Origin: a bacterium | Lineage (GTDB): Bacteria > SZUA-79 > Acidulodesulfobacterales > Acidulodesulfobacteraceae | Reading direction: 5' to 3' | Length of the DNA: 39,375 nt | Assembly (NCBI GenBank): GCA_003232385.1 | Contig: QIJE01000024.1 | Span: forward strand, 1-39,375 | In this document: positions 1 to 39,375 of the stretch, piece by piece | Numbering within the stretch: position 1 is the first letter of the stretch | How the letters are laid out: each line of letters begins with the position of its first letter | Translations under genes and position numbers: made by a program | Notes under the pieces: model-generated | What the model saw: the letters and a program-made list of their open reading frames with translations, nothing else | The model's database searches: none | Told to the model about the DNA's origin: nothing

Positions 1-1
1 A

Positions 2-100
2 GAATATATCGGAATTAATAAACATAAAGGCGAAGATGTCGGAGGGTATGATACGGTATTGAGTCCAGACGATTATGCTAAAATTTTTGAAGATGAATAA
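2..100 (+). CDS. 3' end of an unidentified CDS (partial)
   Basis: An open frame enters from the left edge and ends at a TAA. It gives 32 C-terminal residues, acidic at the end (last residues KIFEDE). I see no recognisable motif in so short a tail and cannot name the product. The frame is a plausible gene end because the following 190 bases up to tRNA-Leu have no long ORF. The reading frame is supported only by the absence of stops, so it could be chance. Confidence 0.45.
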   Translation, partial: EYIGINKHKGEDVGGYDTVLSPDDYAKIFEDE

Positions 101-289
101 GCCAACGCATAAAACCATATGCATTTAAATCCCTATAATGAACCCCAAAAATCAGATTGTATAGAGAAAAAAATCTCAGTTTACCTAAGTGTCATATAAT
201 ATCTGTATTAAAAAGCACCCGACAGAAAAACAATAAACACTTTATATTTCTTAATTTCTAAAATATATTAATTTAGCTTAACCTGTTTA

Positions 290-377
290 TGGTGCCGAGG
301 GCCGGAATCGAACCGGCACGGAACTAAGTTCCGAGGGATTTTAAGTCCCTTGCGTCTACCACTTCCGCCACCCCGGC
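290..377 (-). tRNA. tRNA-Leu (anticodon UAA)
   Basis: On the minus strand the sequence folds as a class II tRNA of 88 nt including an encoded CCA. The acceptor GCCGGGG pairs with CCTCGGC (one G-T), and the anticodon stem AGGGA/TCCCT closes the loop CTTAAAA, giving anticodon TAA. A long variable arm (CGGAACTTAGTTCCG) is followed by a T-arm with GGTTCGATTCC. The long variable arm and anticodon together identify leucine. It lies 51 bases downstream of the nfnB stop on the same strand, so it may be processed from that transcript or have its own promoter. Confidence 0.95.
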
Positions 378-428
378 TAAACTAATCAAAAAATGTGCAG
401 CGAATAACAATATTAATAATCTAAAAAA

Positions 429-1868
429 CTACCATATACCGGTTTCTAAATATTCATTTATGGCAACGACGGCTTTTTTACCTGCCCCCATAGCAAGTAT
501 CACCGTTGCCGCCCCTGTTGATATATCTCCGCCGGCAAAAACCCCTTTTTTCGTGGTTTTTTCCGTATTTTCGTCCACGATTATGTGTCCCCATTTATTT
601 AAATCCATCCCCGGCGTAGAGTTTGGAACAATGGGATTTGCATTTGTCCCTATAGCTATAACCGCAGCATCTATGCTTATAGTAAACTCGGAACCTTTTA
701 TAGGAACGGGCTTTCTCCTTCCACTTTCGTCGGGATCTCCAAGCTCCATCCTTAAACATTCTACCGCAGTAACATTCTGACTCTCGTTTCCTATAAATCT
801 AACAGGGTTTATTAAAAATTCAAACTTAATTCCCTCTTCCTCCGCATGGTGAACCTCTTCAAGCCTTGCCGTCATCTCCTTTCTGGACCGTCTGTAAAAA
901 ACCCTTGCATCGTCGTATCCAAGTCTTAATCCCGTCCTTACCGAATCCATCGCAGTGTTACCCGCGCCGAAAACTACGAGCATTTTGCCGATTTTAATAG
1001 GCGTATCGTATTCCGATTTATCATATGCGCGCATTAAATTAACCCTTGTAAGAAACTCGTTTGAGGAATAAATCCCATTAAGTTCCTCACCCGGAATATT
1101 AAGAAATTTAGGTGTCCCCGCACCGGTTCCTATAAAAACGGCGTCGTAACCCCTCTCTTCAAGAAGTTCATCTACGGTAATAGTCTTACCTATAACCGCA
1201 TTCGTAAACACTTTAACGCCCATATCCTTAAGGACATTCAGTTCTCTCATGAGAATATCTTTCGGAAGCCTAAACTCCGGAATTCCATACATCAAAACCC
1301 CGCCAATCTGATGAAGCGCTTCGAATATCGAAACGGAATATCCCATTTTACGCAAATCACCGGCTACGGTTAGACCCGCGGGTCCACCCCCGACCACCGC
1401 TATTTTTTTATCTTTTTCGGTTTTTATTTCAATATGGACATTGCCGTGCTCAGCCTCGTAATCTGCGGCAAACCGTTCCAAATTACCTATTGCAACGGAC
1501 GGCGTATCCTTTCTTTTACCTATGATACAAACTTTTTCGCACTGATCCTCCTGGGGACAAACCCTGCCGCATATCGCCGGCAAAGAATTAGTTTCTTTGA
1601 TCTTTTTTGCAGCCCCAAGAAAATCTCCGTCCTCAATAAGCTTTATAAATGCCGGAATGTTGATATTAACCGGGCACCCTTCGATGCAGTAAGGTTTTTT
1701 ACACCGTATACATCTTTTTGCCTCTTCTACCGCTTCTTCCGGGGAATATCCGTATGGAACTTCCTTGAAATTACGCCTTCTTTCCTCGGAGGGTTGAGAA
1801 GACATCTCATGCCTTTTAATTTTAAGTCTTTCTTTTGCGTCAAAGGGTTTGCTTTCGTTTTTATCCAT
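429..1868 (-). CDS. nfnB: NfnB/GltD-like NADPH-binding flavoprotein subunit (479 aa)
   Basis: This is a flavoprotein of the glutamate synthase small-subunit (GltD-like) family. The N-terminal cysteine motifs CIRCKKPYC...CP and CGRVCPQEDQC..VC ligate [4Fe-4S] clusters. A dinucleotide fold follows (VVGGGPAGLTVAG near residue 160) and a second one at VVFGAGNTAMDSV, with the C-terminal FAD motif GGDISTGAATVILAMGAGK. It sits 35 bases downstream of an NfnA/SudB-type subunit, and no large glutamate synthase subunit is adjacent. That pairing points to the electron-bifurcating NADH-dependent ferredoxin:NADP oxidoreductase (Nfn), or the related sulfide dehydrogenase SudA, rather than glutamate synthesis. 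Full length for the family. The Nfn versus Sud choice is inference from gene pairing. Confidence 0.85.
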   Translation of the reverse strand: MDKNESKPFDAKERLKIKRHEMSSQPSEERRRNFKEVPYGYSPEEAVEEAKRCIRCKKPYCIEGCPVNINIPAFIKLIEDGDFLGAAKKIKETNSLPAICGRVCPQEDQCEKVCIIGKRKDTPSVAIGNLERFAADYEAEHGNVHIEIKTEKDKKIAVVGGGPAGLTVAGDLRKMGYSVSIFEALHQIGGVLMYGIPEFRLPKDILMRELNVLKDMGVKVFTNAVIGKTITVDELLEERGYDAVFIGTGAGTPKFLNIPGEELNGIYSSNEFLTRVNLMRAYDKSEYDTPIKIGKMLVVFGAGNTAMDSVRTGLRLGYDDARVFYRRSRKEMTARLEEVHHAEEEGIKFEFLINPVRFIGNESQNVTAVECLRMELGDPDESGRRKPVPIKGSEFTISIDAAVIAIGTNANPIVPNSTPGMDLNKWGHIIVDENTEKTTKKGVFAGGDISTGAATVILAMGAGKKAVVAINEYLETGIW

Positions 1869-1903
1869 GCCTTATTTTCTTTATTCCATTATTAAACATT
1901 TAT

Positions 1904-2746
1904 TTATACCTTATTATGGTGCTCCTTCATATGGCACTCGTAGGAAGCCTTTTCCTCTTCCTTATAAAATTTAAGCCTACTCATAAGATTATCAAAATCG
2001 ACAAGATGACCGTCAAAATCCGGTCCGTCCACGCAGGCAAATTTAATTTTATTATCCACAAGAACCCTACATGCGCCGCACATGCCTGTTCCGTCTATCA
2101 TTATCGGGTTCAAACTAACCATGGTCTTTATATGCCTCTCCCTTGTCAAATCACTTACCGCTTTCATCATAATCACCGGTCCGATTGCAACAACCCTGTT
2201 AATCGGCAAGTTATCTTCATATATAAGCCGCCTCAAAACATCTGTAACAATTCCTTTCGTGCCGTAACTGCCGTCATTCGTCGCAATAAGAATTTCACTG
2301 CTCGCCGATCTCATTTCGTTTTCCATTAAAAGAAGATTTTTACTTCTTGCTCCGATTATGGAAATAACATTATTACCAAGGTCTCTTAACGCCTTAGCTA
2401 TAGGATAAACTGCGGCAATTCCAAAACCTCCGCCTATACATACTACGGTACCGAATTTTTCGATTTCCGTCGGAACTCCGAGCGGACCGACTACGTCGGA
2501 CAAGCTATCCCCCTTATTCAATTCGCTAAGCATATGGGTTGTTTTTCCAAGCGTTTGAACCATTATAGTAATGGTTTTTTCTTTTTTATCGGCATTCGCG
2601 ACGGTAATCGGCACTCTTTCGCCTTTATCGCTAACCCTTAAAATTACAAACTGCCCCGGTAAAACTTTTGAGGCAATGTCAGGGGCATATATGCCGTATA
2701 AATTTACCCCCTCCCCTAAACTTTTTTTCACGACTATCTCATACAT
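1904..2746 (-). CDS. nfnA: NfnA/SudB-type ferredoxin-NADP reductase subunit (280 aa)
   Basis: An FAD/NAD-binding subunit of the dihydroorotate dehydrogenase electron-transfer family. It has a ferredoxin-reductase-like FAD barrel, an NAD-binding fold (VCIGGGFGIAAVYPIAKAL) and a C-terminal [2Fe-2S] site (GTGMCGACRVLV...FACVDGP). In Nfn this subunit binds NAD(H) and works with the iron-sulfur flavoprotein encoded just downstream. I chose the ATG at 2746 (MYEIVVKK), preceded by AGGT about 10 bases upstream. The longer frame to 2785 would run into tRNA-Cys and adds residues not typical of the family. The gene follows tRNA-Cys by 27 bases on the same strand and may share its promoter. Confidence 0.85.
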   Translation of the reverse strand: MYEIVVKKSLGEGVNLYGIYAPDIASKVLPGQFVILRVSDKGERVPITVANADKKEKTITIMVQTLGKTTHMLSELNKGDSLSDVVGPLGVPTEIEKFGTVVCIGGGFGIAAVYPIAKALRDLGNNVISIIGARSKNLLLMENEMRSASSEILIATNDGSYGTKGIVTDVLRRLIYEDNLPINRVVAIGPVIMMKAVSDLTRERHIKTMVSLNPIMIDGTGMCGACRVLVDNKIKFACVDGPDFDGHLVDFDNLMSRLKFYKEEEKASYECHMKEHHNKV

Positions 2747-2773
2747 ACAAATCGATACCTCATAGAATATATA

Positions 2774-2848
2774 TGGAGGCGGCACCCGGATTTGAACCGG
2801 GGTATAAAGGTTTTGCAGACCTCTGCCTTACCGCTTGGCTATGCCGCC
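2774..2848 (-). tRNA. tRNA-Cys (anticodon GCA)
   Basis: The minus strand gives a 75-nt class I tRNA with encoded CCA. The acceptor GGCGGCA pairs with TGCCGCC, the discriminator is T (U73, a tRNA-Cys identity base), and the D-loop contains AAGCGGTAA. The anticodon stem GAGGT/ACCTT closes the loop CTGCAAA, giving anticodon GCA. The T-arm is CCCGGTTCAAATCCGGG. It lies 27 bases upstream of nfnA on the same strand, so the two could be co-transcribed. Confidence 0.96.
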
Positions 2849-2874
2849 TAATTGCCAATACACGCGTGTTTTTC

Positions 2875-2903
2875 AGTATAACATTTTTTTCTTGTTTTTT
2901 AAA
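2875..2903 (-). promoter_or_regulatory. Candidate sigma-70 promoter for tRNA-Cys and nfnAB
   Basis: On the minus strand, TTTAAA (2903-2898) is separated by 17 bases from TATACT (2880-2875). That is a near-consensus -35/-10 pair with the start expected near 2868, about 20 bases before the mature tRNA 5' end. AT-rich surroundings make chance matches common. Confidence 0.5.
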
Positions 2904-2908
2904 CCGGA

Positions 2909-2941
2909 AAGTAATCCGCGAATAATAACTATAGATTACTT
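2909..2941. repeat. Inverted repeat at the 3' end of the three-repeat protein gene
   Basis: The arms AAGTAATC (2909-2916) and GATTACTT (2934-2941) are perfect 8-base complements around a 17-base spacer. They straddle the stop codon of the secreted repeat protein. The stem is AT-rich and no long T tract follows on the minus strand, so a terminator role is possible but weak. Confidence 0.4.
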
Positions 2942-4030
2942 ATATAAAAGAAGACTCTTCGCCGGTATTTTATTATTAACCGACTTGGGCTTCTTAAGTT
3001 TCATTAAGTTTACTCCTGCCGGTTTTGCATATATAGAAAATGTACCGACCTTATTAAATACGGTCTTTACCAAAGCAATACCTTTATTGAAAGATTTGAA
3101 ACTGAATAAACTGCTTCTTTCAATACCCCTTGAGGAAACTAATACCAATCTGACCTTCCCTTTCACCCCGCTTATACCGCTGACGACATTACTATATTTA
3201 TCTACGGCAATAATTTTAATAATAAACGGCTTACCTGCAGGAACCTCTGAAATATTGGTCGATATAAGGAAATTATCAAAAGAAGACGGCATTATATCGA
3301 TATCTTTACCGATAAAAACATGATTCGCTCCATCGTAATTGATTTCAAAATTAAGTTGGCTTAAACCCGACCTATCCGAAATAAAACTAAATTTCCCTAT
3401 ACCGTTTTTTATATAACCGGTAGGAACAACCCTGGGACGAATTTTAAAATTATCGCCGGTAAGGTATATTTTTATACTTCCCTTGGGTTTAGGCATAAAA
3501 TCAACCGGATTGCCGTATTGATCCACGGCATATACTTTTACGCCGAAAGGCTCTCCGGCTATTGCCTTTTCCGGAGAAACTACTTTTAAATTATGAAAAG
3601 CACCCGGCATTATATGTATGGGTAGGCTTGAATCTTGAATCCCTTCGAAAGAAGATGAGACGGTTATCTTCCCCGCTTTTTTATACGAAAGATTAAAATT
3701 AATGATTCCGTTTTTAAATTCCGACGCCGGAATGTTCAATCGTTCCGTATTATGACTATTGCCTACACTTATTCCTATATTCAACCCTTCGTATTTTTTA
3801 GAAAAATTCGCAATAATATTTCCGTAATCGTCTAATGCCACTATTTTTACCTTAAATTTATTCCCTGCCGCTACCCTTTGGGGCGCACTTATTCTAAGGT
3901 TATTCAGCTTGCCCGGCATAATAGTAATGGTGGTAAAAGCATAACCGCTCTTAACGCCTGCCTGAATCAACAAAAAGAATAAAAATAAAACTGCTCCGTA
4001 AGTTATTACTTTTTTAAAATTAACATTCAT
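2936..4030 (-). CDS. Secreted protein with three Ig-like repeats (364 aa)
   Basis: I do not recognise a named family. Residues 1-31 are an N-terminal export signal: basic start, hydrophobic core, and a possible cleavage after GYA. The rest is three imperfect repeats of about 100 residues starting near 34, 138 and 246. Each opens with an I-x-I-MP-[GS] segment, then a leucine/isoleucine strand, a P-x-x-[AV]-x-A-G-[NEK]-x-F core and a V-D-x-Y-[GS]-N turn. This resembles bacterial Ig-like folds found in surface proteins, where the D-x-Y-G-N turn links strands. It follows the PilO-like/TPR gene by 53 bases, so the two are probably co-transcribed. A cell-envelope or adhesion role is inference. Confidence 0.7.
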   Translation of the reverse strand: MNVNFKKVITYGAVLFLFFLLIQAGVKSGYAFTTITIMPGKLNNLRISAPQRVAAGNKFKVKIVALDDYGNIIANFSKKYEGLNIGISVGNSHNTERLNIPASEFKNGIINFNLSYKKAGKITVSSSFEGIQDSSLPIHIMPGAFHNLKVVSPEKAIAGEPFGVKVYAVDQYGNPVDFMPKPKGSIKIYLTGDNFKIRPRVVPTGYIKNGIGKFSFISDRSGLSQLNFEINYDGANHVFIGKDIDIMPSSFDNFLISTNISEVPAGKPFIIKIIAVDKYSNVVSGISGVKGKVRLVLVSSRGIERSSLFSFKSFNKGIALVKTVFNKVGTFSIYAKPAGVNLMKLKKPKSVNNKIPAKSLLLYK

Positions 4031-4083
4031 AATTAAATTACCTCAATAAAATAATATTTTTAATAAAATAATTTCATTAATAT

Positions 4084-5175
4084 TTATCGTTTATTTCTTG
4101 CAATATTTAAATAATATTTAATTTTATCGTTTAAGGGATTTAACCTTGACGATTTTTTAAAATAATACAGACTAGCGGAAAAATTTTTATTTCGTAAATA
4201 AGCCAATCCAAGTATAAAATTAATTTGCCATAACTCTTTTTGCCTTAATGCCTTTTTTGCGTAAAAGATGGAATCATTGTAATCTTTTCTTTCGTAATTA
4301 TCAAGAGCGGCATTAGACAATGCCTTATAATTGTGTGGATTTAAGGCGATAGCATGCTTAAAGAAAGCCATTGCCCCGTTAAAATCACCCCTTAAGAATA
4401 ATAAAACCCCTTTCTTATTATAAGCGTCTGACTCTTCAGGTTTAGATTCGTGCAATATTATCGATATTTTTTTATAAGCACTCTTAGTGACACTCTTTTT
4501 ATATATAACAATATGCTTCCCTATTTTTTTAACGGGTTTTTCGACGGGAGCTACGTAAACAAACGGGTTTATCATACCGGCGCGTTCCGGCGGAGGTACA
4601 GGATTACCCTTTAATTTTTCTATACTCCGTAAGACTATCGTTTTTTTAATGGCATATACGAATAAATCGGATTTAAACGAGGCGTAATCGGTATTCCGCC
4701 TGCTTTTAGTTATTGTAAATTTTTCTAATATTATATTATAGTTAAATTCTAACATCTTTATAAATAAATATATATTTGCAGGCTTCCCGTGTCCTGCGAT
4801 TTCAAAAGAATAACGATTTATATCCTTACTTTTATTTATGCGAATGAATTTAACATAATTTAACTTTATTTTATACTTTTTGGACGCCCCTGCAATCCCG
4901 GAAGCAAAATATTCAGAATTTTCATTTAGAGAATGCTCGTATCTTAAAGCCGTAACCTTTATATCCTTAACTTCGTCTATATTTTTAGCAATATTTCCCT
5001 GCACGGTTTTGAGTTTATTAATCTTACCTATTACCGCTAAATTCAGCTTTCTCTCTCTTCCGGCAACCGTCATATAGAATAAAAAAAATATGAAAACGGA
5101 TGCTACTAAAATTAAACCTGCGATATAATAATAAATATTATTTTTCTGTTTCACAGTAGTATTGTCTATAGTCAA
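4084..5175 (-). CDS. Membrane protein with PilO-like region and C-terminal TPRs (363 aa)
   Basis: A single transmembrane helix spans about residues 14-37, followed by a probable coiled segment. Residues about 95-165 resemble the periplasmic part of PilO: a residue run around ISF/IAGHG, then a helix (IYLFIKMLEF) and a strand (IILEKFTI). After a proline-rich linker, at least three tetratricopeptide repeats fill about 245-361, with typical A-x-x-x-F-x-x-A-x-x-L-x-P spacing. PilO and TPR parts are not normally in one chain, so this may be a diverged pilus or secretion scaffold. The frame opens with TTG at 5175; an in-frame GTG at 5154 is the alternative start, and neither has a strong ribosome site. 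Function is not assigned. Confidence 0.65.
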   Translation of the reverse strand: MTIDNTTVKQKNNIYYYIAGLILVASVFIFFLFYMTVAGRERKLNLAVIGKINKLKTVQGNIAKNIDEVKDIKVTALRYEHSLNENSEYFASGIAGASKKYKIKLNYVKFIRINKSKDINRYSFEIAGHGKPANIYLFIKMLEFNYNIILEKFTITKSRRNTDYASFKSDLFVYAIKKTIVLRSIEKLKGNPVPPPERAGMINPFVYVAPVEKPVKKIGKHIVIYKKSVTKSAYKKISIILHESKPEESDAYNKKGVLLFLRGDFNGAMAFFKHAIALNPHNYKALSNAALDNYERKDYNDSIFYAKKALRQKELWQINFILGLAYLRNKNFSASLYYFKKSSRLNPLNDKIKYYLNIARNKR

Positions 5176-5257
5176 TTTATTTTACGTACCGCCCTTTTAA
5201 TGCTCAATAAACAATTATATAGAATTATTTAATGCGCCATTAATAAACTTTAGCCAA

Positions 5258-5638
5258 TCAGCTTTTGTAATAAGATGCCATAGAAGAAGCGGTCTCGTAA
5301 ACATTTATCCTTTTTACGCTGATATTGACATATTTGCCGACCTTAATCTTTTTTTCAAACTCCTCGTATATCAATCTTGCAATATTTTCTGCGGAGGGAT
5401 TAAGGCCGTTAAGAAAGTCTATTTCATTTATAAATTTGTGGTCCAGCATCTCCATTATTTCATTTAGGTATTTTTTAAGCAGTTTAAAATCTATGACTAA
5501 ACCTATATCGTTAAGCATATCCGATACTGTTATGAGTTCGACCTGCCAGTTATGCCCGTGGATATTTTCACATTTGCCGTTATATCCCTTCAGGGCATGG
5601 GCGGACGAAAAACCGGACGTAACCTTTAATTCATACAT
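5258..5638 (-). CDS. queD: 6-carboxytetrahydropterin synthase QueD (126 aa)
   Basis: A member of the 6-pyruvoyl-tetrahydropterin synthase family at the usual bacterial QueD length. It converts dihydroneopterin triphosphate to 6-carboxytetrahydropterin in queuosine/7-deazaguanine synthesis. The zinc ligands are His14 (SSAHAL), His27 and His29 (IHGHNW), with the catalytic Cys23 just before them. LDHKFIN carries the catalytic Asp-His pair, and ETAS near the C-terminus is the pterin-anchoring Glu. An AGGAG ribosome site lies before the ATG at 5638. No other queuosine gene is in the window. A consensus -35 hexamer (TTGACA, minus strand, near 5755) lies upstream but lacks a convincing -10. Confidence 0.92.
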   Translation of the reverse strand: MYELKVTSGFSSAHALKGYNGKCENIHGHNWQVELITVSDMLNDIGLVIDFKLLKKYLNEIMEMLDHKFINEIDFLNGLNPSAENIARLIYEEFEKKIKVGKYVNISVKRINVYETASSMASYYKS

Positions 5639-5873
5639 GAAATATTCTCCTGATATGTCGGATATTTCGCTATCCCTTTAAACTTAATTATTATATCAAA
5701 TACGAATAAGCAATAATATTTGTTAATCTCTATTAAAAACCGGTAAGAATTGTCAAAATAGGAAATGATAAAAAATGAAAGCAATACCGTGGAAACACTG
5801 ACTTTTATATTTTTTATTTTTTTGTCCATTAATTTTTGTGGAAAATATTAATAATATAATATAAAATTCATCT

Positions 5874-7136
5874 ATGAATTATTCACTGTCATTTATATTT
5901 TATATTTCAATATTATCATTATTTATATTTTTTTTATATATTTTTTTATCAAGAAAAATAAATGAAAATATATTGATTAAAACCTTATTCAATAAAAATA
6001 AGCTAAGGGAGCATGAAAAAGAAATAAACCGATATTTGGAGGTGCTTAACAATCTGAATGACGGTATAGCCGTCATTGACCGGGATAAAAATGTTATATT
6101 CGTAAACCCCGCTTTTAATAAAAATATCAGGTCGGCGGCAATACCCGCAAACGTTAAAAGATTTGACTTTTTAATAAGAAGCTTCGAACTTAATTCTTTA
6201 GTAGACAGCATAATCGCAAGTAACGATATTCATTTTATAGAAAAAAAAATTAAATACTTTGATAGAGCAGAAGAAAAAATAGTCAACTGTACAATATTTA
6301 AAATCGGCACATCCGACGAATATGCCGTCATAGTAAAAGATGCAACATACCTTCAAAAAATTGAAAATGCAAGAACAACATTTATTCAAAATATATCTCA
6401 CGAAATAAAAACTCCCATTACCGCTATAATGGGTTTTGCGGAAACTTTAAAAAACGGCGCAATTGAAAATCGCGAAACCAGTATTAAGTTTATAAATATA
6501 ATAGAACATCATACGAAAAAGCTTAATTATCTTGTGGACGACTTGATAACCTTGACCAACACGGAAACAGGGAAATCACCCGTAAAATATGAGAAAATAA
6601 ATATCAAATCAAGCGTGGAAAACTCGTTGATTCTATTCGAAAAGGAAATAAAAGAGAAATTAATAGATATAAACAATAATATCTTAGATATATCCTTTAC
6701 TTCAGACTCCTCAAAATTTAATCAGATTGTTACGAACCTGATTCAAAATGCTGTGAAATATACGGAAAAGGGGGGTATCGTAAAATTAGAAGGGTATATC
6801 ATAGATGCAAAAACGGCACATAGTTTTATATCGGAACCAGAAGATGCTTCTATCTTATGGAACAATCTTCCGTTAAAAGAAGGTTGCGAAAAATTCCTTT
6901 TCTTTTCCGTAGAAGATACGGGGATAGGTGTTAATTATACCAATCTTCTAAGGCTTGGGGAAAGATTTTTCAGGGTCGACAGCTCGCATACCGCCGGGCA
7001 TAAAGGGACGGGGCTTGGGCTTGCGATCGTCAAGCACACCCTTATACTCCTTAAGGGCAGCGCAGTAGTAAAGAGTAACCTCGGCAACGGATTTATTTTT
7101 TCGTTTATACTGCCGGAGATTGAAGAACCCTCCTGA
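5874..7136 (+). CDS. Membrane sensor histidine kinase, PhoR-like (420 aa)
   Basis: One N-terminal transmembrane helix (about 5-25) is followed by a PAS-type sensor region (about 50-155, with GIAVIDRDKNVIFVNPAF). The HisKA helix carries the phospho-acceptor His176 (NISHEIKTPI). The ATPase domain has an N box (TNLIQNAVKYT), G1 (VEDTGIGV) and G2 (GTGLGLAIVKH). There is almost no periplasmic loop, so the signal is probably sensed in the membrane or cytoplasm. No response regulator is next to it, making it an orphan; the NtrC-type regulator at 21695 is a distant, unproven partner. The ATG lacks a Shine-Dalgarno, and a TATAAT ends only 13 bases before it. Confidence 0.9.
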   Translation: MNYSLSFIFYISILSLFIFFLYIFLSRKINENILIKTLFNKNKLREHEKEINRYLEVLNNLNDGIAVIDRDKNVIFVNPAFNKNIRSAAIPANVKRFDFLIRSFELNSLVDSIIASNDIHFIEKKIKYFDRAEEKIVNCTIFKIGTSDEYAVIVKDATYLQKIENARTTFIQNISHEIKTPITAIMGFAETLKNGAIENRETSIKFINIIEHHTKKLNYLVDDLITLTNTETGKSPVKYEKINIKSSVENSLILFEKEIKEKLIDINNNILDISFTSDSSKFNQIVTNLIQNAVKYTEKGGIVKLEGYIIDAKTAHSFISEPEDASILWNNLPLKEGCEKFLFFSVEDTGIGVNYTNLLRLGERFFRVDSSHTAGHKGTGLGLAIVKHTLILLKGSAVVKSNLGNGFIFSFILPEIEEPS

Positions 7137-7141
7137 AAATT

Positions 7142-8020
7142 TTAGACGAAATTAAGGGTCGGGATGGATGGTATCAGTTTATTTTTATATAATAAATCGG
7201 AATAAATGTTAAAGCCTTCAATTTCCTTTTCTCCAAAATCGAAACTAAGGCATTCCGTCCAATAATCCATAAGCTCTTCATAGGATATAAATTTATATTT
7301 ATCTCGTCCCAATATTGAGGCGGCAACTTCTTCAAACCCTGAAACTGCTTTTTCCTTAGAGGCTATAAGATATTTATGGAGAATATCGAATTCACCTTTA
7401 TCGGCATTATAAGAATTCTTTCTCATAATGAAAAGTGCGAAAGCAAAGGGATAGCCCGTAAATTTATACCATAAATCCGCTAAATCGTAAGCGAAATAAT
7501 CTTCAGAAATATATCTTTTAAATTTTAGCGCATTATTTCCTATATGCAAAAAACTTCCCCCATGGATTCCGTTACCGCTATATTTTAAATCTAATTCGAG
7601 CCTATCGTTGGGAGGTAAGGTAACAAAGTTAAGTCTATCTAAGTCTAATTTATAAATTTCCGCTAATAGGACCTTTAATAAATTCAAAGAGGTAAGCGTC
7701 TCGGGGGTTACATATATGGTCTCGTCATCTTTAAAATCCTCTATAGGTATAGGCGAAAACAGATATATGCTCTTAACCCTTTTTTTAGAACTTACGGAAA
7801 GATCGCTAAAGATATAAGAAGATTCATAATTTAAAATATAATAAAACGACGACGAAGGACTTATATCTACGTTACCGCATTGAAGCTCTCTGTTCAAAAA
7901 AGCAGGCGTACCCGGAACAAACTCCAAAAAATTTATTTCCGGATTATCCAAAATATTCTTTTTTAAATAATAATATATCGGATACGTATTCAGATAATCT
8001 ATTTCTCCGATATGAATCAT
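7142..8020 (-). CDS. mqnA: Chorismate dehydratase MqnA, futalosine pathway (292 aa)
   Basis: MqnA converts chorismate to 3-(1-carboxyvinyl)oxybenzoate, the first step of the futalosine route to menaquinone. The N-terminus GEIDYLNTYPI is the family signature, and the Ser-rich ligand segment VDISPSSSFYYI follows. The protein has the two-lobed, periplasmic-binding-protein-like length expected. I start at 8020 (MIHIGEI) because this ATG overlaps the gph stop in an ATGA, a common translational coupling arrangement; the frame is open further upstream but inside gph. No other mqn gene is in the window. Menaquinone would be a natural acceptor for the hydrogenase encoded at 28310-32159 (inference). 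Confidence 0.88.
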   Translation of the reverse strand: MIHIGEIDYLNTYPIYYYLKKNILDNPEINFLEFVPGTPAFLNRELQCGNVDISPSSSFYYILNYESSYIFSDLSVSSKKRVKSIYLFSPIPIEDFKDDETIYVTPETLTSLNLLKVLLAEIYKLDLDRLNFVTLPPNDRLELDLKYSGNGIHGGSFLHIGNNALKFKRYISEDYFAYDLADLWYKFTGYPFAFALFIMRKNSYNADKGEFDILHKYLIASKEKAVSGFEEVAASILGRDKYKFISYEELMDYWTECLSFDFGEKEIEGFNIYSDLLYKNKLIPSIPTLNFV

Positions 8021-8673
8021 TTTACGCCACCGGGTGCCAATCCGGAGATAGAAATAGATAAATAATCCGGATTGCACGTTTCAAGTTCATCATAGGAATG
8101 ATTTCCGGATGCAACGCTAAAAATCGGAATACCGGCATTTTTCGCGGTCATTATATCTATAGGCGAATCCCCGACCAGTATGGTCGATATTTTAGAAATA
8201 CCGGTCTTTTGGATTATTTCATGTATTATTTCAGGAGAAGGTTTTCCCTCAAATCCGTCACATACCCCGTAAACATAATCGAAAAAGACGTTTATTTTTA
8301 GATAATCCAATAGTTCCCTGGAGATGGACCCGGTCTTATTAGTCGCAACGCTCAAGGACTTCCCTTTTTTCTTCAGGTATACAAGCAGTTCTTTAACGCC
8401 TTTAATCAGAGATGTTTTTTCGAAACATACCTCTTTATATTTGTTTCTAAAAATATCTATAGCTTCATCCTGATTTTCTTTCCCGAAAAGTTCTCCGAGA
8501 AGACACTCAAGGGGAACACCCACATAAGAATTAGATTCTTTAAAGGATATCTTTCTATCCCGAAATGTTGAAAACACTTCGTTAAAAGCTTCATTAATAG
8601 CTTCAAAAGAATCTATTAGGGTTCCGTCCAAATCAAAAATTACAGAGTCATACCGTTCTAAAATATTAATCAT
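8017..8673 (-). CDS. gph: HAD-family phosphatase, phosphoglycolate phosphatase-like (218 aa)
   Basis: A haloacid-dehalogenase hydrolase of the phosphoglycolate phosphatase/PpaX group. Motif I is VIFDLDGTLIDS with nucleophile Asp14 and acid Asp16. Motif II is SVATNKT, and motif III/IV is GKPSPEII...ILVGDSPIDIMTAKNAG. The inserted helical cap between motifs I and II is of the small C1 type. The substrate cannot be read from sequence; phosphoglycolate is the usual default. It overlaps galT upstream and mqnA downstream by four bases each (ATGA), so the three are translated as a unit. Confidence 0.85.
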   Translation of the reverse strand: MINILERYDSVIFDLDGTLIDSFEAINEAFNEVFSTFRDRKISFKESNSYVGVPLECLLGELFGKENQDEAIDIFRNKYKEVCFEKTSLIKGVKELLVYLKKKGKSLSVATNKTGSISRELLDYLKINVFFDYVYGVCDGFEGKPSPEIIHEIIQKTGISKISTILVGDSPIDIMTAKNAGIPIFSVASGNHSYDELETCNPDYLSISISGLAPGGVK

Positions 8674-9758
8674 AAATTTTTTATAAACCCCCGCATAAAT
8701 TCGGCAGTCTCTTCCGGAATAGCCGTGTTTATAGACATGCCCGTTCCGATCTCGAAACCGGCTTTCATAGTTAACCTTGGAATAATCCTTAAACTCCAGT
8801 GATAATAATCCTCTTTTTCATCTGCAATAGGTGAATTATTAAATGCAAAATTATAGTCAGGGTCGTTTAACGCCTGATACATACCCTTAAGAACCTTTTT
8901 CACGACAACACCGAGGGTTTTGGCTTTTTCCACGGATACGTTTGCAAAACACGGCTCATGGGATAGGGGAGCTATCCATGTTTCAAACGGGCTTGCCGAT
9001 GCAAAGGGATGAAAAACGATAAAATCGTCCGTCTGTAAAATAATCCTCCTTCCGTCAACTATTTCAGACTGTATCATATCGCAAAAGATACACCTGCCGA
9101 CCTCGTCGTAATAAAACCTTGCCTGTGATATATTGTTCCTTAAGGATAGAGGAATTATCGGAGTGGCAATAACCTGAGAATGCGAATGGACGATAGATGT
9201 TCCGGCATTTACGCCGTGATTTTTGAATATTATGATATATTTGAACTTGGGATTGCTATTTAAGCTCAAATATCTTTCTCTATACATTAAGAATAATTCT
9301 TGAGCCTGTTTATCCGAAAAAAAAGACATCTGCTCATTGTGTTTCGGCGTATCAACAATAACTTCATGGGTACCTATCCCGGGCTTTACCCTGAAAACCT
9401 CCATCGCCCTCGGGAAAAAATATCCGGTAAAGTCTGTATTAATACCCCTTGTTTTTTCGTTAGAAGCAAGGTTATCCCCATAGTCAAGAGAAAGAGCGGC
9501 AAATTTATTTGGAACTACCCTGACCCACCACCCCTTTGAATTGGGTTTTGTCCCGAATGTCCTATAAGATGCCAGTTCATGCGGGGAAAGATATTCATTA
9601 CCGAGACAAAACGGACAATCGGAAGAATATTCCGAAAGGTTTGAAGCGGCCTCTTTTTTAGAAGAAGAAGCACTGTCGAACTCATGCGGCCTTCTTCTTC
9701 TTTCCGTAGAAATTATAACCCATTCTCTCGTAGTAGGATCTTGCCTTAATTCGGACAT
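8670..9758 (-). CDS. galT: Galactose-1-phosphate uridylyltransferase family (362 aa)
   Basis: A HIT-superfamily nucleotidyltransferase of the GalT family. The N-terminal RQDPTTREWVII is the family opening. Zinc-site cysteines are CPFC (48, 51), with a second CIFC pair further on. The active motif HSHSQ spans residues 191-195, with His193 as the uridylylated nucleophile by homology. GalT exchanges UMP between UDP-glucose and galactose-1-phosphate; relatives act as NDP-sugar phosphorylases. No galK or galE is in the window, so a role in nucleotide-sugar or storage-polymer metabolism is as likely as galactose use. It heads the overlapping set galT-gph-mqnA. Confidence 0.87.
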   Translation of the reverse strand: MSELRQDPTTREWVIISTERRRRPHEFDSASSSKKEAASNLSEYSSDCPFCLGNEYLSPHELASYRTFGTKPNSKGWWVRVVPNKFAALSLDYGDNLASNEKTRGINTDFTGYFFPRAMEVFRVKPGIGTHEVIVDTPKHNEQMSFFSDKQAQELFLMYRERYLSLNSNPKFKYIIIFKNHGVNAGTSIVHSHSQVIATPIIPLSLRNNISQARFYYDEVGRCIFCDMIQSEIVDGRRIILQTDDFIVFHPFASASPFETWIAPLSHEPCFANVSVEKAKTLGVVVKKVLKGMYQALNDPDYNFAFNNSPIADEKEDYYHWSLRIIPRLTMKAGFEIGTGMSINTAIPEETAEFMRGFIKNL

Positions 9759-9805
9759 CAGATGTACATTATTTTTACCGGTAACATTTATTTAAAAACG
9801 GAAAA

Positions 9806-11494
9806 CTACTTTACGTAATTATTATACAAAAATTCATAAATTTTGCAAGGGTTATTAACGGTTCTGAAATCCAGCGATACACTCTTCTGCCAAACGGCAA
9901 ACGGAATATTCTGTTCGCCGCCTATGCCTCCGTGAGCACCCATTTGATTTTCGAAATTGACCACATTGTCGCCGTCGTATTCTCCAAATAATATTATATC
10001 CCCCGAGTTTTTAAATTTACAAAACCTTTCCACGGATAAAAACACATCATTCCTTTCTTTATCGTTTTTATAATTATTCATAATGTTTCTCACCGTCGCA
10101 CACGACTTTGCATTGTCGCTGAAAAAGCGGGAGAGATTATGAAATTTTTTAAAGTTTTTATCATATGCAACAACCTCGGCATTACCGTTCATTCCGATAA
10201 CAAACCCTATACCCGGGGTATTCGCCAACATGTCTATCAGTTTCGGAAAATTTCTTTCTATTTCTTCGACAAACACTTTCGACGTTTTACCGGAAAGATA
10301 TATATTGACCATTGGACCGGAATTCATAATGTAGACTATTTTACTTCTCTCCCAGCTCAATTTTTCGTCGTATTTTTCGCGTTCGTTCGCTTTGCGTGAT
10401 TCTATCCTGCCAAAAACCTTATTTAAAATTTTATTGCAGGTACCTCTTTTGAAGAAATCACTTATATATAAAAATAATTGCTTAAAAAAAATATTGTATC
10501 CCGTATCGAATTCAAAAATCTTAATATCATCCGCCTGCATGCAATACTCAATCACGGACTTTAATTTTTTGCCGTTATTCAATTCGGAAAAAGGGATAGA
10601 CGGAGTGTGTCCGTGATCGGATATGATAAAAAAATCATAATTCCTTTCCGAATTAGATATTTCTTTGTAAATATGATGTATCTTTCTATCTATGGCCTTT
10701 AACGTTCTTAAGGCACTGAGTGAGTACGGACCCCTATGATGAGAAAGCTCGTCGTATCCTATGTAATCCAAATAAATAGAGGGAACCCCCCGCGATATAT
10801 CCATTATTGCCCCGAATGTTTCTATTTCTTTAAATATAACATTAGACATTGCCCTTGCAAACGGGAAAAAACCTTCCGGACGAACTTTTCTCTTTTTTAC
10901 GGCATCCATAATTCGTTCCCATATTTCTAACAAAAATTCGAAAAATACGTAGAAAAATGTTTTTAAAAAGGTAAAAATATGAAAAATAAATACTATAAAA
11001 ATATCAAAGTTACGAACCTTTCTTTTGAACAAATAACGGATAGAGAATGTGGAGAGGGTAAAAGTAGAACGCGATGCTCCGCCCGAAAAAAGATTGACGT
11101 AACTTGAACCGCCGGTCAAAAGCCCCGGGTTTTTTCCGGCAAGCAACTCCTCAACCCTGCCGGCGCTATCGGGCTGCTTAAATATTATCTCGCGTCCCGT
11201 TTCTTTCTCTATCCATCTGAACCCCGGCACGTCATTATTATCGCCGTACAAAAGTCCTGCCTGAAAAGAGGGTGTGTCGCTCGGAACCCCCATAAAATAC
11301 CTTCCGAAAGAATAATCGTCCGAATCGATCATTTTTTGCAAATGCGGCATCAACTTAAGCGATAATGCCTTTTTTATCGCCTTATAAGAGAGGCCGTCAA
11401 TCTGAAATATAACAAAGCCATTCTTTTTAAAGGGCTTATTGACCTTTATTTTTCTTATCGATTTTTTTAAAACATTAAAAAATTTAATTCTCAT
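9806..11494 (-). CDS. Alkaline-phosphatase-fold phosphodiesterase with membrane segment (562 aa)
   Basis: A type I phosphodiesterase/nucleotide pyrophosphatase-like protein. Metal-site elements are visible in order: Asp33 (FQIDGLSY), the likely nucleophile region VPSDTPSFQAGLLYG (71-85), Asp248/His252 (YDELSHH), Asp293-His294 (ISDHGH), and a C-terminal His in GAHGGIGGEQ. Thus the active site appears complete. An insertion at about 164-189 is very hydrophobic and aromatic, probably an amphipathic or membrane-associated helix pair dividing the catalytic domain. No signal peptide is clear. The substrate is unknown. It follows the ABC-2 permease by 21 bases and may handle a lipid or a polymer exported by it (inference). 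Confidence 0.75.
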   Translation of the reverse strand: MRIKFFNVLKKSIRKIKVNKPFKKNGFVIFQIDGLSYKAIKKALSLKLMPHLQKMIDSDDYSFGRYFMGVPSDTPSFQAGLLYGDNNDVPGFRWIEKETGREIIFKQPDSAGRVEELLAGKNPGLLTGGSSYVNLFSGGASRSTFTLSTFSIRYLFKRKVRNFDIFIVFIFHIFTFLKTFFYVFFEFLLEIWERIMDAVKKRKVRPEGFFPFARAMSNVIFKEIETFGAIMDISRGVPSIYLDYIGYDELSHHRGPYSLSALRTLKAIDRKIHHIYKEISNSERNYDFFIISDHGHTPSIPFSELNNGKKLKSVIEYCMQADDIKIFEFDTGYNIFFKQLFLYISDFFKRGTCNKILNKVFGRIESRKANEREKYDEKLSWERSKIVYIMNSGPMVNIYLSGKTSKVFVEEIERNFPKLIDMLANTPGIGFVIGMNGNAEVVAYDKNFKKFHNLSRFFSDNAKSCATVRNIMNNYKNDKERNDVFLSVERFCKFKNSGDIILFGEYDGDNVVNFENQMGAHGGIGGEQNIPFAVWQKSVSLDFRTVNNPCKIYEFLYNNYVK

Positions 11495-11515
11495 GTTTTC
11501 AAATTATGGAATTGT

Positions 11516-12289
11516 TTAATTATCTTCTCTTTCAAAAAAATAGTCGGAAAGAACGACCATTGAAACTAAAAAGAAAACAATAAAAGATAAATCTAATAAA
11601 ATTGATGTTCCGGGTGTAAAAAAAGATATTTTTTTGTTATGAAAAAAAATATACCTCAGCAAATTTACCGAATATGTGACCGGATTAATATAAGCGGGTA
11701 TTTTTAAAAAAATAGGAAATCCCTTTATCGGATAAAGGGCTCCGCTAATAAAAAACATAGGTTGAACTATCAGGTTGATTATAGCGTTAAAACCCTCGAA
11801 AGAGGTCATTTTGGAAGCTATCACTATTCCGAATGCCGTGACTGAAGACGCAATTAAAAAAAGCGACAGTACCGTAAGAATAAAAACATTCACTGTTATC
11901 TGTATTCCCAAGAATGGTGCAAATACAAGTATTACCATTGCCTGAATCGTACTGATAATACCTCCCGACGTAATTTTTGCCAGCACGAACGTTTTTCTCG
12001 AAATGGGCGAAACAAGTATCTCTTTAAGAACTCCGAACTCCCTATCCCAGATTATAGAAATAGACGAAAAAATAGACCTATAAAGAACGGTCATGACGAG
12101 TATGCCTGGGAAAACAAACTGCATATAAGAGCCGCCCTTGATAGTAACCATCGTGGATATCCCGAAACCGACGAACAAGAGCCATATAACCGGCCTGGAA
12201 AGATCGGTAATAAGCCTTGACCTCTGTCTTGTAAATTTCAAAATCTCCCTATGATTTATCGCAATAAAAGCCCAAAATTCCGTTTTCAT
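11516..12289 (-). CDS. ABC-2 type transporter permease (257 aa)
   Basis: A six-helix integral membrane protein of the ABC-2 (DrrB/NodJ-like) exporter family. The N-terminal cytoplasmic segment runs into a first helix (PVIWLLFVGFGIS), a conserved cytoplasmic loop reads DREFGVLKEILVSPISR, and the late motif is SGALYPIKGFP...INPVTYSVNLLRY. These loops are the ABC-2 signature. Such permeases need a separate ATPase, which is absent from the neighbourhood; the upstream gene, four bases away, is a methyltransferase. The ATPase must lie elsewhere in the genome or the permease is orphaned. The substrate is unknown. Confidence 0.85.
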   Translation of the reverse strand: MKTEFWAFIAINHREILKFTRQRSRLITDLSRPVIWLLFVGFGISTMVTIKGGSYMQFVFPGILVMTVLYRSIFSSISIIWDREFGVLKEILVSPISRKTFVLAKITSGGIISTIQAMVILVFAPFLGIQITVNVFILTVLSLFLIASSVTAFGIVIASKMTSFEGFNAIINLIVQPMFFISGALYPIKGFPIFLKIPAYINPVTYSVNLLRYIFFHNKKISFFTPGTSILLDLSFIVFFLVSMVVLSDYFFEREDN

Positions 12290-12293
12290 CCAA

Positions 12294-13133
12294 TCATTTT
12301 TTACACATTATTAAGAACTCGGTTTTAGAGATAAATAGATTATCCTCCGAATTTAAGAACTTAAAATAATCGTTTAAACCTTTATGAAATTCTAATCTGC
12401 CGATAAGCTTTTTATTGAAGAGTTCATTCTTTATAATCTCCAGTTCATTTTGAACTAATAGGAAGGCATTTTTTAATGCTTGAAAATGGCAACGGTCATC
12501 TTTTTCTTTAAAAAATACCGTAGCGTAAGGCTTTACTTTTATTTCTGAAAAGCCGGCAGATGAAAAAAAAGCCGGTAGTTTTTTTGAAATAAACCTGTCC
12601 CCGCCTTCAAGGTTTTGATATTCGGAATAAGCCTTGAATAATTTTTTTGAACTATCCGGCAAATCGGGGTAAAATACATTTAAGGAGTCGTCTATATCTA
12701 TTGCGACTAATGTCGCTCCATCTTTCATCGTCCTTTTTATCTCGGAAAGAAAACAAGCGGATAGATTTACATGCTGAAAAATATATCTTAAAAAAATTAT
12801 ATCAAAAGTAGAATTTTTAACGGGCATATTATGTCCGTCCGCATTTATAAAGCCGATATTTTCGGCACGCGTCGTCGAAAGCGCCGCCATTAAGGAATTT
12901 CTATCTATATCTATACCTATAATATTCAAGGCATTTTCGTTTCTAAGCAAATACGGCAATATTCCTAATCCGGTTCCGATGTCGGCTACGGTTTTATCGG
13001 CAAAAGAATATCCCGTATCATTCAGCTGACGAAAAAGACGGGGGGCGGTCAAATATGACTGAAAAGCCATAAAGCGTACTTCAAGAGAATAATCCGGCGA
13101 TAATGTCGTATTATAAAATTGCTCGCAATACAA
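12294..13133 (-). CDS. Class I SAM-dependent methyltransferase (279 aa)
   Basis: A Rossmann-fold methyltransferase. Motif I is VADIGTGLGILPYLL, the acidic end of strand two is IIGIDID, and motif II/III reads GFINADGHNMPVKNSTFDIIFLRYIFQHV. That arrangement resembles the UbiE/Methyltransf_11 group. The C-terminal third (about 190-279) is helical and not diagnostic. The substrate cannot be told from sequence. It lies 9 bases after purA and 4 bases before the ABC-2 permease, so the three are co-transcribed. A link to modifying an exported molecule is inference. Confidence 0.8.
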   Translation of the reverse strand: MYCEQFYNTTLSPDYSLEVRFMAFQSYLTAPRLFRQLNDTGYSFADKTVADIGTGLGILPYLLRNENALNIIGIDIDRNSLMAALSTTRAENIGFINADGHNMPVKNSTFDIIFLRYIFQHVNLSACFLSEIKRTMKDGATLVAIDIDDSLNVFYPDLPDSSKKLFKAYSEYQNLEGGDRFISKKLPAFFSSAGFSEIKVKPYATVFFKEKDDRCHFQALKNAFLLVQNELEIIKNELFNKKLIGRLEFHKGLNDYFKFLNSEDNLFISKTEFLIMCKK

Positions 13134-13142
13134 TTAACCGTC

Positions 13143-14453
<1,311 letters not shown>

Positions 14454-15716
14454 TTAATTTTTAAACGTTCTCATATATTTTTGCATATCGGACACGGTTT
14501 TAAATTTTTCTTCTTTATTGGTATTGATATTTTTTAAAAGAATCGCATCCTCATTTATATATATTATATTCTCCATATTATTTTCCTGCATATATTGTAT
14601 AACTTCTAAATAACCGTAATCCATAAAATTGGACTCGACATAGTAACCCGCTTTACGCAAAAACATGACAATCTTGGCTTCCGATTTTTTATCCGATGTT
14701 TTATTAAAAACGAGAAAATCCTTTTTTTTAGGCGCACAAGAATCCACATATCTACCGAGAATATCCAAATTTATCGCGAATCCCGCTCCGGCGCAATTTT
14801 CGCCGAACATTCCTATCAGATTATTATATCTACCCCCGCCGAATATCTCATAACCGACGTGCGGCATAAAACACTCAAAAATAGTTCCGGTATAATAGTT
14901 TAATCCCCTGATTTCTCCCAAATCTATCGTAATATATTCTTCTAGTTTATATGACTTTATATAAGAAACAACCCGTTCTAATGTCTCTATGGCATTTTTT
15001 GCCGCTTCGTTGCTTGCCATTTTCCACGCCTTTTTAATAACGGACTTTTCTCCGAATATAAACGGCAACTCACTAATGACTTCCTTTTTGTCGGAAGGTA
15101 GAGACACTCCGGCGAGAAAACCGTTTAAGCCGGAAGAATCTTTTCTAAGAATAAATTCTTCTATTTTTTTTCTGACGGATTCATCTATGTCGGAAACAAT
15201 CCCTCTGAAAAACTCGACATTCCCTATATCAACGCTAAAATCTTTGATATTAAGCCGTTTTAACGATTCTATGCCCATTATTATAAGTTCGGCATCGCTT
15301 TCCGGGCTTTCGGGTCCTATCAACTCGGCTCCGACCTGCCATATTTCACGAGGCTTGCCTAAAACAGGATCGAAATTTCTCAAAACAGGCCCACAGTAAG
15401 AAAATTTATACGGCAAAACGGAGGTATTTCTCAAAACGGAGCTAGTTCTGCCGATTTGCGGCGTAAAGTCGCTTCTGAAAGAAAGCAATTCTCCAGTGCT
15501 TATGTCGGCAACTTTAAACAATTCCGCAGCTTCCGAACTCAAAAGAAACAAGTTTAAAAAGTCTATGCTGGGGGTTATTACCCTTTTATATCCCCACTTT
15601 GAAAATTCTTCCAGCAATATACCGGATACTCTATCTATTAATTCTGCTTCACCCGGTAAAAAATCCCTTGTCCCGGACGGGGGCTGAGAAGGAATTATAA
15701 TATTTTTTCTGTTCAC
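14454..15716 (-). CDS. hisZ: ATP phosphoribosyltransferase regulatory subunit HisZ (420 aa)
   Basis: A histidyl-tRNA-synthetase paralogue that activates the short form of HisG, first enzyme of histidine synthesis. It has the class II catalytic-core look (SGTRDFLPGEA, then FRSDFTPQIGR in place of a HisRS motif 2) and the late GGGRYNNLIGMFG, and it lacks the anticodon-binding domain of true HisRS. The start is a GTG at 15716 whose first base is the last base of the serA stop (TAGTG), a coupled arrangement. hisG is not in the window, so its partner lies elsewhere. A diverged HisS is less likely because the C-terminal anticodon domain is reduced. Confidence 0.85.
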   Translation of the reverse strand: MNRKNIIIPSQPPSGTRDFLPGEAELIDRVSGILLEEFSKWGYKRVITPSIDFLNLFLLSSEAAELFKVADISTGELLSFRSDFTPQIGRTSSVLRNTSVLPYKFSYCGPVLRNFDPVLGKPREIWQVGAELIGPESPESDAELIIMGIESLKRLNIKDFSVDIGNVEFFRGIVSDIDESVRKKIEEFILRKDSSGLNGFLAGVSLPSDKKEVISELPFIFGEKSVIKKAWKMASNEAAKNAIETLERVVSYIKSYKLEEYITIDLGEIRGLNYYTGTIFECFMPHVGYEIFGGGRYNNLIGMFGENCAGAGFAINLDILGRYVDSCAPKKKDFLVFNKTSDKKSEAKIVMFLRKAGYYVESNFMDYGYLEVIQYMQENNMENIIYINEDAILLKNINTNKEEKFKTVSDMQKYMRTFKN

Positions 15717-17293
15717 TATAATTCTAAATATTTGGCATCGGTTATATTTGGCTCGGCTTTAAGCTCGTTAATAACTGCATTATTAACACTGGAATCTAAT
15801 TGTAAAATAGAAATAGCCTTATCCGTATGCCTTCCGAGATGCATTCTTGCTATATTAATCTTATTCTTACCAAGAACCCTCCCTATAGAGGCTATTACCC
15901 CGGGCATATCTAAGTTAAATATAACCAATATATGTCCTTCCGGGATGGCCTCAATGGAATAATCGTCTATCCTGACTATCCACGGATTCTTTTTGCCGAA
16001 AATTGCTCCGGAAATAACAAACGTTTTAATATCGGTTGCCACAAAAATAGAAATTGTACTTGTATAGTCCAAAACCTCTCCGGATTTAGATTCTATAACG
16101 GATATACCCCTTTTCTTTGCTACTTCCATTGCATTTACGTAATTTATATCTTCGCCCAAAATAGGATAAAGAATGCCTTTTATAATATTAGGCGTGACAG
16201 CGCCGACGTTATGCGAAGAAACCGTGCCGTTATAATCTATTTTAATGGATTTAATGCCGCCGTTTATAATACTGCCTATCAATCTGCCTATTTTTTCTCC
16301 CAAATTCAGATAAGGACCTATTATCTCTATTTCTTCTTTCGCTATAGACGGAACGTTTACAGCGTTATTTATGGTCCCGCGTATAAGAAAATCGGCAATT
16401 TGACGACAAATAGCAACAGCCACGTTAGTCTGCGCTTCCTCCGTAGAGGCTCCGAGATGAGGAGTCGCAATAAGATTGTCTAAAGTTAAAAGCGGATTAT
16501 TAACGGGAGGTTCTATTTCAAAAACATCTAAAGCACAGGCTGAAACTTTGCCTGATTTTAAGGCGTCATAGAGGTCTTCTCCGTTGATGATGCCCCCTCT
16601 CGCAATATTAAGAAGCTTAACTCCGTCTTTCATTTTCGATATAGTTTCTTTATTTATCATACCCTTGGTTTCTTTTACTAAAGGAGTATGGACACTTATA
16701 TAGTCTGATTTTGCATATATTTCGTCTAAACTTACAAGATTTATGCCGAGTTCCTTGGCCTTTTCTTTAGATAAAAAAGGATCGTACCCCATTGCATTCA
16801 TCCCAAAACACTTGGCTCTGCTATATAACACCTGTCCTATATTGCCCATTCCGATAATGCCTATAGTCTTACCATAGACCTCAGTTCCTTGAAATCTGCT
16901 TTTTTCCCACTTTCCCTCTTTAATAGACAAAAAAGACTGCGGTATATGCCTCGACATAGCCAAAAGCATCCCGAATGTAAGTTCCGCCGTCGTTATGGTA
17001 TTACCACCGGGCGTATTCATAACGACAACACCCGCAGACGTTGCGGCGGGTTTATCAACGTTGTCTAGCCCGCTGCCGGCCCTTCCGATAACCTTAAGTT
17101 TTTTTGCCGCAGCTATTACTTCTTCTGTAAGTTTAGTTGCACTCCTGATAACTATACCGTCATATTCACCGATGATTTCCTTTAGTTCTTCCGGACGCAA
17201 TCCGGTTCTAACGTCTACGTCAATCTCACCCGTTTCGGTTAATATATCCGTTCCTTTTTTTGAAAGTTTATCGCTAACAAGGACCTTGAACAT
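15716..17293 (-). CDS. serA: D-3-phosphoglycerate dehydrogenase SerA, long form (525 aa)
   Basis: SerA oxidises 3-phosphoglycerate to 3-phosphohydroxypyruvate with NAD, opening serine synthesis. The NAD motif is GIIGMGNIGQVLYSRA, and the catalytic set is an Arg in NIARGGIING, a Glu in DVFEIEPP and a His in TPHLGAST. The C-terminal half holds the intervening (ASB) domain and a final ACT domain (HILVIFNLDMPGVIASIGRVLG), the typical serine-sensing end of long SerA. The gene follows the class V aminotransferase by 33 bases and overlaps hisZ by one base. Confidence 0.95.
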   Translation of the reverse strand: MFKVLVSDKLSKKGTDILTETGEIDVDVRTGLRPEELKEIIGEYDGIVIRSATKLTEEVIAAAKKLKVIGRAGSGLDNVDKPAATSAGVVVMNTPGGNTITTAELTFGMLLAMSRHIPQSFLSIKEGKWEKSRFQGTEVYGKTIGIIGMGNIGQVLYSRAKCFGMNAMGYDPFLSKEKAKELGINLVSLDEIYAKSDYISVHTPLVKETKGMINKETISKMKDGVKLLNIARGGIINGEDLYDALKSGKVSACALDVFEIEPPVNNPLLTLDNLIATPHLGASTEEAQTNVAVAICRQIADFLIRGTINNAVNVPSIAKEEIEIIGPYLNLGEKIGRLIGSIINGGIKSIKIDYNGTVSSHNVGAVTPNIIKGILYPILGEDINYVNAMEVAKKRGISVIESKSGEVLDYTSTISIFVATDIKTFVISGAIFGKKNPWIVRIDDYSIEAIPEGHILVIFNLDMPGVIASIGRVLGKNKINIARMHLGRHTDKAISILQLDSSVNNAVINELKAEPNITDAKYLEL

Positions 17294-17326
17294 TTTTCTC
17301 TCCTATAGTAAAAAAATATTTTTGAC

Positions 17327-18469
17327 TTATTCGCCGAAAAGCGCTTTTTGGGCCGCTTTTAACCCGCTACATAGTTCAAATTTATAACCCAATTCTTTTA
17401 ATACCGCTTCCAAAGCGGAAATAGCGGTTATGACATCAAAACATCCGGCATAACCCAAGTGGGCTATTCTAAATATCCTGCCTTTTGCGGCATCTTGACC
17501 ACCGGCTATCGTAATACCATATTTTTCTCTTATAAGTTTCGTTATTTTTCCGGCATCTATGCCTTCCGGCGCCCAAACTGCCGTTAAAGCATTTGAGGGC
17601 TCATCGACCGTGTAGAGTTTTAATCCCATAGCCTGGACTGCCAATCTCGTGGCGTTTGCGAGACTTCCGTGCCTTTCAAAAACTTTTTCGAGTCCTTCTT
17701 CTTTAATCTCCTTCAATATCTCTCTTAAACCTACTATAAGCTGAACATTAGGTGTATAAGCGTTTTGATTCTTTCCTAACGATTTTTTTTCTTTCTTAAA
17801 GTCAAAATAGTATCTGGGGAGAGTTGACTTCTCGACAAAACCCCATGCTTTATCGCTAAGCGAAGCAAAAGCAAGCCCGGGAGGAAGCATAAGCGCCTTT
17901 TGAGAACCCGTCAAGACCACGTCTAAACACCATTCGTCCTGCGGTAAATCAACAACTCCAAGAGCCGTAATGGCATCTACTATAAGAATGGTATTTTCTC
18001 TTGTTTTAATTATATCCGCAATTTCCTTCACGGGATGATAAATACCGGTAGATGTTTCCGATGCTTGAATATATACGGCCTTTATTTTCGGGTCTTCATT
18101 GAGGGCCTTTTCTACGGCTTCCGGAGAAACGGCATGCCCCCATTCTACGTCGATAGCCTTGACATCAACCGAATACGCTTTACAAATATCAAACCATCTT
18201 TCACCAAACTTTCCGCCTCTTACGGCAAGCGCATGGTCTCCTGCCGAAAGAAGATTTGATACGCAACCCTCCATCGCCCCCGTTCCGCTTGACGTAAATA
18301 TTAAGACCTCCTGTTTCGTTTGAAACAGATATTTTAGATTATCCCTTACCTCTTGAAGTATGACCGAATATTCCGGCGCTCTGTGATGTACAATCGGAAG
18401 CGCCATGTCGGCTAAAACGCGTTCCGGCACAGGGGTAGGTCCCGGTGCAAATAAATACTTTTTTTGCAT
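17327..18469 (-). CDS. Class V aminotransferase, serine/alanine-glyoxylate family (380 aa)
   Basis: A pyridoxal-phosphate aminotransferase of the AGT/SPT group. The N-terminus is FAPGPTPVPERVL, the cofactor-phosphate loop is TSSGTGAMEG, the ring-stacking Asp is in ILIVDAITALG, and the Schiff-base lysine is in LTGSQKALMLPPG. Family members transaminate alanine or serine with glyoxylate or pyruvate. Its place directly ahead of serA suggests use as a phosphoserine or serine-forming aminotransferase in place of SerC (inference from context). It heads the long minus-strand run; a possible promoter is noted upstream. Confidence 0.88.
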   Translation of the reverse strand: MQKKYLFAPGPTPVPERVLADMALPIVHHRAPEYSVILQEVRDNLKYLFQTKQEVLIFTSSGTGAMEGCVSNLLSAGDHALAVRGGKFGERWFDICKAYSVDVKAIDVEWGHAVSPEAVEKALNEDPKIKAVYIQASETSTGIYHPVKEIADIIKTRENTILIVDAITALGVVDLPQDEWCLDVVLTGSQKALMLPPGLAFASLSDKAWGFVEKSTLPRYYFDFKKEKKSLGKNQNAYTPNVQLIVGLREILKEIKEEGLEKVFERHGSLANATRLAVQAMGLKLYTVDEPSNALTAVWAPEGIDAGKITKLIREKYGITIAGGQDAAKGRIFRIAHLGYAGCFDVITAISALEAVLKELGYKFELCSGLKAAQKALFGE

Positions 18470-18530
18470 TTTTTAACCTCTTTTATATATATTTTAAAAT
18501 AGAATTAATAGCATCCCTATTGTATAATTA

Positions 18531-18561
18531 ATACTAAAACAAATTTACGAAAAATTGTCAA
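18531..18561 (-). promoter_or_regulatory. Possible sigma-70 promoter for the aminotransferase-serA operon
   Basis: On the minus strand a consensus TTGACA (18561-18556) is followed, after 19 bases, by TAGTAT (18536-18531). The spacer is longer than ideal and no better -10 is visible at 17 bases. It lies 62-92 bases ahead of the start codon in the divergent intergenic region. Confidence 0.3.
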
Positions 18562-18598
18562 GAATTTATAAAGTCGCCAATAAGGCTGTCGATAAAGT

Positions 18599-18627
18599 TT
18601 GACATTTGTTTTAAGTCGCATTATAAT
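18599..18627 (+). promoter_or_regulatory. Consensus sigma-70 promoter for the mltD-like/moeA/ntrC operon
   Basis: TTGACA (18599-18604), a 17-base spacer and TATAAT (18622-18627) match both consensus hexamers exactly. The expected start is near 18634, leaving an 80-base leader before the ATG at 18715. A GAGAAGGA ribosome site sits just before that ATG. A perfect match at ideal spacing is unlikely by chance even in AT-rich DNA, and suggests strong constitutive expression. Confidence 0.8.
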
Positions 18628-18714
18628 TCTTTAAAATGATAAAATGGTATTAGTTTGCTCATGGTGACAGATTAATAAATTAATATTAAACTACCTTATT
18701 GAGAAGGATGACAG

Positions 18715-20469
18715 ATGCATCTATCGCCGACCGATATTGAAAAAAGCCGGTTATATATTACCGTTATTTCGGCATGCATAATATGCACCTTATTTTTATT
18801 CTCCGATTCTTATGCGTCTAATCCCGCCGTCAATAAAGGTTTTATACGGATACAATTCAAAACGACTTACAACAAAGGCAAAAATAGCATAAGCAACGGC
18901 GGCTCCGCAAAGGTAACGGTAGTATCACCGGTTTCAGTCGTTGCTCTTGATAATAATACCGTCAGCAAAAAAAAGTTAGAGGTTCCGCAATCTGATTCGA
19001 CGGGAAAAGCTTTAAAAAAAAGGCAACCTGATTCTTCCGGCTTGGCTATGTCGGGGCTTTTAACAAAGAATGGGAATTTTAAAAATTATCGAGAAAATAT
19101 ATCGCATATATTTCCGATGATTATAAACAAGGAAATAATATACTATATACATTATTACCGAACCACCGGCAGGAAATTTTTTATATATGCCCTTCTCAGA
19201 TCAAAAAGATATATGCCGATGATTAGAAAGGCCTTTAAGAAATTAGGATTGCCGAATGATTTGGCTTATCTTGCGATGGTTGAGAGCGGCTTTTCACCAA
19301 AGGCTTATTCTTATGCGGGAGCAAGCGGAATGTGGCAATTTATGCCCTCGACCGGCAGATTGTTCGGCTTGACTACGAATTGGTGGGTAGATGAGCGAAG
19401 AAATCCGGTGGAATCTACCTATGCCGCCGGCAGATATTTAAAAAATCTATTTAATAAATTCGGGTCATGGTATCTTGCTGTAGCGGCATACAACTCCGGA
19501 GAATTAACTATAGAAAGAGCACTGGCTTCATATCCGGACAGTACCTTTTGGACGATTTCCCAAAATAGACCGTATCTGCTGCCCGGTCAAACAAGGAGAT
19601 ACGTTCCGAAGATAATTGCGGCAGCTATTATTGCCAAAGACCCTGGAAATTTTGGATTTCATAATTTAAGATATGAGAAACCGATGAGATTTAAACAGGT
19701 AAACATTCCTTTTTCGGTCGGTCTATATGCCTTGGCAAAGTGTGTGGGTATTTCCGAATATAGGCTTAGAAAAATGAATCCGGAGCTCTTAAGAAACGCA
19801 ACGCCACCGAGGGAGCGTAATTTTATGCTTAATATACCGGCGGAAAATTATAGCATTTTTGTCAGAAACTTCAAGCATATCAGCAGATATATAAGCAGAA
19901 AACCCCGAATTGTTGAGGCATCTTACTCAAGATATAAAAATAATATTACTTACTCCGTGGAACCCGGGGGCACTCTTATGGGAATAGCATATAAGTACGG
20001 AGTATCCCTTGGAACATTGGAACGATATAACGGACTTAATAATAGTTCTATGCTCAGGATAGGCGAAAAGATTATTATCCCTGGGGCACATTTGAGGGGC
20101 GGTAACAATAACAATACCTACTTGTCTTATGTTACAGTAAGACCGGGCATGACGTTATGGAGCATATCGCGAAGATATAACGTACCGCTAAATGTCATTA
20201 AGACGATAAACCATATTAACGGAAATAATATTCGTGCAGGACAAAAAATATACTTGAAAGGCGGCTATCCCTATTTTAAATATGTTTACGTAGCCGATAA
20301 GCATTCTAAAGCAAATCACGGATTTTTCTATTATAGAGTAACATTTGGGGATTCTCTGTATGCCATTTCGTCGAAATTTCATGAAAATGCTAAAAATATA
20401 ATGGCGAATAATAGCATTAAAAATCCTAATTCAATTTATCCCGGAGAAATTCTAAAAATAACTAAATAA
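18715..20469 (+). CDS. mltD: MltD-like membrane-bound lytic murein transglycosylase with three LysM domains (584 aa)
   Basis: A periplasmic enzyme that cleaves glycan strands of peptidoglycan. The N-terminal hydrophobic segment (about 13-34) ends in SYAS, a signal peptide; no lipobox is seen. The SLT domain starts near 160 with catalytic Glu190 (YLAMVESGFSP), followed by the family motif AGASGMWQFMPSTGR and AVAAYNSG (256-262). Three LysM domains that bind glycan lie at about 411-455, 471-515 and 538-582. This is MltD domain order with one LysM more than the E. coli form. It is first in an operon with moeA and the NtrC regulator, under a consensus promoter. Confidence 0.9.
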   Translation: MHLSPTDIEKSRLYITVISACIICTLFLFSDSYASNPAVNKGFIRIQFKTTYNKGKNSISNGGSAKVTVVSPVSVVALDNNTVSKKKLEVPQSDSTGKALKKRQPDSSGLAMSGLLTKNGNFKNYRENISHIFPMIINKEIIYYIHYYRTTGRKFFIYALLRSKRYMPMIRKAFKKLGLPNDLAYLAMVESGFSPKAYSYAGASGMWQFMPSTGRLFGLTTNWWVDERRNPVESTYAAGRYLKNLFNKFGSWYLAVAAYNSGELTIERALASYPDSTFWTISQNRPYLLPGQTRRYVPKIIAAAIIAKDPGNFGFHNLRYEKPMRFKQVNIPFSVGLYALAKCVGISEYRLRKMNPELLRNATPPRERNFMLNIPAENYSIFVRNFKHISRYISRKPRIVEASYSRYKNNITYSVEPGGTLMGIAYKYGVSLGTLERYNGLNNSSMLRIGEKIIIPGAHLRGGNNNNTYLSYVTVRPGMTLWSISRRYNVPLNVIKTINHINGNNIRAGQKIYLKGGYPYFKYVYVADKHSKANHGFFYYRVTFGDSLYAISSKFHENAKNIMANNSIKNPNSIYPGEILKITK

Positions 20470-20483
20470 TTAAAAAACTAAAA

Positions 20484-21686
20484 ATGATAACATTCGATGA
20501 AGCTTTTAACATAGTAAACTCGACATCTATACGCGTAAGATCGGAGACGGTATCCGTATTAAACGCTATGGATAGGATTTCTTACTGCGATTCCATATCA
20601 AAATCGGACTACCCGACGGAGAACAATTCGGCTATGGATGGATATGCCTTAAGTTCCGGTATTACATCTAAAGTATCGGCAGAAAGCTTAAAATTAGATA
20701 TAGACAATAATGTTATATATGCCGGCGACACTTCAAGAAAATCCGTTAACGAGCGGGCTGCAATTAAAATAATGACCGGGGGGTATATGCCGGAAGAATT
20801 AGACGCCGTCATACCCGTTGAAGATGCAAATATCGTAGGCAATAATCTTGTTATAACATCTCCGATAAATCCGAATAAAAACGTCCGAAGAAAGGGAGAG
20901 GATATAAAAAGGGGGGATGTAATTCTAAGTAAAAATACTAAATTAACACCGGAAACTATTGCATTGCTTGTATCCTGTAATGTTAAGAAAATTGAAGTGT
21001 ATGAAAAGATACCCGTTTCTATAATATCCACCGGAAACGAAATATTAAGTTTTAACCAAAAACTTAGATATGGCAAAATCTATAACTCGAATGGGATAAT
21101 AGCCGAGAATTTTCTTTCTGAAAACGGCTGCATCATAACGGAAAATGCGGTGTGCAAGGATAACTTGGCGGATATTAAGAACTCTCTGCTGTCTGCGATA
21201 GAGAATAGTAAAATTATTATAACATCCGCAGGCGCATCCTTCGGAGATAAAGATTTTATTGAAGAAGCCCTCGGCAGCCTTGGATTCAAAATTAAATTTA
21301 GGCAGGTAAAAATTAAGCCCGCTAAACCGTTTTCGTTCGGCATTATTAAAAAAATACCGGTGTTTATATTACCGGGTAATCCGATGGCGTTTTATACATG
21401 CTTAGTGGTGTTTGTCAGGCAGTTTATAGACAACCTGATAAATGCGGATAACCCTACTCATATTATAAAATCAAGGTCATCTTTCGAATATACCAAAACC
21501 AATAAAAGAAGAGAATTTATTCCAGCCCGTCTTTACTATAAAAACGGTTCTATCTACTCGGAAATTTACAAAAAACACGGGTCGGCAATGATAAGCTCCC
21601 TCGGCTATATGAATTCCATTGTTTCTATCCCTGAAAATATTTCCGAAGTACATTCGGATGACTTACTCGACACTTATTTAATTTAA
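20484..21686 (+). CDS. moeA: Molybdopterin molybdenumtransferase MoeA (400 aa)
   Basis: MoeA inserts molybdate into adenylylated molybdopterin to complete molybdenum cofactor. Visible signatures are NNSAMDGYA near residue 50, MTGGYMPEELDAVIPVED, ISTGNEIL, the substrate-loop SAGASFGDKDF, and LPGNPMAF. Domain order and length (about 400) match MoeA. It starts 14 bases after the transglycosylase stop and ends 8 bases before the regulator. No other moa/mob gene is in the window. It implies the organism uses molybdenum or tungsten enzymes; which ones cannot be seen here. Confidence 0.94.
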   Translation: MITFDEAFNIVNSTSIRVRSETVSVLNAMDRISYCDSISKSDYPTENNSAMDGYALSSGITSKVSAESLKLDIDNNVIYAGDTSRKSVNERAAIKIMTGGYMPEELDAVIPVEDANIVGNNLVITSPINPNKNVRRKGEDIKRGDVILSKNTKLTPETIALLVSCNVKKIEVYEKIPVSIISTGNEILSFNQKLRYGKIYNSNGIIAENFLSENGCIITENAVCKDNLADIKNSLLSAIENSKIIITSAGASFGDKDFIEEALGSLGFKIKFRQVKIKPAKPFSFGIIKKIPVFILPGNPMAFYTCLVVFVRQFIDNLINADNPTHIIKSRSSFEYTKTNKRREFIPARLYYKNGSIYSEIYKKHGSAMISSLGYMNSIVSIPENISEVHSDDLLDTYLI

Positions 21687-21694
21687 TTTATAAA

Positions 21695-23161
21695 ATGAAA
21701 GAACATAAAATTTTAATCGTCGACGACGAGCAAAGTATAGTATATGTATTGGAAAAACTGCTCGAAAACGAATTCTCCATCGATACGGCATCCGACGGAG
21801 AAGAGGCCATATCATACATTGAGCAGAATGAATACCTTGCCGTATTTTTGGACATAAGAATTCCGAAAATTAACGGTATGGAAGTTTTATCTTATACTAA
21901 AAAGTTATCCGTCGAGCCCAGCGTTATAATTATGACGGCCCAAAATACTATGGTGAATGCGATAGATGCGATGAAGCAGGGTGCATACGATTATATAACA
22001 AAACCGTTCGAATTGGATGAAATCATCGATATAATTGAAAAGATAAAGAAGAATAAATATCCGATAAACAAGGTAAGTGAAAAATCGGAAGATTTTTTAG
22101 ACACGCTGCTGGTAGGTAAATCTAAAACCATGCAGGAAGTGTTTAAGACTATCGGCAAACTGTCTCATAATAATCTTACGGTATTGATTCTGGGTGAGTC
22201 GGGTACGGGAAAAGAATTGGTCGCAAAAGCGATACACTTAAACAGTGCAAGGAGCGACAAACCGTTTGTCATCGTAAACACTCCATCCGTTCCGTCGGAA
22301 TTGCTCGAGTCTGAGCTGTTCGGTCATGAAAAAGGGTCATATACCGGCGCAAATGAAAAAAAAGACGGTAAATTTATAGCCGCGAACGAAGGAACTATTT
22401 TTTTGGATGAAATAGGGGATATGCCTTTAAATTTGCAGGCAAAACTTTTGAGAGTAATACAGGAAAAAGAAGTCGAGCATATAGGCTCAAATAAGCCGGT
22501 TAAAATAGACATTAGAATCATTGCCGCCACCAACAAAAAACTTAAATCTTTGATTAAAAATGCAAAATTCAGAGAGGACTTGTATTACAGGCTAAATGTT
22601 ATTGAAATAACACTGCCGCCCTTAAGGGAAAGGAAATCCGATATATCTATTTTAGCAAACTTTTTTATAAAAAAATTCGCCGAAGAGTTCAATATGCCGG
22701 AAAAACAGCTAAGCGAAGATGCCTTATCTTTCCTTCAATCATATGACTTTCCGGGAAACATAAGAGAACTTGAAAATGCCATAAGAAGAGTTATGGCCAT
22801 GTCTCCTTCCTTCATATTGAACTCGGATGATTTTAGGGCAATATTGGATAACGAAAATGCCGTAATAAATAAAGAAAAATATGCAAAAGATAAAAGAATA
22901 GACTCAGACTCTTTTGAAGACATAATAAAGCGACGCATAAAAAGCTACATAGAAAAGATTAAAGATACCGAAACAAATGATATCTACAAATCCATAATGA
23001 ACCTGACCGAAAAAACTATTATTGAAGAAATACTTACTTTACACAATTATAACCAGCTAAAGGTTTCTAAGCTTTTGGGGATCAATAGGAACACTTTACG
23101 AAAAAAGATTAATGAATATGGTCTCAGCTTGAAAAATTTCAAAAAAATTAGAAATAATTAA
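21695..23161 (+). CDS. NtrC-family sigma-54-dependent response regulator (488 aa)
   Basis: The receiver domain (1-115) has phospho-acceptor Asp53 (VFLDIRIP), the acidic pair Asp10-Asp11 and Lys103. The AAA+ domain has Walker A GESGTGKE (167-174), Walker B TIFLDEIGD (234-242) and the sigma-54 contact loop GSYTGA (214-219). That loop is usually GAFTGA, so Ala and Phe are Ser and Tyr here. The C-terminal Fis-type helix-turn-helix covers about 445-485 (YNQLKVSKLLGINRNTLRKKI). It activates sigma-54 promoters when phosphorylated. No cognate kinase is adjacent. It is third in the operon with the transglycosylase and moeA. Targets are unknown. Confidence 0.93.
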   Translation: MKEHKILIVDDEQSIVYVLEKLLENEFSIDTASDGEEAISYIEQNEYLAVFLDIRIPKINGMEVLSYTKKLSVEPSVIIMTAQNTMVNAIDAMKQGAYDYITKPFELDEIIDIIEKIKKNKYPINKVSEKSEDFLDTLLVGKSKTMQEVFKTIGKLSHNNLTVLILGESGTGKELVAKAIHLNSARSDKPFVIVNTPSVPSELLESELFGHEKGSYTGANEKKDGKFIAANEGTIFLDEIGDMPLNLQAKLLRVIQEKEVEHIGSNKPVKIDIRIIAATNKKLKSLIKNAKFREDLYYRLNVIEITLPPLRERKSDISILANFFIKKFAEEFNMPEKQLSEDALSFLQSYDFPGNIRELENAIRRVMAMSPSFILNSDDFRAILDNENAVINKEKYAKDKRIDSDSFEDIIKRRIKSYIEKIKDTETNDIYKSIMNLTEKTIIEEILTLHNYNQLKVSKLLGINRNTLRKKINEYGLSLKNFKKIRNN

Positions 23162-23216
23162 CCCTGCGTCAGATAGCGATTTCCTTCCGTTTTATCCGTC
23201 TCCTCAAGCCATTTTT

Positions 23217-24092
23217 CTATTTGGACGGATTTATATGTACCATGACATTGTTTATGTAAGGATTAGATGCTATAAGGCTGCTTTTTACGTTTTCGGCGAT
23301 ATTATGGGACATTTTTACGGTCATATTCTGGTTGATCTCTATCTCGACGTCTATATAAAGATACGGCCCCGACTTTCTGACTTTTATATTCGTAACCTTT
23401 TCCACACCCTCGACGGACACGATAGTATCGTTTATTTTATCGACGATAAAGCCCGGCGGGCTCTCGTCCATAAGATTGCCGATAGATTCTCTTATCAATT
23501 TTACTGCTAAACGAAAAATAAAAAAACTGACAATAATACCTGCAACGGGGTCCATATAGGGATATCCTTCTATCGCAAACAAAATTCCGATAACCACCGC
23601 TACCGACACTATAACGTCGCTTTGGTGGTCATATGCGGTTGCAATCAACCCCGTCGATTTTAAAAGTTTCCCCCATCTCAATGTCCATTTATAAAGAATT
23701 TCTTTAATAATTATAGTGACTAACGCCACTATTAACGTATCAAAAGCAGGTCTTTGAAACTGACGAAAATATATTTTTAAGGCTGAAATCGTTATAACGG
23801 AAAAACCGAAGAGAAAAAATATTAACGATACTATAAAAGTCGCAATCATCTCTGCTTTTGCATGACCGTAGGGATGATCCTTATCCTGAGGCTTATTCGA
23901 CACTTTAAACGATATATAAACAACTAATCCCGCAAATATATCCGAGAGGGAATTAAAACCGTCCGCAATAAGAGCCTCGGAGTTTCCCACGATTCCTACG
24001 TAAAATTTTACTATGGTTAGAAGAAGATTTGCGAAAATACCTACATAAGATACAAATTTTAATTTCTTGAATATATCATTTGCGATTGACAT
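23217..24092 (-). CDS. Cation diffusion facilitator (CDF) metal exporter (291 aa)
   Basis: Six transmembrane helices followed by a cytoplasmic ferredoxin-like domain (about 205-291) that typically senses metal. The transport site aligns position for position with FieF/YiiP, shifted by two: Asn47 and Asp51 in helix 2 (ADGFNSLSD), Asp155 and Asp159 in helix 5 (YDHQSD). The zinc/iron type has D-D-H-D here. An N-D-D-D set resembles that described for manganese-exporting CDFs, so manganese is a candidate substrate (inference). It lies 37 bases downstream of purN and may be co-transcribed with purM-purN. Confidence 0.9.
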   Translation of the reverse strand: MSIANDIFKKLKFVSYVGIFANLLLTIVKFYVGIVGNSEALIADGFNSLSDIFAGLVVYISFKVSNKPQDKDHPYGHAKAEMIATFIVSLIFFLFGFSVITISALKIYFRQFQRPAFDTLIVALVTIIIKEILYKWTLRWGKLLKSTGLIATAYDHQSDVIVSVAVVIGILFAIEGYPYMDPVAGIIVSFFIFRLAVKLIRESIGNLMDESPPGFIVDKINDTIVSVEGVEKVTNIKVRKSGPYLYIDVEIEINQNMTVKMSHNIAENVKSSLIASNPYINNVMVHINPSK

Positions 24093-24129
24093 ATTATTTC
24101 AAATTAATACCAATATCAAGGATTATTGT

Positions 24130-24732
24130 TTATGATTTATAAACCGTATCGCCGATAATAGATTTCAGTGCAATCGGGTAAATTTTATGCTCGATACTAT
24201 GCACTTTAGCTTCTAACGAATCAATATCGTCGGTATCTTCTATCTTAACGACTTCCTGGTATATTATCTCCCCTGAGTCTACTTCCGGGGTTACGTAATG
24301 CACGGTAACTCCCGTATATTTCACCCCGTATCCGTATGCCCTTTTTATCGAATCTCTTCCTTTAAACGCGGGGAGTAGCGAGGGGTGTATATTTATTATT
24401 TTATGGGAGAATTTTGAAACAAATTCCTTAGAAAGTATTCTCATAAACCCGGCTAGAATTATAAAATCGATATCATATTTTCCAATGATATCATAAAGTT
24501 CACACTCGAATCTATCCCTCTCAGACAAATGAGTAAAAGGTATGACGAAAACAGGGAGTTCCGGCTTATTTTTTCTCACCTTTTCCACGACCGGTGCATT
24601 CGGTACGTTCGAAACAACGGCAACTATGTTTATGCTGTTACTGCCGCTATTTTTACAACCGTAAAATTTACCGATTAGATTTAAGGCATTAGAACCGTTG
24701 CCTGATGCCAGTATAATACAGTTTTTTTGCAT
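24130..24732 (-). CDS. purN: Phosphoribosylglycinamide formyltransferase PurN (200 aa)
   Basis: PurN transfers a formyl group from 10-formyltetrahydrofolate to GAR, the third step of IMP synthesis. The N-terminal loop is ILASGNGSNA. The catalytic Asn-His pair lies in INIHPSLLPAFKGRDSIKRAY, and the Asp in VTPEVDSGEIIYQ. Length is typical. It follows purM by 31 bases. Confidence 0.94.
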   Translation of the reverse strand: MQKNCIILASGNGSNALNLIGKFYGCKNSGSNSINIVAVVSNVPNAPVVEKVRKNKPELPVFVIPFTHLSERDRFECELYDIIGKYDIDFIILAGFMRILSKEFVSKFSHKIINIHPSLLPAFKGRDSIKRAYGYGVKYTGVTVHYVTPEVDSGEIIYQEVVKIEDTDDIDSLEAKVHSIEHKIYPIALKSIIGDTVYKS

Positions 24733-24763
24733 AAGTGTAATATATATTATATAAAATTAAAAT

Positions 24764-25819
24764 TCAGACAAGGATGACTTCGGCATCTTTAGAGGGTTTT
24801 TTCGGGCAAACGATACTACCTATTTCTTGCGCATTGAACATGGTTAAATCCGTATATCTCGTCTCGTTTATAAGGGTAACGACCTCATTTTTTACACTTC
24901 CGTCCACTATTAACGCCAGTCCGATCCCTGCATTAAACACCTTATAAAATTCATCCTCGTTAAGTCCGCCGCTTTCTTTTAACAGCATGAAAAGTTCCGG
25001 AATCTCCCAAGAGTGTTTATCTATTTCCGCGATGAGATCCGCGGGAAGAACCCTTACGATATTTTCCCGTAATCCTCCGCCGGTTATATGGGCGATACCT
25101 TTAATTTTAAAATTGCTTTTAAGTTTCTGTATCAATTCGGAATAAATAATAGTGGGCTCAAGGAGCGCTTCCTTAACGGTTTTGCCTGTTTTTAATAAAG
25201 GAGTGTCAATATTAAAGCCCATCTCGTCAAAAATTATTCTGCGGGCAAGGGAATAACCGTTAGAATGCAGCCCGCTTGACGCTACGCCGATTATTTTATC
25301 TCCGCCCCTAATATCCGAGCCGTTAATGATGTCGTTTTTCTCGACTATACCGACCGCGAAACCGGCTATATCATACTCTCCGTCTTGATAAAACGAGGGC
25401 ATTTCCGCCATTTCTCCGCCTAAAAGGGAGCATTTTGCCGTTTTGCATCCGCAGGCTATTCCTGAAACTATTTTTTCCATAATATTCGGATTTAAACCGG
25501 AGGTAGATATATAGTCCAAGAAAAAAAGGGGTTTAGCACCCATACAAGCAATATCATTCACGCTCATTGCGACAAGGTCTATGCCTATTGTATCATGTTT
25601 ATCCGCTACAAAAGCGATCTTAAGCTTAGTTCCGACACCATCGGTACCGGAAACCAAAACGGGATTTTTATAGTTCAGCTCCCCAATAGAGAATAGGGAA
25701 CCGAATAAACCGAAACTGTCTATTGCTCCTTTAGTATAAGTGCTTTTCACTAAAGGGGTAATATTAAAAACCGCTCTTTTTCCGGCTTCTATGTCGACGC
25801 CGACTTTTTTATAATCCAT
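24764..25819 (-). CDS. purM: Phosphoribosylformylglycinamidine cyclo-ligase PurM (351 aa)
   Basis: PurM closes the imidazole ring, turning FGAM into AIR with ATP. The N-terminus DYKKVGVDIEAGKRAV and the ATP-site segments LVSGTDGVGTKLKIAF and IDLVAMSVNDIACMGAKPLFFLDY are diagnostic, as are GCKTAKCSLLGGEMAEMPSFY and HITGGGLRENI. Length is standard. The ATG at 25819 is fixed by homology, but no Shine-Dalgarno is visible before it. A plausible -10 ends only 10 bases upstream of the ATG. Confidence 0.95.
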   Translation of the reverse strand: MDYKKVGVDIEAGKRAVFNITPLVKSTYTKGAIDSFGLFGSLFSIGELNYKNPVLVSGTDGVGTKLKIAFVADKHDTIGIDLVAMSVNDIACMGAKPLFFLDYISTSGLNPNIMEKIVSGIACGCKTAKCSLLGGEMAEMPSFYQDGEYDIAGFAVGIVEKNDIINGSDIRGGDKIIGVASSGLHSNGYSLARRIIFDEMGFNIDTPLLKTGKTVKEALLEPTIIYSELIQKLKSNFKIKGIAHITGGGLRENIVRVLPADLIAEIDKHSWEIPELFMLLKESGGLNEDEFYKVFNAGIGLALIVDGSVKNEVVTLINETRYTDLTMFNAQEIGSIVCPKKPSKDAEVILV

Positions 25820-25829
25820 AGTCGTTAGA

Positions 25830-25858
25830 TTTTATAATTTTTTGAAAATTTTGTAAAG
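25830..25858 (-). promoter_or_regulatory. Possible sigma-70 promoter immediately before purM
   Basis: On the minus strand TTTACA (25858-25853), a 17-base spacer and TAAAAT (25835-25830) form a good promoter match. The expected start would be only about four bases before the purM ATG, giving an almost leaderless mRNA. The remaining 140 bases up to the NiCoT stop contain nothing I can name. Confidence 0.4.
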
Positions 25859-26002
25859 GAAGAGGATTCTTTTTATAATTTTTAGTCCGCCTGATCCTTA
25901 GCTAAGAAACAACAATAAAACGGCGGATACGAATTTAATATAATTAAAGATTTCATAATGTATATTATATATTTTCGTTCTAAAATTTAAGGCTTGTTAT
26001 TT

Positions 26003-27034
26003 TTACGATATTTTTTCGTCATATCTTGATTCGATCTTGGCAAACTTATATACGCCTAACGATAAAAGCCATGCCGTCAGAAGTATGCCGACTATCGCTC
26101 CGCCCATCATCGCAAAAGAAAGGTTATTCAAAAAATCCCACGGCTCTCCGGTTAAATGAAACGTAGAACCTACGACCTGAAATGCTTCCACCGTTCCTAT
26201 GCAAAACGCTAAGAAAACGGAGATACTCGTAATAGATATATTATAAAATATCTTTCTTATCGGATTTAAAAACGCCCAGCTGTAAGCAAACTGCATTACT
26301 ACACCGTCGGTAGAATCAAGCAACATCATACCGGAAGCAAATAGCAAGGGCAGCGTCAAGACATCTATGAGCGGTCTGCCGGATAAGGCAAATACCGCCG
26401 ACATTGAAAGTATCGCAACTTCCGAGGCCGTATCAAAACCCAGACCGAATAGTATACCGACGAAAATCATCTGCCAGCTTGACGTTATAAGTTTCATCAC
26501 TCCGCCGAAAAAACGAAACATAAAGCCTCTTTTTAAAAGCTCTTCTTCCATTTTCTTATTACTGACATTCTTAAAATTCCTTGCCACTTTTATTATGCTT
26601 ATAAGAATAAGCAAATTCATAAATGCAATTATATATAAAAATAAAGCCGATATCCCCGTTCCAAGCACATTGCTTATACCGCCCAATACCGGATATGCCT
26701 TGACGACGAACTCCCCTAGGATAACGGTTACTATCGTTAAAACAAAAATAGAAAGCGAATGCCCGAGCGAAAAGAAAAAACCGACTCCGACCGGTTTTTT
26801 ACCGTCATTAATCAACTTTCTGGTGGTATTGTCTATGGCGGCAATATGGTCCGCATCAAGCGCATGTTTTAAACCGAAGAAAACGGCAAGTAAACCTAAA
26901 CTGAATAAAACAGGAAAAACACCGGCCCTCTCAACCAGGATAATTACGGAAAACAAGAGGAAAGAGATTAAAAATACATAAAGAAGAATGAGCCTCTGTT
27001 TGAAACTCAACGGGTTAAAAAGGTGTGAAAACAT
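26003..27034 (-). CDS. NiCoT-family nickel/cobalt permease, hydrogenase-linked copy (343 aa)
   Basis: A HoxN/NixA-type high-affinity nickel/cobalt importer with about eight transmembrane helices. The helix II signature is GLKHALDADHIAAIDNTTR, whose His-x4-Asp-His is essential in the family. Other family blocks are FFSLGHSLSIF, LGFDTASEVAIL and the late STDGVVMQFAYSWAF. It is very similar to the second copy at 38254-39303, in protein and in DNA (47 identical bases at 26256-26302). It lies 94 bases downstream of hypB, so it most likely supplies nickel to hydrogenase. A palindrome sits in its leader, whereas the other copy has a riboswitch. Metal preference is inference from context. Confidence 0.92.
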   Translation of the reverse strand: MFSHLFNPLSFKQRLILLYVFLISFLLFSVIILVERAGVFPVLFSLGLLAVFFGLKHALDADHIAAIDNTTRKLINDGKKPVGVGFFFSLGHSLSIFVLTIVTVILGEFVVKAYPVLGGISNVLGTGISALFLYIIAFMNLLILISIIKVARNFKNVSNKKMEEELLKRGFMFRFFGGVMKLITSSWQMIFVGILFGLGFDTASEVAILSMSAVFALSGRPLIDVLTLPLLFASGMMLLDSTDGVVMQFAYSWAFLNPIRKIFYNISITSISVFLAFCIGTVEAFQVVGSTFHLTGEPWDFLNNLSFAMMGGAIVGILLTAWLLSLGVYKFAKIESRYDEKIS

Positions 27035-27058
27035 GATAAAACCTCTCGCTAATTAAAT

Positions 27059-27081
27059 TATATCGTAAAGTCGGCGATATA
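27059..27081. promoter_or_regulatory. Palindrome upstream of NiCoT copy 1, candidate operator
   Basis: The arms TATATCG (27059-27065) and CGATATA (27075-27081) are perfect complements with a 9-base spacer, 25 bases upstream of the transporter ATG. The symmetry suits a dimeric regulator such as a nickel sensor, but no NikR gene is in view and it does not match the published E. coli NikR site. A small mRNA hairpin is the alternative. Confidence 0.35.
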
Positions 27082-27128
27082 TACTGCATTTTATCTTTTT
27101 CTCGCCCCAATCGTTATTCTACCCTATT

Positions 27129-27854
27129 TTATTTAGAAACCTTAGAGTTAATATTATTCTCCATAAAAGAGATGAAATCGGATAATCCGTTATTCTCAAT
27201 ATTTCCCGCTTTTTCATTCTTTTTGCAAAATGTTTCAAAGATTGCCAAATCTTTATTTACCGATAATGCATTCTCTTTTATCTTTGTAATACTTGAATCT
27301 AAAAAAGGCAAAAGGTCGATTTTATTTATGATCATAACCTTAGATTTGTAAAAAGCGGCGGGGTATTTCAAGGGTTTGTCGTCGCCCTCCGTTACGGAAA
27401 GAACAACCGCTTTGATATCCTCGCCAAGATTAAATGACGTGGGACAAACAAGATTCCCCACATTTTCTATAAATATTATATCCGCATCCTTTCTATTTAA
27501 ATTATTGAGCGCGCCGTTTACCATTTTTGCATCCAGATGGCACGTCCCGTTTGTAACAATTTGATATGCGGGTATGTCTAATTCATCTATTCTTTTTTTA
27601 TCTAAATCCGTCTCGACATCTCCCTCTATAACCGCCGGCTTAAAACCGTCCGATTTTAGAATAGGTACTATGGATTCCAATAACGACGTCTTGCCCGAAC
27701 CGGGAGAACTTAAAAAATTTATAACGAAGGCTTTACCGAATAACCTTTTATTCTTATTTGCAATGGCCTCATTTGTTTCAAGGGCGTTTCTTTGAATTGA
27801 TAACGACCTGCCGACACGCCTCCGACTTGAATTTAGCATAGCAATATGTCCCAT
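27129..27854 (-). CDS. hypB: Hydrogenase nickel incorporation GTPase HypB (241 aa)
   Basis: HypB is the SIMIBI-class GTPase that drives nickel delivery to the hydrogenase large subunit with HypA. Walker A is SPGSGKTS (50-57). The metal-site Cys105-His106 lies in NGTCHLDAKMV, switch-region Cys137 in NVGNLVCPTSFNLGED, and the guanine-specificity motif is NKID (177-180). The N-terminal CxxCGC nickel motif and the His-rich stretch seen in some HypBs are absent. It lies 57 bases after hypA and ahead of NiCoT copy 1. A later ATG at 27839 is a possible alternative start, and no strong ribosome site favours either. Confidence 0.94.
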   Translation of the reverse strand: MGHIAMLNSSRRRVGRSLSIQRNALETNEAIANKNKRLFGKAFVINFLSSPGSGKTSLLESIVPILKSDGFKPAVIEGDVETDLDKKRIDELDIPAYQIVTNGTCHLDAKMVNGALNNLNRKDADIIFIENVGNLVCPTSFNLGEDIKAVVLSVTEGDDKPLKYPAAFYKSKVMIINKIDLLPFLDSSITKIKENALSVNKDLAIFETFCKKNEKAGNIENNGLSDFISFMENNINSKVSK

Positions 27855-27911
27855 TAAAATCTATTTATTTTTTATAATTCTGCAAGCTATATTTTCATTT
27901 CATCAACATCA

Positions 27912-28151
27912 TTAATCAACCAGAATTTCCTGAATGGTTATTTCATCACCGTCATTTGAAATAAAATTCAGCAAAACATCCTTAAACCTCTCGTCATCTA
28001 AATTTTGAAAAGCAAAAATTAGATAATTTTTATCTACCCCGGAGTATTTGCCGATATTTAATTTTATCTCGTCGACACTTTTTACACCTTCCAAATATTC
28101 ATTTTTTTGAAGCGTATCCACTATTTCCAATGCTATAGAAAATTCATGCAT
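27912..28151 (-). CDS. hypA: Short HypA lacking the zinc-finger domain (79 aa)
   Basis: HypA passes nickel to hydrogenase with HypB and normally has about 113-118 residues. The nickel-binding N-terminus MHEFSIALEIVDTL (His2) and the core strand/helix VDEIKLNIGKYSGVDKNYLIFAF are present. So is the usual final strand (EITIQEILVD). The zinc ribbon with its two CxxC pairs, normally between the last helix and that strand, is missing; no cysteine occurs in the protein. The frame is continuous, so this is an internal loss, not a truncation. It diverges from the hydrogenase operon and precedes hypB. Nickel binding could remain; the role of zinc in ordering the protein is lost. Confidence 0.8.
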   Translation of the reverse strand: MHEFSIALEIVDTLQKNEYLEGVKSVDEIKLNIGKYSGVDKNYLIFAFQNLDDERFKDVLLNFISNDGDEITIQEILVD

Positions 28152-28175
28152 AAAAAAATATTTACAAATCTTACC

Positions 28176-28239
28176 TTGACATTTTATATTTTAAGATAGT
28201 ACCATTGACATTGTACACCATTTAATTTCTAAATATAAT
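28176..28239 (+). promoter_or_regulatory. Hydrogenase operon upstream region with repeated TTGACATT boxes
   Basis: Two near-identical boxes, TACC-TTGACATT (core 28176-28183) and TACCA-TTGACATT (core 28205-28212), lie 29 bases apart in the hypA/hydrogenase intergenic region. A TATAAT follows at 28234-28239, but 23 bases from the nearer TTGACA, too far for a standard promoter. With a 17-base spacer the -35 would be the weak TTGTAC. The boxes may be activator sites. A strong AGGAGGT precedes the small-subunit ATG. Confidence 0.35.
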
Positions 28240-28309
28240 GACTTTAATAAAAAATTATAAGATAATAGTTTAATTTATTTATGATTCATTTCTAAATTTA
28301 GGAGGTTAT

Positions 28310-29638
28310 ATGGGAAACGGCAAAGGAAAACAACCCTTAAAAAATAAAAAAGATAATTCTTCCCCGATACTAAATAAAGATAGTAAATCCAATCTTAAGT
28401 GGGACCCCCTAAGGAACATCGCAGACGACCCCGATGAGGTTTTACGAAAGACGGACGAACGATTGGATAACCTCGAAAAAGAATACTTTAACGATGAAAA
28501 AGACAAAAGTGATAATATAGGAAATATTTTCGGTTTACACGGACTAACAAGAAGAGACTTCATTAAATGGACATCTCTTGTAACATCGGCACTGATGCTC
28601 CCGTATATATTTAAGCCGAGAGTGGCGAGGGCAGCCAATATACTTACGAGAACCCCGTTTATATGGCTCGAGATGTCGGACTGTATGGGGAATACGGAGG
28701 CATTTCTTAGAACCGCTCATCCCACACCCGCAGAAATCATTCTCAGCTATGTTAGCGTCAACTACATGGAATCGATAATGGCTCCCGCCGGTTATCAAGC
28801 GGAAGCGAGAATGGTTGAAACTGTCAAAAAATATAAGGGTAAATATATACTGGTGGTTGAAGGGGCAATCCCAATGGGTCTTGACGGAAAATACCTAACG
28901 ATAGGGGCAAAGGGGAAATCCGGATTAAAAATTACCCAAGAAGTATCTAAAAATGCCGGGGTTATAATTGCAGCGGGAAATTGCGCCTCTTACGGGGGTA
29001 TACCCGCCGCAAATCCGAACCCTACCTCTGCCGTCGGTCTCAGCTCCGTTACGGACAGAAAAGTGATAAATATACCTGCTTGCCCCGTTAATGCAGTAAA
29101 TTTAGTAGGTACGCTTATTGAATACGTATTGATAGGAAAACCCCCGCAGCTTGACAGTATCGGGAGACCCCTCTGGGCGTACTCCGAAAGACTTCATGAT
29201 ACCTGTTACAGAAGGGCGCATTTTGAAGCGGGTGAATATGTCAAAAACTGGGGCGATGACGGGGCAAAAAAACAATATTGCCTATACATGATGGGGTGCA
29301 AGGGGCCTTTTACGTGGAACAATTGCACTGTTGTCGAATATAATCAGGATTTAAGTTTTCCCATGAGGGCCGGACATGGTTGCATAGGGTGTTCCCAGCC
29401 GAAGTTTTGGGATAGAATGACCCCGTTCGAAGAACCTAACGAAAGTGCGAAAATTACGCTCCCGATGGTAGAGGCCACCGCCGATGAATTCGGTGCGGCA
29501 CTTTTTGGGGCTGCCGGCGCAGGAATTGCGGCTCATGCAATATACACGGGTGTCAAAAAGAAAAGAGAGAAAAAGAAAATATCTAAAAATGAGAAAAACA
29601 ATTCGGAAAAGGATAAAAGTAAGGACGATAAAAAATAA
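28310..29638 (+). CDS. [NiFe] hydrogenase small subunit, Tat-exported, membrane-anchored (442 aa)
   Basis: The electron-transfer subunit of a group 1 uptake hydrogenase. A twin-arginine signal (RRDFIKW at 81-87, hydrophobic core, cleavage near ARA109) is preceded by an unusual 80-residue charged extension; no internal ATG offers a later start. The mature part has proximal-cluster residues Cys125, a Cys in AAGNCASYGG and one in IPACPVN. The expected second Cys of the first motif is Asn128 (DCMGNTEAF). Distal (LHDTC, QYCLYMMGC) and medial (NNC, CIGC) ligands are all present. A C-terminal hydrophobic helix (about 393-412) with a lysine-rich tail anchors it to the membrane. Confidence 0.94.
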   Translation: MGNGKGKQPLKNKKDNSSPILNKDSKSNLKWDPLRNIADDPDEVLRKTDERLDNLEKEYFNDEKDKSDNIGNIFGLHGLTRRDFIKWTSLVTSALMLPYIFKPRVARAANILTRTPFIWLEMSDCMGNTEAFLRTAHPTPAEIILSYVSVNYMESIMAPAGYQAEARMVETVKKYKGKYILVVEGAIPMGLDGKYLTIGAKGKSGLKITQEVSKNAGVIIAAGNCASYGGIPAANPNPTSAVGLSSVTDRKVINIPACPVNAVNLVGTLIEYVLIGKPPQLDSIGRPLWAYSERLHDTCYRRAHFEAGEYVKNWGDDGAKKQYCLYMMGCKGPFTWNNCTVVEYNQDLSFPMRAGHGCIGCSQPKFWDRMTPFEEPNESAKITLPMVEATADEFGAALFGAAGAGIAAHAIYTGVKKKREKKKISKNEKNNSEKDKSKDDKK

Positions 29639-29666
29639 AGAAAATTAGGAAATATACGGAGGGGGT

Positions 29667-31358
29667 ATGTCAAGAAAGATCATAGTTGATCCGATAACGA
29701 GAATAGAAGGTCACCTGCGAATAGAGGCGATTCTTAACGGCAGCGGTAATGAAATAACCGAAGCATATTCGTCAAGCACCTTGTTCAGGGGCATAGAGCT
29801 CATACTTAACGGAAGAGCCCCCGAGGATGCAGGGCTTTTTGCTCAAAGAATTTGCGGGGTTTGTACCTATTCCCATTATGAGGCTGCCACATGGGCGGTT
29901 GAAAATGCACTTGGGATACACCCTCCGAAAAATGCAAGAATTGCACGAAATATATTAAAAGGCACGCAAATGGTTCAAGACCACTTAATACATTTTTACC
30001 AGCTTGCAGGATTAGACTGGGTTGATATAGTTTCTGCACTTAGTGCTAATCCGAAGAAAACGATGGATTTAGCATATGCCTATACTAAAACTCCTTATAA
30101 TGCAAGTTTGGCAAGGTTTGAAGAGGTGAAAACAAGGCTAAACGCCTTCGTTAAGTCTGGACAGCTCGGTCCATTCGCAGGCGGCTATTGGGGAAACCCG
30201 TCTTACAAGCTTCCGCCCGAAGGAAACCTTTTAATAGCATCACACTATTTGGATAACCTCAATATATTAAGGATACCTGCGCAAATTATAGCGATTTTAG
30301 GCTCTAAAGACCCGCATCCGCAAACTTGCGTCGTCGGAGGAATTTCATCTATCGCAGATATGATCAATCCTCACAGAATGGATGATATCCTATTTAGAAT
30401 GAATAAAATTACGGATTTTGTTAATAATGCATATATCCCCGATTTACTCACCGCTGCCCAATTTTATAAAGACGAAGCCCTTCAAGGTATCGGCGGGGGC
30501 CTTAAGAATTATTTATCTTACGGCGCATTTCCCCAAACAGACGATGAAAATCCTGAGCACGACTACTTGGCAAGGGGCGTTATATTTGACAGGGATATCG
30601 GCAACGTCATGGACTTAGACGAGAAAAAGATAACGGAATTCGTTACTCATTCATGGTATAAATATCCGAATGAAAAGACGGGGCTTAATCCGTCCGTAGG
30701 TGTTACCGCTCCTAATTATACGGGTTTAAATAAAAACGGCAGCCTTAAAGAAGACGAAAAATACAGCTGGGTTAAATCTCCAAGATATGAAAACAGAGCC
30801 GTGGAGGTAGGGCCCCTTGCCAGGACTCTTATAGCTTACGCGAAGGGCAACGAAAAAATTAAAACATTGGTAGACTATGTCTTAAAAACCTCCGGGCTGC
30901 CCGTAACGGCACTATTTTCAACTCTCGGAAGAACGGCGGCAAGGGGGATAGAGGCAAAATATTTAGCCGATGCATTAGAACCGTGGACTATAGAGCTGAT
31001 GAAAAATGTGGCGATAGACCAATCAAGCTGGACAAATTACGATATGCCTTCAAAAGAAATTATAGGTATCGGACTTGACGAAGCACCGAGGGGGGCATTG
31101 GGACATTGGGTCAGAATAAAAAATAAACGGATAACACACTATCAAATAGTCGTTCCGACGACATGGAACGCTTCCCCGAGAGACGGTTTTAATAACCCCG
31201 GAGCATATGAAGCCTCTTTGGTCGGAGTTAAACTTGCAAATGCTTCCGAACCCCTTGAAATTTTAAGGACGGTGCATTCATTTGACCCGTGTTTGGCTTG
31301 CGCCGTTCACATAATTGATCCGAAAACAGACGAAGTAAAAAAATTTAAAATCTGTTAA
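29667..31358 (+). CDS. [NiFe] hydrogenase large (catalytic) subunit (563 aa)
   Basis: This subunit carries the Ni-Fe(CN)2CO active site. The N-terminal ligands are Cys63 and Cys66 in RICGVCTYSH, and the C-terminal ligands Cys542 and Cys545 in DPCLACAVH. The N-terminal RIEGHLRIE is also typical. The maturation protease is expected to cut after His548, removing 15 residues (IIDPKTDEVKKFKIC). A strong GGAGGGGG ribosome site precedes the ATG, 28 bases after the small-subunit stop. It has no export signal and would be carried through Tat by its partner. Group 1 assignment rests on the partner's Tat signal and the cytochrome b. Confidence 0.96.
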   Translation: MSRKIIVDPITRIEGHLRIEAILNGSGNEITEAYSSSTLFRGIELILNGRAPEDAGLFAQRICGVCTYSHYEAATWAVENALGIHPPKNARIARNILKGTQMVQDHLIHFYQLAGLDWVDIVSALSANPKKTMDLAYAYTKTPYNASLARFEEVKTRLNAFVKSGQLGPFAGGYWGNPSYKLPPEGNLLIASHYLDNLNILRIPAQIIAILGSKDPHPQTCVVGGISSIADMINPHRMDDILFRMNKITDFVNNAYIPDLLTAAQFYKDEALQGIGGGLKNYLSYGAFPQTDDENPEHDYLARGVIFDRDIGNVMDLDEKKITEFVTHSWYKYPNEKTGLNPSVGVTAPNYTGLNKNGSLKEDEKYSWVKSPRYENRAVEVGPLARTLIAYAKGNEKIKTLVDYVLKTSGLPVTALFSTLGRTAARGIEAKYLADALEPWTIELMKNVAIDQSSWTNYDMPSKEIIGIGLDEAPRGALGHWVRIKNKRITHYQIVVPTTWNASPRDGFNNPGAYEASLVGVKLANASEPLEILRTVHSFDPCLACAVHIIDPKTDEVKKFKIC

Positions 31359-31394
31359 TTTTGTATTTAATTAACTTTTAAAAAGGGGTTAATT

Positions 31395-32159
31395 ATGGAA
31401 GATAAAGAGAAAAGATACGGCGAGATACGATTAATTCATAGAATGACGCTTATAAAAAGAATTATCCACTGGTCGCTTTTTCTTGCCATTATTAATAATA
31501 TAATTACCGGTTTTTATATAGCGTATCCCTTTCTTATATTTGGAAAAACTCCTACACAATTAAATTCTATCTCAACCGGGATTCTAAGTTCGGGAGAGAC
31601 ATACAGGGCGTTTATAATGACGTGGATGAGGGAATTTCATTTTATCGGCGCAATCGTGATAGACGTTACCTTTTTTGTCTGGCTGTATTTAGCTTTTTTC
31701 TCATGGAAAGAACCTCTTTACAAAAGTTTCGTGCCCTTTGGAGGTAAAATGGCGGAAGCGGGGAAAATGATTAAGCATTATTTTACGCTTAAAGACAGGC
31801 CTGCAACGACCCGTTATCAAGACCCTTTAAATGCCATAATATTCATTATTTTTCATCTGCTTATTTTATTTCAAATGTTAACGGGATTCCAGCTGTATGT
31901 GGCTTCGTTTACCGGAACTTCGGCCATAGGCGGTTGGTGGCCGTGGATTCTACATTTTACGACCGACTGGACGCTTGTCGCATTCGGCGGGCTGACCGGT
32001 GTCACTCTTGTTCATCTGTTTGTAATGTGGATAATCATAATATTCATGATTTATCATGTCTATATAGAAATTTGGCGTACGGTAATGTGGAAAGAGGGAG
32101 ATATCTCAATACCGTTCGGGGGCTATAAGTATACGAGAAATAAAATAGAATACAAATAA
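31395..32159 (+). CDS. Hydrogenase b-type cytochrome subunit (254 aa)
   Basis: A di-haem membrane cytochrome b of the HyaC/HupC type that takes electrons from the small subunit to the quinone pool. Four or five transmembrane helices carry the expected histidines: RIIHWSLFL, REFHFIGAI, IIFHLLILFQ, LVHLFVMW and MIYHVYIEIW. The final helix and the following RTVMWKEGD resemble the family end. It is third in the operon, 36 bases after the large subunit, behind an AAGGGG ribosome site. Quinone type is not visible, but MqnA in the window argues for menaquinone. Confidence 0.92.
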   Translation: MEDKEKRYGEIRLIHRMTLIKRIIHWSLFLAIINNIITGFYIAYPFLIFGKTPTQLNSISTGILSSGETYRAFIMTWMREFHFIGAIVIDVTFFVWLYLAFFSWKEPLYKSFVPFGGKMAEAGKMIKHYFTLKDRPATTRYQDPLNAIIFIIFHLLILFQMLTGFQLYVASFTGTSAIGGWWPWILHFTTDWTLVAFGGLTGVTLVHLFVMWIIIIFMIYHVYIEIWRTVMWKEGDISIPFGGYKYTRNKIEYK

Positions 32160-32182
32160 AACATAATTGGAATTTTTTGCTT

Positions 32183-32689
32183 ATGACGGGAATTGTGGGA
32201 ATCGGCAATCTGCTGTTGAAGGACGAGGGATTCGGGATTCACTTCATTGATTACCTTAGAAAAAAATATATATTTGACCCGAATATAAGGGTAATCGATG
32301 GAAGTACACTGGGTTACGGACTTTTGGACGATATATTTAATTTTGACAACGTTATCGTCATAGATGCTCTAAAAACAGATGAAAAACCGGGGGGGATATT
32401 TAAATTCGACAGCGAAAACATTCCTGTTAATTTAATGAAGAAAACCGCCCATGATGTTGAATTTATCGATGTAATAACCATGTGCAAACTACAGGGACAT
32501 AACCCCAAAATAATAATTTTTGCAATATCTCCCGAGGACGCTGAAGGCGTCGGAATGGATATCTCCCTTCCCCTAAAAAAGGCTATACCGCGCCTTGAAG
32601 CCCTTGTACTGGAAGAAATAAAAATATTGGGCCTAAAATGGAGCATAAATACTGATATGCAAGAGAATTACGCGAACGGAATCTCTTAA
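32183..32689 (+). CDS. Hydrogenase maturation protease, HyaD/HybD family (168 aa)
   Basis: This endopeptidase trims the large-subunit C-terminus after nickel insertion. The nickel-contacting residues correspond to the Glu in GIGNLLLKDEGFG, the Asp in VIVIDALK and the His in LQGHNPKII. I start at the ATG 32183 because GGAA lies about 10 bases upstream; an in-frame TTG at 32177 adds two residues but is too close to that site. It is the last gene of the structural operon and ends 12 bases from the convergent hypF stop. No second protease is in the window. Confidence 0.92.
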   Translation: MTGIVGIGNLLLKDEGFGIHFIDYLRKKYIFDPNIRVIDGSTLGYGLLDDIFNFDNVIVIDALKTDEKPGGIFKFDSENIPVNLMKKTAHDVEFIDVITMCKLQGHNPKIIIFAISPEDAEGVGMDISLPLKKAIPRLEALVLEEIKILGLKWSINTDMQENYANGIS

Positions 32690-32701
32690 ATTTTAAGTTC
32701 G

Positions 32702-35212
32702 TTATTTATCGTCTATCAGCCCGCCGTAAACTGCCTGTCCTAAAGAAATACCGCCGTCATTCGGGGGTATTTTTCTGTTAAAAAAGACGCTGAATCCGTT
32801 CTCGTTCAAAATTTTAGCGGTTTTTTCCGGCAAAAACGCATTCTGAAATACTCCGCCGCTCATGCAAGCGTTTTTACAGCCTATTTTTAAAGCGATATCT
32901 TTTATAACTGAGGCAATAGTATTTATAAACCTCTCTGCTATATCTTTATATAATGCCGTAAGTGATCCTGAATCTTCGGGATTACGATTATTGATGATAA
33001 TTTCTATAATCTGAATCAGCATCGGACCGTAATCGACTATAAACAGGTCGTCTATTTTATCGTAATCTACGGCGTACCCGAAGCAATCGGATTTTTCTAT
33101 CTCATTATCATACGAGTCCCGCTTATTTTCAGCCTCCTCCTTGCCGCATAGGTCTTCTAAATATACCGCTGCCTCTCCTTCATAAGAGATATCCCTTTTG
33201 AATCCGCACAAACAAGAAACGGCATCAAAAATTCTCCCGCAAGAAGATGTATATGAAGAGTTTATCCCTCTACTCCACATCTTGAAAAATATGTTTATAT
33301 TTTTCGCCGGAATACCCGTTAGTTTCAGCAAGGTATCGGGGTTAAAATCTTTTTTGTCCGGGGAGCAAACGCTTAATTTTCTCATAAAATCGTAATTTTC
33401 GACATACCTGCCTCTATTTTCGGTAAAAAGAGTAAACAGGAGGCTTAAAAGAACCCTTTGGGGCGACTTAACGGCTTTATCGCCCCCTATGAGCCTAAAT
33501 CTTTTAAAGGTCCCTACTCTCTTTAAATGTATATAATTTCCCTTAAAAAATTCCCCTCCCCAAATACTTCCGTCATCTCCATAACCCGTTCCGTCAAATG
33601 CCACGCCAAAAACATCGTCTTTCAATCCTAAGCCGTTTTCAGCCATACATGAAATAATGTGAGATCTATGATGCTGCAGGGCTACATACTTTATACCCTT
33701 TTTCTTCGCCAAATCTTTCGCCCATTTTGTATTATCGTAACGAGGATGACTATCGCAAACAATGAGGCTCGGCTTAAAATTATAAAATGTTTCAAAGTCT
33801 TCCACATTTTCGGTAAAATTAATAAAGCTATCTATATTATCTAAGTCTCCGTTATGCTGACTCAAGATAACCGCCCCCTTACTGTCGTCATCGTTAATAT
33901 TGCCGCTATACGCCATTGCAAACGTGTTTTTAAGATAAGAGCCCATCGCAAGAACATTTCTTTTCAATCCAAAAGGCAATTCAATAGGATCCGGAACATA
34001 GCCCCTTGAACGTCTGATAAAAACCCGATCATTACCCTTAGTACCTTTAATTATTTTTATGACGGAATCATCGCATCTTCTATAAATATCTCTATTATGA
34101 ATTAAAAAACCGTCCGCGATGGATTTTAATTTAAAAAGAGCCTCGTCATTGTCCTTAACGATAGGCTGTCCGGCGATATTCGCCGATGTTGCTACCAACG
34201 GTTTATGAAAAAGGCTGAAAATAATATGATGGATCGGCGTGTAAGGCAATAAAACACCTATATTTTTTGTCCCACAATTCACGAAATAAGAAAGATTTCG
34301 CTTATCTTTCAATAAAACGATAGGCCTCCTCCTTGATAACAACAAAGACATCGAAATATTATCGGCATAGGCATATTTTGAAACCTCGCATATATCTTTA
34401 AACATGACGGCAAACGGTTTCTTCGGCCTATTTTTTCGCCCCCTTAATAATTTTACGGCATCGTCGTTTGCGGCATCGGCCATCAAATGAAAACCGCCCA
34501 CTCCTTTAACACAAACGATACCGCCGTTTTCTAAAATCTGCACGATGGTTTTAATAGCCTTAAAACCCTTTATTTTCTCATCCTTTTTCGAGCCTAACGA
34601 GTCCGGGACAATAAACTCGACCTCCGGCCCGCATGCGAAGCATCCGTTGGGCTCTGCATGAAACCGCCTGTTTGTCGGATCCTCATATTCAATTTCACAC
34701 TCAGGGCACATTTTAAACTTATCCATTGCAGTCGATACCCTGTCGTAAGGTAATTTTTTAGTGATCGTAAATCTCGGACCGCAATCGGTACAATTTATAA
34801 ACGGGTAGAAATACCTCCTATCGGAAGGATCCAAGAGTTCTTTTAAACATTCGTCACAGGTTGCAATATCAGGGGGGATTATAAGATTTAAATTTTCCGC
34901 ATTATTTGTGTCATAGGTTCTATCGGATTTTTTAATTTCAAAATCCCTATAAAAGACCGGTTTTAAAAAACGAAAGGTTTTTACGTCAATAACGGCAAGG
35001 GGCGGTTTTTCGGAATTTAATGATTTCATAAAATTCATTAAATCATTTTCTATTCCTTGAGCATCAATTGTAACGCCGCCTAAGTCATTTAAAATATTTC
35101 CTCTAATGGAGTATTTTTTTGCAAGTTTAAAAACAAATGGCCTAAAACCTACGCCTTGAACTCTACCCGATATATTAATTATGACCCTTTTTAAATGTTC
35201 ATTATCTTTCAT
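32702..35212 (-). CDS. hypF: Carbamoyltransferase HypF (836 aa)
   Basis: HypF makes the carbamoyl group that becomes the active-site cyanide, transferring it from carbamoyl phosphate to HypE. Domains in order: acylphosphatase-like (GRVQGVGFRPFVFKLA, 16-31), two Cys4 zinc fingers (CDEC...CTDC and CPEC...CFAC, about 115-195), a YrdC-like domain with KGVGGFHLMADA, and a Kae1-like domain (HHRSHI, FDGTGYGDDG, SGGVFQNAFL). It is somewhat longer than the common 750 residues, mainly in the C-terminal half. It is fourth in the minus-strand set hypC-D-E-F, 29 bases after hypE. Confidence 0.96.
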   Translation of the reverse strand: MKDNEHLKRVIINISGRVQGVGFRPFVFKLAKKYSIRGNILNDLGGVTIDAQGIENDLMNFMKSLNSEKPPLAVIDVKTFRFLKPVFYRDFEIKKSDRTYDTNNAENLNLIIPPDIATCDECLKELLDPSDRRYFYPFINCTDCGPRFTITKKLPYDRVSTAMDKFKMCPECEIEYEDPTNRRFHAEPNGCFACGPEVEFIVPDSLGSKKDEKIKGFKAIKTIVQILENGGIVCVKGVGGFHLMADAANDDAVKLLRGRKNRPKKPFAVMFKDICEVSKYAYADNISMSLLLSRRRPIVLLKDKRNLSYFVNCGTKNIGVLLPYTPIHHIIFSLFHKPLVATSANIAGQPIVKDNDEALFKLKSIADGFLIHNRDIYRRCDDSVIKIIKGTKGNDRVFIRRSRGYVPDPIELPFGLKRNVLAMGSYLKNTFAMAYSGNINDDDSKGAVILSQHNGDLDNIDSFINFTENVEDFETFYNFKPSLIVCDSHPRYDNTKWAKDLAKKKGIKYVALQHHRSHIISCMAENGLGLKDDVFGVAFDGTGYGDDGSIWGGEFFKGNYIHLKRVGTFKRFRLIGGDKAVKSPQRVLLSLLFTLFTENRGRYVENYDFMRKLSVCSPDKKDFNPDTLLKLTGIPAKNINIFFKMWSRGINSSYTSSCGRIFDAVSCLCGFKRDISYEGEAAVYLEDLCGKEEAENKRDSYDNEIEKSDCFGYAVDYDKIDDLFIVDYGPMLIQIIEIIINNRNPEDSGSLTALYKDIAERFINTIASVIKDIALKIGCKNACMSGGVFQNAFLPEKTAKILNENGFSVFFNRKIPPNDGGISLGQAVYGGLIDDK

Positions 35213-35241
35213 CGACTCGGCTTAAATCAGTAAATTCTTCC

Positions 35242-36310
35242 TTAGCAAATTCGAGGTAAAAGTTCACCGGACGGATAATCCAACAATCTATCTACGCCGT
35301 AAATACCTCGCAAAATCACCTTGCCTTTAAATCTGCCATCACTTCTATTTTTATCTCCCGCAATTCCGATTACCTTGGCATTCTTACCGGACGGATGAGA
35401 CCTGAGAATCTCTATTACCCTATTCTCATACCCGGACTTGACCGCAAAGATTACCCTCCCCTCACATGCAAGTTGATAGGGTTCAAAACCCAGAAACTCG
35501 CAGAAACCCTTCACGCTATCCTTTATTGGAATCTCATTCTCTTCTATGTGAATGTTAATACCCGCAGCAGAAGCCCACTCGTTAAGGACCGCGGCAAGCC
35601 CGCCCCTTGTTGCATCTCTGATAGCGCTGACTCGGCACCCTTGCTTTAAAACAAGTTCAATCATGTCCCAAAGGGAAGCACAGTCGCTTTCTATTGCCAC
35701 ATCCATATCTATGCCGTCTCTTTGCGACATGACGGCGCTTCCGTGGTCCCCGACATCGCCGGAAACAATAATGACGTCCCCGTCCGTTATATTATAAACG
35801 GAAATATTTTCATATAAAACTTCGCCTATTCCGCTTGTATTTATAAAAATACCGTCCGCTTTCCCCACGGGGACAACCTTTGTATCTCCGGTCACAATCT
35901 TAACCCCGCTTTTTTTAGCCTCTTGAACCACCGAATTTATAATCTTTTTTAAATCTTCCATTAAAAACCCTTCCTCTATTATGAGTCCCAAGCTCAAAAA
36001 AAGCGGCTTAGCCCCCATAACCGAGAGGTCGTTTACCGTTCCCGCAACAGATAATTTACCTATATCTCCGCCCTTGAAAAATATCGGGCTTACCGTGAAG
36101 CTGTCTGTGGTAAAGGCTATCTTTTTCGGAAATGGCGGCGTCTTCCAGTAACTTTATTTGATTTTGTCCGTTATCGTAATCTATAATATTCGAATCAGGT
36201 CCGTAAAATTCCGCGAATAATATATCTTTAATCAATGCAGCGGTCTCTCTTCCGCCACCGCCGTGGGAAAGCAAAATCTTTTCATCTCCGTTCAATTTTT
36301 TATAATTCAT
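35242..36310 (-). pseudogene. hypE: HypE gene interrupted by a one-base frameshift
   Basis: HypE dehydrates the HypF-made thiocarboxamide to thiocyanate on its C-terminal cysteine, supplying cyanide to iron. The start is the ATG at 36310 (MNYKKLNGDE), four bases past the hypD stop. The first frame runs through LLSHGGGGRET and LEDAAISEK, then becomes nonsense and stops at 36056. From about 36120 the next frame reads IAFTTDSFTVSPIFF and GGDIGKLSVAGTVNDLSVMGAKP, and continues to the conserved PRIC end at 35242. The switch falls near a five-A run at 36122-36126. The interval length equals 356 codons plus one base. All other parts look intact, so a sequencing error, recent mutation or +1 recoding are all possible. 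Confidence 0.85.
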
Positions 36311-36314
36311 AGGA

Positions 36315-37427
36315 TTAAAAATTACGATATTTATAATACGCCGAGCATGCCCCTTCACTGGAAACCATACACGCCCCCACTGGATTTTCGGGAATACAAA
36401 CCTTGCCGAATAAGGGGCAGTCAACCGGTTTTAGCTTTCCTCTAAGTATTTCTCCGCATTTGCAACCCGTATTTTCTTTAAAGTCTTCATTTAGTTCTAA
36501 TGCTTTTAATTCATCCGCAAAAACATATTCGGCATCAAAATATTTAAACTCATCCCTTAATCTTAAACCGCTTTTTGCAATATTGCCGAAACCCCTCCAT
36601 TCAAACTCGTCCCTTACCCTAAAATATTTGTTGACTAAATCTTGAGCCTTTTTATTACCCTCTTCTTTAACTGCTCTTTTATATGCAATTTCCACCGAAG
36701 GGTTATTGTCGTTAATCTGCCTGACTATCAAAAGTGTTCCGCTTAAAATATCATACGGTTCAAATCCGGAAATAACCGCCGATTTCTTGTATTTTTGCAC
36801 AATATCGCTATAGATGCCGCTTCCGGTGATAACGCTTACATGACCCGGACAAATAAATCCATCTATTAAACTGTCATTTGAATCCAAAATAGCGTTTATC
36901 GGCGGAGGAACGAGAACGTGGTTAATATAAAAGAACACATTTTCTATTTTTTTTGTTATTACTTCTTCAAGAAGCGCCGCCGTCATGGGTGTAGTGGTTT
37001 CGAACCCGATTGCGAAAAAAACAATCTTTTTATTCTTATTGCTCTTATCCCCTACTATTTTTATGATATCAAGCGGGGAATATATCATTCTAATATCTTT
37101 CCCCTTAGCCCTTTCTTTTATGAGGGAACTATTTGTTCCGGGAACCCTCATTATATCCCCGTAAGCTACAAGTATGACGTCCGGCAAACCCGCAATACAG
37201 ATGGCCGCGTCTATTCTTTTTATCGGCATAACGCAAACGGGGCAACCCGGACCGTGAAGAAAGTTTATTTTGTCTTTGATTAAGGCATTTAATCCATATT
37301 TCATAATAGAGTGGGTATGCCCGCCGCATATCTCCATTATATTTATCGTTTCTTTGGCCTCGCTGTTTATTAAAAAAACCAAGCGTTCTATGTCGTTTTT
37401 TTGCTTAAAAGAGGAATATATGCTCAT
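36315..37427 (-). CDS. hypD: Hydrogenase maturation protein HypD (370 aa)
   Basis: HypD is the [4Fe-4S] scaffold that, with HypC, assembles Fe(CN)2CO. Conserved redox cysteines are Cys34 in MEICGGHTHS, and Cys62 and Cys65 in GPGCPVC. The C-terminal cluster ligands are spread over CKCGEI, VDCPLFGKVCIP and GACMVSSEGACSAYY. The family segment FFAIGFETTTP is present. Length is typical. It begins 22 bases after hypC and ends four bases before hypE. Confidence 0.96.
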   Translation of the reverse strand: MSIYSSFKQKNDIERLVFLINSEAKETINIMEICGGHTHSIMKYGLNALIKDKINFLHGPGCPVCVMPIKRIDAAICIAGLPDVILVAYGDIMRVPGTNSSLIKERAKGKDIRMIYSPLDIIKIVGDKSNKNKKIVFFAIGFETTTPMTAALLEEVITKKIENVFFYINHVLVPPPINAILDSNDSLIDGFICPGHVSVITGSGIYSDIVQKYKKSAVISGFEPYDILSGTLLIVRQINDNNPSVEIAYKRAVKEEGNKKAQDLVNKYFRVRDEFEWRGFGNIAKSGLRLRDEFKYFDAEYVFADELKALELNEDFKENTGCKCGEILRGKLKPVDCPLFGKVCIPENPVGACMVSSEGACSAYYKYRNF

Positions 37428-37449
37428 TCTTACCCGCTCTAACCGATCT

Positions 37450-37683
37450 TTAACCCATGTTCATTTTATTTTCTATTTCTTTAAATAAGCCGAGGCTTTC
37501 TATCGCCTCTTTTTCGTCTATTTTTTGCATCGCATAGCCCACATGAATAAGTAAATATTCGCCGACATTGGCCCGCTCTTCCAAGAGCATGGTAGAAATA
37601 AGCCTTTTGGAACCCATGGTATCGACCACTACGGTGCTGTCGCCTTTTATTTCTATGACTTTGGATGGGATTGCAAGGCACAT
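37450..37683 (-). CDS. hypC: Hydrogenase assembly chaperone HypC (77 aa)
   Basis: A small chaperone that binds HypD and the large-subunit precursor. It opens with MCLAIPSKVIEI, where Cys2 is the essential exposed cysteine after Met removal. The beta-barrel core ends with the conserved GEYLLIHVGYAMQKIDEKEA. Standard length. It is first of hypC-D-E-F and lies behind a good promoter at 37744-37772. Confidence 0.95.
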   Translation of the reverse strand: MCLAIPSKVIEIKGDSTVVVDTMGSKRLISTMLLEERANVGEYLLIHVGYAMQKIDEKEAIESLGLFKEIENKMNMG

Positions 37684-37743
37684 ATGGTTTTAACTGAGTA
37701 TAAATTAAGTTAATTGAACAAATTTGATACTACTTTACCTGTT

Positions 37744-37772
37744 ATTTTATCCTGTTTGCCTATAAAATTCAA
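37744..37772 (-). promoter_or_regulatory. Candidate sigma-70 promoter for hypCDEF
   Basis: On the minus strand TTGAAT (37772-37767), a 17-base spacer and TAAAAT (37749-37744) match five of six consensus bases each. The expected start is near 37737, leaving a leader of about 54 bases before the hypC ATG. No sigma-54 signature is seen in this region. Confidence 0.6.
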
Positions 37773-37857
37773 TGTATATTAGATCTACACAGCTACACAG
37801 ATTAATAAAGTTATAAGAGGAATATATATGGTTCAAGGATCGTTACGGGAAGGGGAC

Positions 37858-37882
37858 AAAACCCTCATCCGCGAGATGAGGG
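37858..37882 (-). terminator. Rho-independent terminator overlapping the cbiX stop
   Basis: On the minus strand the arms CCCTCATC and GATGAGGG (37882-37875 and 37869-37862) form a perfect 8-bp stem around a 5-base loop, followed by TTTT (37861-37858). The cbiX stop codon lies inside the downstream arm. It would end the NiCoT-cbiX transcript and insulate it from hypCDEF. Confidence 0.75.
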
Positions 37883-38251
37883 CCGTTTAACCGCCATTAT
37901 TCTTTCTATTGCAAGTTCGCTTAATTTTTCGTCTATCCCTAAGTAATCTCCGTATTTAATATTGACATTAGGATATTTGACCGAAAATTTTTTTAGAATA
38001 TTCGGAATATCACGAGATACATGATTTCCCGAATATAAAAAATACGGTATGACATAGATTAAATTAGAACCGCCGGCAACGGCATTTTCCAATGCATCAT
38101 TTATATTTGGTTCGGCAAATTCTAAAAAAGCACATTCCATATATTCATCAGGAAATTTAGGCTTTATTATCTTTACGATACTTCTAAGAATATCGTTGGC
38201 CTCAATCCTTCTCGAACCGTGACCGAGCAATATAATAGTCTCCCGACTCAT
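37865..38251 (-). CDS. cbiX: Short sirohydrochlorin cobaltochelatase CbiX (128 aa)
   Basis: A small (CbiX-S type) chelatase that inserts cobalt into sirohydrochlorin in the early-cobalt route to B12. The N-terminal ILLGHGSRR supplies His9, and the second metal histidine is in SGNHVSRDIP. Length about 125-130 is that of the homodimeric archaeal-type enzyme, half the size of two-domain CbiX-L or CbiK. Nickel (CfbA) or iron (SirB) chelatases share this fold. The upstream NiCoT gene, two bases away, and the cobalamin-riboswitch-like leader argue for cobalt. It ends within a terminator hairpin. Confidence 0.87.
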   Translation of the reverse strand: MSRETIILLGHGSRRIEANDILRSIVKIIKPKFPDEYMECAFLEFAEPNINDALENAVAGGSNLIYVIPYFLYSGNHVSRDIPNILKKFSVKYPNVNIKYGDYLGIDEKLSELAIERIMAVKRPSSRG

Positions 38252-38253
38252 TT

Positions 38254-39303
38254 TTATTCATCCCCCTCTATATCTAACCCGCTTCCGCCATATCTTGATT
38301 CAACCTTAGCAAACTTATATACGCCTAATGATAAGAGCCATGCCGATGCAAGTATGATCGCTATCATTCCCCCCAGTACCGCGAAGGAAAGGTGATTAAG
38401 GAAATCCCAAGGCTCTCCGGCTAAATTAAATTTCATACCTACGACCTGAAGCCACTCTATCGTTCCTATACAAAACGCTAAAAAAATAGAAATGCTTGTA
38501 ATAGATATATTATAAAAAATCTTCCTTATCGGATTTAAAAACGCCCAGCTGTAAGCAAACTGCATTACTACGCCGTCCGTTGAATCCAATAATACCATGG
38601 CGGATGAAAATACCATCGGTAGTATCAAGACATCTATGAGCGGCCTGCCGTTAGCGGCAAATATTGCCGACATTGAAAGTATTGCAACTTCCGTTGCCGT
38701 ATCGAAACCTATGCCGAATAATATGCCGACGAAGAACATGTGCCAACTCGACGTTATAAGCTTCATTACTCCTCCAAAAAAACGAAACATAAAGCCTCTC
38801 TTTAAAAGCTCGGCTTCCATTGCTTTATTGTCGGCATTCCTGTATTTTCTTACCACCTTTATTATGCTTATAAGGATAAGCAGGTTCATAAACGCGATTA
38901 TGTATAAAAATAAAGCCGATATCCCTGTCCCAAGCATATCGCCTATGCCACCCAACACGGGATATTTCTTGATTATAAACTCCCCTAGAATGACGGTTAT
39001 TACTGTTAAAGTGAAAATAGAAAGCGAATGACCGAGGGAAAAGAAGAACCCGACTCCGACCGGTTTTTTACCGTCGTTCATTAATTTTCTGGTGGTATTA
39101 TCTATCGCGGCAATATGGTCCGCATCCATCGCATGCTTTAAACCGAAAAAAAAGGCAAGCGAACCTAGGCCTAATAGGGCAGGAAAAACCCTTGACCGAT
39201 CAATTAAGATAATAATGGAAATTACAACGAAAGAGATTAAAAACGCATAAAGAAGAATGAGTCTTCGTTTAAAACTCGATAAATTAAAAAGGTGTGAGAA
39301 CAT
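38254..39303 (-). CDS. NiCoT-family nickel/cobalt permease, cobalamin-linked copy (349 aa)
   Basis: A close paralogue of the transporter at 26003-27034, with the same helix II signature (GLKHAMDADHIAAIDNTTR) and overall layout. Differences cluster in the first helix, around residues 275-305 and at the C-terminus, which has an extra acidic GGSGLDIEGDE tail. It is followed after two bases by cbiX and preceded by the end of a probable cobalamin riboswitch, so cobalt import for B12 is its likely job. A GGGAGGT ribosome site precedes the ATG. The two copies are direct repeats about 12 kb apart that flank the hydrogenase region. Confidence 0.92.
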   Translation of the reverse strand: MFSHLFNLSSFKRRLILLYAFLISFVVISIIILIDRSRVFPALLGLGSLAFFFGLKHAMDADHIAAIDNTTRKLMNDGKKPVGVGFFFSLGHSLSIFTLTVITVILGEFIIKKYPVLGGIGDMLGTGISALFLYIIAFMNLLILISIIKVVRKYRNADNKAMEAELLKRGFMFRFFGGVMKLITSSWHMFFVGILFGIGFDTATEVAILSMSAIFAANGRPLIDVLILPMVFSSAMVLLDSTDGVVMQFAYSWAFLNPIRKIFYNISITSISIFLAFCIGTIEWLQVVGMKFNLAGEPWDFLNHLSFAVLGGMIAIILASAWLLSLGVYKFAKVESRYGGSGLDIEGDE

Positions 39304-39345
39304 AATTAGACCTCCCGCTAATTAAAGTTATTAGTATCTTAAAAA

Positions 39346-39375
39346 GCAGGTCTTCCGGCTCAAACATGTAAAACA
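39346..39375 (-). promoter_or_regulatory. 3' end of a cobalamin riboswitch (partial, cut by window edge)
   Basis: On the minus strand the block GAGCCGGAAGACCTGC (39361-39346) matches the conserved 3' end of cobalamin riboswitches (AGxCxGGAGACCTGC type). The rest of the aptamer, including the B12 box, would lie beyond the right edge. The block is 43 bases before the NiCoT copy 2 ATG. Its AGACCT can pair with AGGTCT over the ribosome site (39313-39308), which suggests translational control. Confidence 0.65.

Follow-up and report, generated by a model that had tools for sequence, protein, structure and literature searches.

The 39,375-nucleotide stretch of DNA analysed here (the window) carries a short hypA gene within a cluster for a [NiFe]-hydrogenase and its maturation. 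The hypA gene lies immediately upstream of hypB and is oriented divergently from an operon for the small and large hydrogenase subunits and a maturation protease. The contig also encodes hypF, hypE, hypD, hypC and two NicO-type nickel transporters. The features are:

26003-27034, minus strand: NicO/NicT-type nickel transporter (Pfam PF03824)
27129-27854, minus strand: hypB GTPase, 241 aa (TIGR00073, 220 bits, cut-off 121)
27912-28151, minus strand: hypA without zinc domain, 79 aa, putative nickel ligands M1, H2, E3 and D40
28310-29638, plus strand: [NiFe]-hydrogenase small subunit (TIGR00391 above cut-off; Pfam)
29667-31358, plus strand: [NiFe]-hydrogenase large subunit, group 1 like (Pfam PF00374, 663 bits)
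31395-32159, plus strand: probable b-type cytochrome subunit (from position and hydrophobic sequence only)
32177-32689, plus strand: hydrogenase maturation protease, HupD type (Pfam PF01750)
32702-35212, minus strand: hypF (TIGR00143, 750 bits)
35242 to about 36310-36424, minus strand: hypE, frameshifted (from similarity to hypE of the relative G001)
36315-37427, minus strand: hypD, 370 aa (from similarity to the G001 hypD, a Pfam PF01924 match)
37450-37683, minus strand: hypC, 77 aa (from its MCLAIP start and position only)
38254-39303, minus strand: second NicO-type nickel transporter (named by sequence resemblance)

Among solved structures, the large subunit comes closest to large-subunit chains of the periplasmic and Hyd-1 types. 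The probable cytochrome gene has a counterpart of 73% identity at the equivalent position in G001. A motif alignment shows that HypB still has the metal ligands in CHLD and NLVCP as well as the L-x-I motif at its N-terminus for docking to HypA. The two nickel transporters are closely similar to each other and bracket the hydrogenase/hyp cluster. A frameshift near 36120-36150 interrupts hypE: one frame stops soon after LEDAAISEKDS and another restarts at KKIAFTTDSFTVSPIFF. The break may be genuine or may have arisen in assembly; hypE is intact in G001.

A HypA variant without the zinc domain

The open reading frame at 27912-28151, counted with its stop codon, coincides exactly with hypA and translates to MHEFSIALEIVDTLQKNEYLEGVKSVDEIKLNIGKYSGVDKNYLIFAFQNLDDERFKDVLLNFISNDGDEITIQEILVD, which starts with MHEFS and ends with ITIQEILVD. 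Like members of the HypA/HybF family (PF01155), the product carries the N-terminal Met-His-Glu nickel motif, and its gene adjoins hypB and [NiFe]-hydrogenase genes. Cysteine is absent from all 79 residues and with it the CxxC-Xn-CxxC zinc domain of the family; the protein is therefore classed as a variant derived from HypA rather than as a canonical member. Full-length relatives are typically 112-117 residues long, in agreement with the original prediction that about 35 residues were lost internally.

The Pfam HypA profile matches with 40.5 bits (cut-off 28.9), only residues 1-54 aligning, to positions 1-54 of the 112 profile positions. The score against TIGR00100, the NCBI hypA equivalog, is 31.9 bits, far below its cut-off of 88.1, and the short HypAs from Gemmatimonadota described below reach 25-32 bits. 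Surveys that require TIGR00100 would thus call such genomes HypA-negative, and short HypAs are likely to be under-annotated.

An AlphaFold2 model based on 17 aligned natural sequences has a pLDDT of 91 and the order helix-strand-helix-strand-strand. The top 14 PDB matches in a Foldseek search were all HypA. VIA-align placed 77 of the 79 model residues on residues 1-134 of Thermococcus kodakarensis HypA (3a43_B; Z 10.7, rmsd 1.9 Å, 22% identity), and the next, unrelated structures followed at Z 5.8. The predicted model thus spans the nickel domain including the final strand, the inserted zinc domain being cleanly missing from it. The same order of elements was predicted for one short HypA from Gemmatimonadota (pLDDT 69 from a shallow alignment). 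Frame, translation and superposition bear out the original observation: a cysteine-free HypA of 79 residues that keeps both the MHE start and the last strand.

In comparison with HypA/HybF (PF01155, TIGR00100; T. kodakarensis 3a43, Helicobacter pylori 6g81), short HypA has in common the N-terminal MHE, the two helices and three-stranded sheet, Asp or Glu at position 40 and the last strand, and both kinds of gene are found in an operon with hypB and hydrogenase. It differs in having no zinc domain or CxxC pairs, in being about 35 residues shorter and in the direct joining of strands 2 and 3.

The only HypA of its family

No second HypA, full-length or other, was found in the window genome (1.54 Mb in 40 contigs, 95.5% complete). 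Named relatives, among them Candidatus Acididesulfobacter diazotrophicus and many metagenome-assembled genomes (MAGs), assign the family, known from acid-mine MAGs, to Candidatus Acidulodesulfobacteriota. In 22 of 30 family genomes there is exactly one HypA, always the 79-residue form without zinc site; it is encoded beside hypB, usually with a group 1 [NiFe]-hydrogenase in the neighbourhood as well. The short form beside hypB, which the original prediction had suggested looking for in related genomes, is thus fixed in the family. Neither a full-length hypA elsewhere nor its accompaniment, absence of the short copy from relatives, was seen.

Other matches to the HypA profile in the 30 genomes (up to E 10) remained below the cut-off, and nearly all of them covered the zinc-ribbon part only. 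Proteins of this kind might provide the zinc function in trans, which we regard as very unlikely: such matches are generic, and the hydrogenase/hyp clusters of the window and G001 contain no stand-alone two-CxxC gene, a search for small genes of this type having returned only the fingers of HypF and, in G001, repetitive frames.

The MHE start is invariant in 20 relatives of the window protein, and purifying selection acts on the short gene (Nei-Gojobori dN/dS with a median of 0.13 in 83 unsaturated pairs). Since an identical length without indels recurs in 22 separate genomes, short hypA is not an accident of frameshift or assembly. The frameshift in the neighbouring hypE might raise the suspicion that hypA too is degenerating or misassembled, but this is scarcely credible and is contradicted by the 22 indel-free genomes, the low dN/dS and the confidently predicted fold.

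A group 1 large-subunit gene, or a fragment of it at a contig edge, occurs in 21 of the 22 HypA-bearing genomes (19 with a complete gene, two more with a contig-end piece) versus one of the eight without HypA, and this single case is again a contig-end piece. Presence of short HypA follows presence of hydrogenase in the family. In five HypA-bearing genomes a divergent NiFe large-subunit-like gene is present in addition, and the short HypA is still the only one.

Short HypAs in other lineages and probable repeated loss

Our surveys covered bacterial genomes, most of the named sources being MAGs. A contig scan revealed a matching arrangement in two Gemmatimonadetes MAGs, where short hypA lies between a protease gene and hypB. 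Among 200 Gemmatimonadota genomes, 52 had a HypA match: 34 short, 13 full-length and five unread. No full-length copy was present in 27 of 29 checked genomes with a short HypA, and the other two carry both forms. The wider bacterial sample, about 350 further genomes, contributed 110 HypA sequences; the tail has one CxxC or more in 106 of these and none in four. Two of these zinc-less cases were traced into their own classes, with 24 short versus four full-length HypAs in one and seven short versus about 32 full-length in the other. Zinc-less HypAs occur in at least three lineages beyond the window family and Gemmatimonadota.

In total, 88 distinct short HypAs of 79-100 residues were read, usually as the sole HypA, and all are devoid of the four zinc-site CxxC positions. 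Many of the genes adjoin hypB, hypC, hypD or a protease gene; in one class the neighbourhood is an Mrp/Mbh-like complex. With the short form found in many Gemmatimonadota and other lineages outside the acid-mine family, acidity as the cause of zinc-domain loss is weakened. A link to a single hydrogenase type is unsupported, as short HypA accompanies group 1 operons and the Mrp/Mbh-like complex alike.

Trees were built on the 79-80 columns of the nickel domain. The best tree has five changes between the full and the short form, and six when more lineages are included. The short forms of Gemmatimonadota are sister to the full-length HypAs L222, L227 and L229 of the same phylum (support 100/99 and 99/95), which keep both CxxC pairs and thus illustrate the condition from which the short forms of this lineage arose. 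Three short HypAs from the class of G401 cluster with full-length ones from the same class (98/87). On our reading, no fewer than three changes follow from the strongly supported forks. That all short HypAs go back to one origin is disfavoured by these three or more changes and by the roughly six of the best tree, but their union in a single clade was not rejected by an AU test (p 0.167 and 0.111, on about 80 columns), so that independent losses of the zinc domain are likely though unproven. As the full form is prevalent, we infer that the direction was loss rather than gain. The original reading of the window protein as a HypA minus its zinc finger is supported by sequence, fold, conservation and these full-length sister genes.

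Some neighbouring arrangements may be mentioned here. A protein of the prismane/CO-dehydrogenase family, about 680-700 residues long, is encoded beside hypC, hypD and a zinc-less hypA at three loci (L093, positions 3198-5291; L302; L303), the Pfam match being that of the L093 copy only. In genome G356 (L309, 2969-4126), an apparent fusion of HypB with a hydrogenase maturation protease, a single frame of 385 residues, lies next to a zinc-less HypA. The Gemmatimonadota genome G263 has two zinc-less HypAs at separate places (L241, G263:C1:227498-227734; L055, 1501-1758) and no full-length one; in the second, HK replaces HE after the first residue.

Nickel site and proposed hand-off to the hydrogenase

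The zinc site of HypA is credited with structural, pH-sensing and regulatory roles, and it is present in every solved HypA structure that we found. In H. pylori HypA, it senses pH and nickel (PMC7055735), and with a single zinc-site cysteine mutated, hydrogenase falls to 9-60% of the wild-type level (PMC7055735, PMC5557546). The zinc domain thus matters in the full-length protein. Because the short form is the sole HypA throughout the family and recurs in several unrelated lineages, the zinc part is probably dispensable for making hydrogenase.

The nickel site of H. pylori HypA consists of M1, H2, E3 and D40 (PMC5557546). Among the 88 short HypAs, M1 is conserved in all (alternative starts counted as Met), H2 in 87, E3 in 86 and Asp or Glu at position 40 in 79. 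Binding of HypB to HypA requires two hydrophobic residues at the N-terminus of HypB (PMC3287977), and the HypBs encoded next to short HypAs retain both the hydrophobic-x-hydrophobic docking motif and the metal ligands. In T. kodakarensis, His98 of HypA is an extra nickel ligand that forms a nanomolar site in the HypAB complex (PMC7055735); judged from its place in the sequence, it should fall in the part missing from short HypA.

These observations make it quite probable that short HypA is a functional HypA cut down to its nickel-binding domain, its nickel function being suggested by the ligands, the gene neighbourhood and the sole-copy status. It might instead be a docking adaptor that joins HypB to the hydrogenase precursor while HypB carries the nickel, and a review describes HypA as scaffolding HypB onto the large subunit (PMC7055735). 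The intact metal ligands of the neighbouring HypBs are compatible with this role, but an adaptor would have no need of M-H-E, which has to stand at the very N-terminus to serve for nickel and is retained by nearly all 88 proteins, nor of the acidic residue 40. Their retention argues against a pure adaptor, which we consider unlikely.

For a cut-down nickel chaperone, the following course may be proposed. In an ordinary HypA ancestor, the zinc domain between strands 2 and 3 would have been removed, leaving a direct hairpin. Short HypA would take nickel at M1, H2 and E3 with D40 and pair with HypB via the conserved N-terminal motif of the latter. Nickel would then pass to a large subunit already holding Fe(CN)2CO; we infer that the nickel domain could perform this hand-off unaided, or perhaps with an additional ligand supplied by a partner. 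On balance we lean towards the view that bacteria have lost the zinc domain several times, with about six changes on the best tree. HypA and HypB would then pass on nickel independently of zinc: instead of the zinc-domain-assisted site of the HypAs studied so far, the nickel-domain site would serve by itself, perhaps with a ligand contributed by HypB or the hydrogenase.

The literature searched, in which few subscription journals were represented, yielded no account of a HypA lacking zinc. Natural zinc-free sole HypAs beside intact hydrogenase operons separate the requirements of nickel delivery from those of regulation, and offer structural and mechanistic studies a compact chaperone that is free of zinc. 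A parallel is given by ribosomal protein S4, for which zinc and non-zinc versions have been reported (PMC3087516). S4 is a ribosomal protein; in short HypA a whole domain is gone.

Follow-up and report, generated by a model that had tools for sequence, protein, structure and literature searches.

We analyzed a 39,375-nt stretch of DNA (the window; assembly GCA_003232385.1, contig QIJE01000024.1) from a bacterium assigned through its named relatives to Ca. Acidulodesulfobacterales. The gene at positions 28310-29638 (+) starts with ATG, is preceded by an AGGAGG Shine-Dalgarno sequence and encodes a 442-residue protein, which was identified as the small subunit of a group 1 [NiFe] hydrogenase by matches to TIGR00391 (395 bits, cut-off 179.5), PF14720 and PF01058. 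It is followed on the same strand by the genes for the large subunit (29667-31358, 563 residues; PF00374 with 663 bits), in which the active-site motifs RICGVC and DPCLAC are both intact, for a b-type cytochrome subunit (31395-32159; PF01292 above its cut-off, TIGR02125 with 114.8 bits slightly below its cut-off of 121.5) and for a maturation endopeptidase of the HyaD/HycI type (32177-32689; PF01750). The small subunit carries a Tat motif (TRRDFIKW) at residues 80-87 and a hydrophobic stretch near its C-terminus. The cytochrome is likely the quinone-linked electron outlet. Its adjoining gene, the family match of the small subunit, the Tat motif and the two CxxC motifs of the large subunit are those of membrane-bound group 1 uptake enzymes, and judged from sequence the locus most likely encodes a Tat-exported, membrane-bound H2-uptake [NiFe] hydrogenase of group 1 together with its protease. 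About 80 residues (28310-28560, +) precede the twin-arginine motif, which is unusually long. This n-region contains a stretch conserved in the family (KWDPLR...PDEVLKK.D.RLD.LEKE), and longish n-regions are also present in the related enzymes L149, L150, L075 and L076.

Further maturation genes are located on the minus strand around the structural genes. Reading of the translations revealed a HypB-like GTPase (27129-27854), a HypF-like carbamoyltransferase (32702-35212) and a HypD-like protein (36315-37427). The hypE gene (35242-36424, -) is broken across two frames near position 36128, as the TIGR02124 profile matched 35245-36129 and 36128-36280 in different frames. It was the sole true hypE match in a search of the host genome with this profile; in most family members having the gene, the same search found hypE in one frame. 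The break could be either an assembly error, which would have no consequence, or a real loss of maturation, in which case the strain would be unable to build the active site. Unless it is an assembly error, the host genome may thus not mature its hydrogenase, which speaks against H2 uptake in this particular genome. The host genome (1.54 Mb, 95% complete) was found to contain no small or large hydrogenase subunit other than those described here, and dsrAB is present. Two similar genes that by eye resemble NiCoT nickel/cobalt transporters (26003-27034 and 38254-39303, both -) flank the hydrogenase and hyp region.

Codons 125-128 of the small-subunit gene (28682-28693, +) read TGT ATG GGG AAT and encode C-M-G-N, exactly as described in a first-pass annotation of this DNA. 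According to translation and alignment, Cys125 (28682-28684) is the first ligand of the proximal iron-sulfur cluster and Asn128 (28691-28693) occupies the site of the second proximal cysteine, so that the C-x-G-C motif of a standard four-cysteine cluster is not present. Alignments with PDB homologs (HoxK, wild type and variants) were free of gaps across the motif and placed a cysteine opposite Asn128. The same annotation had listed the other proximal, medial and distal ligands as present, and all of them were recovered by alignment. These are Cys225 (28982-28984, within GNCASYGG) and Cys258 (29081-29083, within ACPVN) for the proximal cluster, Cys339, Cys358 and Cys361 with Pro351 at the usual fourth place for the medial cluster, and His296, Cys299, Cys324 and Cys330 for the distal cluster. 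The small subunit contains nine cysteines in total (125, 225, 258, 299, 324, 330, 339, 358, and 361). Since all nine belong to the three clusters, none is spare to serve as fourth proximal ligand, and the objection that another cysteine of this subunit might fill the position does not apply.

Conservation of the motif was determined in 30 genomes of Ca. Acidulodesulfobacterales, 22 of which have the small-subunit gene. All 22 encode CMGN, with AAT as codon for Asn128 in 18 and AAC in four of them. Among named relatives of the host, Candidatus Acididesulfobacter diazotrophicus gave one matching record. The split hypE on the same contig might raise the suspicion that Asn128, too, results from a sequencing or assembly error or from decay of the gene. 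This explanation is hardly credible, because 22 genomes from separate assemblies all have this residue, specified by two synonymous codons, and because all other ligands and motifs of the protein are intact. Asn128 is thus neither a chance event nor the read error considered in the first-pass annotation, and the hypE break has no bearing on the family-wide asparagine. Judging from these sequences, residue 128 is under constraint in the family.

In a broader survey, small subunits from 386 genomes across the domain and three plasmid records were aligned, with the family reduced to two rows for counting. In the resulting set of 71 small subunits (labeled L plus number), the position equivalent to residue 128 is occupied by Cys in 50, by Asn in 12 and by Asp in nine, showing that a residue other than cysteine is common there (21/71). 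Named examples with Asn include Sulfobacillus acidophilus (DCDGN) as well as Sulfurimonas paralvinellae and Sulfurovum mangrovi (both DCAGN). The proposal that the substitution is a clade-wide trait of one group 1 branch was therefore confirmed in its first part by the 22 family genomes, but not in its second, as Asn or Asp is spread over almost a third of the surveyed enzymes with apparently repeated origins. In three further enzymes (L115, L128, and L131), Asp stands in for the first proximal ligand, equivalent to Cys125, and the second ligand is a cysteine; an exchange of this kind has been reported for Methanosarcina barkeri (PMC4070099). Another enzyme, L083 (G125:C367), is of the Cys type (DCAGC, CPVN), yet otherwise resembles the Asn/Asp clade and is possibly a reversion or an intermediate.

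A tree of 52 large subunits placed the window enzyme in a clade (support 100/100) within a group of 19 rows (100/100) that is shared with Cys-type enzymes. A second clade, in which Asn and Asp enzymes are mixed (100/98), is separate from the window clade. With weaker support (82/94), the window clade stands beside the Cys enzyme L149. A single clade of all Asn rows was rejected with both the large subunit (p-AU 2e-50) and the small subunit (p-AU 1e-4). A single clade of Asn plus Asp rows was rejected with the large subunit (p-AU 1e-4), but not with the small subunit (0.21). Several origins of Asn or Asp at position 128 appear to be the better reading of these data, which also allow for an exchange of small subunits between lineages. 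With respect to the established groups, the window enzyme lies among the Cys-type relatives L149-L151 and L154, which we take to be group 1b-like. It falls outside a clade of putative 1f type (L137-L139, L141, L144-L148, and L159; branch 100/98), and its supported clade is separate from the Hyb-type group 1c enzyme Hyd-2 of E. coli. It is also outside the clade of E. coli Hyd-1 and HoxK and differs from the O2-tolerant group 1d by Gly127 and Gly230 in the small and Gln60 in the large subunit. Enzymes of group 1h/5 have C-D-G-D and lack a Tat signal, whereas the window enzyme has CMGN and a Tat motif; HofK of this type was a weak match.

The exchange of this cysteine for asparagine has already been published for enzymes of groups 1 and 2a, and the window enzyme is not a new enzyme type. 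In Methylacidimicrobium, one of the four proximal cysteines of HupS is replaced by Asn, and Asn or Asp was described for Roseiflexus, Geobacter and Frankia hydrogenases of group 1f, with Asn also occurring in group 2a (Mohammadi et al., 2017; PMC5364354). HupS of Nostoc punctiforme has Asn, and the enzyme of Geobacter metalloreducens Asp, in place of the second proximal Cys, and the engineered variants C81N and C81D of the Alteromonas enzyme were active, the Cys-to-Asn variant retaining measurable H2 evolution (Yonemoto et al., 2014; PMC4070099). A search of the HydDB paper yielded nothing on Asn or on the proximal cluster. For the type of cluster, these precedents are at odds. The structure of Huc revealed [3Fe-4S] clusters at all three positions, based on density and EPR (Grinter et al., 2023; PMC10017518), whereas isolated Nostoc HupS is reported to contain two [4Fe-4S] clusters and one [3Fe-4S] cluster according to EPR (reviewed in PMC4463661).

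We consider the window enzyme to be an ordinary H2-uptake hydrogenase in which three cysteines would hold the proximal cluster and Asn128, fixed throughout the family, would stand at the fourth position, and assign to this reading a probability of roughly 0.6. H2 would be oxidized at the usual NiFe site, and we infer that electrons would pass from the proximal cluster on Cys125, Cys225 and Cys258 to the medial and then the distal cluster, and onward through cytochrome b into the quinone pool. In the large subunit, His217, by alignment the equivalent of an invariant histidine contacting the proximal cluster, may stabilize this cluster. By analogy with Huc, a [3Fe-4S] cluster is the most likely type, at slightly better than even odds, because a fourth thiolate is lacking; BLASTP aligned the motif of HucS (CSGN) with its Cys on Cys125 and its Asn on Asn128. 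Against this assignment stand the two [4Fe-4S] clusters reported for Nostoc HupS, which likewise has Asn, and the sequence identity of just 26% to Huc, the other clusters of which differ as well. Moreover, the Asp enzyme of Cupriavidus retains a 3Cys-1Asp cluster (PMC5364354, PMC6813726).

The latter observation and that on HupS fit instead to a site-differentiated [4Fe-4S] cluster, whose fourth iron would be bound by the amide of Asn128, by water or by His217 of the large subunit, comparable to group 1h clusters with their 3Cys-1Asp ligation. The choice of these Asp enzymes for comparison in the first-pass annotation was sound, as HofK has CDGD at the motif. The interchange of Asn and Asp inside one clade suggests a shared coordinating role, and in structures from Salmonella and E. 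coli a conserved large-subunit histidine is located 3.3-4.2 Å from an iron (PMC3940037). In Huc, however, which has Asn at this position and a known structure, all three clusters are [3Fe-4S]. Amide side chains, moreover, are weak ligands of iron. We regard the site-differentiated cluster as a possible, though less probable, arrangement. Completion of the proximal cluster from the other chain by Cys221 of the large subunit (codon at 30327-30329, +) is very unlikely. This residue follows four positions after His217 and is present in the window enzyme and some relatives, but is replaced by Thr or Ile in others, including L043, L042, L031, L039, L029 and L040, all of which have Asn128; not being conserved, it is no general replacement ligand. 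Either a [3Fe-4S] or a site-differentiated [4Fe-4S] cluster could, as we infer, raise the cluster potential and favor H2 oxidation over H2 production, and the suggestion that Asn changes the potential is plausible.

A scan of the alignment columns against the Cys or Asn/Asp state of position 128 identified residue 260 as the strongest partner. It is located two residues past Cys258 and is Val in the window enzyme (29087-29089, +). Pro occurs at this position in 33 of the 50 Cys enzymes and in none of the 21 Asn/Asp enzymes (naive Fisher test 9e-8, for a column picked post hoc among about 440), and HucS (CPA) and HofK (CPV) obey the same rule. In a sign test, all differing independent pairs pointed in one direction (n = 4), four pairs allowing only p ≥ 0.125. 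The Cys enzyme L149 combines Cys128 with Tyr260, a state that would fit a loss of Pro260 before that of Cys128, but is suggestive only. As a tentative hypothesis, which we hold to be doubtful rather than probable, Asn-type group 1 enzymes might repeatedly have gained a high-potential [3Fe-4S] proximal cluster, so that two [3Fe-4S] clusters would follow one another, with loss of Pro260 as a permissive second-shell step. If so, tuning in the style of Huc would be a convergent strategy among anaerobic and microaerobic uptake enzymes. The survey provides a second-shell partner, residue 260, that is open to testing.

Asn128 could also mark an adaptation to oxygen, either tolerance or another altered response, in analogy to the six-cysteine cluster of group 1d or the Asp cluster of group 1h. 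Insensitivity to O2 has been described for a group 1h enzyme that has Asp here (PMC6813726), and 25 of the 30 family genomes contain a cytochrome bd subunit, suggesting that these organisms may meet oxygen. Nevertheless, an oxygen adaptation is improbable. Residue 60 of the large subunit is Gln, the O2-sensitive type in the alignment, whereas Glu at this site is characteristic of O2-tolerant enzymes (PMC3940037), and the extra cysteines of the tolerant 1d enzymes are absent, residues 127 and 230 both being Gly. The Methylacidimicrobium enzyme, described for the genus as having Asn (PMC5364354), is reported to be O2-sensitive: strain M. tartarophylax 4AC respires H2 only below 40 μM O2 (PMC6813726). 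The host genome itself has dsrAB but, in contrast to most of its family, gave no match for cytochrome bd, and its sole COX1-like match is a short stretch in a small membrane ORF. The altered oxygen response proposed in the first-pass annotation thus found no support.

The proximal cluster adjoins the NiFe site and helps to set catalytic bias and behavior toward O2. To our knowledge, no enzyme of this family has been purified and the cluster type of group 1 Asn enzymes has never been measured, which makes the family moderately useful. With its fixed Asn and canonical medial and distal clusters, it isolates a single change and could settle the question of the cluster type. The exchange at residue 128 itself is fixed in the family, appears to have evolved repeatedly and has been published before.

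Several known systems share features with the window enzyme. Huc of Mycobacterium smegmatis (group 2a; 7UTD, 7UUR, 7UUS, and 8DQV) has Asn at the aligned position and Cys-Pro-Ala rather than Cys-Pro-Pro, but it forms an octamer on a stalk, whereas the window enzyme is Tat-exported and accompanied by a cytochrome b. HupS of Nostoc punctiforme, also of group 2a, has the same Cys-to-Asn exchange (PMC4070099), but additionally distal His-to-Gln and medial Pro-to-Lys exchanges, while the window enzyme retains both His and Pro. The group 1f enzymes of Geobacter, Roseiflexus and Frankia show an exchange of Cys for Asn or Asp like that of the window enzyme, but in the tree of large subunits the putative 1f clade and that of the window enzyme are separate. 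Methylacidimicrobium HupS/HynA (HydDB group 1b), compared by its published description, is an uptake enzyme with a b-type cytochrome and one proximal Cys replaced by Asn in an acidophilic host, and strain 4AC grows on H2 with it as single uptake hydrogenase (PMC5364354, PMC6813726); unlike the window host, however, Methylacidimicrobium is a verrucomicrobial methanotroph respiring O2. Within the survey, the enzymes from plasmids of Sulfobacillus acidophilus (L075), Sulfurimonas paralvinellae (L076) and Sulfurovum mangrovi (L074) resemble the window enzyme in the D-C-x-G-N motif. On the Sulfurovum mangrovi plasmid, the small-subunit gene (6001-7055) matches as two pieces with no annotated CDS and is probably frameshifted, the large subunit and the cytochrome being annotated. 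All three enzymes have C-P-A-N, share about 44-50% identity with the window small subunit and show the same gene order of small subunit, large subunit and cytochrome b.
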